DNA of 47,187 bases from Prevotella sp. (GTDB taxonomy: Bacteria > Bacteroidota > Bacteroidia > Bacteroidales > Bacteroidaceae): the NCBI GenBank assembly GCA_017619445.1, contig JAFZSI010000001.1, positions 1-47,187 on the forward strand. Direction: 5' to 3'. The notes under the pieces are model-generated. The model did not search any database, was not told the origin of the DNA, and saw nothing but the letters and a program-made list of their open reading frames with translations. The position numbers were made by a program, and so were the translations under genes. Shown in pieces: positions 1 to 47,187 of this stretch. How positions within the stretch are numbered: position 1 is the stretch's first letter; each line of letters begins with the position of its first letter.

Positions 1-775
1 AATTGAGATTTAATGGGATAAGGTCCGGACATTCCCATTGGATGCTTGGCCGTCCGGCCAGTTCCATGAAGAACGTACTCTCATGCGTCCAGCTCTTCAA
101 GTCGGGCGAGCTGTAAAGCTCCACGCCCATTTTCCAGCCCTTGGCCAGCGCCATAATCCATCGTTTCGTGTCCTCATGCCAGAACACTTTCGGGTCGCGC
201 AGGTTGTCGTCGTCGTTGCGGATAACAGGATTGCCTGTGTAGCGGGCAAACGACCGTCCGCCGTCGGTGCTGTAGGCCATGCTCTGCTGCTGCGCGCTGC
301 CTGCCGAGGTGTAGAGCGCCACTATAGCATTGGCTCCGAAGCCCGCGGTGTTGTTCCTGTCTATGACGGCAGAGCCCGAGAAGACGTCGCCCAGATCGTC
401 GCGCGTCAGCGCCACCCCCTGCTCCGTCCAGTGCACGAGGTCGGTGGATGTGGCGTGCCCCCATGACATATTGCCCCAGTCGTTGCCCTGCGGGTTGTAC
501 TGATAGAACAAGTGATAAATGCCATCCACATACACCATGCCGTTCGGGTCGTTCATCCAGTTCCTGGCAGGCGTGAAGTGAATCTGCGGGCGATATTGCT
601 CATTGTAGCCCGTGGAAGCTTGGGGCTCTTCGGGCGTTGTCGGCTCCTCGGTCTTTGGGTCGTCGATCAGCGGGTTATAGTCCTGCTTGGGATCGTCGCT
701 GGAGCAGGCGACAAAGGTAGCCGCCATCGCGACGGCTACCAATGTTGCACATAGGAAATTCACTGATTTCTTCAT
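1..775 (-). CDS. GH32 fructan hydrolase lipoprotein (3' end outside window)
   Basis: The first 258 codons of a glycoside hydrolase family 32 enzyme are present; the rest lies beyond the left edge. The start is the ATG at 775. A lipoprotein signal peptide ends in FVAC (Cys24) and is followed by SSDDPKQD, an acidic stretch like the surface-export signal of Bacteroidetes lipoproteins, so the enzyme is probably on the outer face of the outer membrane. Three GH32 signatures are visible: WMNDPNG (nucleophile Asp76), RDPK (Asp194, transition-state stabiliser) and WECPD (acid/base Glu248). GH32 enzymes hydrolyse beta-fructosyl bonds in levan, inulin or sucrose. It is the last visible gene of the susC-susD-DUF4960 series and probably shares its transcript. 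Whether it is endo- or exo-acting, and levan- or inulin-specific, cannot be told from this part. Confidence 0.95.
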   Translation of the reverse strand, partial: MKKSVNFLCATLVAVAMAATFVACSSDDPKQDYNPLIDDPKTEEPTTPEEPQASTGYNEQYRPQIHFTPARNWMNDPNGMVYVDGIYHLFYQYNPQGNDWGNMSWGHATSTDLVHWTEQGVALTRDDLGDVFSGSAVIDRNNTAGFGANAIVALYTSAGSAQQQSMAYSTDGGRSFARYTGNPVIRNDDDNLRDPKVFWHEDTKRWIMALAKGWKMGVELYSSPDLKSWTHESTFFMELAGRPSIQWECPDLIPLNLN

Positions 776-811
776 AATAATAACAAAACTAATGCTGGGG
801 AGCGATAAAAA

Positions 812-2338
812 CTATCGTGTTTTCAGATATTCCAGGGAGTTCTTGGCCAGTGTGAGCACGTTGTCCTGATAGATGTTGTTCTTCGGATGGGCACTCTTGT
901 CGGGTGTGCCGTCGGCATTCTTCATGGAGAACTCGCAGCCGCCGTTGCCGATGCAGAGCAGGGTGCCCTGGAACTCGGTGTTGCCCTGCTGGGCCTCCCA
1001 AACGTTCATCTGGCTGACCCACCATATCTGGCTGTCCCAGGTGCCGAGGGGATAGATGCCGTAGGTCTGGGTGAGCTGGGTGTAGCAGGCCTCCTCGCCA
1101 TTGCCGATGCCGGTGAGCAGCGAGGGCAGGTTGAAGTAGAGACAGTTGTGGTCTTCCGTCCAGCCCGGACCTTTGAAGGCGATGAGCTTGGTGTCGGCGG
1201 TTGTCTCCACCTCCAGGCCCTTGTAGATGGGGTGCGAGGAGTGGTCTTTCTTGAACTTGTGGTCGGGGTAGAGCTCGACGGCCATGCGCCAGACGTCGTT
1301 GTTGATGCCGCCGGGGCCGAAGCCGAAAGCGTGGTCGTTGCCCTTCATGTCGTCGAGGCTGAGGCGGCCCAGGTGGCCGGCATAGACAGTGGCATGGCTC
1401 CAGAGCAGGAGGCTGCCGCCGGCCTTGTACCAGTTGCGGATGACGGGCGTGGCGGCCTGCACGTTGGCGGGCATGTTCCACACGTCGGCCTCGCTAACGT
1501 TCTCAAGGTCGCGCAACCAGAAGAGCACGCGGAACGGCTCAATCACACTGCCGTCGGTAATGGTGGTGAAGGGCACGTACTGGGCGGTGGGATAGGTTTC
1601 GTGGAGCCAGAGCCATGCCGAAGCTTCGTCGTCGTCGCCGTTGGCAACCAGCTCTTCGGGCGTGGCGTAGATGCTCAGGAAGCCGATGGCCGTCTTACCG
1701 ATGCGGAGCGAGGAGCGGGTCGAGAGAGCGGTACCCTTGTCGTTGACAGCGGTGAGGGTGACTTCCCAAGTGTCGCCGGTCTGTACGTCGGGGATGGTAT
1801 AGCTCGTGGCGGTTCCTGCCAGCGTTTCGTTGATGGTCTGCTTGCCGTTGGTGGCGGAGAACTTGATGCTTGTGGCGTCGGCTGCGCGGTTCCACTCTAC
1901 GAGGGCATCGTAGCCGCCGGCCTTTTCCACCTGCGACATCTGCACGCCACTGATGCTGGTGGCTCCTTCGCGGGTATAGGTCTTGATGACACCGGTGGAG
2001 AGATACTCACCGTCGGTGAGCTTAAAGACATACTCGAAGGGCACGTTGGTGGGCACATCTTTATGGGTGAAGCTGTTGCCGCTGACGCGCTCACTGCTGG
2101 AGAGCGTGCCACTGCGGTAGATGGTGACGAGCATGTCGGCGTTCTGTGCGGGCCACGAGAGGATGTAATCATCGCCAGAGAGCTGGCCGGTGATTTGTGA
2201 GGCATCGGGGGCCTGCAGGTGCATCGCCTCGCGGTCGATGTCCTTGTCTTGGCAGGAGGTGAGAAGCCCCCCTCCAACTCCCCCGAGGGGGAGAGCAGTT
2301 ACCAAAGAGACTGCAAATCTGCTGATATTCTTTTTCAT
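812..2338 (-). CDS. DUF4960-type surface glycan-binding lipoprotein of fructan locus
   Basis: A 508-residue lipoprotein. The N-terminal half (about 35-215) looks like two immunoglobulin/fibronectin-type beta domains of the SusE kind. The C-terminal part (about 218-505) resembles DUF4960, with conserved segments LLLWSHATVYAGH and GTWDSQIWWVSQ. From memory, the protein in this position of the Bacteroides thetaiotaomicron levan locus is of this type and binds fructan at the cell surface; that role is inferred here. The lipobox is LLTSC (Cys29), followed by QDKDID. The signal peptide is odd: residues 14-27 (TALPLGGVGGGLLT) are encoded by a GC-rich palindromic repeat of a kind found elsewhere between genes here. 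It lies between susD and the GH32 gene with short gaps, so an operon is likely. Confidence 0.85.
   Translation of the reverse strand: MKKNISRFAVSLVTALPLGGVGGGLLTSCQDKDIDREAMHLQAPDASQITGQLSGDDYILSWPAQNADMLVTIYRSGTLSSSERVSGNSFTHKDVPTNVPFEYVFKLTDGEYLSTGVIKTYTREGATSISGVQMSQVEKAGGYDALVEWNRAADATSIKFSATNGKQTINETLAGTATSYTIPDVQTGDTWEVTLTAVNDKGTALSTRSSLRIGKTAIGFLSIYATPEELVANGDDDEASAWLWLHETYPTAQYVPFTTITDGSVIEPFRVLFWLRDLENVSEADVWNMPANVQAATPVIRNWYKAGGSLLLWSHATVYAGHLGRLSLDDMKGNDHAFGFGPGGINNDVWRMAVELYPDHKFKKDHSSHPIYKGLEVETTADTKLIAFKGPGWTEDHNCLYFNLPSLLTGIGNGEEACYTQLTQTYGIYPLGTWDSQIWWVSQMNVWEAQQGNTEFQGTLLCIGNGGCEFSMKNADGTPDKSAHPKNNIYQDNVLTLAKNSLEYLKTR
2262..2299. repeat. GC-rich palindromic repeat inside a signal peptide
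   Basis: The core AACTCCCCCGAGGGGGAGAG with the flank AAGCCCCCCTCC belongs to the same family as the intergenic copies at 2381, 18068, 30465 and 30670. Here it is read in frame as the hydrophobic, glycine-rich part of the DUF4960 lipoprotein signal peptide, just before the lipobox. Confidence 0.75.
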
Positions 2339-2380
2339 AATTATTATCTGATTAATATTCTGTATTTGCTTTTCTTTCTA

Positions 2381-2414
2381 TTCCCTCCCCTCGGGGAGGG
2401 TCAGGGAGGGGGCT
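2381..2414. repeat. GC-rich palindromic repeat directly after susD stop
   Basis: The hairpin CCCTCCCCTCGGGGAGGG is followed by a TCAGGGAGGGGGCTT tail and abuts the susD stop codon (2415-2417). It may act as a processing or stability hairpin between susD and the DUF4960 gene; there is no T-run, so a full terminator is unlikely. Confidence 0.7.
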
Positions 2415-4163
2415 TTAGTTATATCCTCGGTTTTGTGTATACAGTCCGGGCACATAGTAGAGCTGGATGTAGGGCAGAGGGAAGTACTCGTTCTTGGCGG
2501 GCGTGTAGTGGGCGTCCTTGTAGTACTGGGCGTAGGTCTGTCCGTCGTAGACGACGTCCTTCTCCTTCTCGAAGAACTTGTTGAGGGTTTGCGAGGCGAT
2601 GCCCCATCGGCGCAGGTCGAAGTAGCGGCCATTCTCCATGGCCAGCTCCAGGCGGCGCTCCCACTGCAGGCAGCGTCGAGCCTGCTCCTTGCTGGCGAAA
2701 TAGCTGGCGGGATAGAGGGCGATGTCGCATTGGTCGGCAGCGTATGCGATGTGCTTGGCAATGGAGTTCTTCGCACGCTGACGGATGTCGTTGATGATGG
2801 TGCGAGCTTCCTCCAACTGGTTGGTCTCGATGAGGGCCTCGGCACGCATAAGCATCACGTCGGTGTAGCGCAGCACGTAGTCGTTCATGGCAAAGGCCTG
2901 CCAGGGGTTGTCGAAGGTCTCACCCTTCGAGCGCTGCGGCACTTCCTTCAGCGAGGCGTAGTAGCCGTAGGTGTTGGGTGTGCGCGAGTTGTCCTTGGTC
3001 ATGGTGTACTCCACCTCATACTTATAGGGGAAGGTGGGCATGCCGACGGTGTGGAAGAGGCGCGGGTCCCATTTCTGTGCTGTGGGCACGCCGTTGACGG
3101 GATAGGCGATTTCGTTGTTGTAGTCATCGAACATGGGCAGGCCGTCGCGGGTCTTGAAGGCGTTGACGAGGTTCTGCGTGGGCTTGTGGAAGTCCCATCC
3201 GCACGACCACATCTGCCAGCAGCCGTTGAGCATGTTGCTCCAGTTGGCGCGGCCGTAGAGGGTGTTGTCGTCCTGATAGTCGCTATGCTGCACAGCGAAG
3301 ACGCTCTCCTTAGAGTTTTTGTACTCCGGCAGGAAGATGTCGCCAAAGTCCTCGAGGTAGCCGTACTGCGAGTTCTTTACGTCGTTGGTGTATTTCACGA
3401 CCTCCTGCATATACTGGTTGTTGATATGGCTGACTCCGGTCGAGGCCTCGTAGCCGTCGCCCCAGGCCATGGTGAGGTAGCACTTGGCCAGATAGGCCGC
3501 TGCGGCAATCTTGTTGGCGCGACCGCCCTCGCTCTGTTGTGCGGGCAGCACGTCGTAGGCGAACTTGAAGTCGGCCACAATCTTCTGCATCAGCTCCTCG
3601 TGGGAAAACTGGTTGTTGGGGGTCTGCTCCTCGGTGTGGTTCTTATATACTTCCTCGTCAACCCAGGGCACCTGATACCACATCTGCACCAGCTTGAAGT
3701 AGAAGTGGGCGCGGAGGAAGCGCACCTCGCCCTCGCGGATTCTGGTTTTTTCCTCGCCCAGCTTGGTGTTGCCATACTCGGCTAGCGAGACCAGCGCGCG
3801 GTTGCAGCGCGAGATGCTGCAGTAGAAATGATACCACTGCTCGTCCATGTGGTCGGGGGTGGAAGCGGTCAGCGTTGACCACACTTCCACGGGGTGGTAG
3901 TTGGTGTCGGTGGTGCCCGAGCCGCCCTTCATGGCATCGTCGGAGGATACGTCGCCGTAGGGCCAGAGGTTGAACGGATAGGTGTACCAGTCGTCGCCCA
4001 GCTTGGCATAAGCCGAGGTGACCATTTCGTCGGGTTGGCTCATGGCGAGGTCTTCGCTGATGACACCCTGAGGCTCAACGTCGATAAAGTCGTTGCAGGA
4101 AGCCAAACCACAGATTACACAGATTGCACAGATTGCGCAGATTGCTTTATATATTGCTTTCAT
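2415..4163 (-). CDS. SusD/RagB family fructan-binding outer-membrane lipoprotein
   Basis: A SusD-family protein of 582 residues from the chosen start (MKAIYK, ATG at 4163; an upstream ATG at 4175 adds MIID and is less likely). SusD proteins sit on top of the SusC channel and capture oligosaccharides. Typical features are the lipobox GLASC followed by NDFIDVEPQG, N-terminal TPR-like helices, and the C-terminal block where RRWG (ELAMENGRYFDLRRWG) and YFPLPYIQL match the family. Length is normal. The signal peptide core is a repeated AIC triplet (AICAICAICVIC), encoded by short DNA repeats of the CAGATTGCA type rather than a usual mixed hydrophobic stretch. It follows susC after a 103-bp gap that holds a hairpin element. 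Confidence 0.95.
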   Translation of the reverse strand: MKAIYKAICAICAICVICGLASCNDFIDVEPQGVISEDLAMSQPDEMVTSAYAKLGDDWYTYPFNLWPYGDVSSDDAMKGGSGTTDTNYHPVEVWSTLTASTPDHMDEQWYHFYCSISRCNRALVSLAEYGNTKLGEEKTRIREGEVRFLRAHFYFKLVQMWYQVPWVDEEVYKNHTEEQTPNNQFSHEELMQKIVADFKFAYDVLPAQQSEGGRANKIAAAAYLAKCYLTMAWGDGYEASTGVSHINNQYMQEVVKYTNDVKNSQYGYLEDFGDIFLPEYKNSKESVFAVQHSDYQDDNTLYGRANWSNMLNGCWQMWSCGWDFHKPTQNLVNAFKTRDGLPMFDDYNNEIAYPVNGVPTAQKWDPRLFHTVGMPTFPYKYEVEYTMTKDNSRTPNTYGYYASLKEVPQRSKGETFDNPWQAFAMNDYVLRYTDVMLMRAEALIETNQLEEARTIINDIRQRAKNSIAKHIAYAADQCDIALYPASYFASKEQARRCLQWERRLELAMENGRYFDLRRWGIASQTLNKFFEKEKDVVYDGQTYAQYYKDAHYTPAKNEYFPLPYIQLYYVPGLYTQNRGYN

Positions 4164-4190
4164 ATCAATTATCAATTTTCAATTATCTTA

Positions 4191-4258
4191 GTTGATTTTT
4201 GTTCGCGACTCGGCAAAGCTCAAACAAGTTTGGCTTTGCTCTCGCTGCTTCAAAAATT
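4191..4258. repeat. Hairpin repeat with conserved flanks (copy 1), susC-susD gap
   Basis: The left flank GTTGATTTTTGTTCGCGACT plus CGGC and the right flank CTCGCTGCTTCAAAAATT match a second copy at 16728-16790, while the central stem differs. Here the stem is AAAGCTCAAAC / GTTTGGCTTT. The flanks can also pair with each other (ATTTTTG / CAAAAAT). It lies between susC and susD and would be transcribed. Confidence 0.75.
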
Positions 4259-4266
4259 ATCAATTA

Positions 4267-7200
4267 TTAAAACGAGGTTTGAATTCCGAACGAGAAGCTT
4301 GTGCTGTTGGGATAGGCCCAATTGGGGTTCTCGGGGTCGCTGCAGGTGAGCGAACTGCCCTTCAGGGTGAGCAGGTTGTGGCCTGAGATATAGACGCGGG
4401 CACTGCTCATGTGCAGTTTTTTCAAGAGGTTGTCGGGCAGTTTGTAGCCAATCTGCACCTGGCGGAGCTTGGCGTAGGAGCCGTTCTCGACGAAGTAGGT
4501 GGAGGCGCGGTTTTCGTTGCCCACGTTGTTGGTGGTCAGTGCGGGGATGGTGCTGCCGGTGTTGGCTGTTGTCCAGGCATCGAGCATACGGTTGCCTTTG
4601 TTTGAGCCTGCGTCGGTGATGGAGTAGAAGTCGGTTTGGAACTTCTGGTTGTTGTAAACATCTTGGCCGGCGACGCCCTGCCAGAACATGGAGAAATCGA
4701 AGGCTTTGTAGCCCAGTTCGATGTTGAGGCCCCATGAGAAGTTGGGCACGGGATTGAAAATCCACGTCTGGTCTTGCTCGTTGATGAGGCCGTTGCCGTC
4801 GAGGTCGGCATAGCGTAGGCCGCCTACGCGGGCGTTCTCCTGACCGCTGGCCAGTACCTCGTCGCGGTTCTGGAACAGACCGTCAACGACGTAGCCGACG
4901 ATGGAGCCGTAGGGTTTGCGGGCTTCGACGAGATTCTGCTTGGCGGTGTGGACATAGCTGCCGGTGGTTGTCTCGGGCAGGTAGGTGACGCGCTGGCGGA
5001 AGAAGTCGAGGTTTCCGTTGATGTTGTAGCGCAGACCGTATTCGGTAGTGCCACGGTAGCCCAGGGCAAACTCCATACCCCAGTTGCGCAGGCTGGGTCC
5101 GTTGAGCCACGATGCGCCGCCCTCGCCCATGGAGCCGAGGTAGGCGGGGTTGATGAGCATGTCCTTGACGTTTTTGATATAGGCATCGACGGTGCCATAG
5201 ATGGAGCTGCCGAAGAGCGTGTAGTCGAGACCGATGTTGTACTGCTCGGTGGTTTCCCACTTGAGGTTGTTGTTTTGTGACTGAGTGGCGCGGAAGCCTG
5301 AGGGGAAGATGCCGCTGTACTGGAGTGCGAGGTCGTAGGCGGTTGACTCGTTGCGGCCGCCGCCGTAGGTAGCTGCATAGAGTCCGTAGCGGGCATAGTT
5401 GGAGATGGCCTGGTTGCCGGTCTCACCCCACGATGCACGGAGCTTCAGGTCGTTGATCCAATCCTGATGCAGATTCTCGGAGAGGCGGTAGCCCAGGGTG
5501 AAGGCAGGGAAGGTGCCGTAGCGGTTGTTCTGGCCAAAGCGGCTGGAGCCGTCGTGGCGGATGGTGAACGATGCGAGCACCAGGTCGCGCCAGTTGTAAT
5601 CGACCTTGCCGAAGAACGACACGAGGTTGTAGCCCTCGCGGATACCGCCGGCGCGCTGGGTGCCCGTGGCGGCATCGGGCCACATGTAGTTATAATTCTC
5701 CAGGGCATACATCTGTGCGTAGGCATTGGAGTGCTCGTCTATGTCGCGATGGAGCTCCATGCCTGCCAGTAGGATGAAGTTGTGGTCGGCTCCGATGTTG
5801 AAGTTGTAGTTGGCGGTGTTTGACCAGGTCCATTTCATCGAGGTCTTGGCCCCGAGGTTGGCAGACGGCGTGGAGTTGTTGACGACGTCGCTGTGCCAGG
5901 TGTAGGTTACGCTGTGGATGAACTCAGACCAGTAGTCGATGCCGAAGTTGGAGCGGAGTGTGAGCCCTTTGATGGGCTGTATGTTGACGTAAGCGTTGCC
6001 GAAGATGCGCCACATCTTCAGGCGGTTGTCGCGGTTGTGGTAGAGTTCGCGCAGGGGGTTCTGGCGGTCGCTCATGCCGCCCACGGGGCCTGAGAAGGTT
6101 TCGCCATCTTCTTCATATACAGGCAGTGTGGGTGCCATTTTGAGTGCGTTTTCCAGTGGCTGGCAGTCCACCTGGTTGCTGTAGGTGATGGTGGCATTCT
6201 CGCCGATGGTGACAATGCTGTTCACCTTGTAGCTGGTGTTGATGCGGCCGGAGAAACTCTCAAAGTCGGTGTATTTCAGGATGCCGTTGTTTTTCTTATA
6301 GCCGAAGGAGAAGAGTGCTGACGAACGGTCGGTGGCGTTTGAGATGCTGAGGTCGTAGCTCTGTGAGAAGCCGGTGCGAGATATTTCGTCGAGCCAGTCG
6401 GTATCGCTGTAGCGCATGGTGTGCTTGGCGTTCATGTAGCCGTCGTAGAGTCCGTTGACGGTGAACTGGCGCATCTGGCCGGTGGCGGGGTCGTAGGCCT
6501 GAATGGCTGTTCCTGCAGTGGCGTTGAGGGTCAGTCCGTAGTTGTTGGCATACTGCTCGGGGTCGAGCCCGTCGTTCATGGCAGCCTGTGCCATGGCGGT
6601 GGCATACTCGGCGGTGTTGGCCAGGCTCATCATGGTCTGCTTGTTGTAGAACTGGGCGGTGAGATTGGCGGAGAAATCGACTTTCACCTTTTCGCCTTTC
6701 TTGCCCGAGCGTGTGGTGATGATGATGACGCCATTGGCGGCACGGCTTCCGTAGATAGAGGCCGAGGCGGCATCCTTCAGCACCTGCATCGACTCGATGT
6801 CGTTCATGTTGAGCGTGTTGAGGTTGGTGGTGGTGGGCACGCCGTCGATGATGAAGAGCGGGTCTTGTGACGAGTTGAACGAGCCGCCGCCGCGGATGCG
6901 TACGGTGCCGGCGCCTACGGGTGAGCCGTTGGAGGTGATGGTCATGCCGGGCACCTTACCCTGCAGGGCACGCATGGGGTCGGTGTCGCTGGACGACTTC
7001 AGGTCGTCGGTCTTTACCACGGCCACCGAGCCGGTGAGGTCGGCCTTGCGCTGCGACTGGTAGCCGGTAACAACCACCTCGGCCAGTTCGCTGGCATTTT
7101 CTTTGAGTTGCACTTTCATGCCGTTGGTGGCAGGCATTTCTACGTTGTCGTAGCCGATGTAGCTAATGACAAGCGTTGTGCCGTCTGCAACCTTCAACTT

Positions 7201-7383
7201 GAAGTTGCCGTCGAAGTCGGTAATTGTGCCGTTGCTGGTGCCTTTCTCCTTGATGGTGGCACCGATAACACCTTCGCCGGTCTCATCGACAACACTGCCG
7301 GTAATCTCGGTTTGCGCGTACATTATGGTACTGGCAAAGATGAGCAGCGTGGTCAGTAGCATTCTGCTTAGTTTTTCTTTCAT
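4267..7383 (-). CDS. SusC/RagA family TonB-dependent fructan transporter
   Basis: A 1038-residue outer-membrane beta-barrel of the SusC family, which imports oligosaccharides with SusD using TonB energy. Visible parts in order: signal peptide ending in MYAQ, a carboxypeptidase-regulatory-like domain (TEITGSVVDETGEGVIGATI), a TonB-box region (AEVVVTGYQSQRKADLTGSV), the plug with DPLFIIDGVPT and the SusC hallmark SIYGSRAANGVI, a long barrel, and a terminal aromatic residue (IQTSF). The open frame extends upstream to an ATG at 7449, but a promoter -7 box lies at 7432-7439, so the start must be downstream; MKEKLS at 7383 is preferred, with MQMKEK at 7389 as alternative. It heads the susC-susD-DUF4960-GH32 operon, presumably induced by the regulator gene just upstream. 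Confidence 0.96.
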   Translation of the reverse strand: MKEKLSRMLLTTLLIFASTIMYAQTEITGSVVDETGEGVIGATIKEKGTSNGTITDFDGNFKLKVADGTTLVISYIGYDNVEMPATNGMKVQLKENASELAEVVVTGYQSQRKADLTGSVAVVKTDDLKSSSDTDPMRALQGKVPGMTITSNGSPVGAGTVRIRGGGSFNSSQDPLFIIDGVPTTTNLNTLNMNDIESMQVLKDAASASIYGSRAANGVIIITTRSGKKGEKVKVDFSANLTAQFYNKQTMMSLANTAEYATAMAQAAMNDGLDPEQYANNYGLTLNATAGTAIQAYDPATGQMRQFTVNGLYDGYMNAKHTMRYSDTDWLDEISRTGFSQSYDLSISNATDRSSALFSFGYKKNNGILKYTDFESFSGRINTSYKVNSIVTIGENATITYSNQVDCQPLENALKMAPTLPVYEEDGETFSGPVGGMSDRQNPLRELYHNRDNRLKMWRIFGNAYVNIQPIKGLTLRSNFGIDYWSEFIHSVTYTWHSDVVNNSTPSANLGAKTSMKWTWSNTANYNFNIGADHNFILLAGMELHRDIDEHSNAYAQMYALENYNYMWPDAATGTQRAGGIREGYNLVSFFGKVDYNWRDLVLASFTIRHDGSSRFGQNNRYGTFPAFTLGYRLSENLHQDWINDLKLRASWGETGNQAISNYARYGLYAATYGGGRNESTAYDLALQYSGIFPSGFRATQSQNNNLKWETTEQYNIGLDYTLFGSSIYGTVDAYIKNVKDMLINPAYLGSMGEGGASWLNGPSLRNWGMEFALGYRGTTEYGLRYNINGNLDFFRQRVTYLPETTTGSYVHTAKQNLVEARKPYGSIVGYVVDGLFQNRDEVLASGQENARVGGLRYADLDGNGLINEQDQTWIFNPVPNFSWGLNIELGYKAFDFSMFWQGVAGQDVYNNQKFQTDFYSITDAGSNKGNRMLDAWTTANTGSTIPALTTNNVGNENRASTYFVENGSYAKLRQVQIGYKLPDNLLKKLHMSSARVYISGHNLLTLKGSSLTCSDPENPNWAYPNSTSFSFGIQTSF

Positions 7384-7431
7384 TTGCATTTTGATTTTAG
7401 TTAATACTGTTTGTTTCACAATTTTCTGACG

Positions 7432-7439
7432 CAAAAGTA
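7432..7439 (-). promoter_or_regulatory. Predicted -7 box of the susC operon
   Basis: On the minus strand this reads TACTTTTG followed by C, a match to the Bacteroidetes -7 consensus TAnnTTTG. It lies about 50 bp upstream of the chosen susC start and inside the longer open frame, which supports the shorter protein. Confidence 0.65.
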
Positions 7440-7552
7440 GTAACTGCATTGTTTATTGTATAAAAGAAATCGTTCATCCCATCTAAAATATGTTGCAATG
7501 TAACAATTTTGCGATGGAATGAACGATTATTCTCAGCCAGTGGGTATTCTTG

Positions 7553-9148
7553 CTATAATGTGCGTGCTTCGCCGGGCACTTTTCCGTATTCGTCCTTGAA
7601 GCATTTGGTGAAATAGCTGGGTGAGGTGAAACCGACAGCGTAGGCCACCTCGCTGACACTCATGTCGGTGGTGAGCAACAACTGATAGGCCCTGTTCAGA
7701 CGGGCATTGCGCAGCAGTTCTACTGGCGATGAGTCGGTGATGGACTTCACCTTGCGGTAGAGCTGCACACGGCTGAGGTTCATGTCGGCGGCCAAGTCCT
7801 CAACACTTATATCGCTGTCGGCCAAGCGGGCTTCAACAACCTCCTTGAAGCGGGTGATGAATTGTGAAACGGCTACGGGTTCGTTGTCTTTAGCTGTTTC
7901 TGAGGAAGCCCCCTGCTCCCCGGTGGGGGGGTGTTGGGTGTTGGGTGTTGGGTGATGGGTGGGGGGTGATGGAATTTCTTCAGGTTTCAGGTTCCATAGG
8001 GTGTTCACCACGTGTTCGCGCTGGATGGCAGTTTTCTTGAGGTGGTAGAGATAGAACAGCACGATGGTGAGCAGCAGCAAGACAATGACGCCGAACGACA
8101 TCCAGTTGATGACGTGCTGTGTGCCCAACCGTTGGAGATAGTTGTCGGCACGGCTGTGCAGCTGGTCGAGGTAGTCTGACTGCCGCATAATCTCCTCGTC
8201 CTGCATGAGCAGCACGCGGGCATTGTCGTGGGTTACCAGGGCCGACATCATCATGGTCTCTTTCTCGTAGGGCTTGCCTTCAAGGATGTTGACAGCCAAC
8301 TGTATGAGCTGGTCGCCATGAGTGGGATAGATGTAAGAGGCATCGAGAATGGAGTCGCGCACCAACTGGATTCCGCCATCCTTTCCTGGTAGGCCGTCAA
8401 TGCCGCAGAAACGGGGCAGCCCTCCACCAGTGCCCCCTTGGGTGGATGAGATGCCTCGGCGCTCCATGATGGCACGGCGAGCGCCCATAGCCATGCGGTC
8501 GTTCTGAGCGAACACAAAGTCTATGTGTTCCTCCCCCAAGGGGGAGGTTAGGAGCGGGCTTCTATAGGCACTTTCTTCCGTCCAGTCGCCTTGCAGGGTG
8601 GCTACGATGTCAATACCTGAATAGTTCTTGATGGCATCCACGAATCCGTTGTGCCGCTCAATGGCAGGCGACGAGCCTTTCAGCCCCATCACTTCCAAGA
8701 CTTTTCCCTGTCCGTGCAGTTGCGTGGCGATGTATTCGCCCATCACACGCCCCATCTCGTAGTTGTCGGCACTAATAAAGGCGGTATATTTTTGCGAGTT
8801 TGTCTTGCGCTCAAACACAATGACGGGGATTCCCTTGTCGTAGGCTCGGTCTATGGCGGGAGAAATTGTCGCAATCTGGTTTGGAGCCACAATTAGCAGG
8901 TCGATGCCTGTTGCAACCAGGCTGTCAATCTGCTGCACCTGCCGTTCGTCGCTGTCGAAGGCCACAGCAAACCGCAACTCCACATTGTCGTGGAAATACG
9001 CACCCATACGCAGCTCGGCATTCTGCTTCTCACGCCAGATGTCTTCCGAGCATTGCGACACTCCAATCTTATAGTGTTTCCTGCCTTGTGAGCAAGATGT
9101 CATGGAGATTATTAATATTAATAATATGTATAGAGTTACCTTGCGCAT
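7553..9148 (-). CDS. Membrane regulator: periplasmic sugar-binding domain, TM helix, AraC-type DNA-binding domain
   Basis: A 531-residue regulator starting at MRKVTLY (ATG 9148; upstream in-frame ATGs lie between the start and the -7 box at 9190-9197). In order: a membrane-targeting N-terminus ending SMTSC, a type I periplasmic-binding-protein domain (about 20-310; KIGVSQCSEDIWR, DLLIVAPNQ, GIPVIVFERK), a transmembrane helix near 350 (VINWMSFGVIVLLLLTIVLF), a short low-complexity linker, and an AraC-family helix-turn-helix at the C-terminus (about 435-531; AYAVGFTSPSYFTKCFK). It probably senses fructose or a fructan fragment and switches on the adjacent susC operon. Unlike the hybrid two-component sensor reported for the Bacteroides levan locus, no histidine kinase or receiver domain is present. 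Three stretches look like in-frame repeat insertions (7905-7975, 8413-8450, 8530-8561). Confidence 0.88.
   Translation of the reverse strand: MRKVTLYILLILIISMTSCSQGRKHYKIGVSQCSEDIWREKQNAELRMGAYFHDNVELRFAVAFDSDERQVQQIDSLVATGIDLLIVAPNQIATISPAIDRAYDKGIPVIVFERKTNSQKYTAFISADNYEMGRVMGEYIATQLHGQGKVLEVMGLKGSSPAIERHNGFVDAIKNYSGIDIVATLQGDWTEESAYRSPLLTSPLGEEHIDFVFAQNDRMAMGARRAIMERRGISSTQGGTGGGLPRFCGIDGLPGKDGGIQLVRDSILDASYIYPTHGDQLIQLAVNILEGKPYEKETMMMSALVTHDNARVLLMQDEEIMRQSDYLDQLHSRADNYLQRLGTQHVINWMSFGVIVLLLLTIVLFYLYHLKKTAIQREHVVNTLWNLKPEEIPSPPTHHPTPNTQHPPTGEQGASSETAKDNEPVAVSQFITRFKEVVEARLADSDISVEDLAADMNLSRVQLYRKVKSITDSSPVELLRNARLNRAYQLLLTTDMSVSEVAYAVGFTSPSYFTKCFKDEYGKVPGEARTL
7905..7975. repeat. In-frame repeat tract in regulator linker
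   Basis: A GC-rich hairpin-like piece (CCCCCTGCTCCCCGGTGGGG) runs into a tandem GGTGTTGGGTGTTGGGTGTT tract. It is translated as SPPTHHPTPNTQHPPTGEQG between the membrane helix and the AraC domain. Related tracts occur in the lipoprotein genes at 33772 and 34349. Confidence 0.7.
8413..8450. repeat. GC-rich palindromic repeat inside regulator sensor domain
   Basis: The sequence around CCACCAGTGCCCCCTTGGGT resembles the GC-rich palindrome family and is translated as SSTQGGTGGGLPRF, a glycine-rich insert in the periplasmic-binding-protein domain (about residues 234-245). It is more diverged than the other copies. Confidence 0.55.
8530..8561. repeat. GC-rich palindromic repeat inside regulator sensor domain
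   Basis: The palindrome CCTCCCCCAAGGGGGAGG is followed by TTAGGAGCGGGCTT, closely matching the intergenic repeat family. It is translated as RSPLLTSPLGEE (about residues 197-207), between a typical EESAY segment and HIDFVFAQND. Confidence 0.7.
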
Positions 9149-9189
9149 AATAAATAGATAATTTTTTATATTCAATGGCAATCTGGCTA

Positions 9190-9197
9190 CAAAGATA
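9190..9197 (-). promoter_or_regulatory. Predicted -7 box of regulator gene
   Basis: The minus strand reads TATCTTTG, matching TAnnTTTG, about 45 bp before the chosen ATG at 9148. The regulator is therefore likely to have its own promoter, separate from susC. Confidence 0.65.
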
Positions 9198-9237
9198 CAT
9201 TTTTTTTGTCTTTTTTGATGTTCTTTTTTTGATAAAT

Positions 9238-9293
9238 CTTCATGTTCGGCAAAGAAAACAAGTTTTCTGTAGGCTCACTAACTCAGATTTTCG
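9238..9293. repeat. Variable-stem hairpin repeat, subtype with CTGAGT flank (copy 1)
   Basis: In reverse orientation it reads AATCTGAGTTAGTGAGCC, then a stem ending TTGTTTTCTTTG, then CCGAACATGAAG. Copies at 19466-19528 and 21555-21618 are nearly identical to each other and similar to this one. Confidence 0.7.
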
Positions 9294-9312
9294 TTCCTTT
9301 GACTTCGTCGAA

Positions 9313-9387
9313 GGTACTCTCGTTCGGCTAAACAAAAGAAAAAAGAATTTTCCTTTTGTTTTTCGCTCACTTACTCGTACCTTTGCA
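9313..9387. repeat. Variable-stem hairpin repeat with built-in promoter box (copy 1)
   Basis: In reverse orientation the left flank is TGCAAAGGTACGAGTAAGTG then AGCG, and the right flank is CCGAACGAGAGTACCTTCGA. The stem AAACAAAAG / CTTTTGTTT lies between. The copy at 32817-32889 shares both flanks but has an unrelated stem. The TACCTTTG promoter box of the next gene lies in the flank. Confidence 0.78.
9378..9385 (+). promoter_or_regulatory. Predicted -7 box of the GtrA-like gene
   Basis: TACCTTTG followed by CA matches the Bacteroidetes -7 consensus. A TTTTG at about 9355, within the right arm of the repeat hairpin, is about 19 bp upstream and could be the -33 element. Confidence 0.65.
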
Positions 9388-9421
9388 GCATAAAACGCTA
9401 ACCGCAATTTAAAATCATACG

Positions 9422-9802
9422 GTGAAAAAAGGAACAATAGGCGAGATGCAGCGGTTTGTGGTGGTGGGCATAGTGGCCACCGCCATCCACTATGCCATTT
9501 ACTGGGTGTTGCAGCGTTACATCAACGTCAGCATTGCCTACACCATTGGCTATGTGGTCAGCTTCATTGCCAACTATTGTCTTTCCGCCCGATTCACCTT
9601 CCGCGAGAAAACAACGGCTCGCAACGGGGCGGGCTTCATTGGGGCACATGTGTGCAACTACCTGTTGCAGATAACCTTGCTCAATCTGTTCCTTTGGTTG
9701 GGACTAAGCCGAGCACTCGCACCCTTTGCCGTCTATGCCATTGCGGTACCCGTAAATTTTGTGCTCGTGAGGTTTGCCTTCAAGAAGTTGAAGAAAAAGT
9801 AG
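9422..9802 (+). CDS. GtrA-like four-helix membrane protein
   Basis: A 126-residue membrane protein of the GtrA family, with four predicted transmembrane helices (about 10-30, 36-56, 72-92, 98-118) and the family-like segments RFVVVGIVATAIHY and SARFTFRE. GtrA-like proteins are thought to move polyprenyl-linked sugars across the inner membrane or help export of surface polysaccharides. The start is a GTG at 9422, about 37 bp after the -7 box; the next Met (MQRFVV, 9446) is an alternative. A glycosyltransferase gene follows on the same strand after 128 bp, which fits a glycan-modification role. The substrate cannot be read from the sequence. Confidence 0.88.
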   Translation: MKKGTIGEMQRFVVVGIVATAIHYAIYWVLQRYINVSIAYTIGYVVSFIANYCLSARFTFREKTTARNGAGFIGAHVCNYLLQITLLNLFLWLGLSRALAPFAVYAIAVPVNFVLVRFAFKKLKKK

Positions 9803-9833
9803 TAAAGGAGTGAAGGAGTATAGGAGAAGTATT

Positions 9834-9869
9834 CTCGTACCTCCGTACCTCCGTACTTCCGTACCCCCC
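9834..9869. repeat. Tandem GTACCTCC repeat
   Basis: About four imperfect units of CCGTACCT in a row. Similar tracts lie in both arms of the hairpin at 21369-21490, and the unit contains the palindrome GTAC. Confidence 0.7.
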
Positions 9870-9881
9870 AAAATTGTAAAT

Positions 9882-9910
9882 AGGAGTTCCTTGAGCTCCG
9901 CGAAAAAATT
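9882..9910. repeat. 22-bp interspersed repeat (copy 1)
   Basis: Begins GGAGTTCCTTGAGCTCCGCG followed by AA and an A-run. Identical 22-bp copies lie in reverse orientation at 18004-18025 and 30612-30633. A looser relative (GCGCCTTGAGCGTAGCGAAA) is at about 11142-11165. Confidence 0.8.
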
Positions 9911-9930
9911 GTCAAATTGTAAATAACTCA

Positions 9931-11085
9931 ATGAATATCGGTTTCGATGCTAAGCGCGTTGTCAGCAACCAGACAGGTTTAGGCAACTACGGGCGCACAC
10001 TGGTCAACGACCTTGCGCGCCTGCCGCTGCAACTCTTTCTCTATGCGCCCGACGAGGGGCTACCGCAGCTCAGGGAAAGTGTTTCGGGGCACGACAATGT
10101 GCGGTTTTGCTATCCACAACAATCCACTTTACAATCTTTTATCCCTTTCGCTTCTTTGAGAAAATCCTTATGGCGTTCGCGCGGCATCGTTTCCGACTTG
10201 CAACGCGACGGCATACAGGTCTATCACGGCCTCTCGGGCGAGTTGCCCCGCGGCATACGCCAGAGCGGCGTGAAAAGTGTGGTCACCATCCACGACCTCA
10301 TCTTCCTGCGCCATCCTGAATACTACAATTGGCCCGACACCCGCATCTACGCGGCCAAGTTCCGCCGCACCCTGCGCGAGGCCGACCGCATTGTGGCCAT
10401 TTCTGAATGCACCCGTCGTGACATCGCACATTTTGGGCACATCGACCCGCAGCGCATCAGCGTCATCTACCAAAACTGCGCCCCACGGTTCGACCAACAG
10501 CCCACAGCCGCAGACCTCGCCGACGTGCGCAACCGCTACCAGTTGCCCGAGCATTATGTGCTCAGCGTGGGAACCATCGAGCAGCGTAAGAACATGCTGC
10601 TGGCCGTCAAGGCTCTCCACCATCTGCCCGCCCACGTGAGCATCGTCATGGTGGGGCGCGCCACTTCATACGCCAGTCAAATCAGCAGCTATGCCCAGGC
10701 CAACGGACTTGCCGACAGGGTGAAGATGCTCCACGGTGTGCCCGACCTTCACCTGCCCGCCATCTACGCCCAGGCCGACGCGTTTGTCTATCCCTCGCGC
10801 TACGAGGGCTTCGGCATTCCCATCGTTGAGGCCATACGCCAGCGTCTGCCCGTAGCCGCCTGCACAGGCTCATGCCTTGAGGAGGCCGGCGGACCTCATA
10901 GCCTTTACACCGACCCCGACGACCCCGAAGCCATGGCCCACACCCTCTCACAGTTGTTGCGCGGTGCCCCAGGCCGCGAGCAGCGCATAGAACTCAGCAT
11001 GCAGTACATTCAACGCTTCGACGGCCACAACGCCGCCCAACAGTTCATGCAGCTCTATCAGGAACTGGCAAACGAAGGGGTGTAA
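9931..11085 (+). CDS. Glycosyltransferase family 4 (GT-B fold)
   Basis: A 384-residue GT-B glycosyltransferase of family 4. The N-terminal half starts MNIGFDAKRVVSNQTGLGNY, with the glycine-rich loop that holds the nucleotide sugar in many mannosyl- and glucosyltransferases. The C-terminal half has SVGTIEQRKNMLLAVKAL and the family motif YPSRYEGFGIPIVEAIRQ, whose Glu residues bind the donor. No transmembrane helix is visible, so it acts in the cytoplasm or at the membrane face. It follows the GtrA-like gene on the same strand, with repeats in the 128-bp gap. It may build a surface glycan or glycolipid; donor and acceptor are unknown. Confidence 0.92.
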   Translation: MNIGFDAKRVVSNQTGLGNYGRTLVNDLARLPLQLFLYAPDEGLPQLRESVSGHDNVRFCYPQQSTLQSFIPFASLRKSLWRSRGIVSDLQRDGIQVYHGLSGELPRGIRQSGVKSVVTIHDLIFLRHPEYYNWPDTRIYAAKFRRTLREADRIVAISECTRRDIAHFGHIDPQRISVIYQNCAPRFDQQPTAADLADVRNRYQLPEHYVLSVGTIEQRKNMLLAVKALHHLPAHVSIVMVGRATSYASQISSYAQANGLADRVKMLHGVPDLHLPAIYAQADAFVYPSRYEGFGIPIVEAIRQRLPVAACTGSCLEEAGGPHSLYTDPDDPEAMAHTLSQLLRGAPGREQRIELSMQYIQRFDGHNAAQQFMQLYQELANEGV

Positions 11086-11112
11086 CTTTTCCGCGAAAAG
11101 TGTGGTAAGGGG

Positions 11113-11238
11113 GATAAGAAACGAATTAGAATAATTAGAAGAGCGCCTTGAGCGTAGCGAAAAATTATCTCACAAATTAAAATAATTATTATTATCATTC
11201 GTGGTCAAAATTATTCCAATTATTCTAATTCGTTTCCT
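11113..11238. repeat. AT-rich inverted-repeat element, copy 1
   Basis: The left arm AGAAACGAATTAGAATAATT and right arm AATTATTCTAATTCGTTTC are reverse complements, with ATTCGTGG in the middle. It lies between the convergent glycosyltransferase and LRR genes. A sister element follows at 11271-11366. Nothing coding is seen in 11086-11382. Confidence 0.7.
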
Positions 11239-11270
11239 AAATAACAAATGAACTCTGTGTAAAATGGGAG

Positions 11271-11366
11271 ATAGGAAAGAAATTGGAATAATTGGAATAA
11301 TTTCACCATAAAAATCGTTTTTATTTTAAATAAAATTCGTGGATAATTATTCTAATTTCTTTCCTA
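11271..11366. repeat. AT-rich inverted-repeat element, copy 2
   Basis: The arms AGGAAAGAAATTGGAATAAT and AATTATTCTAATTTCTTTCC pair imperfectly around an internal ATTCGTGG, the same word as in copy 1. It could serve as a bidirectional end for the two convergent genes. Confidence 0.65.
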
Positions 11367-11382
11367 AATCAAAACTATCGCA

Positions 11383-13302
11383 TCATTTCACCAGCACCTT
11401 CTTGCCGTCCTTGATGTAAACGCCTTTCTTTGTCGGCATTCCATCAACTTTCTGGCCATTCAGGTTATAATAACGGTTATTGGTTATTGGTTCACGGTAA
11501 TTGTACTCAATTCCGTCCGAGCCGCCTACAACCTCGATGCCGTAAATCTTCAGCGAACCGCTGCCAGCAGCCTTCCTCATGCCCTTGGCACTGGCCGATT
11601 TCTCGCCGCCATAGATATAAACGTATGTGTCCTCAGTGACGTTGTAAGGGAACGACATCTTCAGCCTACCTTCCAGCTCCATTTCTACCGGGTCGTTGTC
11701 GCCAATCTTCACCTTCAGCACCATGGTACCCGTAGTCTGAGCCTCCACCTTCACCGTTCCCTTGCCCGCAGGCACCATGAACACGATGCCGTTGTAGCCT
11801 TCCTTGAAGTCGTCACCAAAGATGTCCTGACCGTTGATGAACGAGTCGTCCGTAGGTGAGTTAACCACGATGCAACCTTCCGAAGCATTGTAACTTCCGT
11901 CGTTGATGTTGAAATACACATCGCCCACCACATTGCCGTCCAGGTTGGTGTTCTCGTCAATCTCCGTGCCGATGCCAATCACTTCGCTATCGTCAACAGG
12001 AGAGATTTCCTGCTGGTCGCTACCCTCGTATTCCATCTCTATTGATGGATTACCGTAATAATAATACGTCACCGTCCAACCTTTCTCCTTGGCTGCCGCC
12101 ACCTGAGACTTGGTCACGACGTTCTGCTCGTTGTCGTTGTGGGGTGCGATAGCATTTAAACGACCACCTGTGCCGGGCAATCCCGCTATCAGTGCATCCA
12201 TAGCAGAACCTTTTATCTTGTTGTTGTAACAATTAATCCGCGTCAATGCCGTGTTCTTTGACACGTCGAGCGAAGTCAACTGGTTGAAGACACAAGAAAG
12301 CGTCATCAATGCCGTGCATCCAGACACGTCAAGCGAGGTCAGCTGATTAATGGAACAAGAAAGCTCCGTCAATGCAGTGTTCTGCGACACATCGAGCGAG
12401 GTCAGCTGGTTCGAGTTACAATTAAGATATGTCAATGCTGTGTTCTTCGATACGTCAAGCGAGGTCAGCTGGTTGTTGAAGCAGTAAAGCTCCGTCAATG
12501 CCGTGAAATGTTCAATACCAGTGAGGTCCGTAATACCTTGATAGGAAACATCTATTTCCGTAACATTTGCAATTTCCTCGTCCGTCAGTATGCAGTCCTG
12601 GCCATAGTCCTGCTCTAACACCCAGTTGCGGAAGTTATCATCGGGGAAGTTTTTCTTATTGATGGCTATCCCTGGGGGAGCTTTCTTCACCATCAAGCTG
12701 ATGTCGTCAAAAAAGTATTCTGTGGAATTGACATCAGTACTCCATGAGTCTGTATAATAATCATAATGACCATTTAACAAAAAGGCAATACTTCCTGTTC
12801 CTTCTAATTCGTCTGTTACCAATATCTTTTGAACACATGTCTGCCATTCAGTAGTAAAACAGTAGTTACCAAATAAATTGATATAGCTTCTGCAATCTGC
12901 ACTGTAGGTTTGCATAGTTATCTCTTTATAACTATAAAAACTAGTTGTCCAATCATCAGACTTGTTTGCTTTATAACGCATTGTGAATTTTATGCTGTCG
13001 CCGCAAGATAGACTCTCACCTATTTTTATATAGAATTTAGTATCCCAAGGATTTTGTGCGTTTGCTACAGAAACGACTTTGATACAATGATTATCATTAT
13101 AACAATATTCATCAATTTCATCTTCTTTAACGACTTTAACATTATAGAAATCTCTATTATAGAGCATGTAAGCAAAACTTGAAAGGTCAGAGCCTTCCAG
13201 ATTTCCGTTCACGATTCGTTCATTAAAATCCTGTGCGAATGATGTTCCGCAGACAAATAGCAGACCTGCGATGAATGACAATAAACGTATTGTATTGTTC
13301 AT
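11383..13302 (-). CDS. Secreted leucine-rich-repeat protein (BspA/internalin-like repeats)
   Basis: A 639-residue secreted protein. A signal peptide (ends SFAQ) is followed by a jelly-roll-like carbohydrate-binding-type region (about 25-205; FNERIVNGNLEGSDLSSF), then about five leucine-rich repeats of 21-22 residues (about 240-380; QLTSLDVSKNTALTYLNCNS), a beta-rich region, and a C-terminal tail with YYNLNGQKVDGM and GVYIKDGKKVLVK. A similar tail ends the metalloprotease at 19866-21362. LRR proteins of this kind often bind host or bacterial surface ligands; the ligand here is unknown. The gene has a probable promoter at 13634-13641, giving a leader of about 325 nt with strong secondary structure. 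The codons are more AT-rich in the N-terminal part than in the neighbours. Confidence 0.85.
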   Translation of the reverse strand: MNNTIRLLSFIAGLLFVCGTSFAQDFNERIVNGNLEGSDLSSFAYMLYNRDFYNVKVVKEDEIDEYCYNDNHCIKVVSVANAQNPWDTKFYIKIGESLSCGDSIKFTMRYKANKSDDWTTSFYSYKEITMQTYSADCRSYINLFGNYCFTTEWQTCVQKILVTDELEGTGSIAFLLNGHYDYYTDSWSTDVNSTEYFFDDISLMVKKAPPGIAINKKNFPDDNFRNWVLEQDYGQDCILTDEEIANVTEIDVSYQGITDLTGIEHFTALTELYCFNNQLTSLDVSKNTALTYLNCNSNQLTSLDVSQNTALTELSCSINQLTSLDVSGCTALMTLSCVFNQLTSLDVSKNTALTRINCYNNKIKGSAMDALIAGLPGTGGRLNAIAPHNDNEQNVVTKSQVAAAKEKGWTVTYYYYGNPSIEMEYEGSDQQEISPVDDSEVIGIGTEIDENTNLDGNVVGDVYFNINDGSYNASEGCIVVNSPTDDSFINGQDIFGDDFKEGYNGIVFMVPAGKGTVKVEAQTTGTMVLKVKIGDNDPVEMELEGRLKMSFPYNVTEDTYVYIYGGEKSASAKGMRKAAGSGSLKIYGIEVVGGSDGIEYNYREPITNNRYYNLNGQKVDGMPTKKGVYIKDGKKVLVK

Positions 13303-13342
13303 AGTGATTATAATTATGATAGTTAGAAGTTCTGTTGTTGGT

Positions 13343-13525
13343 TCAGTCCAAAGGTCGCGCGAAGAAGACAGAAAAAGAAAACGTGGACTGATTACTTCGT
13401 CTACGTTCTAGAGGTATCGCCAAACACCTGACACACTATATACGAGTAAAAGCCCACGCCATCGGCGTGAGCATCCTTGCCTTTACTCTTGTGTGTCTCT
13501 TAAATTTTGGCGAAATTTCTAGAAC
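13343..13525 (-). promoter_or_regulatory. Structured leader RNA of the LRR gene
   Basis: Between the predicted promoter and the LRR start, the minus-strand RNA can form a long three-part hairpin (13405-13525): outer stem GTTCTAGA / TCTAGAAC and TCGCCAAA / TTTGGCGA, middle stems GACACAC / GTGTGTC and GAGTAAA / TTTACTC, and apical CACGCC / GGCGTG with a three-base loop. Next, ACGTGGAC / GTCTACGT (13381-13406) forms a smaller hairpin. One strand of it overlaps TGGACTGA (13384-13391), which can pair instead with TCAGTCCA (13343-13350). Such competing stems are typical of leader-RNA switches. No known riboswitch class is recognised. Confidence 0.55.
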
Positions 13526-13633
13526 AAGATTCAAAGCGGACGCTTCAATTTCTATATGTCTTTGTTATGTTTTTATGTCATGGGCGATGTGGTTTAATGG
13601 TTTATATATGTTGTGTTTGAATGATTCTGTGGG

Positions 13634-13641
13634 CAAAGATA
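13634..13641 (-). promoter_or_regulatory. Predicted -7 box of LRR gene
   Basis: The minus strand reads TATCTTTG then CCC, matching TAnnTTTG. It is about 330 bp before the LRR start codon and just upstream of the structured leader. Confidence 0.55.
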
Positions 13642-13686
13642 AGAAAAAGAATTGAAAGTTGTTACGGTTTTCCCCATTTTTTCTTC

Positions 13687-13740
13687 GACAGAGAGTTTTT
13701 CGACAGAGAGACAAAGAGACTTTGACAGAGAGACAGAGAG
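13687..13740. repeat. Short GACAGAGA tandem tract
   Basis: Several imperfect copies of GACAGAGAG and GACAAAGAG in a row. No gene or conserved site is seen within it. Confidence 0.6.
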
Positions 13741-13790
13741 TTTAATAATTGATAGTTGACTCAACTTCCGCGAATTTCAATTAGCTGAAG

Positions 13791-13980
13791 GTCAACGCCC
13801 CCTTGCCCCCTCTAATCTTAGAGGGGGAGTAGAATACTACTGTTTCCTCGTATGCTAAATGGAGGTAACTTGCTCCCCTCTAAATCATAGAGGGGGAGTA
13901 GAATACTACTGTTTCCTCGTATGCTAAATGGAGGTAACTTGCTCCCCCTCTAAGATTAGAGGGGGCAAGGGGGCGTTGAC
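13791..13980. repeat. 190-bp element with perfect 39-bp inverted ends and internal duplication
   Basis: The left end (13791-13829, begins GTCAACGCCCCCTTGCCCCC) is the exact reverse complement of the right end (13942-13980). Each end contains the smaller palindrome CCCCCTCTAATCTTAGAGGG plus GG. Between them a 69-bp unit (from TAGAATACTACTGTTTCCTC at 13830 and 13899) is repeated in tandem. No open frame is inside. It resembles a miniature inverted-repeat element of the wider GC-rich palindrome group here; no transposase of its own is in the window. Confidence 0.8.
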
Positions 13981-14097
13981 TGTCAGCTTTTTGAATACTT
14001 CCGAAAGATGAGTTATTCATTAATGAATTAACGGCAGATTAATGGATGATTAACGGCAATTAATGTTCAAAGCTCAAAAACTCCTCTGTGTGAGAAA

Positions 14098-14304
14098 AGG
14101 GGAAATGTTAAAATCGAAAATTCTGTGCACAATATGTGCACAAAAAACTGCTGAGAGCAGAGACCCCATGCTTTGTTTCTCTATAGAATATGCCATAGAA
14201 ACGCATACCTGCACTTTGGAAACACAAAACGGCACTTTGCGTTCGTAAACCTGCACTTTACGATTGTAAAGCGTAGGTTTGTGCGCAAATTTTCTAGAAA
14301 ATTC
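14098..14304. repeat. Array of degenerate ~22-nt units (copy 1)
   Basis: A head (GAAATGTTAAAATCGAAAA, then TGTGCACAATATGTGCACAA) is followed by units of 20-22 nt such as CTGCACTTTACGATTGTAAA, ending in the palindrome AATTTTCTAGAAAATT. The same head, units and tail occur in reverse orientation at 19529-19690, and related units at 32940-33122. Unlike CRISPR, the units vary and there are no spacers. Confidence 0.65.
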
Positions 14305-14390
14305 GTATGGTTTTGCCGTCGTTGCATTTTGAATGACTGATTGGGGTGATTTTTTGTGGGCTTTTATGATGTGGAATCAGAGTTTTTTTA

Positions 14391-14398
14391 TAATTTTG
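14391..14398 (+). promoter_or_regulatory. Predicted -7 box of small-membrane-protein/fur-like operon
   Basis: TAATTTTG followed by CA matches TAnnTTTG. The gene starts about 125 bp downstream; the gap contains a GAGTTAGG tandem tract. Confidence 0.5.
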
Positions 14399-14412
14399 CA
14401 GCAGAAATGCAA

Positions 14413-14470
14413 AACGGGAGTTAGGAGTTAGGGGTTTTGAGTTAGGAGTTAGGGGTTAGGAGTTAGGAGT
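14413..14470. repeat. GGAGTTAGG tandem tract in leader
   Basis: About seven units of GGAGTTA, GGGGTTA or GGAGTTG in a row, between the predicted promoter and the start of the next gene, so likely transcribed. Confidence 0.7.
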
Positions 14471-14523
14471 TGGCTGTTTGGAGCAAGAAATAGTAAATTG
14501 TAAATCTGTAAATAGTAAATCGA

Positions 14524-14739
14524 ATGACAATACTTTTAGGACTATTGGTTTTTGTTGCCTTGGCCTTGGTGGGCTGGGCCATTGCTGAGGGCAAGAACAA
14601 GGTGATGGACTATCACAACAACGACGAGGAGCAGCAGGCGCTGGACAACACGCTTGAGGCACAGCACAAGGCCGACTTTGCCGAGCTGAACATCAAAGAC
14701 GTGATACGCACCATCAGCACCAAAGGGTTCAAGGCATGA
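14524..14739 (+). CDS. Small single-helix membrane protein, unknown function
   Basis: A 71-residue protein with an N-terminal membrane helix (about 2-21, TILLGLLVFVALALVGWAIA) and a charged cytoplasmic or periplasmic tail rich in Asp, Glu and Gln. Its stop overlaps the start of the Fur-family gene by 4 bp (ATGA), so the two are translationally coupled and probably one operon. I do not recognise a family. The coding frame shows GC-rich third positions like its neighbour, which supports it being real. Confidence 0.75.
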   Translation: MTILLGLLVFVALALVGWAIAEGKNKVMDYHNNDEEQQALDNTLEAQHKADFAELNIKDVIRTISTKGFKA

Positions 14740-15152
14740 ACGAAAACCGCTACACCAAGCTCTTGGAGAGTCACGGCGTGAACCCCACGGCCAACCGCAT
14801 TGTGGTGGCCAAGGCACTGGCCGCTTCCTACAGGCCCATGTCGCTTGCCGAGTTGGAGAATAAGATTCTCACCATCGACAAGTCGGGCATCTCGCGTGCG
14901 CTGACGCTGTTCAAGGAGCACCATCTGGTGCATGTGATTGAGGACGGCAGCGACGCGGTGCGCTATGAGTTGTGCCACAGCCACGACGACCACCATGAGG
15001 ACAACGACATGCACGTGCACTTCTACTGTGAGCGGTGCAACCGCACGTTCTGCATCGACAACACGCCCATTCCCGAGATAGAGCTGCCCGAAGGCTACAT
15101 GATGACCTCGGCAAACTTCGTGGTGAAAGGCATTTGTCCGGAGTGTAAGTAA
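14736..15152 (+). CDS. Fur-family metal-dependent transcriptional repressor
   Basis: A 138-residue Fur-family regulator. The N-terminal winged helix (about 1-80) contains SLAELENKILTIDKSGISRA for DNA recognition. The C-terminal half has a metal-binding stretch rich in His and Asp (CHSHDDHHEDNDMHVHFYC) and two CxxC pairs (Cys98-Cys101 and Cys134-Cys137) for structural zinc. The CxxC pairs and histidine-rich loop are seen in zinc-type (Zur) and Fur-type members alike; which metal it senses is not clear. It is coupled by a 4-bp overlap to the small membrane protein upstream. Confidence 0.92.
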   Translation: MNENRYTKLLESHGVNPTANRIVVAKALAASYRPMSLAELENKILTIDKSGISRALTLFKEHHLVHVIEDGSDAVRYELCHSHDDHHEDNDMHVHFYCERCNRTFCIDNTPIPEIELPEGYMMTSANFVVKGICPECK

Positions 15153-15195
15153 TTGATAATTGATAATTGACAATCTGTAAATAGTAAATATAGTT

Positions 15196-16698
15196 ATGTA
15201 TGCACGTATGACCGCTGCCGAAGCAGCAGCACTTATCAAACACAACGAGAATCTGGCACTCAGCGGATTTACGCCCGCAGGAGTAGCTAAGGCTGTAACC
15301 AAAGAACTGGCCAAGATTGCCACCAAGGAGCACGAGGCTGGCCGCGAGTTCAAGGTGGGCATCTTCACGGGTGCCAGCACCGGACAGAGCACCGACGGCG
15401 ACCTGGCTGTGGCCCAGGCTATCAAGTACCGCGCGCCCTACACCACCAACCCCGACTTCCGCAAGCACGTCAACATGGGCGAGATTCCCTACAACGACCT
15501 GCACCTGAGCCACATGGCACAGGAGCTGCGCTACGGATTTTATGGCGATGTGGACTGGGCCATCCTCGAGGTCTGCGACATTGAGGAAACACCCACAGAA
15601 TTCCGCGCCTACCTGACTGCCGCTGGAGGCATCAGCCCCACGGCTGCCAAACTGGCCAAGCGAGTGATTCTTGAGCTCAACTCATTCCACAATCCCAACG
15701 CCAAGTTCATTCACGATGTCTATGAGCCGCTCGACCCGCCTTATCGCAAGGCTATCCCCATTGAGCACGTGAGCGACCGCATCGGCGTGCCCTACGTCAG
15801 CATTCCCAAGGAGAAGCTGGTGGGCGTTGTTGAGTGCAACATTCCCGACGAGGCACGCGCATTCAAGGACAGCGACCCCGTGACCGACCGCATCGGCTAC
15901 CTTACCGCCGAATTCCTGGTTGAGGAAATGCATGCCGGACGCATTCCCAAGGAGTTCCTGCCCCTGCAGAGCGGCGTGGGCTCTACTGCCAACGCCATCC
16001 TCGGCGCACTGGGACAGGACAAGCACGTGCCCGACTTCAACATCTACACCGAGGTGCTGCAAGACTCTGTGGTGGGCATGATGATGAACGGCCGTGTGAA
16101 AGACGCGTCGGCCTGCTCGCTCACCGTTTCGAACGAGTGCCTGCTGCAGGTGTACGACAACATGGACTACTTCCGCCACCACCTCACCCTGCGCCAGAGT
16201 GAGATTTCAAACAGTCCCGAAATCATCCGCAGACTGGGTGTCATTGCCATCAACACCGCCATCGAGTGCGACATCTACGGCAATGCCAACTCAACCCACA
16301 TCAGCGGCGTGAAGATGATGAACGGCATCGGTGGCTCGGGCGACTTCATCCGCAACGCTTACCTCAGCATCTTCACCTGCCCGTCAACGGCCAAGGGCGG
16401 ACTCATCTCCAGCATCGTACCGTTCGTAAGCCACCAGGATTCTTCGGAGCACGACGTGAACATCATCGTTACCGAGCAGGGTGTGGCCGACTTGCGCGGA
16501 AAGAGTCCCGCACAGCGCGCTGAGCACATCATCGAGCAGTGTGCCCATCCCGACTACAAGCAGTTGCTTTGGGACTATCTGAAGATTGCACGCGGCGGAC
16601 ACACACGCCACAACCTGCCCGCAGCCTTCGCACTGCACGACACGCTTGCCCGCAAGGGTGACATGCGCCTGACAGACTTCAGCGAGTATGTGAAGTAG
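15196..16698 (+). CDS. Acetyl-CoA hydrolase/transferase family CoA-transferase
   Basis: A 500-residue CoA-transferase of the acetyl-CoA hydrolase/transferase family, full length. Family features include ALSGFTPAGVAKAV near the start, VGIFTGASTG, LPLQSGVGSTANAILGAL, the segment NIYTEVLQDSVVGMM that carries the expected catalytic Glu, and a C-terminal GISGVKMMNGIGGSGDF-like stretch (read here as HISGVKMMNGIGGSGDF). Relatives move CoA between acetate, succinate and related acids; in anaerobic Bacteroidales this would help make acetate or handle succinyl-CoA. The start at 15196 (MYARMT) is used; MTAAEA at 15208 is possible. It is followed by a hairpin repeat and a terminator shared with the convergent gene. 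Confidence 0.93.
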   Translation: MYARMTAAEAAALIKHNENLALSGFTPAGVAKAVTKELAKIATKEHEAGREFKVGIFTGASTGQSTDGDLAVAQAIKYRAPYTTNPDFRKHVNMGEIPYNDLHLSHMAQELRYGFYGDVDWAILEVCDIEETPTEFRAYLTAAGGISPTAAKLAKRVILELNSFHNPNAKFIHDVYEPLDPPYRKAIPIEHVSDRIGVPYVSIPKEKLVGVVECNIPDEARAFKDSDPVTDRIGYLTAEFLVEEMHAGRIPKEFLPLQSGVGSTANAILGALGQDKHVPDFNIYTEVLQDSVVGMMMNGRVKDASACSLTVSNECLLQVYDNMDYFRHHLTLRQSEISNSPEIIRRLGVIAINTAIECDIYGNANSTHISGVKMMNGIGGSGDFIRNAYLSIFTCPSTAKGGLISSIVPFVSHQDSSEHDVNIIVTEQGVADLRGKSPAQRAEHIIEQCAHPDYKQLLWDYLKIARGGHTRHNLPAAFALHDTLARKGDMRLTDFSEYVK

Positions 16699-16727
16699 TT
16701 GACAATTGAGAATTGAAAATTAACTTC

Positions 16728-16790
16728 GTTGATTTTTGTCGCGACTCGGCCAATCATGCAAGCATGTTGGCACTCGCTGCTCCAAAAATT
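16728..16790. repeat. Hairpin repeat with conserved flanks (copy 2)
   Basis: Flanks match copy 1 at 4191-4258 (GTTGATTTTTGTCGCGACTC plus GGC, and CTCGCTGCTCCAAAAATT). The stem is different, CCAATCATGC / GCATGTTGG, but still pairs. It lies downstream of the CoA-transferase gene. Confidence 0.75.
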
Positions 16791-16807
16791 GACAATTGAA
16801 AACAACC

Positions 16808-16846
16808 GAAAAGCGGACTACACGCCATCTGTGTAATCCGCTTTTC
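16808..16846. terminator. Bidirectional terminator between convergent genes
   Basis: GAAAAGCGGACTACAC pairs with GTGTAATCCGCTTTTC (one mismatch), with A-run and T-run on the two sides. It sits between the ends of the CoA-transferase gene (16698) and the minus-strand membrane gene (16864). Confidence 0.85.
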
Positions 16847-16863
16847 CGTTTTTCCGTTGTTTG

Positions 16864-17985
16864 TCAAACGGTTTCTTGTTCCGTTACGTCTTTTTTCGCT
16901 TTCGGTTTTTTCGTGCTGGTTTTCGTCCGTTTGGGGGTAGTTGTTTTTTTTCTTGCCTCGGCTGCCTGTCTTTCCTCCTCTTCAATTTTTTGCTTAATAG
17001 CCTTTTCCTTTTTCGCCTTTTTCTGTTTTTCAGACTCGGTTGAGTCGAGCTCAAGACCCTTGGCGGCGGCGTTGGCGTAGGTGGTGAGGCCGTTGTTGCC
17101 CACGAGGTTGAGCATGGTGCCTGCAAGGCTGTTCATGCTGAAGTAGTCGGGATAGACTTCGGCGAAGTTGTCGCACACCTTATCGGCAATGCCGAAGAGG
17201 GTGGCATACACCAGATACTCATCCCACAGCGGCAGCTCCTTGATTTGCTTGTCGGCAATGAGGGTGAAGTCCTCCAGGAAGTGCTTCAGGCCAAACACCT
17301 GCGTGGCGACCTTGGGGTCTTTTGCCATTTTCTTCTCCTGGTCGTCGAGTTTCTGTAAACTATTGACGAAAGGCTCGAAATGTTCGCCACGTGCGCGCAT
17401 ATACTGTTGCAGTTCGCGCGGTTGCAGCACCCGGTCGATGCCAGCCGCGCCGCTAATCATATTGTAGAACTTCCATTCCAGCGACTGCTGCTCCGCCACG
17501 CTGGGGGTCCAGTCGGCCACGGTAAGAACGGTGTGCGGCTCGGTGCCATACATAGTTGCCTTGTGCTCTATTCGGAGTGCCTTTTTGTTGAACAGGCGCA
17601 GGAAAAGCGCACCGAACAGTCCGTTGTAGTTGGTGACGAGCGCGGGAGAGAATGCGTTGGTAACGGTTGCCGCCACTTTCAGGTTGCCGTCGGCAGGCGG
17701 GTCGCGGTAATAGGAGCCTTCTTTGGTCAGTTTGCGCTTCTTCAGCCAGCGGCGCAGGGGTTGCAGCGAGATGACGTACCAGATGACGCTGAACGTTTTG
17801 CGCCACATGCCCACGAAGATGACTATCAGCACCAACGGCACGAAGATAATCAACAGGAAATCAATGCCCAGCTCAAGCCATTCGGGCAGGAACGACAGCC
17901 AGCTGTCGTTTTGCTGTTCTGTCTGCTGTGCTGTCAGTGGCAGTGCGCACAGCAGCGATATGATGGATAATAGAAACTTTTTCAT
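16864..17985 (-). CDS. Membrane protein of unknown function, DUF2207-like
   Basis: A 373-residue protein with a signal peptide (ends LTAQ), a membrane helix at about 35-60 (GIDFLLIIFVPLVLIVIFVG), a soluble domain, and a lysine-rich tail (about 315-373, KAKKEKAIKQKIEEEERQAA) that may be coiled coil. The segment LWDEYLVYATLFGIADKV resembles the end of DUF2207 membrane proteins, where a weakly enzyme-like domain precedes a WxxYLxYAxxxG motif. The next gene upstream encodes a related protein (LELWRVWTEYVAFGYVFGMG), suggesting a tandem duplication and shared complex. Function is unknown. The gap between the two carries two interspersed repeats. Confidence 0.75.
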   Translation of the reverse strand: MKKFLLSIISLLCALPLTAQQTEQQNDSWLSFLPEWLELGIDFLLIIFVPLVLIVIFVGMWRKTFSVIWYVISLQPLRRWLKKRKLTKEGSYYRDPPADGNLKVAATVTNAFSPALVTNYNGLFGALFLRLFNKKALRIEHKATMYGTEPHTVLTVADWTPSVAEQQSLEWKFYNMISGAAGIDRVLQPRELQQYMRARGEHFEPFVNSLQKLDDQEKKMAKDPKVATQVFGLKHFLEDFTLIADKQIKELPLWDEYLVYATLFGIADKVCDNFAEVYPDYFSMNSLAGTMLNLVGNNGLTTYANAAAKGLELDSTESEKQKKAKKEKAIKQKIEEEERQAAEARKKTTTPKRTKTSTKKPKAKKDVTEQETV

Positions 17986-18003
17986 TTACAATCTGACAAT
18001 TAT

Positions 18004-18025
18004 TTCGCGGAGCTCAAGGAACTCC
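18004..18025. repeat. 22-bp interspersed repeat (copy 2)
   Basis: Reverse orientation of the repeat at 9882; begins TTCGCGGAGCTCAAGGAACT and ends CC. Confidence 0.8.
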
Positions 18026-18067
18026 AATTTACAATTTATTGTTGCATTTGACAATTTGACAATTCTT

Positions 18068-18100
18068 CTCCCTCCCTTTGGGAGGGTTGGGGTGGGTTCT
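18068..18100. repeat. 33-nt GC-rich palindromic repeat (copy 1)
   Basis: Starts CTCCCTCCCTTTGGGAGGGT and ends TGGGGTGGGTTCT. Identical over 33 nt to copies at 30465-30497 and 30670-30702. It lies 14 bp after the stop of the gene at 18115-19221. Confidence 0.85.
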
Positions 18101-18114
18101 CTCTCCTCTCTCCT

Positions 18115-19221
18115 CTACATATCATAGATTTCGTCGGCGTGCCAGGCCAAGGGCAGGCGGCCTAAGTAGGCAGAGGCACTGTCTTCGGCGTAGGGAGTGG
18201 CATCGGCGGCGGCCGCCATCAGCTGGTCGAAGGCTTTGCGATGGGGTTTGCTGCTGAGAATCTGGCTGAGGGTGGCGTTTGCATTGAGCTGCGACTGCAC
18301 TTTCTTGAGTTTGTTGAGCACACTGTCGCCCATGCCGAACACATAGCCGAAGGCCACGTATTCCGTCCATACGCGCCAAAGCTCCAGACGAGGCAATTCA
18401 GCCGTTTCTTTCGCAACTCCACCCGCCAGGGGGTAGGAGGACTTCTCGAACGAGGCTGGCAGTCCGCTCAGGAAGCGTTTCATGCCATACATATTGGCAA
18501 TCTCACGTTTGCTGTACGAGTGAACGCTGACGCTGGTGCCCAGCAGGTCGGCAAAGCGCATCTGGTTCTCATAGTCATAAGCTCTGTCGGCCTTCTTGGC
18601 GCTTTTTGGCACGTAGCCGATGGTGTCTCTCAGCGTCTTGGGCAAGACAAAGCCGTTGTCTTTCCCCGCACTTTGCTCCAGGAATCTGTACAAGGTGCGC
18701 TCAAAGGCCTGGTCAACGCCGTCGCTGGGCGAGTCTTTCCACGCCTTCAACCGGAACTGAGGCGCATCGCCCGCTGTGTCGTCAAACACCAGCACCTCTC
18801 TGGCAATCATCCTCCACAGCGCAGCCTTCACGGCGGGAATCTTGTTGCGGAAGATGGCAGGCGAGAGCTTGAACAACATGCCCTGCGTGTCGGTGATGCT
18901 GCCGTAGAGCGACAGATAGGGGTAGGGCTGCTGGCTGAAGCCCGCATAGCGCCACCGGCGGATGAGCTTGCGCAGCGGCTTGAGCGAGCAGATGCTCCAC
19001 AGCACGTTGGCAATGACGAAAAGCGACATGACCAGACTCAAAACCTTCACGCTGCCAATCTTGCCGAGGTAAATCACGCGCAGCATCCACACCATGAATC
19101 CCAAACCGACGCACATCATCATCCCGTCGTTGAACGAATGGGATGATGACCAGCCCCACCAGAAGAACAATGCTGCAAGCACCGGTCCCCTCCAGTATTT
19201 CTTGATTACGTATTTTATCAT
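18115..19221 (-). CDS. Membrane protein of unknown function, paralogue of neighbour
   Basis: A 368-residue protein with two N-terminal membrane segments (about 30-55 with MMMCVGLGFMVWMLRVIYLG, and about 62-80) and a soluble C-terminal domain. LELWRVWTEYVAFGYVFGMG aligns by eye with LWDEYLVYATLFGIADKV of the downstream gene, as do the preceding MYGMKRFLSGL and GLKHFLEDF segments, so the two look like diverged copies of one DUF2207-like family. The part SSYPLAGGVAKET (DNA 18413-18444) looks like an in-frame GC-rich palindromic repeat. No signal peptide or enzyme motif is seen. Start at 19221 is the only good Met before the first helix. Confidence 0.7.
   Translation of the reverse strand: MIKYVIKKYWRGPVLAALFFWWGWSSSHSFNDGMMMCVGLGFMVWMLRVIYLGKIGSVKVLSLVMSLFVIANVLWSICSLKPLRKLIRRWRYAGFSQQPYPYLSLYGSITDTQGMLFKLSPAIFRNKIPAVKAALWRMIAREVLVFDDTAGDAPQFRLKAWKDSPSDGVDQAFERTLYRFLEQSAGKDNGFVLPKTLRDTIGYVPKSAKKADRAYDYENQMRFADLLGTSVSVHSYSKREIANMYGMKRFLSGLPASFEKSSYPLAGGVAKETAELPRLELWRVWTEYVAFGYVFGMGDSVLNKLKKVQSQLNANATLSQILSSKPHRKAFDQLMAAAADATPYAEDSASAYLGRLPLAWHADEIYDM
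18413..18444. repeat. Possible in-frame GC-rich palindromic repeat
   Basis: AACTCCACCCGCCAGGGGGT plus AGGAGGACTT resembles the GC-rich palindrome family but has more differences. Translated as YPLAGGVAKE. Confidence 0.45.
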
Positions 19222-19465
19222 TTTACAAATTTGGTTTTACGCTGTTTCACAATTGTCTTACATAAAAAATCGGTTAACATGGGTTTTTCGCAGAACTTAA
19301 GACCCACTACAAGTATCAACGAAGTTAATTATCAAAACTCTGTCCGCAAAAATAATAAAAAAACATGAAACATGGTGCGCCAAAGCCTGTTTTTTTTCTT
19401 GTTTATTTCCTCATGTTGTTTCCGCGAAGTCCCAGACGTTTTTTCCTAACCTGTGCTTTACGCTC

Positions 19466-19528
19466 AAAAACTGAGTAAATGAGCGCAAAGAAAGCTTGTT
19501 TTCTTTGCCGAACGTGAAGTTTTTATCT
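19466..19528. repeat. Variable-stem hairpin repeat, CTGAGT subtype (copy 2)
   Basis: Reads CTGAGTAAATGAGCG, stem CAAAGAAAGCTTGTTTTCTTTG (21 bases with loop, given as CAAAGAAA / TTTCTTTG), then CCGAACGTGAAG. It is almost identical to the copy at 21555-21618 and is followed directly by a 22-nt unit array. Confidence 0.75.
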
Positions 19529-19690
19529 AAATTTTCTAGAAAATTTCATCATAAAGCGGCTCTTTGTGACCGTAAAGTGCAGGTATAGCAAAACAAAGTG
19601 AATCTTTATGGATGCAAAGTATGGGTCTATGCTTCCCATAGTTATTTGTGAACAAATTGTGCACAGTTTTTTCGGTTTTAACATTTCCGT
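19529..19690. repeat. Array of degenerate ~22-nt units (copy 2, reversed)
   Basis: On the minus strand it has the same order as 14098-14304: head GAAATGTTAAAACCGAAAAA and CTGTGCACAATTTGTTCACA, units such as CTGCACTTTACGGTCACAAA, and the AATTTTCTAGAAAATTT tail. No open frame is convincing within 19222-19865. Confidence 0.65.
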
Positions 19691-19791
19691 GTGGTCAATG
19701 CAATCTGTTGTCGCCGTTTCTCACGCGGATGGGGAATAAAGGTTTTCCTTGTTTTTTGTTGGGAGCATTCGTTTCTTCCGTGGAAAATGAT

Positions 19792-19799
19792 TATCTTTG
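19792..19799 (+). promoter_or_regulatory. Predicted -7 box of metalloprotease gene
   Basis: TATCTTTG followed by CC matches TAnnTTTG, about 65 bp before the start codon. The leader contains a purine tract of GAGGAGAGA repeats (19819-19850). Confidence 0.6.
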
Positions 19800-19865
19800 C
19801 CGCCGAAAGGTGATAAAAAGAGGAGAGAGGAAAGAGGAGAGAGGAGAGAGTAACAGAGAATGGTT

Positions 19866-21362
19866 ATGAAGAAAATACTATTGATGGCCGTAGCCGCCAT
19901 GATGGCTACCGTGAATGTTGGTGCCCAGCGCATGGGTTGTTTTCGTGGCGGTGCGCAGACCCGGGCCGACTACAGTCATTACCTGCCTGCACCTTACGAC
20001 TTTGACCCGCAGAAAACTTACCGACAGCCTGTGGTGCTCATCTCGTTCGACGAAGCCGACTTCTCGATGGAGAATCCCGCGGCCTACTACGACCGCTTGT
20101 TTAATGAGCCAGGGTTCAACAATGGTGCTGGACCTGGTTGCGTGGCCGACTACTTCCGCGAACAATCAGCGGGCCGACTCAACCTGCAGTTCGACATCTA
20201 TGGCCCTGTGAAGGTTGACGAACCGTTGCATTCCTCATTAGGAATAAATTACGGTGATAATGCTATGCACAAAGCCATCAATAAATTGTGTGAGACGGAA
20301 ACAACCGACTTCAGCATTTACGACTGGGACGGCGACGGAATGGTGAACCAGGTGCTGTTTGTGGCAGCAAGCTTTACAGGCAACCAAAAGCCAGGTTACA
20401 TCTGGCCAAACACAGGTTTTTTGCACACTCGGCTGCCGGGAGGCATGATGCTTTTCAATTCCAGCATCAGTTGTGAACTATGGAGCGATGGTTCGCAGTG
20501 TGGCATGGGCACCATTATCCATGAGTATTGCCATTGCTTAGGACTGCCCGACTTCTATCCCATGCAGGCTGCCACCGCTTTCTCGGCCGTTGATGAATGG
20601 GACCTGATGGATGGCGGCAACTACACGAACAAAGGCTGGTGTCCGCCCAACCTCACTGCCATGGAACGGATGTATCTGGGCTGGGCAACGCCCGTGGAAC
20701 TGACCGAGGCCACCACCATCGAGGACATGAAGCCCCTGAGCGACGGTGGCACTACCTATATTGTGCGCAGCGATACCAATAGCAATGAGTATTATCTTTT
20801 GGAGAACCGCCGTCAGGAGGGCTGGGACTACGGCTGTCCTGGCAACGGGTTGCTTATCTACCACGTGGATTTCGATGAGGAGAAATGGCTCAACAATGAA
20901 GTTAATATCTCAGATACCCACTATCGCTACAGCCTGTTCCATGCCGACGGCAAGAATTATATGGACTGGGACCCCACCAACGACGGCAAAGATAAAAGCA
21001 AATGGACCATGGAAGGAGACTTGCGCAACAGCTATCTGAGCACCTCGCCCTATCCTTATACCAACCCCCTGACGCTCGAGGTCAACGCAAGTCTGACGGA
21101 CGAATCGTCGCCTGCTGCCACGCTTTTCACTCCCAACGCTGATGGGCGCAACTACATGGGCAAGGCCATCACCAATATCAAGATGGCAGCCGACGGCTCC
21201 ATCTCCTTTAATTTCATGAAAGACGATTCATCGGGAATAACCACAACAGCCTCCAACGACGCTGCTGCTCCGTGGTTCTCGATAGACGGTCGTCGAATGG
21301 ATGAAAAACCGATGGAGAAGGGTGTGTATATACATAATGGTAAGAAGGTGGTGATTCTGTAA
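19866..21362 (+). CDS. Secreted M6-like zinc metalloprotease
   Basis: A 498-residue secreted protease starting at MKKILLM (ATG 19866; an ATG two codons earlier is also possible). After a signal peptide (ends VGAQ) and a short prosegment comes a catalytic domain with the zinc motif HEYCHCLGLPD (His219, Glu220, His223) and FREQSAGRLNLQFDIYGPV, both typical of M6 (immune inhibitor A-like) peptidases. The calcium-like loop DWDGDGMVNQVLFV (about 153-166) also fits. The C-terminus has WFSIDGRRMDEKP and GVYIHNGKKVVIL, like the tail of the LRR protein at 11383-13302; this may be a shared sorting or anchoring tail. The protein probably degrades host or dietary protein outside the cell. Confidence 0.88.
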   Translation: MKKILLMAVAAMMATVNVGAQRMGCFRGGAQTRADYSHYLPAPYDFDPQKTYRQPVVLISFDEADFSMENPAAYYDRLFNEPGFNNGAGPGCVADYFREQSAGRLNLQFDIYGPVKVDEPLHSSLGINYGDNAMHKAINKLCETETTDFSIYDWDGDGMVNQVLFVAASFTGNQKPGYIWPNTGFLHTRLPGGMMLFNSSISCELWSDGSQCGMGTIIHEYCHCLGLPDFYPMQAATAFSAVDEWDLMDGGNYTNKGWCPPNLTAMERMYLGWATPVELTEATTIEDMKPLSDGGTTYIVRSDTNSNEYYLLENRRQEGWDYGCPGNGLLIYHVDFDEEKWLNNEVNISDTHYRYSLFHADGKNYMDWDPTNDGKDKSKWTMEGDLRNSYLSTSPYPYTNPLTLEVNASLTDESSPAATLFTPNADGRNYMGKAITNIKMAADGSISFNFMKDDSSGITTTASNDAAAPWFSIDGRRMDEKPMEKGVYIHNGKKVVIL

Positions 21363-21368
21363 ATCTCT

Positions 21369-21490
21369 CTCTTCGTGGGTACGTTGGTACGGAGGTACGT
21401 GGGTACGAGGATAGTTTTTCTGATGGAGACTTAAGTTCGGGAGCATATCTCGTACCTTCATACCCCCGTACCTCCGTACCCCCGAACGAA
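21369..21490. terminator. Long GTAC-repeat hairpin after the metalloprotease gene
   Basis: A left arm of GGTACG units (21369-21412) and a right arm of CGTACC units (21449-21490) are nearly reverse complementary over about 38 bp and flank a loop. It starts just after the stop codon and probably ends or protects the transcript; no long T-run follows. Confidence 0.55.
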
Positions 21491-21554
21491 AAATGCTTCC
21501 CTGCTTCTCTCTGTCAAAAACGCAAAATGGGGGCAAAAAAGCAATTCGTAAAAG

Positions 21555-21618
21555 AAAAATCTGAGTAAGTGAGCGCAAAGAAAGCTTGTTTTCTTTGCCG
21601 AACGTGAAGATTTTATCT
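21555..21618. repeat. Variable-stem hairpin repeat, CTGAGT subtype (copy 3)
   Basis: Reads CTGAGTAAGTGAGCG, stem CAAAGAAA / TTTCTTTG, CCGAACGTGAAGATTTTAT. It lies just upstream of the tRNA-Gln promoter. Confidence 0.75.
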
Positions 21619-21647
21619 CAAAATTTGGCGGTGTGTGAAATTTTGCC

Positions 21648-21655
21648 TACCTTTG
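21648..21655 (+). promoter_or_regulatory. Predicted -7 box of tRNA-Gln
   Basis: TACCTTTG followed by CA. A TTTG 20 bp upstream could be the -33 element. The tRNA starts about 63 bp downstream. Confidence 0.6.
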
Positions 21656-21717
21656 CAGCCGACTTTTGAAGCGCGGTGGCAATAGCCGGTGATGGCAGCT
21701 GCCGGAGTTTTCATGAG

Positions 21718-21788
21718 TGGGTGATGGTGTAACGGTAACACTACAGGTTTTGGTTCTGTCATTCCCGGTTCGAATCCGAGTCACCCAA
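21718..21788 (+). tRNA. tRNA-Gln (anticodon TTG)
   Basis: A cloverleaf can be drawn: acceptor TGGGTGA / TCACCCA with discriminator A, anticodon stem ACAGG / TCTGT with loop TTTTGGT (anticodon TTG), and T-arm with GGTTCGAATCC. CCA is not encoded. A strong hairpin follows at once. Confidence 0.95.
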
Positions 21789-21836
21789 CACGACGATGGC
21801 CAGGTACGCGGTAGGCGTAGCCTGGCCATTGTCGTG
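21789..21836 (+). terminator. Hairpin after tRNA-Gln
   Basis: CACGACGATGGCCAGG pairs with CCTGGCCATTGTCGTG (one G-T pair) around a 16-base loop. It starts one base after the tRNA and probably sets its 3' end; a T-run is lacking. Confidence 0.65.
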
Positions 21837-21925
21837 CAGACGCTGTCAGGCCAAAGAACGCAAACGTATCCGTAGCGTTTTATGATTTTTAAGTCTTCTG
21901 ATTTGCTTGTAAGATGATTATTTAT

Positions 21926-21933
21926 TATTTTTG
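21926..21933 (+). promoter_or_regulatory. Predicted -7 box of kduI-kduD
   Basis: TATTTTTG followed by CA matches TAnnTTTG, about 48 bp before the kduI start. Confidence 0.6.
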
Positions 21934-21942
21934 CAGACTAAC

Positions 21943-21959
21943 TAATCGTAGCACGATTA
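21943..21959. promoter_or_regulatory. Palindrome at kduI start site, possible operator
   Basis: TAATCGTAGCACGATTA is a perfect 7-bp inverted repeat with a 3-bp spacer, placed right where transcription would begin. A repressor could bind here; which one is unknown. Confidence 0.45.
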
Positions 21960-21980
21960 TCCTAAAGACAAATCAAAGAT

Positions 21981-22823
21981 ATGAAGACAAATTATGAAAT
22001 TCGTTATGCGGCCCATCCTGAGGACGCAAAGAGTTATGACACCCGGCGCATCCGCCGCGATTTTCTCATTGAGAAGGTGTTCGGTGAGGATGAGGTGAAC
22101 ATGGTGTATTCGATGTACGACCGTATGGTTGTTGGTGGTGCCATGCCTGTTAAGGAAAGCCTGCTGTTAGAGGCCATTGACCCGCTGAAGGCTCCGTTCT
22201 TCACCACGCGCCGCGAGGTAGGCGTGTTCAACGTCGGCGGCAAGGGCACGGTGAAGGTTGGCGACGAGGTGTTTGAGCTTGGTTTCAAGGAGGCCCTCTA
22301 CATTGGGCGAGGCGACCGCGAGGTGGTGTTCGCTTCTTGTGACCCGAAGAATCCAGCCAAGTTCTACTTCAATTCCACGACAGCCCACAAGGAGTATCCC
22401 TGCAGGAAGATTACGAAGCAGGATGCCGTGGTGGCTCACATGGGCAGCCTTGAGATGTCGAATGAGCGTAACATCAACAAGATGATTGTCAACCAGGTGC
22501 TGCCCACTTGTCAGTTGCAGATGGGAATGACAGAGCTGGCCACAGGCTCGGTGTGGAACACCATGCCCGCTCACGTACATTCGCGCCGCATGGAGGCTTA
22601 TTTCTATTTTGAGGTGCCCGAGGACCAGGCCGTGTGTCATTTCATGGGCGAGGTTGACGAGACGCGCCACATCTGGATGCGCGGCGACCAGGCTGTGCTC
22701 TCACCCGAATGGAGCATCCACAGTGCCGCTGCTACCCACAACTACACCTTTATCTGGGGCATGGGCGGTGAGAACCTCGACTATGGCGACCAGGACTTCT
22801 CGCTGATAACGGATTTAAAATAA
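21981..22823 (+). CDS. kduI: 5-dehydro-4-deoxy-D-glucuronate isomerase
   Basis: A 280-residue cupin-type isomerase matching KduI along its length. It turns 5-keto-4-deoxyuronate, made when lyases cut pectin or other uronic-acid polymers, into 2,5-diketo-3-deoxygluconate in the cytoplasm. Typical segments are YEIRYAAHPEDAKSYDT at the start, VGVFNVGGKG, FDLGF-like FELGFKEALYIGRGD, MPAHVHSRRMEAYFYF (metal-binding His and Glu) and SPEWSIHSAAATHNYTFIWG (metal-binding His) near the end. kduD follows 10 bp later, so the two make consecutive steps from one transcript. No polysaccharide lyase is nearby. Confidence 0.97.
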   Translation: MKTNYEIRYAAHPEDAKSYDTRRIRRDFLIEKVFGEDEVNMVYSMYDRMVVGGAMPVKESLLLEAIDPLKAPFFTTRREVGVFNVGGKGTVKVGDEVFELGFKEALYIGRGDREVVFASCDPKNPAKFYFNSTTAHKEYPCRKITKQDAVVAHMGSLEMSNERNINKMIVNQVLPTCQLQMGMTELATGSVWNTMPAHVHSRRMEAYFYFEVPEDQAVCHFMGEVDETRHIWMRGDQAVLSPEWSIHSAAATHNYTFIWGMGGENLDYGDQDFSLITDLK

Positions 22824-22833
22824 GGAGCGAGCC

Positions 22834-23628
22834 ATGAACAAACTGTTTTCACTTGAAGGAAAGGTGGCACTCATAACGGGAGCCGCCTATGGCATTGGTT
22901 TCGCTATTGCTGAGGCTCTGGCAAAGGCAGGTGCGCAAATAGCGTTCAACTGCCGCGGACAGGAGCATTTGGAAAAGGCACTGGCCGACTATGAGGCCAA
23001 GGGCATCAAGGCCCGCGGTTATCTGTGCGACGTGACCAACGAGGACGACGTGCAGCGCATGGTGGCCGATATACGCCAAGAGATGGGTCATATCGATATT
23101 CTTGTCAACAATGCCGGCATCATCAAGCGCATTCCCATGCACGAGATGAAGCGCGAGGAGTTTCAGCAGGTCATAGACATCGACCTTGTTGGTCCGTTTA
23201 TCATGACGAAGGCTGTTATTCCCGAGATGATGGAGCGTCGTGAGGGTAAGATTATCAACATCTGTTCGATGATGAGCGAGTTGGGCCGTGAGACGGTCAG
23301 TGCCTACGCTGCCGCCAAGGGTGGACTAAAGATGCTCACCCGCAACATCTGCTCGGAATATGGAGGTTACAATATTCAGTGCAACGCCATCGGCCCGGGT
23401 TACATCGCCACGCCACAGACAGCACCGCTAAGAGAGCCCCAGCCCGACGGCAGCCGCCATCCGTTCGATTCGTTCATCTGTGCAAAGACGCCCGCAGGCC
23501 GTTGGTTGGACCCTGAAGAATTGGGCGGTCCGGCCGTGTTCCTCGCCTCGCATGCTTCGGATGCTGTCAATGGGCATATCTTGTATGTGGATGGAGGTAT
23601 CTTGGCTTACATCGGCAAGCAGCCCTAA
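22834..23628 (+). CDS. kduD: 2-dehydro-3-deoxy-D-gluconate 5-dehydrogenase
   Basis: A 264-residue short-chain dehydrogenase. The coenzyme motif TGAAYGIG (about 16-23), NNAG (about 91), the catalytic Ser in the CSMMSELG stretch and YAAAKGG (Tyr and Lys of the YxxxK pair) are all present. As the partner of kduI it most likely reduces 2,5-diketo-3-deoxygluconate to 2-keto-3-deoxygluconate, which feeds central metabolism. Assignment as KduD rather than another gluconate dehydrogenase rests mainly on the 10-bp gap behind kduI and the family-like end YIATPQTAPLREP. It ends at a terminator shared with the HU gene. Confidence 0.95.
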   Translation: MNKLFSLEGKVALITGAAYGIGFAIAEALAKAGAQIAFNCRGQEHLEKALADYEAKGIKARGYLCDVTNEDDVQRMVADIRQEMGHIDILVNNAGIIKRIPMHEMKREEFQQVIDIDLVGPFIMTKAVIPEMMERREGKIINICSMMSELGRETVSAYAAAKGGLKMLTRNICSEYGGYNIQCNAIGPGYIATPQTAPLREPQPDGSRHPFDSFICAKTPAGRWLDPEELGGPAVFLASHASDAVNGHILYVDGGILAYIGKQP

Positions 23629-23653
23629 TTGGGTGTAGCAAAAAGACGAATAA

Positions 23654-23685
23654 AAAACGGCAGACTTGAATAAGTCCGCCGTTTT
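23654..23685. terminator. Bidirectional terminator between kduD and HU gene
   Basis: AAAACGGCAGACTT pairs with AAGTCCGCCGTTTT (one mismatch), with A/T runs forming a tail for both directions. Confidence 0.85.
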
Positions 23686-23712
23686 GTCTGTTTGTCAAAT
23701 TTCTTTACAAAA

Positions 23713-23985
23713 TTACTTGATTGCATCAGCGAGTTCAGCACCAGCCTTGAACTTGGCAACCTTCTTGGCAGCAATCTGAATCTTCTCCTTTGTAGCGGGA
23801 TTGATGCCTTCGCGAGCGGGACGCTCGTTCACTGAGAATGTTCCGAAGCCAACGAGAGCGATTTTGTCACCGTTGATGAGAGCCTCTTTAATAGCTGCTA
23901 CTGTTGCGTCAAGTGCCTTCTTTGCATCAACCTTGGTCAGGCCAGCACCGGCTGCGATTTTGTCGATTAATTCTGTCTTGTTCAT
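23713..23985 (-). CDS. HU-family DNA-binding protein
   Basis: A 90-residue histone-like protein of the HU/IHF family, of normal length. It starts MNKTELIDKIAAGAGLTKVD and has the family signature GFGTFSVNERPAREGINPAT, including the Pro at the tip of the DNA-bending beta arms. HU dimers bend DNA and organise the nucleoid. A -7 box (TATATTTG, 24039-24046 on the minus strand) precedes it, and it is a single-gene unit ending at the shared terminator. Confidence 0.97.
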   Translation of the reverse strand: MNKTELIDKIAAGAGLTKVDAKKALDATVAAIKEALINGDKIALVGFGTFSVNERPAREGINPATKEKIQIAAKKVAKFKAGAELADAIK

Positions 23986-24038
23986 AATTCTGTGTTATAA
24001 ATTAAGTGAATACTAAATGTTTGTTCATAATTTCTCGG

Positions 24039-24046
24039 CAAATATA
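24039..24046 (-). promoter_or_regulatory. Predicted -7 box of HU gene
   Basis: The minus strand reads TATATTTG then CC, about 55 bp before the HU start. Confidence 0.6.
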
Positions 24047-24151
24047 GGTTAATCATTTCATAAAACAAACAAAAAATAAAAAAAAGTGAAGAATTTAATG
24101 AAAAAAAGTAGGTATAAGGCTTGTTTTATGCTGTTTAATGGATATTTTTCG

Positions 24152-24159
24152 TAATTTTG
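24152..24159 (+). promoter_or_regulatory. Predicted -7 box of rhomboid gene
   Basis: TAATTTTG followed by CC matches TAnnTTTG, 33 bp before the rhomboid start. Confidence 0.6.
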
Positions 24160-24191
24160 CCGCTGTTTTTAATATAGACAAGTAAATTGAC

Positions 24192-25100
24192 ATGCGTAGT
24201 ATTCCCACCATAACGAAAAATCTGCTCATCATCAATGTGTTGGCTTTCGCTGCCTATTATGTGATGAGAGGAAGTGGTGTTGATTTGAACGACCTCCTTG
24301 GGCTTCATTTCTTCAAAGCACCCGATTTCCGCATATACCAGTTGTTCACTTATATGTTCATGCACGCCAACCTGACGCACATCTTTTTCAATATGTTTGC
24401 GTTGTGGATGTTTGGTTGTGTGATAGAGCATGTGTGGGGGCCAAAGAAATTCCTTTTTTATTACATTTCTTGTGGTATTGGAGCTGGCCTGATGCAGGAG
24501 TTGGTGCAGTATATTGCCATTTCGATGGATCTCTCGGCCAACGGGCTTTCGTTCTCGGCTGTCAATCCGGCTTTGTTCAATGCTCTTACCACGGTGGGTG
24601 CCTCGGGTGCTGTCTATGGCATCTTGCTGGCCTTTGGAATGCTGTTTCCTGAGCAGCGGCTGTTCATCTTCCCGCTGCCCGTCCCCATCAAAGCCAAGTG
24701 GTTTGTGCTGATTTATGCCGGGCTGGAGTTGTTCATGGCGTTGCAGTCGTCGGGCGACGGCGTGGCTCACTTCGCACACCTGGGCGGTATGCTGTTCGGA
24801 TTTCTCCTCATTCGCTATTGGCGGCACCATCCCGATATGGGAGGAGGGGTGCGCGGCATTGGCGACTCTCCCATCGACAGGTTCCGCGATTATTGGGAGA
24901 AACACTCGCACAAAAAGGCTGACAACCTGAACAGCCGTCAAGACGACCGCACCAGCCGCGAAACCGACTGGGAATATAATGCGCGCAAGAAAGCAGAACA
25001 GGAGGAAATAGACCGCATTCTTGATAAAATCCGCCGCAGCGGATATGACAGTCTTTCGGCCGAGGAAAAAAGAAAATTGTTTGACAACAGCAACCGATAA
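24192..25100 (+). CDS. Rhomboid intramembrane serine protease
   Basis: A 302-residue rhomboid with six or so transmembrane helices in the first 210 residues. The catalytic Ser is Ser138 in VGASGAVYG and the His is His196 in VAHFAHLGGM; the helix before them contains HANLTHIFFNM, with the conserved His and Asn that help catalysis. Rhomboids cut other membrane proteins within or near the membrane. A charged cytosolic tail (about 215-302) ends in a helix with DRILDKIRRSGYDSLSAEEK, a stretch common at the end of Bacteroidetes rhomboids. The next gene follows 62 bp later and is probably co-transcribed. Confidence 0.95.
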   Translation: MRSIPTITKNLLIINVLAFAAYYVMRGSGVDLNDLLGLHFFKAPDFRIYQLFTYMFMHANLTHIFFNMFALWMFGCVIEHVWGPKKFLFYYISCGIGAGLMQELVQYIAISMDLSANGLSFSAVNPALFNALTTVGASGAVYGILLAFGMLFPEQRLFIFPLPVPIKAKWFVLIYAGLELFMALQSSGDGVAHFAHLGGMLFGFLLIRYWRHHPDMGGGVRGIGDSPIDRFRDYWEKHSHKKADNLNSRQDDRTSRETDWEYNARKKAEQEEIDRILDKIRRSGYDSLSAEEKRKLFDNSNR

Positions 25101-25162
25101 TCAATTGATAATTGATAATCACATTTCTCTTTTCTCATTTCTCATTCCTCGATTTTTTTAAG

Positions 25163-26254
25163 ATGCTCAGACAGCTCAAGTTGTTCACACGTCGGTTGAT
25201 TGCCGGTGCCAATGTCGCCACCATAGTGGTGATGCTCCTGCTTGGTTATAGTGGGGTGGTGAGTCCCGTAAGCCATCCCAAGGCGTGTGTGCTGAGCCTT
25301 TTGTTTCCCGCGCTGATTTGGGTGAATGTAGCTTTCCTTGTGTTTTGGGCAGTGTTCTACCGTCGGTATATACTCATTCCGCTGGCTGGTTTTCTGTTGG
25401 CATGGGGTCCGTTGCGCACTTATGTGCCTGTCAACCTGCCTCACAAGACACCCGAGGGGTCCATCAAGGTGTTGTCGTTTAACATCTGGAACTTTGCGAC
25501 CCACAAAGCTCCAAAAGACAAGCCCAACCCCATCATGGAGTACATTCTCAACAGTGGTGCTGACATTGTTTGCCTGCAAGAGTATAGCCCTCACGAGGCA
25601 AAAAAGCTTAAAATCGACTCGCTGGTAAGACCCGTTTATCCCTATATCGACACAGTAAGGGCTAAACGCAGCACCAACGTGAATGCTATTTTCAGTAAAT
25701 ATCCCATTGTGGGCAAGGAACATGCCTATACGCTGCAATGGTCAACGGTCACGGGTGTCTTCAAGGTGCTCATTGACGGCGATACCGTGGCGGTGGTCAA
25801 CTGCCATCTGGAAACCAACAGCCTCTCGTATGCCGAGAAGAAAGAATTCAAACACATGATAAAGGGCGAGATGGGCAAAGACACCATGCGGACAACCTCA
25901 CTCAAATTAATTGACAAACTGGCCATCGCAGCGGTAAAGCGGGCACCACAGGCCGAGGCCGTGGCGCAATATATCAAAGAACACAAAGGCCAAAGCATGA
26001 TTGTCTGTGGCGATTTCAACGACAATCCGCTCTCGTATGTCTATCGCACCATCGCCGACGGACTCACCGACTGCTACGTGAGCACCGCCAACGGCCCAGG
26101 ATGGTCGTTCCATGCAAGCAATATTTATGTGCGCATCGACAACATCCTCTGCACCTCTGACTGGGAGCCATATAATTGCAAAGTTGACAGGAAAATAACC
26201 CTTTCCGACCATTATCCCGTCTATTGTTGGCTAAAAAAGCGCACAAAACATTAA
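25163..26254 (+). CDS. Membrane-anchored endonuclease/exonuclease/phosphatase family protein
   Basis: A 363-residue protein starting at MLRQLKLF (ATG 25163). Three N-terminal membrane helices (about 12-95) are followed by an endonuclease/exonuclease/phosphatase domain (about 105-363). Domain motifs are VLSFNIWNF, DIVCLQEYSP (Glu binds metal), NCHLETN (catalytic His), CGDFNDNPLSYVY and LSDHYPVYC (Asp-His at the end). Such proteins hydrolyse phosphodiester bonds in nucleic acids, phospholipids or inositol phosphates; the substrate here cannot be told, and the domain probably faces the periplasm. It follows the rhomboid gene on the same strand, a common arrangement in Bacteroidales. Confidence 0.88.
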   Translation: MLRQLKLFTRRLIAGANVATIVVMLLLGYSGVVSPVSHPKACVLSLLFPALIWVNVAFLVFWAVFYRRYILIPLAGFLLAWGPLRTYVPVNLPHKTPEGSIKVLSFNIWNFATHKAPKDKPNPIMEYILNSGADIVCLQEYSPHEAKKLKIDSLVRPVYPYIDTVRAKRSTNVNAIFSKYPIVGKEHAYTLQWSTVTGVFKVLIDGDTVAVVNCHLETNSLSYAEKKEFKHMIKGEMGKDTMRTTSLKLIDKLAIAAVKRAPQAEAVAQYIKEHKGQSMIVCGDFNDNPLSYVYRTIADGLTDCYVSTANGPGWSFHASNIYVRIDNILCTSDWEPYNCKVDRKITLSDHYPVYCWLKKRTKH

Positions 26255-26293
26255 ATAATGTACGCGAAATTTTTCCAAAACTAAAAAAATAAC

Positions 26294-26301
26294 TATCTTT
26301 G
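26294..26301 (+). promoter_or_regulatory. Predicted -7 box of secDF
   Basis: TATCTTTG followed by CA matches TAnnTTTG. The resulting leader is about 118 nt and holds the hairpin described separately. Confidence 0.65.
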
Positions 26302-26310
26302 CACCCTGAA

Positions 26311-26375
26311 TTGGCAAGGAAGACTCAATTTCTTGCCAAAAAACGTGCACTGAAGCCTGAAAAGGCCACTGCGCA
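26311..26375 (+). promoter_or_regulatory. Hairpins in secDF leader
   Basis: TTGGCAAG (26311-26318) pairs with CTTGCCAA (26332-26339) right at the RNA 5' end, and a weaker stem with AGCC / GGCC follows near 26354-26367. This may affect translation or stability of secDF; no known class is recognised. Confidence 0.45.
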
Positions 26376-26425
26376 TTGATGAATTTGCAATAAAAACAAA
26401 TAATCAAAAATAATTTAAAGTTAAA

Positions 26426-29400
26426 ATGCAAAACAAAGGAATTGTTATTTTTACTGCCGTCTTACTGACGTTGGCAAGTATCTTCTATCTGTCGTTCTCG
26501 GCGGCTACACGCTATTACGACAGTCAGGCTGCTAAAATAGCCGACCCCATCGCACAACAGGACTACAAAGATTCTGTAAAGTACTTGGGCATCTATCCTT
26601 ATCAGAAGTGCTTGGAAACTCAGATCGGTCTCGGACTTGACCTGAAAGGCGGTATGAACGTCATCCTCGAGATTAGTGTTCCCGACGTGGTGGAAGTGCT
26701 GGCCGACCATAAGACTGACCCCGCTTTCGTTAAGTCGATGACAGAGGCAAAGAAAGAAGAGGAGACCAGTCAGAGTGATTTCATCTCGTTATTCATCAAT
26801 GCGTACAAGAAAAACGCACCCGGCCATCGTCTGGCTGAAATCTTCGCCACGCAGCAGCTCAAAGGCAAAGTGAGCACACAGAGCTCCGACAGCGAAGTGG
26901 AGAAGGTTCTGCGCAGCGAAGTGCAGGCAGCCATCGACAACTCGTTCAATGTGGTGCGCAACCGTATCGATAAGTTCGGCGTGGTACAGCCCAATATCCA
27001 GAAACTGGAAGGACAGGACGGACGCATCATGGTCGAAATGCCTGGCATCCGTGAGCCTGAGCGTATCCGTAAGTTGCTCCAGGGCTCTGCCAACCTCGAA
27101 TTCTGGGAGACCTACAACAGCGACGAGATTATTCCTTATCTCTCGCAACTCGACCAGCGCTTTGCCAATGGTGGCGAGGAAGTGGTTGCCGACAGTGCCG
27201 CTGTTGACTCAACCAAGCAGGCCACAGAAAAGGGCAAGCTCAACCTGAACAAGGATAAGAAAGACAACAAGGACAAAGAGGCTGACGCTCAGCTGGCTGA
27301 GGCCAAGAAGCGCAACCCGCTGCTGTCTATCCTCCAGCCCATGAGCCAGAACATTGGTCTCGTGGCTATGGCAAACATGCGTGACACTGCCGAAATCAAC
27401 AAGATTATTTTCTCTGACATTGCCAAGCAGGTGCTGCCCTCAGACCTCCGCTTAGCATGGGGCGCCAAGCCTACCGACATGGTGAAAGACAGCAAGAAAG
27501 TGTTTGAGCTCTATGCCCTGAAAGTGACGCAGGCCAATGGCCGCGCTCCGCTTGAGGGTGACGTGATTACCGATGCTAAGGACGAGTTTGAGCAGGTTTC
27601 TGGCCGTCCCAGCGTCAGCATGTCGATGAACTCTGACGGTGCCCGCCGCTGGGCTGCCCTTACAAAGGCAAACGTTGGCAAGGCCATTGCCATCGTGCTT
27701 GACGGTGTAGTCTATAGCGCTCCTCGTGTGAATGGCGAGATTACCGGTGGTAACTCACAGATTACTGGTAACTTCACCATCGAAGACACCAAGGACCTTG
27801 CCAACACGCTGAAGTCGGGTCGTATGCCTGCACCTGCCCGCATCGTGCAGGAAGAGGTGGTTGGTCCGTCGCTCGGTGCACAGTCCATCCAGCAGGGTAT
27901 CATTTCGTTCATCGTGGCCTTCGTGCTGCTGATGCTCTACATGATTCTCATGTATGGCTTTATTCCCGGTATGGTTGCCAACTGCGCCCTGTTGGTCAAC
28001 ATCTTCTTCACCTTGGGTATTCTCACCTCATTCCAGGCCGCACTCACCATGCCGGGTATTGCAGGTATGGTGCTCTCGCTCGGTACGGCGGTCGATGCCA
28101 ACGTGCTTATCTATGAGCGTACCAAGGAAGAAATGCGCAAGGGACTCAATGTGCGTCAGGCACTGGCTGCCGGTTACAGCAACGCCTTCTCCGCAATCTT
28201 CGACTCCAACTTGACATCAATGATTACTGGTGTCATCCTCTATGTGTTTGGTACTGGTCCTATCCGCGGTTTCGCAACCACATGGATCATCGGCATTGCC
28301 GTTTCGTTCTTCTCAGCAGTGTTCCTTACCCGTCTGGTCTATGAGAACCGCATGAAGAAAGACAAGTGGCTGGGACTTACCTTCACCACCAATTTCTCGA
28401 AGAACTTCATGCAGAACACCCATTTCAACTTCATGGGTATCTACAGAAGAAGTTTCATCATTGCCATTGTAGCTGCCGTGGTATTCCTCATCAGCTTCTT
28501 CGTTCGTGGTCTGAGCCAGAGCATCGACTTCACCGGTGGCCGCAACTATGTTGTCACACTCGACAAGGCTGTGCCCGTTGAGCAGGTGCGCACCGCACTG
28601 GCTGGCGCATTCGTCAACACCATGGGTGAGAACAACGGTAAGGATGCCAACACCAGCGTCATTGCCCTCGGTACTGATGGCAAGACCGTGCGTGTGTCAA
28701 CCAACTGGAACATCGAGTCAAACAGCCCCACTGAGGACGATAAGGCAGAGACCCTGCTCTACAATGCCCTGAAGAAGGCCAACCTCGTGTCACAGGCCAA
28801 CGTAGAGTCGTTCAAGAACCCCGACATCCGTCAGGGAGGCTCCATCATTTCATCAGCAAAAGTAGGACCTTCGGTAGCTAAGGACATCACCCACGGTGCT
28901 ATTATCAGTGTGCTCATCGCCCTGGTTGCCATCTTCCTCTACATCCTGCTGCGTTTCCGCAATGTGGCATTCTCAGTAGGCTCAACCGTAGCCCTGGCAT
29001 TCGATGCCCTGGTTGTGATTGGATTCTACTCGCTGCTTTGGGGTGTAGTGCCCTGGTCGCTTGAGGTTGACCAGACGTTCATCGGTGCTGTGCTGACCGT
29101 GATTGGTTACTCAATCAATGACAAGGTGGTGGTGTTCGACCGTATCCGTGAGAACCTGCGCCTCTACAAGAAGCGCGACTACCAGACTGTGTTCAACGAC
29201 TCTTTGAACCAGACTCTTGCCCGTACGTTGAACACTTCTATTTCTACGTTGATTGTGCTTCTCTGTATCTTCATTCTTGGTGGCAGCACCATCCGCTCAT
29301 TCTCATTCGCCATGATTTTGGGTGTGATTTTCGGAACACTGTCTTCAATCTTCATTGCTGCTCCTATCGCTTACCTCACCCTTGGCCGCAAGATTAAGGA

Positions 29401-29452
29401 AGAGGACGAAACGACAGAGGTAGAGGCCAAAGGCAAGAAGCAGAAGAAATAA
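26426..29452 (+). CDS. secDF: Protein translocase subunit SecDF (fused SecD-SecF)
   Basis: A 1008-residue fusion of SecD and SecF, which use the proton gradient to pull secreted proteins out of the SecYEG channel. SecD: first helix at 5-25, GLGLDLKGGMNVILEI (about 67-82), a large periplasmic P1 region, and the helix block with MYGFIPGMVANCALLVNIFFT and LSLGTAVDANVLIYERTKEE. SecF: IDFTGGRNYVV (about 702) and VIGYSINDKVVVFDRIREN near the end, with the conserved Asp residues. Fused SecDF is usual in Bacteroidetes. A low-complexity charged insert (about 270-295, NKDKKDNKDKEADAQLAEAK) is in the P1 region. The tail is Lys-rich (KGKKQKK). It is its own unit, with a promoter and a strong terminator. 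Confidence 0.97.
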   Translation: MQNKGIVIFTAVLLTLASIFYLSFSAATRYYDSQAAKIADPIAQQDYKDSVKYLGIYPYQKCLETQIGLGLDLKGGMNVILEISVPDVVEVLADHKTDPAFVKSMTEAKKEEETSQSDFISLFINAYKKNAPGHRLAEIFATQQLKGKVSTQSSDSEVEKVLRSEVQAAIDNSFNVVRNRIDKFGVVQPNIQKLEGQDGRIMVEMPGIREPERIRKLLQGSANLEFWETYNSDEIIPYLSQLDQRFANGGEEVVADSAAVDSTKQATEKGKLNLNKDKKDNKDKEADAQLAEAKKRNPLLSILQPMSQNIGLVAMANMRDTAEINKIIFSDIAKQVLPSDLRLAWGAKPTDMVKDSKKVFELYALKVTQANGRAPLEGDVITDAKDEFEQVSGRPSVSMSMNSDGARRWAALTKANVGKAIAIVLDGVVYSAPRVNGEITGGNSQITGNFTIEDTKDLANTLKSGRMPAPARIVQEEVVGPSLGAQSIQQGIISFIVAFVLLMLYMILMYGFIPGMVANCALLVNIFFTLGILTSFQAALTMPGIAGMVLSLGTAVDANVLIYERTKEEMRKGLNVRQALAAGYSNAFSAIFDSNLTSMITGVILYVFGTGPIRGFATTWIIGIAVSFFSAVFLTRLVYENRMKKDKWLGLTFTTNFSKNFMQNTHFNFMGIYRRSFIIAIVAAVVFLISFFVRGLSQSIDFTGGRNYVVTLDKAVPVEQVRTALAGAFVNTMGENNGKDANTSVIALGTDGKTVRVSTNWNIESNSPTEDDKAETLLYNALKKANLVSQANVESFKNPDIRQGGSIISSAKVGPSVAKDITHGAIISVLIALVAIFLYILLRFRNVAFSVGSTVALAFDALVVIGFYSLLWGVVPWSLEVDQTFIGAVLTVIGYSINDKVVVFDRIRENLRLYKKRDYQTVFNDSLNQTLARTLNTSISTLIVLLCIFILGGSTIRSFSFAMILGVIFGTLSSIFIAAPIAYLTLGRKIKEEDETTEVEAKGKKQKK

Positions 29453-29504
29453 ACAGCAGAGCCATGCTCAGCCCTTTGCCTTAGGGCTGTAATTCAGAGG
29501 CTTT

Positions 29505-29557
29505 CAAACCAATGGGCCGCGCTCCAACACCAGTTGTGAGCGCGGCCCATTGGTTTG
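29505..29557. terminator. Strong terminator between secDF and ADP-ribosylglycohydrolase gene
   Basis: CAAACCAATGGGCCGCGCTC pairs perfectly over 20 bp with the reverse complement at 29538-29557, around a 13-base loop. It lies between two convergent genes. A smaller stem AGCCCT / AGGGCT lies at 29470-29488. Confidence 0.85.
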
Positions 29558-29595
29558 TATAAGATCGTGGAAAGGGCAGAAAACGGTTATTGATG

Positions 29596-30390
29596 CTAAG
29601 ATTTAATCCTGTTTTTCAGCACGTCGTAGTATTGCTCAAGAATGCTGAGCATATCTGCAGGCAGATAACTCATAGCCTTTTCTGTCAGTTCATCGGGCAC
29701 GCTGTAATATGCCTGGGCAATGGAGCCGGCTATGGCAGCCTTGGTGTCGGTGTCGCCGTCGCAGAGCACGGCTTTGCGGATGACATCCTCAAAGTTGTCG
29801 GCATCAAGGAAACAGCGTATGGCCATAGGCACTGTTTCCTGGCATTTCCCGTCGAAATAGCCGTTGGCACCGATGCGCAGAATGTCGCTCATAGGTGGTA
29901 TCTCATAACCGAAGCCCCTAAAGATGGCGCGCTCAACTTGAGGTTTGATTACCCGCACGGTGCGGAGCCAATAGATGAGCGTGGCAACGCACTGTGCGCC
30001 CTTGATACCCTCGGGGTGGTTGTGGCTTACCTCGGCCGATAGCCTGGCCTGTTCTTTCACCTCGTGGTAGTCGTTGAAGAGCCAGCCTATGGGGCTTACG
30101 CGCATGGCAGCCCCATTGCCGTAGCTTTCCATGGGCTGCGGGTCGTTAGAATGAATCCAGCGGTAGAACCGGTGCCCGTAGCTGCCCATGGGCTCGGGGT
30201 GTTTGCGGCACCATTCTATCAGTGCATCCTTGTAAGTCTTGTGATTCAAGATGGCATCGGCAATGGCGATGGTGCAGATGGTGTCATCAGTATAACTGCA
30301 TTCGGGCGTAAAGAGCTCGAATCCCTTTTCTGGCGCGGGTCCGAATTCAAACCGCGAGCCAACAATATCTCCAATAATTGCGCCTATCAT
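29596..30390 (-). CDS. ADP-ribosylglycohydrolase family protein
   Basis: A 264-residue protein of the ADP-ribosylglycohydrolase (DraG-like) family. Metal-binding motifs are YTDDTICTIA (Asp35, Asp36, Thr37) near the start and CDGDTDTKAAIAG near the end, which bind two Mg ions. GAIIGDIVGSRFEFG at the N-terminus is typical. Family members remove ADP-ribose from proteins, nucleic acids or small molecules; the target here is unknown, and no ADP-ribosyltransferase is adjacent. It starts at 30390 after an AT-rich tract and a 33-nt palindromic repeat; it is read in the same direction as the upstream tRNA-Arg and metG. Confidence 0.93.
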   Translation of the reverse strand: MIGAIIGDIVGSRFEFGPAPEKGFELFTPECSYTDDTICTIAIADAILNHKTYKDALIEWCRKHPEPMGSYGHRFYRWIHSNDPQPMESYGNGAAMRVSPIGWLFNDYHEVKEQARLSAEVSHNHPEGIKGAQCVATLIYWLRTVRVIKPQVERAIFRGFGYEIPPMSDILRIGANGYFDGKCQETVPMAIRCFLDADNFEDVIRKAVLCDGDTDTKAAIAGSIAQAYYSVPDELTEKAMSYLPADMLSILEQYYDVLKNRIKS

Positions 30391-30464
30391 GGTATTATTT
30401 ATTTACAATTTTACAATTTACAATTTACTATTTATTTCTTTATTTACAATTTGACAATTTTAAT

Positions 30465-30497
30465 CTCCCTCCCTTTGGGAGGGTTGGGGTGGGTTCT
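30465..30497. repeat. 33-nt GC-rich palindromic repeat (copy 2)
   Basis: Identical to the copies at 18068-18100 and 30670-30702. It is between the tRNA-Arg 3' end and the ADP-ribosylglycohydrolase gene. Confidence 0.85.
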
Positions 30498-30526
30498 GTC
30501 CAATTGTCCAATTGTCCAATAACATG

Positions 30527-30598
30527 TAGTCCCACCGAGAATCGAACTCGGATCTAATCTTTAGGAGAGACTTGTTCTATCCATTGAACTATGGGACC
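30527..30598 (-). tRNA. tRNA-Arg (anticodon CCT)
   Basis: On the minus strand, the anticodon stem AGTCT / AGATT carries the loop CTCCTAA (anticodon CCT), and the T-arm CCGAG TTCGATT CTCGG is intact. The acceptor is GGTCCCA / TGGGACT with a G-T first pair and discriminator A. It lies downstream of metG on the same strand. Confidence 0.92.
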
Positions 30599-30611
30599 GC
30601 CAAATAATTTT

Positions 30612-30633
30612 TTCGCGGAGCTCAAGGAACTCC
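30612..30633. repeat. 22-bp interspersed repeat (copy 3)
   Basis: Identical to 18004-18025; the same order (22-bp repeat, then AT-rich words, then the 33-nt palindrome) occurs at both places. Confidence 0.8.
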
Positions 30634-30669
30634 AATTTCTCATTTCCCCATTTCTCATTTCCCATTTAT

Positions 30670-30702
30670 CTCCCTCCCTTTGGGAGGGTTGGGGTGGGTT
30701 CT
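30670..30702. repeat. 33-nt GC-rich palindromic repeat (copy 3)
   Basis: Identical to the copies at 18068 and 30465. It lies 4 bp after the metG stop codon, so it would form a hairpin at the end of the metG message. Confidence 0.85.
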
Positions 30703-30706
30703 TTCT

Positions 30707-32773
30707 TCACCCTACTTGGCTTCCGGGCTTTACGTCTTTGGTGGTGGTGACCACGCTGAGGCTCTCGTCGGCATCTACTGCGCTGAGAATCATTCCCTGG
30801 CTCTCGACACCCATCATCTTGCGCGGCGCGAAGTTGGCCACAAACAGAATGCGCTTGCCGATGAGCTCCTCGGGATTCTCGTAAAAAGCGGCGATGCCCG
30901 AGCAAATGGTGCGCGGCTGGCCGCTGCCGTCGTCGATGGTGAACTGCAACAGCTTCTTTGATTTCTTCACCCGCTGGCAGTCGGTCACCAGTCCCACGCG
31001 GATGTCGAGCTTCTCAAACTCCTCGAAGCTCACCGTTTCCTTTATGGGCTCAGGCTTCCATGCTGCGGCCTCGTTGGCCCGCTTGGTGGCTTCGAGCTTG
31101 TCGAGCTGACGCTGAATCACTTCATCGTCAATTTTCTCGAACAGCAGTTCGGGCTCGCCCAGCTGGTGGCCAGGTTTCAGAATGTCGGTGTCGCCCAGCT
31201 GATTCCAGTCGAAAGTCTCAACGTTGATCATCTGGCGCAGCTTCTTTGACGAGAATGGCAGGAAGGGCTCGAAGGCGATGGCCAGGTTTGCCGTCAGCTG
31301 CAGGCAGATGCTGAGAATGGTTTCCACGCGCTTGGGGTCTGTCTTCCACACTTTCCACGGCTCGCACTCGGTGATGTATCGGTTGCCGATGCGTGCCAGG
31401 TTCATGGCCTCCTTCTGTGCGTCGCGGAACTTGAACTGGTCGAGCATTTGCTCAACTTTCTGTTTCACGTCTTTGAACTCGTCCAAGGCCTGACGGTCAA
31501 CCTCCTGCAGCTCACCGCAGGCAGGCACCACACCCGCAAAATATTTCTTGGTCAGTTGCAGGGCACGGTTCACGAAGTTGCCATAGACGGCCACCAGCTC
31601 GTTGTTGTTGCGTTCCTGGAAGTCCTTCCAAGTAAAGTTGTTGTCCTTCGTCTCGGGCGCATTGGCCGTCAGTACGTAGCGCAGCACGTCCTGTTTGCCG
31701 GGCATGTCCTCCAGATACTCATGCAGCCACACTGCCCAGTTTCTGGAAGTGCTTATTTTGTCGTTCTCAAGGTTCAGGAACTCGTTGGCGGGCACGTTGT
31801 CGGGCATGATATACTTGCCGTGCGCCTTCATCATCACGGGGAAGATGATGCAGTGGAACACGATGTTGTCCTTGCCGATGAAGTGCACCAGCCGTGTGTC
31901 CTCGTCCTGCCACCACTGCTGCCACGAGCCCCATCGCTCGGGGTCGCTCTCGCACAGCTCCTTGGTGTTGCTCACATAGCCAATAGGCGCGTCAAACCAC
32001 ACGTAGAGCACCTTGCCCTCGGCACCCTCTACGGGCACGGGGATGCCCCAGTCCAGGTCGCGCGTCATGGCGCGTGGCTGCAGGTCCATGTCTAACCAGC
32101 TCTTGCACTGACCATACACATTGCTGCGCCACTCCTTGTGGTCCTCCAGAATCCACTTTTTGAGCCACTCCTGATATTCGTTCAGCGGCAGATACCAGTT
32201 CTTCGTCTCGCGCAGCACGGGCGTGGAGCCGCTGATGGTGCTCTTGGGGTTAATCAGCTCCGTGGGCGAGAGGTCGCGTCCGCACTTCTCGCACTGGTCG
32301 CCGTAGGCACCCTCGTTGTGACAGTACGGGCACTCGCCCGTCACGTAGCGGTCGGCCAGAAACTGTCGGGCCTCCTCGTCGTAGAGCTGCGTGGTGGTTT
32401 CCTCCGTCAGCTTGCCCTCGTCGTAGAGTTTCTTGAACCATTCGGCGGCAAACTTGTGGTGAGTCTCCGAGGTGGTGCGGCTATAGATGTCAAACGAGAT
32501 GCCAAACTCCTCAAACGACCGTTTGATGAGCCCGTGGTAGCGGTCAACCACATCCTGCGGCGAAATGCCCTCCTTGCGGGCGCGGATGGTGATGGGCACA
32601 CCGTGCTCATCGCTGCCGCCGATGAACATCACCTGCCGTTTCTTCAGTCTCAGATAGCGCACGTAGATGTCTGCCGGCACATACACCCCAGCCAGATGCC
32701 CGATGTGCACACCCCCGTTGGCGTAGGGCAGAGCCGAAGTCACCGTGATGCGCTTATAATTCCTCTTCGTCAT
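30707..32773 (-). CDS. metG: Methionyl-tRNA synthetase
   Basis: A 688-residue class I synthetase that attaches methionine to tRNA-Met. The HIGH motif is His23-His26 in [10 protein letters not shown]. The zinc knuckle [18 protein letters not shown] follows at about 145-162, and the KMSKS-type loop reads [13 protein letters not shown], a common variant in this group. The anticodon-binding helices come next, and an EMAP/Trbp111-like tRNA-binding domain ends the protein (about 585-688; [40 protein letters not shown]). Full length for the dimeric type. Its promoter lies within a repeat about 50 bp upstream. Confidence 0.98.
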
Positions 32774-32816
32774 GATTCTTTATGTAAAACTGATGGTTGT
32801 CTTTACAAATACTCGG

Positions 32817-32889
32817 TGCAAAGGTACGATTAAGTGAGCGAAAATGCAAATTTATTTGCAATTTTCCGAACGTGAGTACCTTCGACAAG
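32817..32889. repeat. Variable-stem hairpin repeat with built-in promoter box (copy 2)
   Basis: Left flank TGCAAAGGTACGATTAAGTG then AGCG, stem GAAAATGCAAAT / ATTTGCAATTTTC, right flank CCGAACGTGAGTACCTTCGA. The flanks match 9313-9387 almost base for base while the stem is unrelated. A degenerate half copy (CAAAGGTGCAATTAAGCGAG) follows at 32893. Confidence 0.78.
32819..32826 (-). promoter_or_regulatory. Predicted -7 box of metG
   Basis: The minus strand reads TACCTTTG then CA, about 46 bp before metG, within the flank of a variable-stem hairpin repeat. ATTTG in the stem, about 20 bp upstream, could be the -33 element. Confidence 0.65.
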
Positions 32890-32939
32890 GGTCAAAGGTG
32901 CAATTAAGCGAGAAAAAACCAAAAGAATCGAGAGCTTTT

Positions 32940-33122
32940 TTGCCAAACCTTCACTTTGTGTTCATAAACCTACACTTTACGACAATAACTCTATGCTTTA
33001 TGGTTGAATTTTCTAAAGAATTTGATGCCAACCCAAATGTTACGCTCAAATTCTTTAGAAAATTCATTCATAAACCCGCACTTTACAACCGTAAACTGTA
33101 TGTTTGCGCTCGTAAACCATTT
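32940..33122. repeat. Array of degenerate ~22-nt units (copy 3)
   Basis: Units such as CACTTTGTGTTCATAAACC, CACTTTACGACAATAACTC and GCACTTTACAACCGTAAACT, plus an inverted pair GAATTTTCTAAAGAATTTGA / CAAATTCTTTAGAAAATTCA around AACCCAAATGTTACGCT. No gene is seen in 32774-33137. Confidence 0.6.
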
Positions 33123-33137
33123 CGTCGCGCAGGGCAA

Positions 33138-33926
33138 CTACGGCTCTGGAGTCATGCGGGCGGGCTCGCCGCTGGGCAAGATGCCCTGATAGACACAGGG
33201 GGCAACGCCCTGCGACTCCCATACCCAGACGTCGCGGCCGAAGAATTCTTTGGTAGATTTGGCAAGCTTCTGTGCTTTGTCGCGGCTGTAATAGCAGTCG
33301 AGGCACAGGCGGTAGATGGTCTTGCCTTTGTCGGTGGTGCGGTAGATACAGTTGCCGTCGAGCGCATCGGGCAGCACCTCAGTAGATTGCTTCGCCTTTG
33401 CAAGGTCGGTGAAGCTGCCAAGCACCACGTAATACACCTTGCGGCCCTTGGCCTCGGGAACGTTTGTAGATAGTTCCTCCAAGCCTCTCAGCTCAGCGTA
33501 GTTGCCGTTCACATAGCCTTCCACGCCGTGGTATTTCACGTTGTGCCACTTGCTGGTAGAGCCCAAATACTCAGCCCCCTCGCCGCCGGTGGTCAGCTTG
33601 CCCACAATCTTTGAGCCGGGAACGGGCATCTCGCGGATGTTCAGGAATCCGTCCTCAGCAATGCTATAAACTATCGGCTTTGCCGTGGCCGAAGGGGGTG
33701 TTCCGAAGCCGCTGGCACCCACCATGCCGTCGGGTTCTTTGGCCTCGGCATCATCCATGTCGGTGGTTGTTTGGGTGTTGGGTGTTAGGTGTTGGGTGTT
33801 GGCGTTCTGTTCAACGGTTTGCTCCTCCGCTTCTTCCTTTTGTTGAGGCTGTGAGGAGTTTTTTTCTTTGCACCCACAGGTAAGTGCTATGAGTGCCATC
33901 AATAATATAAGACTTTTCTTCTTCAT
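33138..33926 (-). CDS. Lipoprotein with SH3-like and SPOR-like domains
   Basis: A 262-residue lipoprotein starting at MKKKSLILL (ATG 33926; the longer open frame overlaps the neighbouring gene and lacks a signal peptide). The lipobox is LTCGC. After a low-complexity linker comes a bacterial SH3-like domain (about 75-145; EDGFLNIREMPVPGSKIVGK, WHNVKYHGVEGYVNGNYAEL) and then a SPOR-like repeat (about 160-240; KVYYVVLGSFTDLAKAKQST) that in other proteins binds stripped peptidoglycan. A cell-envelope or wall-associated role is likely. The linker contains NANTQHLTPNTQ, encoded by a repeat also found in the next gene upstream. Confidence 0.78.
   Translation of the reverse strand: MKKKSLILLMALIALTCGCKEKNSSQPQQKEEAEEQTVEQNANTQHLTPNTQTTTDMDDAEAKEPDGMVGASGFGTPPSATAKPIVYSIAEDGFLNIREMPVPGSKIVGKLTTGGEGAEYLGSTSKWHNVKYHGVEGYVNGNYAELRGLEELSTNVPEAKGRKVYYVVLGSFTDLAKAKQSTEVLPDALDGNCIYRTTDKGKTIYRLCLDCYYSRDKAQKLAKSTKEFFGRDVWVWESQGVAPCVYQGILPSGEPARMTPEP
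33772..33802. repeat. GGTGTTGGGTGTT repeat, in frame in a lipoprotein (copy 1)
   Basis: Begins TGGGTGTTGGGTGTTAGGTG; identical over 31 nt to 34349-34379. Translated on the minus strand as NTQHLTPNTQ. Confidence 0.8.
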
Positions 33927-33951
33927 GGGTGATTGGTCGTTTGGTCGTTTT

Positions 33952-34557
33952 TTAGTCGAAATGGAAGTGGAAGTCGAGCTTAGCCCCTTTCGCGCTTGTG
34001 AAGATACCATCATAAGACTGGAAGTAGTGAGAGCCGCCCTCATCCATCTCCACCTCTTCCTCATTGAAAGTGCCCTTGAATTGTCCGATGTACTGCTCTT
34101 TTATGTAGGCGTTGATGACGCACGAGCCGCTCTTGGGGTCGTAGGACACCAGCTTCAGCTGTCGCCGCTCGCCGTACTCTTTGGCCTCGGCCATGTCGTA
34201 GGGAATATAGCTGCCCGTATTACCATTCATGTCGAACAGAAAGCCCGTGCCGCCCACATGCCCCCACATGCCCATGTGGACGGGATCCGGCTTTGCAGAC
34301 TTTTCCTCAGGCTCCTTTGACGTCCTGGCAGCCGTTGTGTCCTCTGGCTGGGTGTTGGGTGTTAGGTGTTGGGTGTTGGGAAGCCCCCCTGCCTCCTGGT
34401 GGGGGGTGATGTGTTGGGTATTGGCGTTAACTTGCTCAACGTCATTGCTTTTGTTGTTGTCTTTCTTGTTGCCGCATCCTGTCATAACGGTTGCAACAAG
34501 CAGCAGGATGAAAGCGCAAAACAATTCTGCCACATTTTTTCTGTTTCCTTTTTTCAT
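33952..34557 (-). CDS. Lipoprotein of unknown function
   Basis: A 201-residue lipoprotein with a signal peptide ending in VMTGC. A low-complexity linker (about 35-90) contains NANTQHITPHQEAGGLPNTQ and HLTPNTQPEDTT, encoded by in-frame repeats. The globular part (about 92-201) has GFLFDMNGNTGSYIPYDMAE, SGSCVINAYIKEQYIGQFKG and a beta-rich ending in FHFHFD; it looks like a small beta-barrel or beta-sandwich without a family I can name. The downstream gene starts 25 bp after its stop and shares the repeat-bearing linker, so the two may be translated from one message. Confidence 0.75.
   Translation of the reverse strand: MKKGNRKNVAELFCAFILLLVATVMTGCGNKKDNNKSNDVEQVNANTQHITPHQEAGGLPNTQHLTPNTQPEDTTAARTSKEPEEKSAKPDPVHMGMWGHVGGTGFLFDMNGNTGSYIPYDMAEAKEYGERRQLKLVSYDPKSGSCVINAYIKEQYIGQFKGTFNEEEVEMDEGGSHYFQSYDGIFTSAKGAKLDFHFHFD
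34349..34420. repeat. GGTGTTGGGTGTT repeat plus GC-rich palindrome, in frame (copy 2)
   Basis: The 31-nt tract at 34349-34379 equals 33772-33802. It is followed by AAGCCCCCCTGCCTCCTGGT and GGGGGG, a GC-rich palindrome, and again by a GTGTTGGGTATTGG tail. All of it is translated. Confidence 0.75.
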
Positions 34558-34629
34558 GACAATGTGTTGTTTCTTATAGACTATTATGATAATCCATCAA
34601 CTATTTTCATGTTTATTTCAGCATCATCG

Positions 34630-35751
34630 CTACTCTCTTTTTCCAGCCATTATCATGCGGGCGGCTGCGGGCGTGGCAGGGGCGGTGATGCCGGCTGTGT
34701 TCACCAACTGTTGTTCGCCGTCGATATTGAACTGCAGGGTGGCTCCGTCGGTGCGCACGTCGATGGTGACATTGTCGCCCATCACAAGCGGCAGGTTCAC
34801 GTCGCCATGACCGCCAGGGAAGCCGCAGAGCACGGGGATGTGGTACGCTGCCAGCAGTTCATGGAGCATGGCCTCAACACTCTCATAAGTAAACTCGGTT
34901 CCGCAGTCGGTGAACTCGCCGAGGATGATGCCTTTGCAGCGGTTGAGCACTCCGTTCATCTGGAGGATTCGCATTTGGCGGTCGATGTTGTGCATCGATT
35001 CCTCCACCTCCTCAACAAAGAGGATGAGGTCTTTGCCCTTTGTGGCATCGGCCTGGGTGCCGAGGTTAGGTGCAAAGGTGCAGATGTTGCCGCCCACCAG
35101 CACGCCAGAAGCTTTGCCCGTGATGTTCTGCGGGTGTCCAGGAATCTCGTAGCGGGGCACCTTGCCCAAGAGTAGGTCGCGCATTAGGGTGCTTGACTCG
35201 TCGGTACCGCCCTTGGCCAGGAACGAGCTCATCGTGCCGTGGATACTCATTACGCCGGCACGGGTCAGCAGTCCGTGTAGGGTAGAGATGTCGCTGAAGC
35301 CTACCAACCATTTGGGCGAGGCCTGCAACTCGGCCAGCGTCAGCTGGTCAATCAACTGAATGGTGCCGTATCCTCCACGGTTGCAGATGATTGCTTTGAT
35401 GCTGGGGTCGCTGAGAGCCCAGCGGATGTCGCTCACGCGCTCGGCCACAGTGCCGGCATAGCGTCCGTCCACCACCTTGCCAACGTTTGGGCCGACAACA
35501 GGTTCCAGCCCCCATGAGCGCAACACGTCGGCTGTTTTCTCCACGTTCTCCATCGGCGTGAAGTAGGAGGGCGAAATCAGCGCCACCTTGTCGCCCGCTT
35601 TCAGATAGTCGGGCTTCACGCAGTTGAGCACTACAGGCTGGTCGGGGGTTCCCACCACGCTGTCATCATCGTCGCTGCAAGATGTGAAAACACATGCTCC
35701 ACAGAAGGTGAAGACGGCAGTGAGCATCAAAATTCTTAATTGTCTTACCAT
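34630..35751 (-). CDS. S66-family LD-carboxypeptidase-like lipoprotein
   Basis: A 373-residue lipoprotein (lipobox VFTSC, then SDDDDS) of peptidase family S66. S66 LD-carboxypeptidases remove the terminal D-Ala from tetrapeptides during cell-wall recycling; relatives also act in microcin resistance. Visible family segments are KVALISPSYF, CNRGGYGTIQLID, VGFSDISTLHGLL (region of the catalytic Ser), FVEEVEESMHNIDRQMRIL (catalytic Glu) and CGFPGGHGDVNLPLVMG (catalytic His). A lipoprotein form, outside the cytoplasm, is less usual for this family and suggests use on peptidoglycan fragments in the periplasm or at the surface. Gene order: downstream of yifB on the same strand, 23 bp away. Confidence 0.88.
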   Translation of the reverse strand: MVRQLRILMLTAVFTFCGACVFTSCSDDDDSVVGTPDQPVVLNCVKPDYLKAGDKVALISPSYFTPMENVEKTADVLRSWGLEPVVGPNVGKVVDGRYAGTVAERVSDIRWALSDPSIKAIICNRGGYGTIQLIDQLTLAELQASPKWLVGFSDISTLHGLLTRAGVMSIHGTMSSFLAKGGTDESSTLMRDLLLGKVPRYEIPGHPQNITGKASGVLVGGNICTFAPNLGTQADATKGKDLILFVEEVEESMHNIDRQMRILQMNGVLNRCKGIILGEFTDCGTEFTYESVEAMLHELLAAYHIPVLCGFPGGHGDVNLPLVMGDNVTIDVRTDGATLQFNIDGEQQLVNTAGITAPATPAAARMIMAGKRE

Positions 35752-35774
35752 GATATATAATCTTTTATTGTTTT

Positions 35775-37316
35775 TTACCTCTCAGCCCAGTCGCCACGGT
35801 CGAGCTGGCGGTAACCGATGGCTTCGGCAATGTGGTGGGACTGCACGCGGTCGGAGCCTTCAAGGTCTGCGATGGTGCGGGCCACCTTGAGGATGCGGCT
35901 GTAGGCACGGGCAGAGAGACTGAACTTTTGCATGGCCATGCGGAGCATTTCGAGCGAGGCGTCGTCGGGCTCAGCATATTGGTGAATCATTCGCTCGGTC
36001 ATTTGGGCGTTGCAGTGGATGCCCCGGTGCTGGCTGAAGCGTTCTTCCTGTCGCTGCCTTGCTGCGATGACGCGGCTGCGGATGGTGTCGGAAGGCTCGC
36101 CAGGAGCGGTTTTCGAGATGTCTTTGAAGGGTACGGGAGTAATTTCGATTTGGATGTCGATGCGGTCGAGCAGAGGGCCGCTGATTTTGTTCATGTAACG
36201 CTGAATCTGTCCGGGCGTGCACACGCAATGGTGGGTGGGGTCGCCGTAGTAGCCGCACGGACAGGGGTTCATGGATGCCACGAACATGAAGGAGCACGGG
36301 TATTCGAGCGTGTATTTGGCTCGGCTGATGGTGATGCGGCGGTCTTCCAAGGGTTGGCGTAGCACTTCGAGTGTCTGTTTGTTGAACTCAGGCAGCTCGT
36401 CAAGAAAGAGCACACCATTGTGAGCCAGGCTTATTTCTCCTGGCTGTGGGGTTGCTCCGCCTCCAACAAGTGCCACTTGCGAAATGGTGTGGTGGGGAGA
36501 GCGGAACGGTCGCAGGGAAATGAGTCCGGTGTCGCGCGACAGTTTGCCTGCTATGCTGTGAATTTGTGTGGTTTCAAGGCTCTCAGAAAGTGAGAGCGGC
36601 GGCAGGATGCTGGGCAGACGCTTGGCCAGCATCGACTTGCCGGAGCCTGGTGGCCCAATCATAATCAGGTTGTGTCCGCCAGCGGCGGCCACTTCGAGTG
36701 CGCGCTTCACATTCTCTTGTCCGCGCACATCGGCAAAGTCGAGGTCGTGTTTGGCCTGTTGCTCGTAAAACTCGCGACGGGTATCGATAATGGTGGGTTC
36801 GAATTGCTTGGCGCCGTTGAGAAACTGAACAACGTCAAGCAGGGTGTCCATGCCATAAACTTCGAGGTTGTTCACCACGGCAGCTTCATGCACGTTTTGG
36901 CTTGGCACAATGAGTCCTTTGAATTTCTCGGCTCTGGCGCGGATGGCGATGGGCAACGCGCCACGAACGGGCTGCAGCCGTCCGTCAAGTCCTAACTCGC
37001 CCACCAGCATATAGTCTGCCAGCCGTTCTGCGTTCATCTCCTCGTTGGCGGCAATGATGCCGATGGCCACGGGCAGGTCGTAGCTGCTGCCTTCCTTCTT
37101 GATGTCGGCAGGAGCCAGGTTGATGGTAATGTCGGCTGTGGGGAATCTGAAGCCAGAGTTCTGCATGGCGGCCACAATGCGGTCTTTGCTCTCCCGTACG
37201 GCGGTGTCGCCCAGTCCTGTGAGGTGGTAGAGCACGCCCTTTGTGATATGCACTTCTACGGTAACGGTGGTTACTTGGAGTCCGTTGACGGCAGCGCAGA
37301 ATGTTTTTACGAGCAT
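35775..37316 (-). CDS. YifB/ComM-type Mg-chelatase-like AAA ATPase
   Basis: A 513-residue protein starting at MLVKTFCAAVNG (ATG 37316; the longer frame runs into the upstream gene's end). The N-terminal ChlI-like fold (about 1-185) is followed by an AAA+ domain with Walker A GPPGSGKS (221-228) and FLDELPEFN (Walker B). A Cys cluster (CPCGYYGDPTHHCVC) and a C-terminal helical domain (RILKVARTIADLEGSD) complete the family pattern. ComM relatives extend branches during natural transformation as a helicase; the role in this organism is not known. It follows the thioredoxin-fold gene by 16 bp, so they are probably co-transcribed. Confidence 0.95.
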   Translation of the reverse strand: MLVKTFCAAVNGLQVTTVTVEVHITKGVLYHLTGLGDTAVRESKDRIVAAMQNSGFRFPTADITINLAPADIKKEGSSYDLPVAIGIIAANEEMNAERLADYMLVGELGLDGRLQPVRGALPIAIRARAEKFKGLIVPSQNVHEAAVVNNLEVYGMDTLLDVVQFLNGAKQFEPTIIDTRREFYEQQAKHDLDFADVRGQENVKRALEVAAAGGHNLIMIGPPGSGKSMLAKRLPSILPPLSLSESLETTQIHSIAGKLSRDTGLISLRPFRSPHHTISQVALVGGGATPQPGEISLAHNGVLFLDELPEFNKQTLEVLRQPLEDRRITISRAKYTLEYPCSFMFVASMNPCPCGYYGDPTHHCVCTPGQIQRYMNKISGPLLDRIDIQIEITPVPFKDISKTAPGEPSDTIRSRVIAARQRQEERFSQHRGIHCNAQMTERMIHQYAEPDDASLEMLRMAMQKFSLSARAYSRILKVARTIADLEGSDRVQSHHIAEAIGYRQLDRGDWAER

Positions 37317-37332
37317 GGTATTGGTTGTGGTT

Positions 37333-38442
37333 TTATTTTTGGAGTTGTCGGTTGAGCTCGTCAATCATTTGTTGTGTGGGTAGGCCGTGTGCTGTGATGC
37401 GTCCGCTTTTGCTGATGATGATGTTGTCGCCGATGCCCCGTATTCCGAGTTTGCTGATGAGCGGTCCGTTGAACAGTTGTCCGTCGCAGATGTGTGGCCA
37501 TGTGAGGGTGTCGCGGTCGGCATTGGTGTTGCAGTCGCGCGGGGTGGCCTCGATGCAGATGCCCATGATTTGCAACTGTGTGGGATTTTTTCGCTGTATG
37601 GCTTTCAGACGGCGTTGCATGCTCATGCTCTCGTAGTTCCATGTTGCCCAGACGTAGATGAGGCCGGTCTTGCCTTTGAAGTTTTCGGTGCTGATGACGC
37701 GCCCCTTGGAGTCTGTGGCGGCAAAACGGGGCAGGCTGGTGTTTTCTTCAGCGTTGCTGAGGGCTTCAAGTTTCTTGCTGATACTAAGGAGCGAACCGCT
37801 GAACGCAGGATTTTTGTTGTCTGCCATTTCTTTCATCATGGGTTCGATGAGCAGTTTTGCCTGTTTGTAGTCTGGCTGTTGTGCCATGATGAAAAACTTG
37901 CGCAGCAGGAACACGCTGACCGGTGAGCGAGGATTGGCTTTTATGAACGCTGCTGCCTGTTGGCGCGCTTCAGGAGGCGACACGTTGGCGATGCGCTTGC
38001 GGAACGTGGTCATCTGCTCGTTCTCATCGGTGCCGCTCACTTCCATTTCCTTGAGGTTGGCGGCGTTGGCGCGGATGTCAACCGATTTTCCTGGCTCGGC
38101 AAATACGGGTTGCTCGGAAAAATTGGGGAACACGAGCATGAGCGTCTGTGGGTCGGTGCATTCTATCTCGCGTGAGAACCGTCCGCCCTGCACCTTGATG
38201 GTGTCGATGTTTGAGTTGCCACCGTCTAATGCATAGACATAGAACTCACCCTGGTTGAGGTTGAGGAAACGTCCGGCAATCTTAAAATGATGGCTGTCTG
38301 TTCCGCACGAAACCAGTACCAGGGCTCCCCAGAGGAGAGAGGAAAGAAGGAGGAATGCATAATGCTTAATGCATAATGCATAATGCTTAATGCATAATTT
38401 TTCACTGTCGTTCAACAACTCGTCATAATTCATAATTATCAA
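37333..38442 (-). CDS. Thioredoxin-fold lipoprotein with DUF4369-like domain, lacks CxxC
   Basis: A protein of up to 369 residues; the start is uncertain (38442 or MNYDEL at 38433). The lipobox is LVLVSC. A DUF4369-like domain (about 50-140; FKIAGRFLNLNQGEFYVYAL) precedes a TlpA/AhpC-like thioredoxin fold (about 235-369; FKGKTGLIYVWATWNYESMS, DNIIISKSGRITAHGLPT). In active members the segment after WATW holds CxxC; here it reads WNYES, so both Cys are absent and disulfide exchange is unlikely. The N-terminal part before the lipobox contains CIKHYALCIKHYA, encoded by ATGCATTAAGCATT repeats, and LLLSSLLWGAL, possibly from a GC-rich palindrome. Confidence 0.8.
   Translation of the reverse strand: MIIMNYDELLNDSEKLCIKHYALCIKHYAFLLLSSLLWGALVLVSCGTDSHHFKIAGRFLNLNQGEFYVYALDGGNSNIDTIKVQGGRFSREIECTDPQTLMLVFPNFSEQPVFAEPGKSVDIRANAANLKEMEVSGTDENEQMTTFRKRIANVSPPEARQQAAAFIKANPRSPVSVFLLRKFFIMAQQPDYKQAKLLIEPMMKEMADNKNPAFSGSLLSISKKLEALSNAEENTSLPRFAATDSKGRVISTENFKGKTGLIYVWATWNYESMSMQRRLKAIQRKNPTQLQIMGICIEATPRDCNTNADRDTLTWPHICDGQLFNGPLISKLGIRGIGDNIIISKSGRITAHGLPTQQMIDELNRQLQK
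38353..38398. repeat. AATGCATAATGCTT tandem tract in a signal peptide
   Basis: About five units of AATGCATAATGC or AATGCTTAATGC, translated on the minus strand as LCIKHYALCIKHYA. The unit is itself nearly palindromic. Confidence 0.7.
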
Positions 38443-38553
38443 CTCTCAACTCTCAATAGTATTGTCAGTTAACTCCCGGAGCGGTTGAAAACCGCGATAA
38501 CTTCAGTTAACTCCAGATAACTCCAAGAATAATTCAGGATTATCAATTGTCAA

Positions 38554-40227
38554 TTATTTGCTGACGTTGACCAACTCCAGGTCTTTGGCAGCGTAGTCGG
38601 CCAGCGACGGGTCTTTCTGGATGGCTTCGCGGAGGAAGTCGGCGGCAGCGGCGTATTTGCCTGTGCGTGCATTGAGAATGGCCTGCAGATAGTCGGTGAG
38701 CGCGTCTTTCTTGGCATATTTCAATGCCACGGAGGCCTGGGCGTAGTTTTTGTTGAGGATGTTGGCAAGTGCTGCGCTGTTGTTGCTTGACTCCTTGAAA
38801 TACTGCTCTGCCTGTGCATAGTTGCCGCGTGCGATTTCGAGATTGCCGAGCACCTGGTTGAGGTCGTTGGCGCCGTCGGCTTTCGAGATGTAGTCGGTGG
38901 CCTGCTGGATGTTGCCTTGGCGCAGGGCCATGAGTGCGAGGTTGGCGTTGGCCTCGGGGGCGCGGTTGTAGGCGCGGAAGGCGCTCTGCAGGTAGTTCTG
39001 TGCCTCGGTCATGTTGCCTTTGTTAAACTCCATGACGGCGATGTTGTTGAATGCGCGGTAGTCTGCGGGATAGATTTCAGCGGCGCGCTTGTAGATGGCT
39101 TCCTTGTCGGCGGGGTTTTCAACGAGTGTGGCGGCATAGAGTATCTCGTCGGCGCTCAGACGGGTGGCGTCGGTCTCATACTGCTGTTTGATTTGCTCGT
39201 CGCTGCGGCCGATGGTCTCGTAGTTGATGATGAGGCGGCTGCGGCGCAGCTCGGGCAGGATGCCGTCGGCCAGTTCGCGGAAGCCAGCGCTCATGTTGCG
39301 GATTTGCTGCTCGCGCTCTTGTGGGTCCTTATACATGGAGAGCACGCGCAGGATGACGTCCTTGTCCTGAATGTTGCTGGCCTGCACCAGTTTCTGGAAT
39401 CCGTCCCAGTCCTGGGCGGTGTATTTGGCATCGATGTCGGTGTTGACCTTGGTTTGTTGGAGAGTCTTCTTCACGTAGTCTTCCGAAACATCTTGGCGTT
39501 TGTTGGCCAGACGGTCGTTGTAGGCGAATCCTCCCTCGGGCGATGCGTAAGCCTGCACCTCTACGTTGCGGATGTTGAGTCCTTCCTTGTCGGCGTTGAT
39601 GCGCTTCAGCAGGCTCACGAACTCCTGTACTGAGTTGTTTTTCAGCTCGCTCTGCCGCAGGTTGGCCTGGTTGATGAGGAATTTCACGTTGGCCTCCTGC
39701 TTCTGGGCGCGTACTCGCTGGAATGAGTCGGGTGCGATGCATGCACCAGCGTTCATCAGTGCGCGCTTGTAGAGTTCAGAGGTGGCAATGACTCCCTCGG
39801 CCACTTTCACGTCGGGTACATTCATCTGGCGGTTGCCGATGCGTGCCTGGAAAGTCAGGTACATGTCGCTCTTCTGCATGGCGGGCTCATAGGGGAAGGC
39901 CGTCTTCATGGTGTAGTGGCCGCCCACGAGGTAGGAGATGGTCTGGTCGTTGCCCTGCACCTTCTCGCCCTGGAATGTTGCACTGTTGCCTTTCACAGCC
40001 TGTCCGTTGCCGAATCGCAGTTCGGGTGTGACGGTCACCACGGCCTTCTTCTTCATGTATTTCTCCGGGAACATGCCGTTGATGGTTGCGGGAACTTCAC
40101 CGCCAAGGGTTTCCAGCGGATTGGGAGTAACATTGAATTTGTCTGCTGACAGCGCACCGAGTTTTGAACAAGATGTCAAAGCTAAGATGAAAAGTGCGCA
40201 AAGTGATAGAATTAGATTTTTACGCAT
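38554..40227 (-). CDS. Lipoprotein with OmpA-like and TPR segments
   Basis: A 557-residue lipoprotein starting at MRKNLILSL (ATG 40227). Longer frames run back through the tRNA-Leu and are not real. The lipobox is ALTSC. After a beta-rich N-terminal domain (about 30-170) comes an OmpA-like segment (VEVQAYASPEGGFAYNDRLA and NKRQDVSEDYVKKTL), then TPR repeats in the last third (about 370-540; AFNNIAVMEFNKGNMTEAQN). It may bind peptidoglycan and scaffold envelope proteins. The start is only 27 bp after the tRNA-Leu 3' end and no promoter is seen in between, so it may be transcribed with the tRNAs. Confidence 0.85.
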   Translation of the reverse strand: MRKNLILSLCALFILALTSCSKLGALSADKFNVTPNPLETLGGEVPATINGMFPEKYMKKKAVVTVTPELRFGNGQAVKGNSATFQGEKVQGNDQTISYLVGGHYTMKTAFPYEPAMQKSDMYLTFQARIGNRQMNVPDVKVAEGVIATSELYKRALMNAGACIAPDSFQRVRAQKQEANVKFLINQANLRQSELKNNSVQEFVSLLKRINADKEGLNIRNVEVQAYASPEGGFAYNDRLANKRQDVSEDYVKKTLQQTKVNTDIDAKYTAQDWDGFQKLVQASNIQDKDVILRVLSMYKDPQEREQQIRNMSAGFRELADGILPELRRSRLIINYETIGRSDEQIKQQYETDATRLSADEILYAATLVENPADKEAIYKRAAEIYPADYRAFNNIAVMEFNKGNMTEAQNYLQSAFRAYNRAPEANANLALMALRQGNIQQATDYISKADGANDLNQVLGNLEIARGNYAQAEQYFKESSNNSAALANILNKNYAQASVALKYAKKDALTDYLQAILNARTGKYAAAADFLREAIQKDPSLADYAAKDLELVNVSK

Positions 40228-40254
40228 ATTGATAAAATAGGATTTTATGAAAAG

Positions 40255-40340
40255 TGCCGCGAGCGGGACTCGAACCCGCACAGCCATTACTGGCCAAGGG
40301 ATTTTAAGTCCCTCGTGTCTACCAATTCCACCATTGCGGC
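40255..40340 (-). tRNA. tRNA-Leu (anticodon TAA)
   Basis: An 86-nt class II tRNA with a long variable arm (GGCCAGTAATGGCT). The anticodon stem AGGGA / TCCCT encloses CTTAAAA (anticodon TAA). T-arm GCGGG TTCGAGT CCCGC. Acceptor GCCGCAA / TCGCGGC has one mismatch. Confidence 0.93.
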
Positions 40341-40452
40341 GTGGCATATACAAAACAATCATCAAGGAGCATGCATGTTGATTAACGAGCGAAGCACAGG
40401 CGGGGCTCCTTGCTTATAAACAAAATGTGCGGACAACCGGCTGCCGCATAAG

Positions 40453-40525
40453 AGCGGAAAACGGGACTCGGACCCGCGACCCCAACCTTGGCAAGGTTGT
40501 GCTCTACCAACTGAGCTATTTCCGC
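40453..40525 (-). tRNA. tRNA-Gly (anticodon GCC)
   Basis: A 73-nt tRNA: acceptor GCGGAAA / TTTCCGC with discriminator T, D-arm AGCTCAGTTGGTAGAGC, anticodon stem CAACC / GGTTG with loop TTGCCAA (anticodon GCC), T-arm with TCCGAGT. A promoter box lies about 11 bp upstream; tRNA-Leu follows 112 bp downstream on the same strand. Confidence 0.95.
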
Positions 40526-40535
40526 TTATTTAGTG

Positions 40536-40543
40536 CAAAGATA
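40536..40543 (-). promoter_or_regulatory. Predicted -7 box of tRNA-Gly/tRNA-Leu unit
   Basis: The minus strand reads TATCTTTG then CA, matching TAnnTTTG, directly before tRNA-Gly. Confidence 0.65.
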
Positions 40544-40609
40544 AGGCTATTTCTCCGAACTGCCAAAAATTTTACACTATTTAAGACCAGAATGTCTGAA
40601 AAACCAATG

Positions 40610-40659
40610 TTGGTCGTTTAGGGGATTGGTCGTTTGGTCGTTTGGGTGATTGGCCGTTT
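40610..40659. repeat. GGTCGTTT tandem tract
   Basis: Units of TTGGTCGTTT with GATTGG interruptions. A short similar tract, GATTGGTCGTTTGGTCGTTT, lies at 33930-33950 between two lipoprotein genes. Confidence 0.7.
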
Positions 40660-40666
40660 CCGTGTT

Positions 40667-41251
40667 TCAGTTGTGCACAACGAGCACGGTTCCATCGAAG
40701 TTGGCCTTGTATCGGATGAGTTTCAGGCCTTTCTCGCCTTCCACGATATATCCGTTGTTGTTCAGGTCGTATTTGCGTTGGCACGAAGCGCAATGCACCC
40801 AATGCCCGTTGTTTGTCCATTGCAACGGATATTTGTAGAGGTTGTAGTTGGAAATGCAGTTCGGGCACTGGCGGTCGAAGGCAAACAAGCCGTTGCCCAG
40901 GCTGCTGTTGCCCACGATAAGTCCGTTGTTGGCGCCCAGCACCCAAGTGGTGTAGTTCTCGCGGGCTGTGGTGATGGCAATGTCTTCGCTGAGTGTTCCG
41001 TCGTTGAGCTGAATGCTGACTGTCCGCACCCCGTTTTTCTGGCCGCAGCTCACCATTGCGAACACGCCAGTGGTCATGGGATTGACAGCGTTTCGCAGGA
41101 TGGTGGCGTTGTGCAGTTGGGTGTCGAACGAGAAGAAACACTCGTAACTGATGTTATATTCATTTTCGGCATCACAGCCGCTCATACAGCACAACATGCC
41201 CACGATGGCAAGTGTGGCGGTCAGGCTACGGGCAAAATGTTTCAGCATCAT
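40667..41251 (-). CDS. Lipoprotein with Rieske-like fold and four cysteines
   Basis: A 194-residue lipoprotein starting at MMLKHF (ATG 41251), overlapping the argH stop by 4 bp. The lipobox is CMSGC. The C-terminal half has FDRQCPNCISNYNLYKYPLQ and HCASCQRKYDLNNNGYIVEG, then GLKLIRYKANFDG. The spacing resembles Rieske proteins, which hold a 2Fe-2S cluster with CxH and CxxH, but here both positions are CxxC, so the site could bind a different metal (zinc or iron) or form disulfides. It sits at the end of the pyrE-argH cluster and is translationally coupled to argH. Its function is unknown. Confidence 0.75.
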   Translation of the reverse strand: MMLKHFARSLTATLAIVGMLCCMSGCDAENEYNISYECFFSFDTQLHNATILRNAVNPMTTGVFAMVSCGQKNGVRTVSIQLNDGTLSEDIAITTARENYTTWVLGANNGLIVGNSSLGNGLFAFDRQCPNCISNYNLYKYPLQWTNNGHWVHCASCQRKYDLNNNGYIVEGEKGLKLIRYKANFDGTVLVVHN

Positions 41252-42585
41252 TCTCCTTTCAGCAGTTGCTCCTCCGCACGGGTCATGTGCTCGAAGTGGA
41301 ATTCTTCCATTGTCTTTTCCATCAGCTCGGCAATGCGGTCGTTGCACAGGTTGCCGATGCTGCCCTCATGGGTGTGGTGGATGTTTTTGTCGGGCGAGAA
41401 TCGGCCTGCCTCGATGTCGAGACCCACTTTCTTGTAGGCATCGCGGAACGGCATACCATTGGCAGCCAGACGGTTAACTTCCTCCACGGAGAACATGGGG
41501 TCGTACATGGGGTTGTCCAAAATGCGCTCGTTCACCTCCATGCGGTTGATGATGTAGGCACACATGCCGAGGCAGTCTTTCAGTTCGTCGAAGGCTGGCA
41601 GAAACACCTCCTTGATGATTTGCAGGTCGCGGAAATAACCCACCGGCAGGTTGTTCATGATGAGCATTACCTGCTGCGGCAGACCTTGCAGCTTGTTCGA
41701 CTTGGCCCTGATAAGCTCAAACACATCGGGATTTTTCTTGTGCGGCATGATGCTGCTGCCCGTGGTGCACTCCTTCGGCAGTTTCACGAACGAGAAGTTC
41801 TGCGAGTTGAACAGGCAGGCATCGAAGGCCATTTTTGCCATTGTTCCGGCCACCGAGGCCATGGCGAAGGCCACGTTGCGCTCCATCTTGCCGCGTCCCA
41901 TTTGGGCATACACCACGTTGTAGTCCATCGAGTCAAATCCCAACAGACGGGTGGTCATGCTGCGGTCCAGGGGAAAGCTGGAGCCATAGCCAGCCGCCGA
42001 CCCCAAGGGGTTGCGGTTGGTCATGCGGTAGGCCGCCTGCAGAAACAGCATGTCGTCGGCCAGACTCTCGGCGTAGGCACCAAACCACAGTCCGAACGAG
42101 CTGGGCATGGCCACCTGCAGATGCGTGTAGCCCGGCATCAGCACGTCTTTGTACTGGTTGCTTTTCTGTATCAGTTCGTCGAACAGCTGTTTCACGCCCT
42201 CGGCAATGTCTTTCAGCTCGTGGCGGGTGAAGAGTTTCAAATCCACTAACACCTGGTCGTTGCGCGAGCGGCCCGAGTGAATTTTCTTGCCCATGTCGCC
42301 CAGGCTGCGCGTCAGCATCAGCTCCACCTGCGAGTGCACGTCCTCAATGCCGTCCTCAATCACAAACTCGCCGCGCTCGCATTGTGCGTAGATTTTCCGC
42401 AGTTCGGCCAGCAGCAGTTTCAGTTCGTCGGCTTTCAGCAGCCCGATGCTCTCGAGCATGGTGATGTGAGCCATGGAGCCCAGCACGTCGTATTTGGCCA
42501 GATAGAGGTCCATCTCGCGGTCGCGCCCCACGGTAAACCGTTCAATCTCTTTGTTTATCTCGAAGTCTTTTTCCCAAAGTTTCAT
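41248..42585 (-). CDS. argH: Argininosuccinate lyase
   Basis: A 445-residue member of the fumarase/aspartase superfamily. It splits argininosuccinate into arginine and fumarate, the last step of arginine synthesis. The signature GSSIMPHKKNPDVFELIRAK is complete, and GKKIHSGRSRNDQVLVDLKL, EDVHSQVELML and MPGYTHLQVAMPSSFGLWFG are as expected. Full length. It follows the SRPBCC gene after 57 bp and is coupled to the Rieske-like lipoprotein by a 4-bp overlap, so the four genes pyrE to the lipoprotein probably form one operon. Confidence 0.97.
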   Translation of the reverse strand: MKLWEKDFEINKEIERFTVGRDREMDLYLAKYDVLGSMAHITMLESIGLLKADELKLLLAELRKIYAQCERGEFVIEDGIEDVHSQVELMLTRSLGDMGKKIHSGRSRNDQVLVDLKLFTRHELKDIAEGVKQLFDELIQKSNQYKDVLMPGYTHLQVAMPSSFGLWFGAYAESLADDMLFLQAAYRMTNRNPLGSAAGYGSSFPLDRSMTTRLLGFDSMDYNVVYAQMGRGKMERNVAFAMASVAGTMAKMAFDACLFNSQNFSFVKLPKECTTGSSIMPHKKNPDVFELIRAKSNKLQGLPQQVMLIMNNLPVGYFRDLQIIKEVFLPAFDELKDCLGMCAYIINRMEVNERILDNPMYDPMFSVEEVNRLAANGMPFRDAYKKVGLDIEAGRFSPDKNIHHTHEGSIGNLCNDRIAELMEKTMEEFHFEHMTRAEEQLLKGE

Positions 42586-42642
42586 GTTTCTTTTGATTAG
42601 GAGTTGAGGAGTGAAGGGGATTCGTGAACGTTCACGCCAACG

Positions 42643-43062
42643 TCATTCGTATTGTACCATGGTCAGCGCATCGGCAATTTTCTCCAATCCTTCTTGCAGC
42701 GGCCCTGCAATCAGGCCACGGAAGAACGGGTTGATTTCTGCCTTGGCAGTCAGTTTCATCTTGGTGGTTGTTTCGCTTGCCGCCACCAACTGAATCCACA
42801 GGTTGAAGGGAATGGGACTTTGCTCGGTTTCAAACTTGATGGTCTTAGGCTCGTCGCGCTCCACGATGCGCAGCAGCACGCTTCCTATAGGCGGTACGCT
42901 CACGCTCACCGAGTCGCGGTCAAAGGTGAGGTCGGTCAGTTTGTCGCCTGGCAGATGGTCTTTAGCCTTTTCCAGGTTGTTCAGGTCGCTCAGCATGGCA
43001 TACACGCTCTGCTGCGGAGCCTCAATCAATTTGACTGTGCTTTCGAATGTTGATAAAGACAT
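42643..43062 (-). CDS. SRPBCC (START-like) family small protein
   Basis: A 139-residue protein with the START/SRPBCC helix-grip pattern: strand at STFESTVKLIEAPQQSVYAM, the central sheet (SVSVSVPPIGSVLLRIVERD), and a long C-terminal helix (GPLQEGLEKIADALTMVQYE). These proteins form a pocket for hydrophobic or aromatic ligands, or act in protein folding. The ligand is unknown. It lies between pyrE and argH, an arrangement I recall from other Bacteroidales but cannot verify here. Confidence 0.85.
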   Translation of the reverse strand: MSLSTFESTVKLIEAPQQSVYAMLSDLNNLEKAKDHLPGDKLTDLTFDRDSVSVSVPPIGSVLLRIVERDEPKTIKFETEQSPIPFNLWIQLVAASETTTKMKLTAKAEINPFFRGLIAGPLQEGLEKIADALTMVQYE

Positions 43063-43069
43063 AATGGTA

Positions 43070-43188
43070 TTTACAATTTGACAATTTACAATTTACAATT
43101 TATTCATTCATTTTACAATTTTTTACACGCAGAGATATAGAGCAAAGTGATTCATTCTCTGTTCCCTCCGTACCTCTGTGTGAGATAA
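43070..43188. repeat. ATTTACAATT tandem tract and ACACGCAGAG inverted pair
   Basis: Four or so units of TTTACAATTTGACAA-like sequence (43072-43120), then ACACGCAGAG paired at a distance with CTCTGTGT (43174-43181). It lies between pyrE and the SRPBCC gene, and no coding is seen. Confidence 0.5.
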
Positions 43189-43203
43189 AGACTACTCTTC
43201 GTT

Positions 43204-43842
43204 TTACAATTCTTTTCTCCAGTTAGCCGGGTCTTTGCGCCACTCGTTGAGCAGTTCCACGTCGCTGTCGCTGATGTAGCCCGTTTCCAAAGCCTGGGCC
43301 ACCACATGCTCGTAGTCGGTCAGCGTAACCAGTTCCACATCGGCATCCTCGAAGGCCTTTTTCGCCACGGGGAAACCGTAGGTGTAGCTGGCCACCATGC
43401 CCACCACCTCGCAGCCGTTGCGGCGGATGGCTTCCACAGCCTTCAGCGAGCTGCCGCCAGTGGAAATCAAGTCCTCAACCACCACCACCTTCGAGCCTTG
43501 GGGCAGCTCACCCTCGATGAGGTTCTCCAGTCCGTGGTCCTTGGGTTTCGAGCGCACATACACAAACGGCAGGTTCAGTTCGTCGGCCACTAATGCACCC
43601 TGTGCAATGGCACCCGTGGCCACTCCGGCCACCGCCTCAGCCTCGGGGAACCGTTCGAGCACGTTGTGCACGAGCTCCAGTTTCACGTAGTTGCGCAGCT
43701 CGGGGTAGGAGAGCGTCTTGCGGTTGTCGCAGTAGAACGGCGACTTCCATCCGCTGGCCCAGGTAAACGGGTTGTTGGGCTGCAGCTTGATGGCCTTGAT
43801 TTTCAGAAGTTTCGAAGCAAATGCTTTCTTCAATGCGTCCAT
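43204..43842 (-). CDS. pyrE: Orotate phosphoribosyltransferase
   Basis: A 212-residue enzyme that joins orotate to PRPP in pyrimidine synthesis. The PRPP-binding motif VVVVEDLISTGGSSLKAVEA and the orotate-binding FTWASGWKSPFYCDNRKTLS are present, and the length is normal. YVRSKPKDHG holds the flexible-loop Lys. The gene heads the cluster and has a -7 box at 43877-43884. Confidence 0.97.
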   Translation of the reverse strand: MDALKKAFASKLLKIKAIKLQPNNPFTWASGWKSPFYCDNRKTLSYPELRNYVKLELVHNVLERFPEAEAVAGVATGAIAQGALVADELNLPFVYVRSKPKDHGLENLIEGELPQGSKVVVVEDLISTGGSSLKAVEAIRRNGCEVVGMVASYTYGFPVAKKAFEDADVELVTLTDYEHVVAQALETGYISDSDVELLNEWRKDPANWRKEL

Positions 43843-43876
43843 ATTTCGTTTTTAGTTTAAAGTTCCAACCGAGTTG

Positions 43877-43884
43877 CAAATGTA
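43877..43884 (-). promoter_or_regulatory. Predicted -7 box of pyrE
   Basis: The minus strand reads TACATTTG then CA, about 35 bp before the pyrE start. Confidence 0.6.
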
Positions 43885-43964
43885 CTTATTTTTTCCCTTA
43901 TACCCGTCGCTTTTGTTCAATTATTAATGTTTTTTAGGTACAGACACCCTCACAGATACATCAA

Positions 43965-43993
43965 TGCCCGGCACAATGAAGTTGCCGGGCATG
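43965..43993 (-). terminator. Hairpin downstream of serpin gene
   Basis: ATGCCCGGCA pairs with TGCCGGGCAT around a 9-base loop, 30 bp after the serpin stop. There is no clear T-run on the minus strand. Confidence 0.6.
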
Positions 43994-44023
43994 TGAAATG
44001 AATAGAGAAAAAAGGGCCGCCAT

Positions 44024-45346
44024 TTATTTGCCATAGTAAACGCCCACGAAGAAGACGACACCTGTGCTGAGTTCCTGAATGACATACACAAACGGGCGGT
44101 CGGCATGGAAATCAACGTTCATCGGGCGCTCTACGTTGGCCGTCACTCCTCCAGCCACCGTCACGGCCGTCGTCTTGGTGCCTTCCTCGTTCACCTCGAT
44201 GGCAGCCTTCTGTTTCATCAGCCCCACAAAGAAGCCTTTGGTATAATTGCTGCAGATGTTGGGAAGCTGTGCTTTATCCATGTCGAACATCGACGGCGCG
44301 CCCATGTCGGCGAGCGGTCTCGTCAGGTCGGTCTCAAACTCTGTGGTGAAGCGGGGCATCTTGATGTCAACAATAGGAGTCCAAAAGCTCTCCTTTATAT
44401 GCTTCCACGACTCGGCGTTCAGGTTGTTGATGATGTCGTCAACGGTCTTCCCTTCCTTGGGCAGCAATACCCTCATGCTCCACAGGTCACCGCTGCCGTA
44501 GGGCAGGTAGAGTATGGAGCAGTCGTCGTTCTCGCCGTATCTGGCATGTGCCTTGCGGTGCATCATCGGGATTGTCTTCTGCTGCCCGTCATTCGTGGTG
44601 AATGTCTCGTCGCGCGTGTCTTCCGGGTCGAACTTATCGGTCCACGTTGCCTTGAAGCAGATGGCGTTCATCAGCAACAGCAGCGCGTCGTTGCTTAGCT
44701 CGTTCTCGCTCAGAATCTCTGGAATCATGCCGTCGGTGTGTTTGTTGCACCAGCCGTTGACTTGGTTCAGCGTGCCTTTCTTGTCGCTGAATCCGAGGCT
44801 GTTCAGTTCGGCATGGTAATAGTCTATCATGTTTTTCTGAAACTGCGAGGCAAACTTCACGTCGCGGTCCTTGTTGCCAATCACCGTGTTGGCAATGCTC
44901 AGCATCACAGACGGGTCAGTTTTCGGCGCGTCTTCAATGAGTTTCTTGCAGAACTCGTTCACGGCTTTCGAGTTGCCCTCGCCGAATCCGAGCAACGAGG
45001 TGATTTCCTTGCCCGTATTGCCGGCGGCACCGTCGTTGAGCATGCCTAACAGGTAGGTCACGCTGATGGGCGAAATGATGATGCTTCTCTTTCCCTCGGA
45101 CATCTGACTGATGGTGCGGAAGAGGTTGAACGAGAAGTCGGTGTTCTGTTTTGCAAACGAGCGTTGCTCCTCTGTCAGCTCAACGGCCCGTGTCTGGGGC
45201 AGCATGTCAATCACCTCCTCCTTTCTCGGTTTTTCATTTGGTTCTGTAGTTTCGTCGTCGTCGCTGCTGCACGCGGTCATCATTACGCCCGTTCCTGCTA
45301 CCAGCACGAACATGAGCATCCATTTCATGAGTATTCCTTTTTTCAT
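44024..45346 (-). CDS. Serpin lipoprotein (protease inhibitor)
   Basis: A 440-residue serpin starting at MKKGILMKWM (ATG 45346). The lipobox is MMTAC followed by SSDDDE, so it is probably on the cell surface. Serpin core: NLFRTISQMSEGKRSIIISP, LSIANTVIGNK, MNAICFKATWTDKF and VEFHADRPF-like VDFHADRPFVYVI near the end. The reactive-loop hinge VNEEGTKTTAVTVAGG has the small-residue pattern of inhibitory serpins. Counting from the hinge, the cleavage site (P1-P1') would be near Ala-Asn in VTANVERP. It most likely blocks a serine or cysteine protease. Next upstream is a secreted C10 cysteine protease, so it could protect the cell from its own enzyme, or block host proteases. Confidence 0.9.
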   Translation of the reverse strand: MKKGILMKWMLMFVLVAGTGVMMTACSSDDDETTEPNEKPRKEEVIDMLPQTRAVELTEEQRSFAKQNTDFSFNLFRTISQMSEGKRSIIISPISVTYLLGMLNDGAAGNTGKEITSLLGFGEGNSKAVNEFCKKLIEDAPKTDPSVMLSIANTVIGNKDRDVKFASQFQKNMIDYYHAELNSLGFSDKKGTLNQVNGWCNKHTDGMIPEILSENELSNDALLLLMNAICFKATWTDKFDPEDTRDETFTTNDGQQKTIPMMHRKAHARYGENDDCSILYLPYGSGDLWSMRVLLPKEGKTVDDIINNLNAESWKHIKESFWTPIVDIKMPRFTTEFETDLTRPLADMGAPSMFDMDKAQLPNICSNYTKGFFVGLMKQKAAIEVNEEGTKTTAVTVAGGVTANVERPMNVDFHADRPFVYVIQELSTGVVFFVGVYYGK

Positions 45347-45562
45347 TGTTACTTGATTATTTTTGTTATACATATTGGTTTTGTAAATTTAGCAGTTTCT
45401 CACGCTCTATCTAAATTAATAAACGATTCAGCTACCAGAAAACTGCAAGAAAGCATATCATATTAATGAATTTTATTATTATTTTACTATTATTATAATA
45501 AGCGTTTCGTCATTACTACAGGTGCTCGGTGAATTATCATCATATTGAGCAAATATGCACAT

Positions 45563-46918
45563 TTAGTACGTAATGGTAAAATATTGAACGTTAATGTAAA
45601 AATCCAAATTAAGATTAGGTGAAATATTGTTGTGTGAATTTGGGTCAGCTATCATACGATTATAAGCGTTGAAAACATTACAATCAAAGTAACCGTTTCG
45701 TTCACTATCCCATCCCCAGTTAATATGATTTAGGGTAGTACTGTATGAGGCTAACAGATGATCAACAAACCAATTTTCGCCGTCATAAGAACACATCAGA
45801 TAATAATTGCACCTTACATATAAGCAACCGTCAATAGCCCATGAATGACTAACGCCGTCGCTGTTATCTCCAACCATAAGAATAAGGCTGTCATTTTGGA
45901 GAATATTGTCATAATAATAATTATTATGCTGATTAAAATAGCTTTCAGGGTTCGTATAAACATAATTACGAATTGGGCTGACAGTATAGCCTAAAATCTG
46001 TAAGGCATCCCTGACATCCCTAATATCTGTTGACGTTTGGTGAGTATAAGTGTTGTATCTGGCACTTGAGTATTTCCCTACTTGTCGGCAAAGTCTGCCA
46101 ATCTGTAAGTCATACTCATCACGATTATCGATTGTGTCAATAAAAACGTGATTACACATATTTGTCCAGTCCAAAGCTGTTGTGTTCACATCATGATCTT
46201 GATAATACAGATTCATTGAAGAAGGGTGTTTGAAATAGCTCATTATCTGGGCTGCTGCCACAGGACCGCAACCTGCCATATTATTAGGACAAAACTGCCC
46301 TGCGCGGCCCCCTTGACCCCATTTCACCGTTATCTTTGGGTAAATATGTCTGCAATAAACCGTATCATACATTGGCATATACATTGGCTGGTCTGGGCCA
46401 TAGCGCGTGCCTCCGCCCACTTTCTCGTCTTCCACGGGTGTTCTGTCCTTATACGCCACGTATGCCTTGGCCATCTGCATATATGTGTCAAAGCCTGGGT
46501 TGCCTGTAGGCACGCTGGGGTCGTAATAGCCAGATTCCGTCACGGCAATCAGTCCGTCTGTCTGCCTACTCGCAGAAACAACGGCAAAGCCCTGGTCGTC
46601 GTTGAAATTGAAGACATAGAGCAGAGTGTCGTTTGTGGAGGCAATGCCGTTGGAGCGGGTGACAGGCTGGCGGTAAGCCTTCACGCCGTTTTTCAGGTTG
46701 ATTGTCCTGACGGGTTCCGCACCACGGGTCGTCGGGTCATTACTGCCTAACATATTGATGGAGTTCTGTGCTATCTCTAAAGCCTCATTATAGCTGCGAC
46801 GGTTGGGGTCGTATTGCGGTGTATCTGGCTTTGTGTTGACAACAAGCTCCGAAAAGTCATTATTGGTGCAAGCTGCTAAAGCAGCAAATGCCAATAGCGG
46901 ATATAAGAGTTTTTTCAT
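45563..46918 (-). CDS. C10 (streptopain-like) cysteine protease lipoprotein
   Basis: A 451-residue lipoprotein (LAAC, Cys17). The propeptide (about 35-165; YNEALEIAQNSINML, FAVVSASRQTDGLIAVTESG) resembles the streptopain prodomain, which blocks the enzyme until cleaved. The catalytic domain contains Cys217 in NNMAGCGPVAAAQIMSYF, His358 in SDGVSHSWAIDG and NHINWGWD near 398-404 for the oxyanion Trp region. C10 proteases such as SpeB and Prevotella interpain A degrade host proteins. No long C-terminal adhesin domain is present. AT-rich codons in the second half differ from most genes here. It follows a short gene cut by the window edge and precedes the serpin by 216 bp. Confidence 0.93.
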   Translation of the reverse strand: MKKLLYPLLAFAALAACTNNDFSELVVNTKPDTPQYDPNRRSYNEALEIAQNSINMLGSNDPTTRGAEPVRTINLKNGVKAYRQPVTRSNGIASTNDTLLYVFNFNDDQGFAVVSASRQTDGLIAVTESGYYDPSVPTGNPGFDTYMQMAKAYVAYKDRTPVEDEKVGGGTRYGPDQPMYMPMYDTVYCRHIYPKITVKWGQGGRAGQFCPNNMAGCGPVAAAQIMSYFKHPSSMNLYYQDHDVNTTALDWTNMCNHVFIDTIDNRDEYDLQIGRLCRQVGKYSSARYNTYTHQTSTDIRDVRDALQILGYTVSPIRNYVYTNPESYFNQHNNYYYDNILQNDSLILMVGDNSDGVSHSWAIDGCLYVRCNYYLMCSYDGENWFVDHLLASYSTTLNHINWGWDSERNGYFDCNVFNAYNRMIADPNSHNNISPNLNLDFYINVQYFTITY

Positions 46919-46970
46919 TTTTTTGTAGTTTTAGAGTTAATAGAAATGTTAACTTAAGATTAGTAATCAA

Positions 46971-47009
46971 GGAGCACCCACCTATTCATATAAATAGGCA
47001 GGTGTTCCC
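46971..47009. other. Hairpin between small protein and C10 protease gene
   Basis: GGAGCACCCACCTAT pairs with ATAGGCAGGTGTTCCC with small bulges. It lies 14 bp after the stop of the upstream gene and may reduce or modulate read-through into the protease gene. Confidence 0.55.
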
Positions 47010-47022
47010 CGTGAGAGAGTTT

Positions 47023-47187
47023 TTAGAGTGTTATCAAGCCATAGAACATCCAGATGTCCCAGATGAGCTGGATTTGATAATCGCCTGAGAGAGTGGAGGG
47101 CAGAATGATGCTGCTGGTTGCAGCGGGCATCAGTGTCTGGTAAATGACATCGTCCTCGTCTTCAACATCTACAATGCGCACAAGAAA
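47023..47187 (-). CDS. C-terminal end of a small DUF3244-like protein (start outside window)
   Basis: The last 54 codons before a TAA stop (47023-47025) read, among other parts, RIVDVEDEDDVIYQ, TSSIILPSTLSGDYQIQLIW and IWMFYGLITL. The pattern of a short beta-sandwich ending in GDYxI and a terminal strand is like DUF3244 proteins, small secreted proteins often found beside C10 proteases in Bacteroidales. A role as partner or inhibitor of the downstream protease is only a guess, because the N-terminus is not in the window. Confidence 0.55.
   Translation of the reverse strand, partial: FLVRIVDVEDEDDVIYQTLMPAATSSIILPSTLSGDYQIQLIWDIWMFYGLITL

Follow-up and report, generated by a model that had tools for sequence, protein, structure and literature searches.

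A stretch of 47,187 nucleotides from a Prevotella genome, here called the window, contains two copies of a repeat with near-identical flanks, one upstream of a GtrA-like gene and the other upstream of metG. Promoter change is usually ascribed to point mutation or to chance insertion of a transposon with an outward promoter. The repeat raises the question whether a promoter can also be carried from gene to gene as a portable module. The results described below suggest that it can: Prevotella-type gut and rumen bacteria harbour numerous copies of a hairpin element of about 80 letters, which seems to enter promoters and to provide a new one in their place.

Two copies of the repeat in the window

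Both copies were found in the sequence where the original prediction had placed them, with the flanks it described, and the -7 box of the GtrA-like gene or metG does fall within the flank, as TACCTTTG at 9378-9385 (+) and 32819-32826 (-). The proposed extent of the repeat was correct as far as these flanks go, but the repeat continues past the right flank into a small second hairpin and an upstream -7-like box, and another unit precedes both copies. The upstream box of each window copy is degenerate and is part of another unit. The central stems had been described as sharing no sequence, which is wrong for the TTTG box: since the stem holds the predicted -33 box, CAAA...TTTG occurs in both stems, with TTTG 19 and 20 nt before TACCTTTG. 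The expectation that each stem pairs with its own other arm was borne out in both copies. Folding as single-stranded DNA gave a weak signal for copy 1 (z −1.86, 8 of 200 shuffles as good) and a z of −3.55 for copy 2 (1 of 200 shuffles as good).

A covariance model (R1) was built from 31 copies of the source genome aligned on the promoter strand (alignment A1). These 31 were kept from 40 copies for the alignment and the pair counts; six were beyond the mismatch limit and three near duplicates were dropped by hand. The features in the window are as follows.

9307..9387, + strand: copy 1 of the element, whole model match, upstream of a GtrA-family gene (R1 85.2 bits, positions 1-75 of 75; high by construction because the copy is among the 31 model-building sequences)
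9229..9295, + strand: second unit type with arms AAATCT/AGATTT, lacking a full -7 box and abutting copy 1 (weak R1 match, 24.0 bits; repeats I2 and I6)
9294..9309, + strand: degenerate upstream -7-like box TTCCTTTG and tip GAC-TTC-GTC of copy 1 (from the sequence; hairpin with 9310-9314 from the fold)
9301-9309, + strand: hairpin tip GAC-TTC-GTC of copy 1 (from the sequence)
9310..9317, + strand: inverted box GAAGGTAC of copy 1 (from the sequence; covaries with the terminal box across the family)
9330..9361, + strand: variable inner stem-loop of copy 1 (fold; arm-swap test over the family)
9355..9358, + strand: -33-type TTTG in the 3' arm of the stem of copy 1, 19 nt upstream of the -7 box (sequence, spacing census)
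9378..9385, + strand: -7 box TACCTTTG of copy 1, followed by CA and the leader (sequence; TAnnTTTG consensus as given in the available part of PMC7366714)
9422..9802, + strand: gene downstream of copy 1, GtrA_DPMS_TM family (PF04138, 69.5 bits)
32817..32886, - strand: copy 2 of the element, whole model match, upstream of metG (R1 88.8 bits, positions 1-75 of 75; high by construction for the same reason)
32819..32826, - strand: -7 box TACCTTTG of copy 2 (sequence)
32847..32850, - strand: -33-type TTTG in the 3' arm of the stem of copy 2, 20 nt upstream of the -7 box (sequence, spacing census)
32876..32883, - strand: inverted box GAAGGTAC of copy 2 (sequence; family-wide covariation with the terminal box)
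32884..32900, - strand: tip GAC-CCTT-GTC (32884-32893) and degenerate upstream -7-like box CACCTTTG of copy 2, the end of an older unit (sequence, fold)
32891-32955, - strand: older unit adjoining copy 2 (weak R1 match, 21.7 bits)
30707..32773, - strand: gene downstream of copy 2, metG, methionyl-tRNA synthetase (PF09334, 536.6 bits)

The second unit type is also found at 19463-19527 (-) and 21552-21618 (-). It shares the constant sides of the ordinary unit but lacks a -7 box, and its arms read AAAATCT/AGATTTT or AAAAACT/AGTTTTT. At other loci it sits between the hairpin and the -7 box of an ordinary unit, and the outer arms then enclose two hairpins. A further weak R1 match was obtained at 4191-4261 (+) with filters off (25.3 bits, E 0.0006). 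The window holds other repeats as well. A dispersed repeat, CTTTGCGTT...AAACCTGCACTTTACG...TTTTCTAGAAAATT, is present at 14225-14303, 32944-33022, 33049-33116 and 19571-19607, and similar text precedes several loci of the source genome. The repeat AATTGTAAATAGGAGTTCCTTGAGCTCCGCGAAAAAATT is found at 9871-9924, 17984-18037 and 30606-30645 (90-94% alike, in opposite orientations), and an inverted repeat at 11208-11303 has 32-nt arms that are 91% complementary and 32 nt apart.

Unit anatomy and the predicted built-in promoter

Read along the promoter strand, an upstream TAnnTTTG (P1) precedes the unit, which is made up of the hairpin tip, an inverted box GAAnnTAC (P1'), a constant side containing CGTTCG, the stem-loop, a second constant side CGCTCACTTAATC and a terminal TAnnTTTG (P2); CA and the gene leader come next. 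The unit length is about 70-85 nt. According to the available part of PMC7366714, the consensus for the primary sigma factor of Bacteroides is TAnnTTTG at -7 with TTTG near -33. The terminal TAnnTTTG was present in 84 of the 105 matches in the source genome and in 126 of 146 matches in relatives; matches lacking it (21/105 and 20/146) were excluded from the spacing count. Among copies with the terminal box, the distance from TTTG to P2 was 19 or 20 nt for 71 of 84 in the source genome and for 122 of 126 in relatives; TTTG was absent from the range of 15-26 nt in 13 and 4 copies, respectively. Apart from these values, the range contained just a spacing of 24 nt, seen six times and always alongside a 19 or 20. 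By this census most copies have both features of a sigma-ABfr-type promoter, the -7 TAnnTTTG and the -33 TTTG. The 3' arm of the stem and the terminal box would together make up a whole Bacteroidetes -33/-7 promoter, as predicted from consensus and position.

P1' and the -7 box often change jointly: GAAGGTAC goes with GTACC, GAAGATAC with GTATC and GAAGTTAC with GTAAC. The short inverted box AAGGTAC/GTACCTT covaries in this way, yet the unit ends differ (CGAAGG vs CAAAGG). The constant sides are linked as well, CGTTCG occurring with CTCACTT and CGCTCG with CTCGCTT. The pairs counted were TA 42, CG 17, CA 15 and TG 1 in the source genome and TA 95, CG 9 and CA 2 in relatives, most of which were picked by a pattern that fixes TA. 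Some copies (L143, L161, L191, L196 and L330) retain only the 3' half, intact from mid-stem to box and fused to unrelated 5' DNA; these may result from either truncation at insertion or one-sided decay.

Copy number and host range

The repeat had been recognised at two loci, and searches beyond these uncovered a repeat family in the source genome and its relatives. The source genome (G000) comprises 2,865,063 bases (2.87 Mb) in 81 contigs and is 85% complete. The left-flank pattern TGCAAAGGTACGANTAAGTG occurs in it exactly 18 times, with none for the reversed control, and BLAST with the copy at 32817 gave 50 matches. The exact two-flank pattern, which is too strict, matched once. A looser pattern gave 25 matches vs 2 in the reversed control, with those on C11, C62, C67 and C70 resembling chance by eye. 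R1 gave 105 matches at E ≤ 0.01 among the best 150 of 2571 candidates.

In a survey of 60 sampled genomes with R1 at E ≤ 0.001, 29 were positive, all of them in the genus of the source genome (29 of 36 members, itself included). The 24 genomes that each represent another family of the order gave no match at this threshold. Near-complete genus members without the element include G003, G004, G016, G017 and G026. On the basis of the best 78 candidates per genome, G027, G032 and G035 contain 75, 74 and 52 copies and the source genome at least 78. In the wider sample from the family, the element was present in 46 of 121 genomes, which represent 17 of 30 genera (E ≤ 1e-5, best 38 candidates per genome). 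A pattern with a free stem matched at least 114 contigs of named genomes. The 80 matches listed belong to Prevotella, Prevotellaceae, Bacteroidaceae, Bacteroidales and Xylanibacter, plus one 'uncultured bacterium', and are mostly from metagenome-assembled genomes; the isolates among them are Prevotella sp. P5-50, P. aff. ruminicola Tc2-24, Prevotella sp. tc2-28, HUN156 and Xylanibacter brevis ATCC 19188. No match was obtained in viral contigs (exact pattern) or in phages and plasmids (blastn with one 91-base copy), collections that may contain little Prevotella.

Stems and tips vary and remain complementary

If the stem is replaced or selected for structure, other copies should have different stems that still pair, and this is what the family displays. 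Across the 114 contigs of named genomes, the free-stem pattern, which fixes three A at the stem start, gave 120 matches; their stems measure 26 to 48 nt and comprise 106 different sequences. When right arms were swapped among stems of equal length, none of 200 swapped sets folded as well, for each of the lengths 28, 29, 38 and 39. In 45 stems of 28 nt, pair 5-23 was AT in 30 and TA in 12, pair 6-22 was AT in 22, TA in 12 and GC in 8, and pair 7-21 was paired in just 23. In alignment A1, a fixed alignment that shifts short stems by one column, 88.8% of cells were paired vs 85.4% in shuffles and two-sided changes were found in 26 cells vs 10.8 in shuffles; further pair types were not above shuffles (13 vs 13.4). 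The tips behave similarly: 72 were distinct among 109, a few of them misread, and 84 had at least three closing pairs vs about 7% of shuffled tips. At two loci, C37:25726 of the source genome and L150:1864, the tip seems to retain letters of the native leader (TTTGCACAG-AAAAA-CTGTGC and TTTGCAAT-AAAT-ATTGC), as if the inverted arm had copied the target.

Complementarity would be kept either because movement or promoter function requires a hairpin, or via repair of imperfect palindromes. In the second case, template switching during replication would perfect imperfect palindromes by mutation, with no selection involved. The fact that three hairpins, among them a tip with no evident job, all stay complementary while changing fits this mutational origin. 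On the other hand, CAAA/TTTG within the stem is nearly invariant, which points to selection on parts of the stem, and the left hairpin retains bulges and a T-G pair. We regard template switching as a plausible but lesser explanation of the complementarity.

Position, direction and downstream genes

Of the 105 copies in the source genome, 25 were flagged as preceding another copy; the other 80 are gene-proximal. With open reading frames called by a simple length rule, not by a gene finder, and with 2 of the 80 overlapping a following second-type unit, the next downstream gene was on the same strand for 75 of the 80 gene-proximal copies and not for 5. The upstream neighbour was on the same strand in 47 cases and on the opposite strand in 32, with none in one case. 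The first in-frame ATG was at a median distance of 29 nt downstream (n = 69, 65 within 100 nt). The box was followed by CA in 50 of 80 gene-proximal copies vs 0 of 25 tandem-internal copies, in which AC was commonest (16). Arrays in the source genome comprised 55 single units, 20 of two, two of three and one of four. At L342:975-1192 (+), in the typA locus of another genus member, three tandem R1 matches with an unusually high GC content (0.56-0.59) lie away from the typA promoter.

Downstream genes that scored over the NCBIfam cut-off were ffh, a queuosine precursor transporter, recF and an ABC-F gene. Matches to lon, aroB, typA, a CCA tRNA nucleotidyltransferase, a lacZ-type gene, olsH, a gene with a uridine-kinase domain, a PBP1A-type gene and gyrB scored below cut-off, mostly because the loci were cut. 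Six of the 20 downstream proteins scanned had no NCBIfam match at 1e-10. Similar promoters are thus found upstream of non-homologous genes, the mark of putative mobile promoters. A common regulon was considered and rejected: the named products among 22 downstream proteins (20 scanned with NCBIfam, and metG and the GtrA-family protein identified by Pfam) are unrelated in function.

These data also bear on the reading that the repeat acts as transcribed RNA (a riboswitch, terminator or sRNA) and not as DNA. Covariation and the A-rich and T-rich arms would suit an RNA. Against this, upstream genes occur in either orientation, and single copies would lie upstream of the transcription start since the unit ends at the -7 box. 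At the gathering score, Rfam found only four tRNAs in the window and no match to the element, and with five loci at E ≤ 1 only microRNA models appeared, far under cut-off. An RNA element is therefore considered extremely unlikely.

Filled and empty orthologous promoters

Promoters of metG, typA and recF were compared between the source genome and relatives. These loci were picked since they are filled in the source genome, and the counts are therefore uninformative about the overall frequency of the element. For metG, 17 of 19 genus relatives had TAnnTTTG, and R1 was clear at the promoter in four (G006, G018, G020, G023) and weak in two (G013, G019). The filled relatives carry other stems, and G022 has a related hairpin that was missed by R1. 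No element was found in the other 12 of the 19 relatives by R1, nor in four genomes of outgroup families by eye.

Among 29 relatives examined for typA, two lacked the box. The element was clear in three (G032, G093, G109), weak in G028 and G139 (a 3' half) and weaker in G125, and G097 had weak matches in both directions. The source genome reads TAATTTTG, then the 85-nt unit, then CACCCG; the empty loci L333, L354 and L355 have TAATTTTG joined directly to CAGCCG, CACCCG and CACTCG.

The recF locus was compared with 29 relatives, two without the box, of which 10 were chosen for alignment. The upstream flank of the source genome is 58% (61/105) to 80% (77/96) identical to these 10, and an 82-nt unit present in the source genome is absent from all of them. 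R1 was clear in 1 of 29 (G110) and weak in two (G114, G127), and in G119 a strong match lies near recF in the opposite direction. The aligner placed the gap before the box and so paired the relatives' box with P2. We read P1 as the native box, because TAACTTTG occurs in 6 of 10 aligned and 11 of 27 boxed relatives and the P2 sequence TATCTTTG in 4 of 27, and in view of the family-wide comparison of boxes described below.

Presence and absence at orthologous promoters, as expected of a mobile promoter, was thus observed at three loci. Together with the spread of the family and its complementary stems, it supports the original prediction of a portable promoter module with a stem that is either exchanged or kept for its structure; the promoter activity of the module is predicted from the -33/-7 consensus and its position. 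Two findings that the prediction had named as refuting it, flank matches confined to the two window loci and non-complementary stems in other copies, were not obtained. The filled and empty sites also allow another reading, in which the repeat is not mobile and an old promoter structure was retained by selection as a regulatory hairpin or cruciform and lost in many genomes. Stem, tip and arms are strongly constrained in structure and lie in register with the promoter, which is compatible with this reading. It is nevertheless very unlikely, as most recF, typA and metG relatives and the four metG outgroup families have no unit, filled relatives differ in stems and tips, and the downstream genes share no common function.

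Which part would move

The three boxes were compared over the family. After removal of duplicates, a strict box pattern allowed P1, P1' and P2 to be read in 98 copies, including the nearly identical L140 and L146, and P1 equals P2 in 72. In the 26 copies where P1 and P2 differ, P1' matches only P2 in 17, only P1 in one and neither in 8, although in those copies of relatives that were picked with the free-stem pattern the agreement between P1' and P2 is partly built in, because this pattern fixes P2 and half of P1'. For the 10 differing copies of the source genome the corresponding numbers are 6, 0 and 4. The recF and typA copies are among those in which P1' matches neither box. A looser box pattern gave 30 differing copies of 101 (19, 1 and 10), with a few upstream boxes misread, and the strict figures were used. 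As far as box sequences can tell, this favours P1' and P2 travelling together, with P1 as the older box, which would place the junction after the native TTTG. Since TTTG flanks the unit on both sides, the sequence would be the same whether or not insertion duplicated the 4 bases TTTG.

Spread by recombination is a competing explanation, in which promoter tracts are copied over others by gene conversion or template switching at TAnnTTTG and no dedicated mobile element exists. It would account for the tandem arrays of 2-4 units, for the 3'-half copies and for the fact that neither a candidate transposase nor an autonomous copy was found in the searches described in the next section. It is less easily reconciled with the gain of about 80 nt at a single position that has a box on either side, with a tip hairpin that varies between copies (72 distinct of 109), and with a left constant side that is conserved although it lies outside the -33/-7 region. 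We consider recombination possible but rather unlikely. The element is probably one of a family of non-autonomous mobile promoter elements that insert at the TTTG of -7 boxes and restore a promoter, a reading based on sequence comparison.

Proposed mechanism and search for a driver

In the mechanism that we propose for the mobile element, the unit would enter a -7 box already in place, at its TTTG and always along the direction of transcription. The leader of the gene would thereby come to follow the -7 and -33 boxes of the element, so that expression could survive. Tandem arrays may arise from repeated insertion or unequal crossing-over. The least certain step is insertion into the single-stranded non-template strand of an open promoter complex, which would explain the fixed place and direction. 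P1' could serve as a guide that pairs with both boxes, and guide sequences of IS200/IS605 elements pair in this way. When three copies were folded as DNA, the left hairpin and the stem were favoured over the outer P1'-P2 helix.

A search for the enzyme gave mostly negative results. PF01797 (Y1 transposase) was not found over cut-off in the source genome (85% complete), and no autonomous copy, in the form of a left end split from its hairpin by a gene, was found in 1.2 Mb of loci. The search for this family also covered the 60 sampled genomes, and across the 36 genus members the Y1 score did not correlate with copy number (Spearman −0.08, p 0.64). PF01797 had no match in G027 (79% complete), G032 and G035 despite their 75, 74 and 52 copies, and good Y1 matches were present in G004, G010, G016 and G029, with 0 or 1 copy, as well as in the carriers G006, G018, G025 and G028 (13-29 copies).

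These results weigh on the possibility that the repeat is a REP/REPIN-type element moved by a RAYT or an IS200/IS605 Y1 transposase, with recognition of a single-strand hairpin and a guide that pairs with the cleavage site. The hairpin unit, the fixed TTTG target, an inverted box resembling both flanking boxes, the limited host range, the high copy number and the good Y1 matches in the four carriers agree with this. The lack of correlation between Y1 score and copies, and PF01797 being below cut-off in the source genome and absent from the three high-copy genomes, argue against it, with the limit that the gene could be missing from the incomplete assemblies of the source genome and G027. Overall, a REP/REPIN-type element appears improbable.

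A bolder form of the mobile-element reading, which we offer tentatively and think doubtful in full, is that of a promoter-homing hairpin that would enter single-stranded DNA of the transcription bubble 3' of the -7 TTTG, oriented along transcription, and rebuild a full -33/-7 promoter, moved by an enzyme outside the recognised Y1 transposases. If true, promoters of core genes (recF, typA, lon, ffh, gyrB, metG) would have been rewired across the family, and such an element would hide from selection because each insertion repairs itself.

A short element that seems to aim at the -7 box of a promoter and to supply the gene with a new standard promoter gives direct access to the study of promoter turnover in common rumen and gut bacteria. 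With more than 100 stem variants at an almost constant -33/-7 spacing, the family also forms a natural library, and it provides a target in the search for a mobile-DNA enzyme not yet recognised.

Comparison with known systems

No prior description of the repeat was found in the literature at the level of titles and abstract openings, with partial journal coverage. Putative mobile promoters, reportedly described by Matus-Garcia, Nijveen and van Passel, are near-identical promoters upstream of unrelated genes in one genome. The element resembles them in placing a similar promoter at unrelated genes, and adds a hairpin unit of defined layout, a proposed site of insertion at the -7 box, and orthologous promoters in which the unit is absent. 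As far as the available parts of the sources describe them, three other systems are similar in some respects and different in others. BrickBuilt, a MITE of Porphyromonas gingivalis (PMC4596501), is likewise an intergenic, promoter-bearing element of Bacteroidales, but it has 23-nt direct repeats and promoters in both directions, whereas the element described here is about 80 nt long, one-directional and tied to -7 boxes. The Correia/NEMIS and RUP elements (PMC2229807) are, in the text available, also small non-autonomous repeats with inverted ends, the former with putative promoters; they have TA ends and target duplications, while the present element follows a -7 TTTG and ends in its own -7 box. 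REP/REPIN sequences with RAYT, as presented in the accessible portions of PMC2817692 and PMC8049555, share with the element dispersed high-copy palindromes with complementary changes that are often clustered. In contrast to these, the element lacks the GT(A/G)G head (GTAG) at the foot of the palindrome, where the A1 consensus has CGTTCGG, and Y1 genes are not linked to its copy number. Promoter-carrying mobile repeats are already known; what would be new here is the -7-box site, the proposed restoration of a promoter by the element itself, and stems that are free in sequence but complementary.
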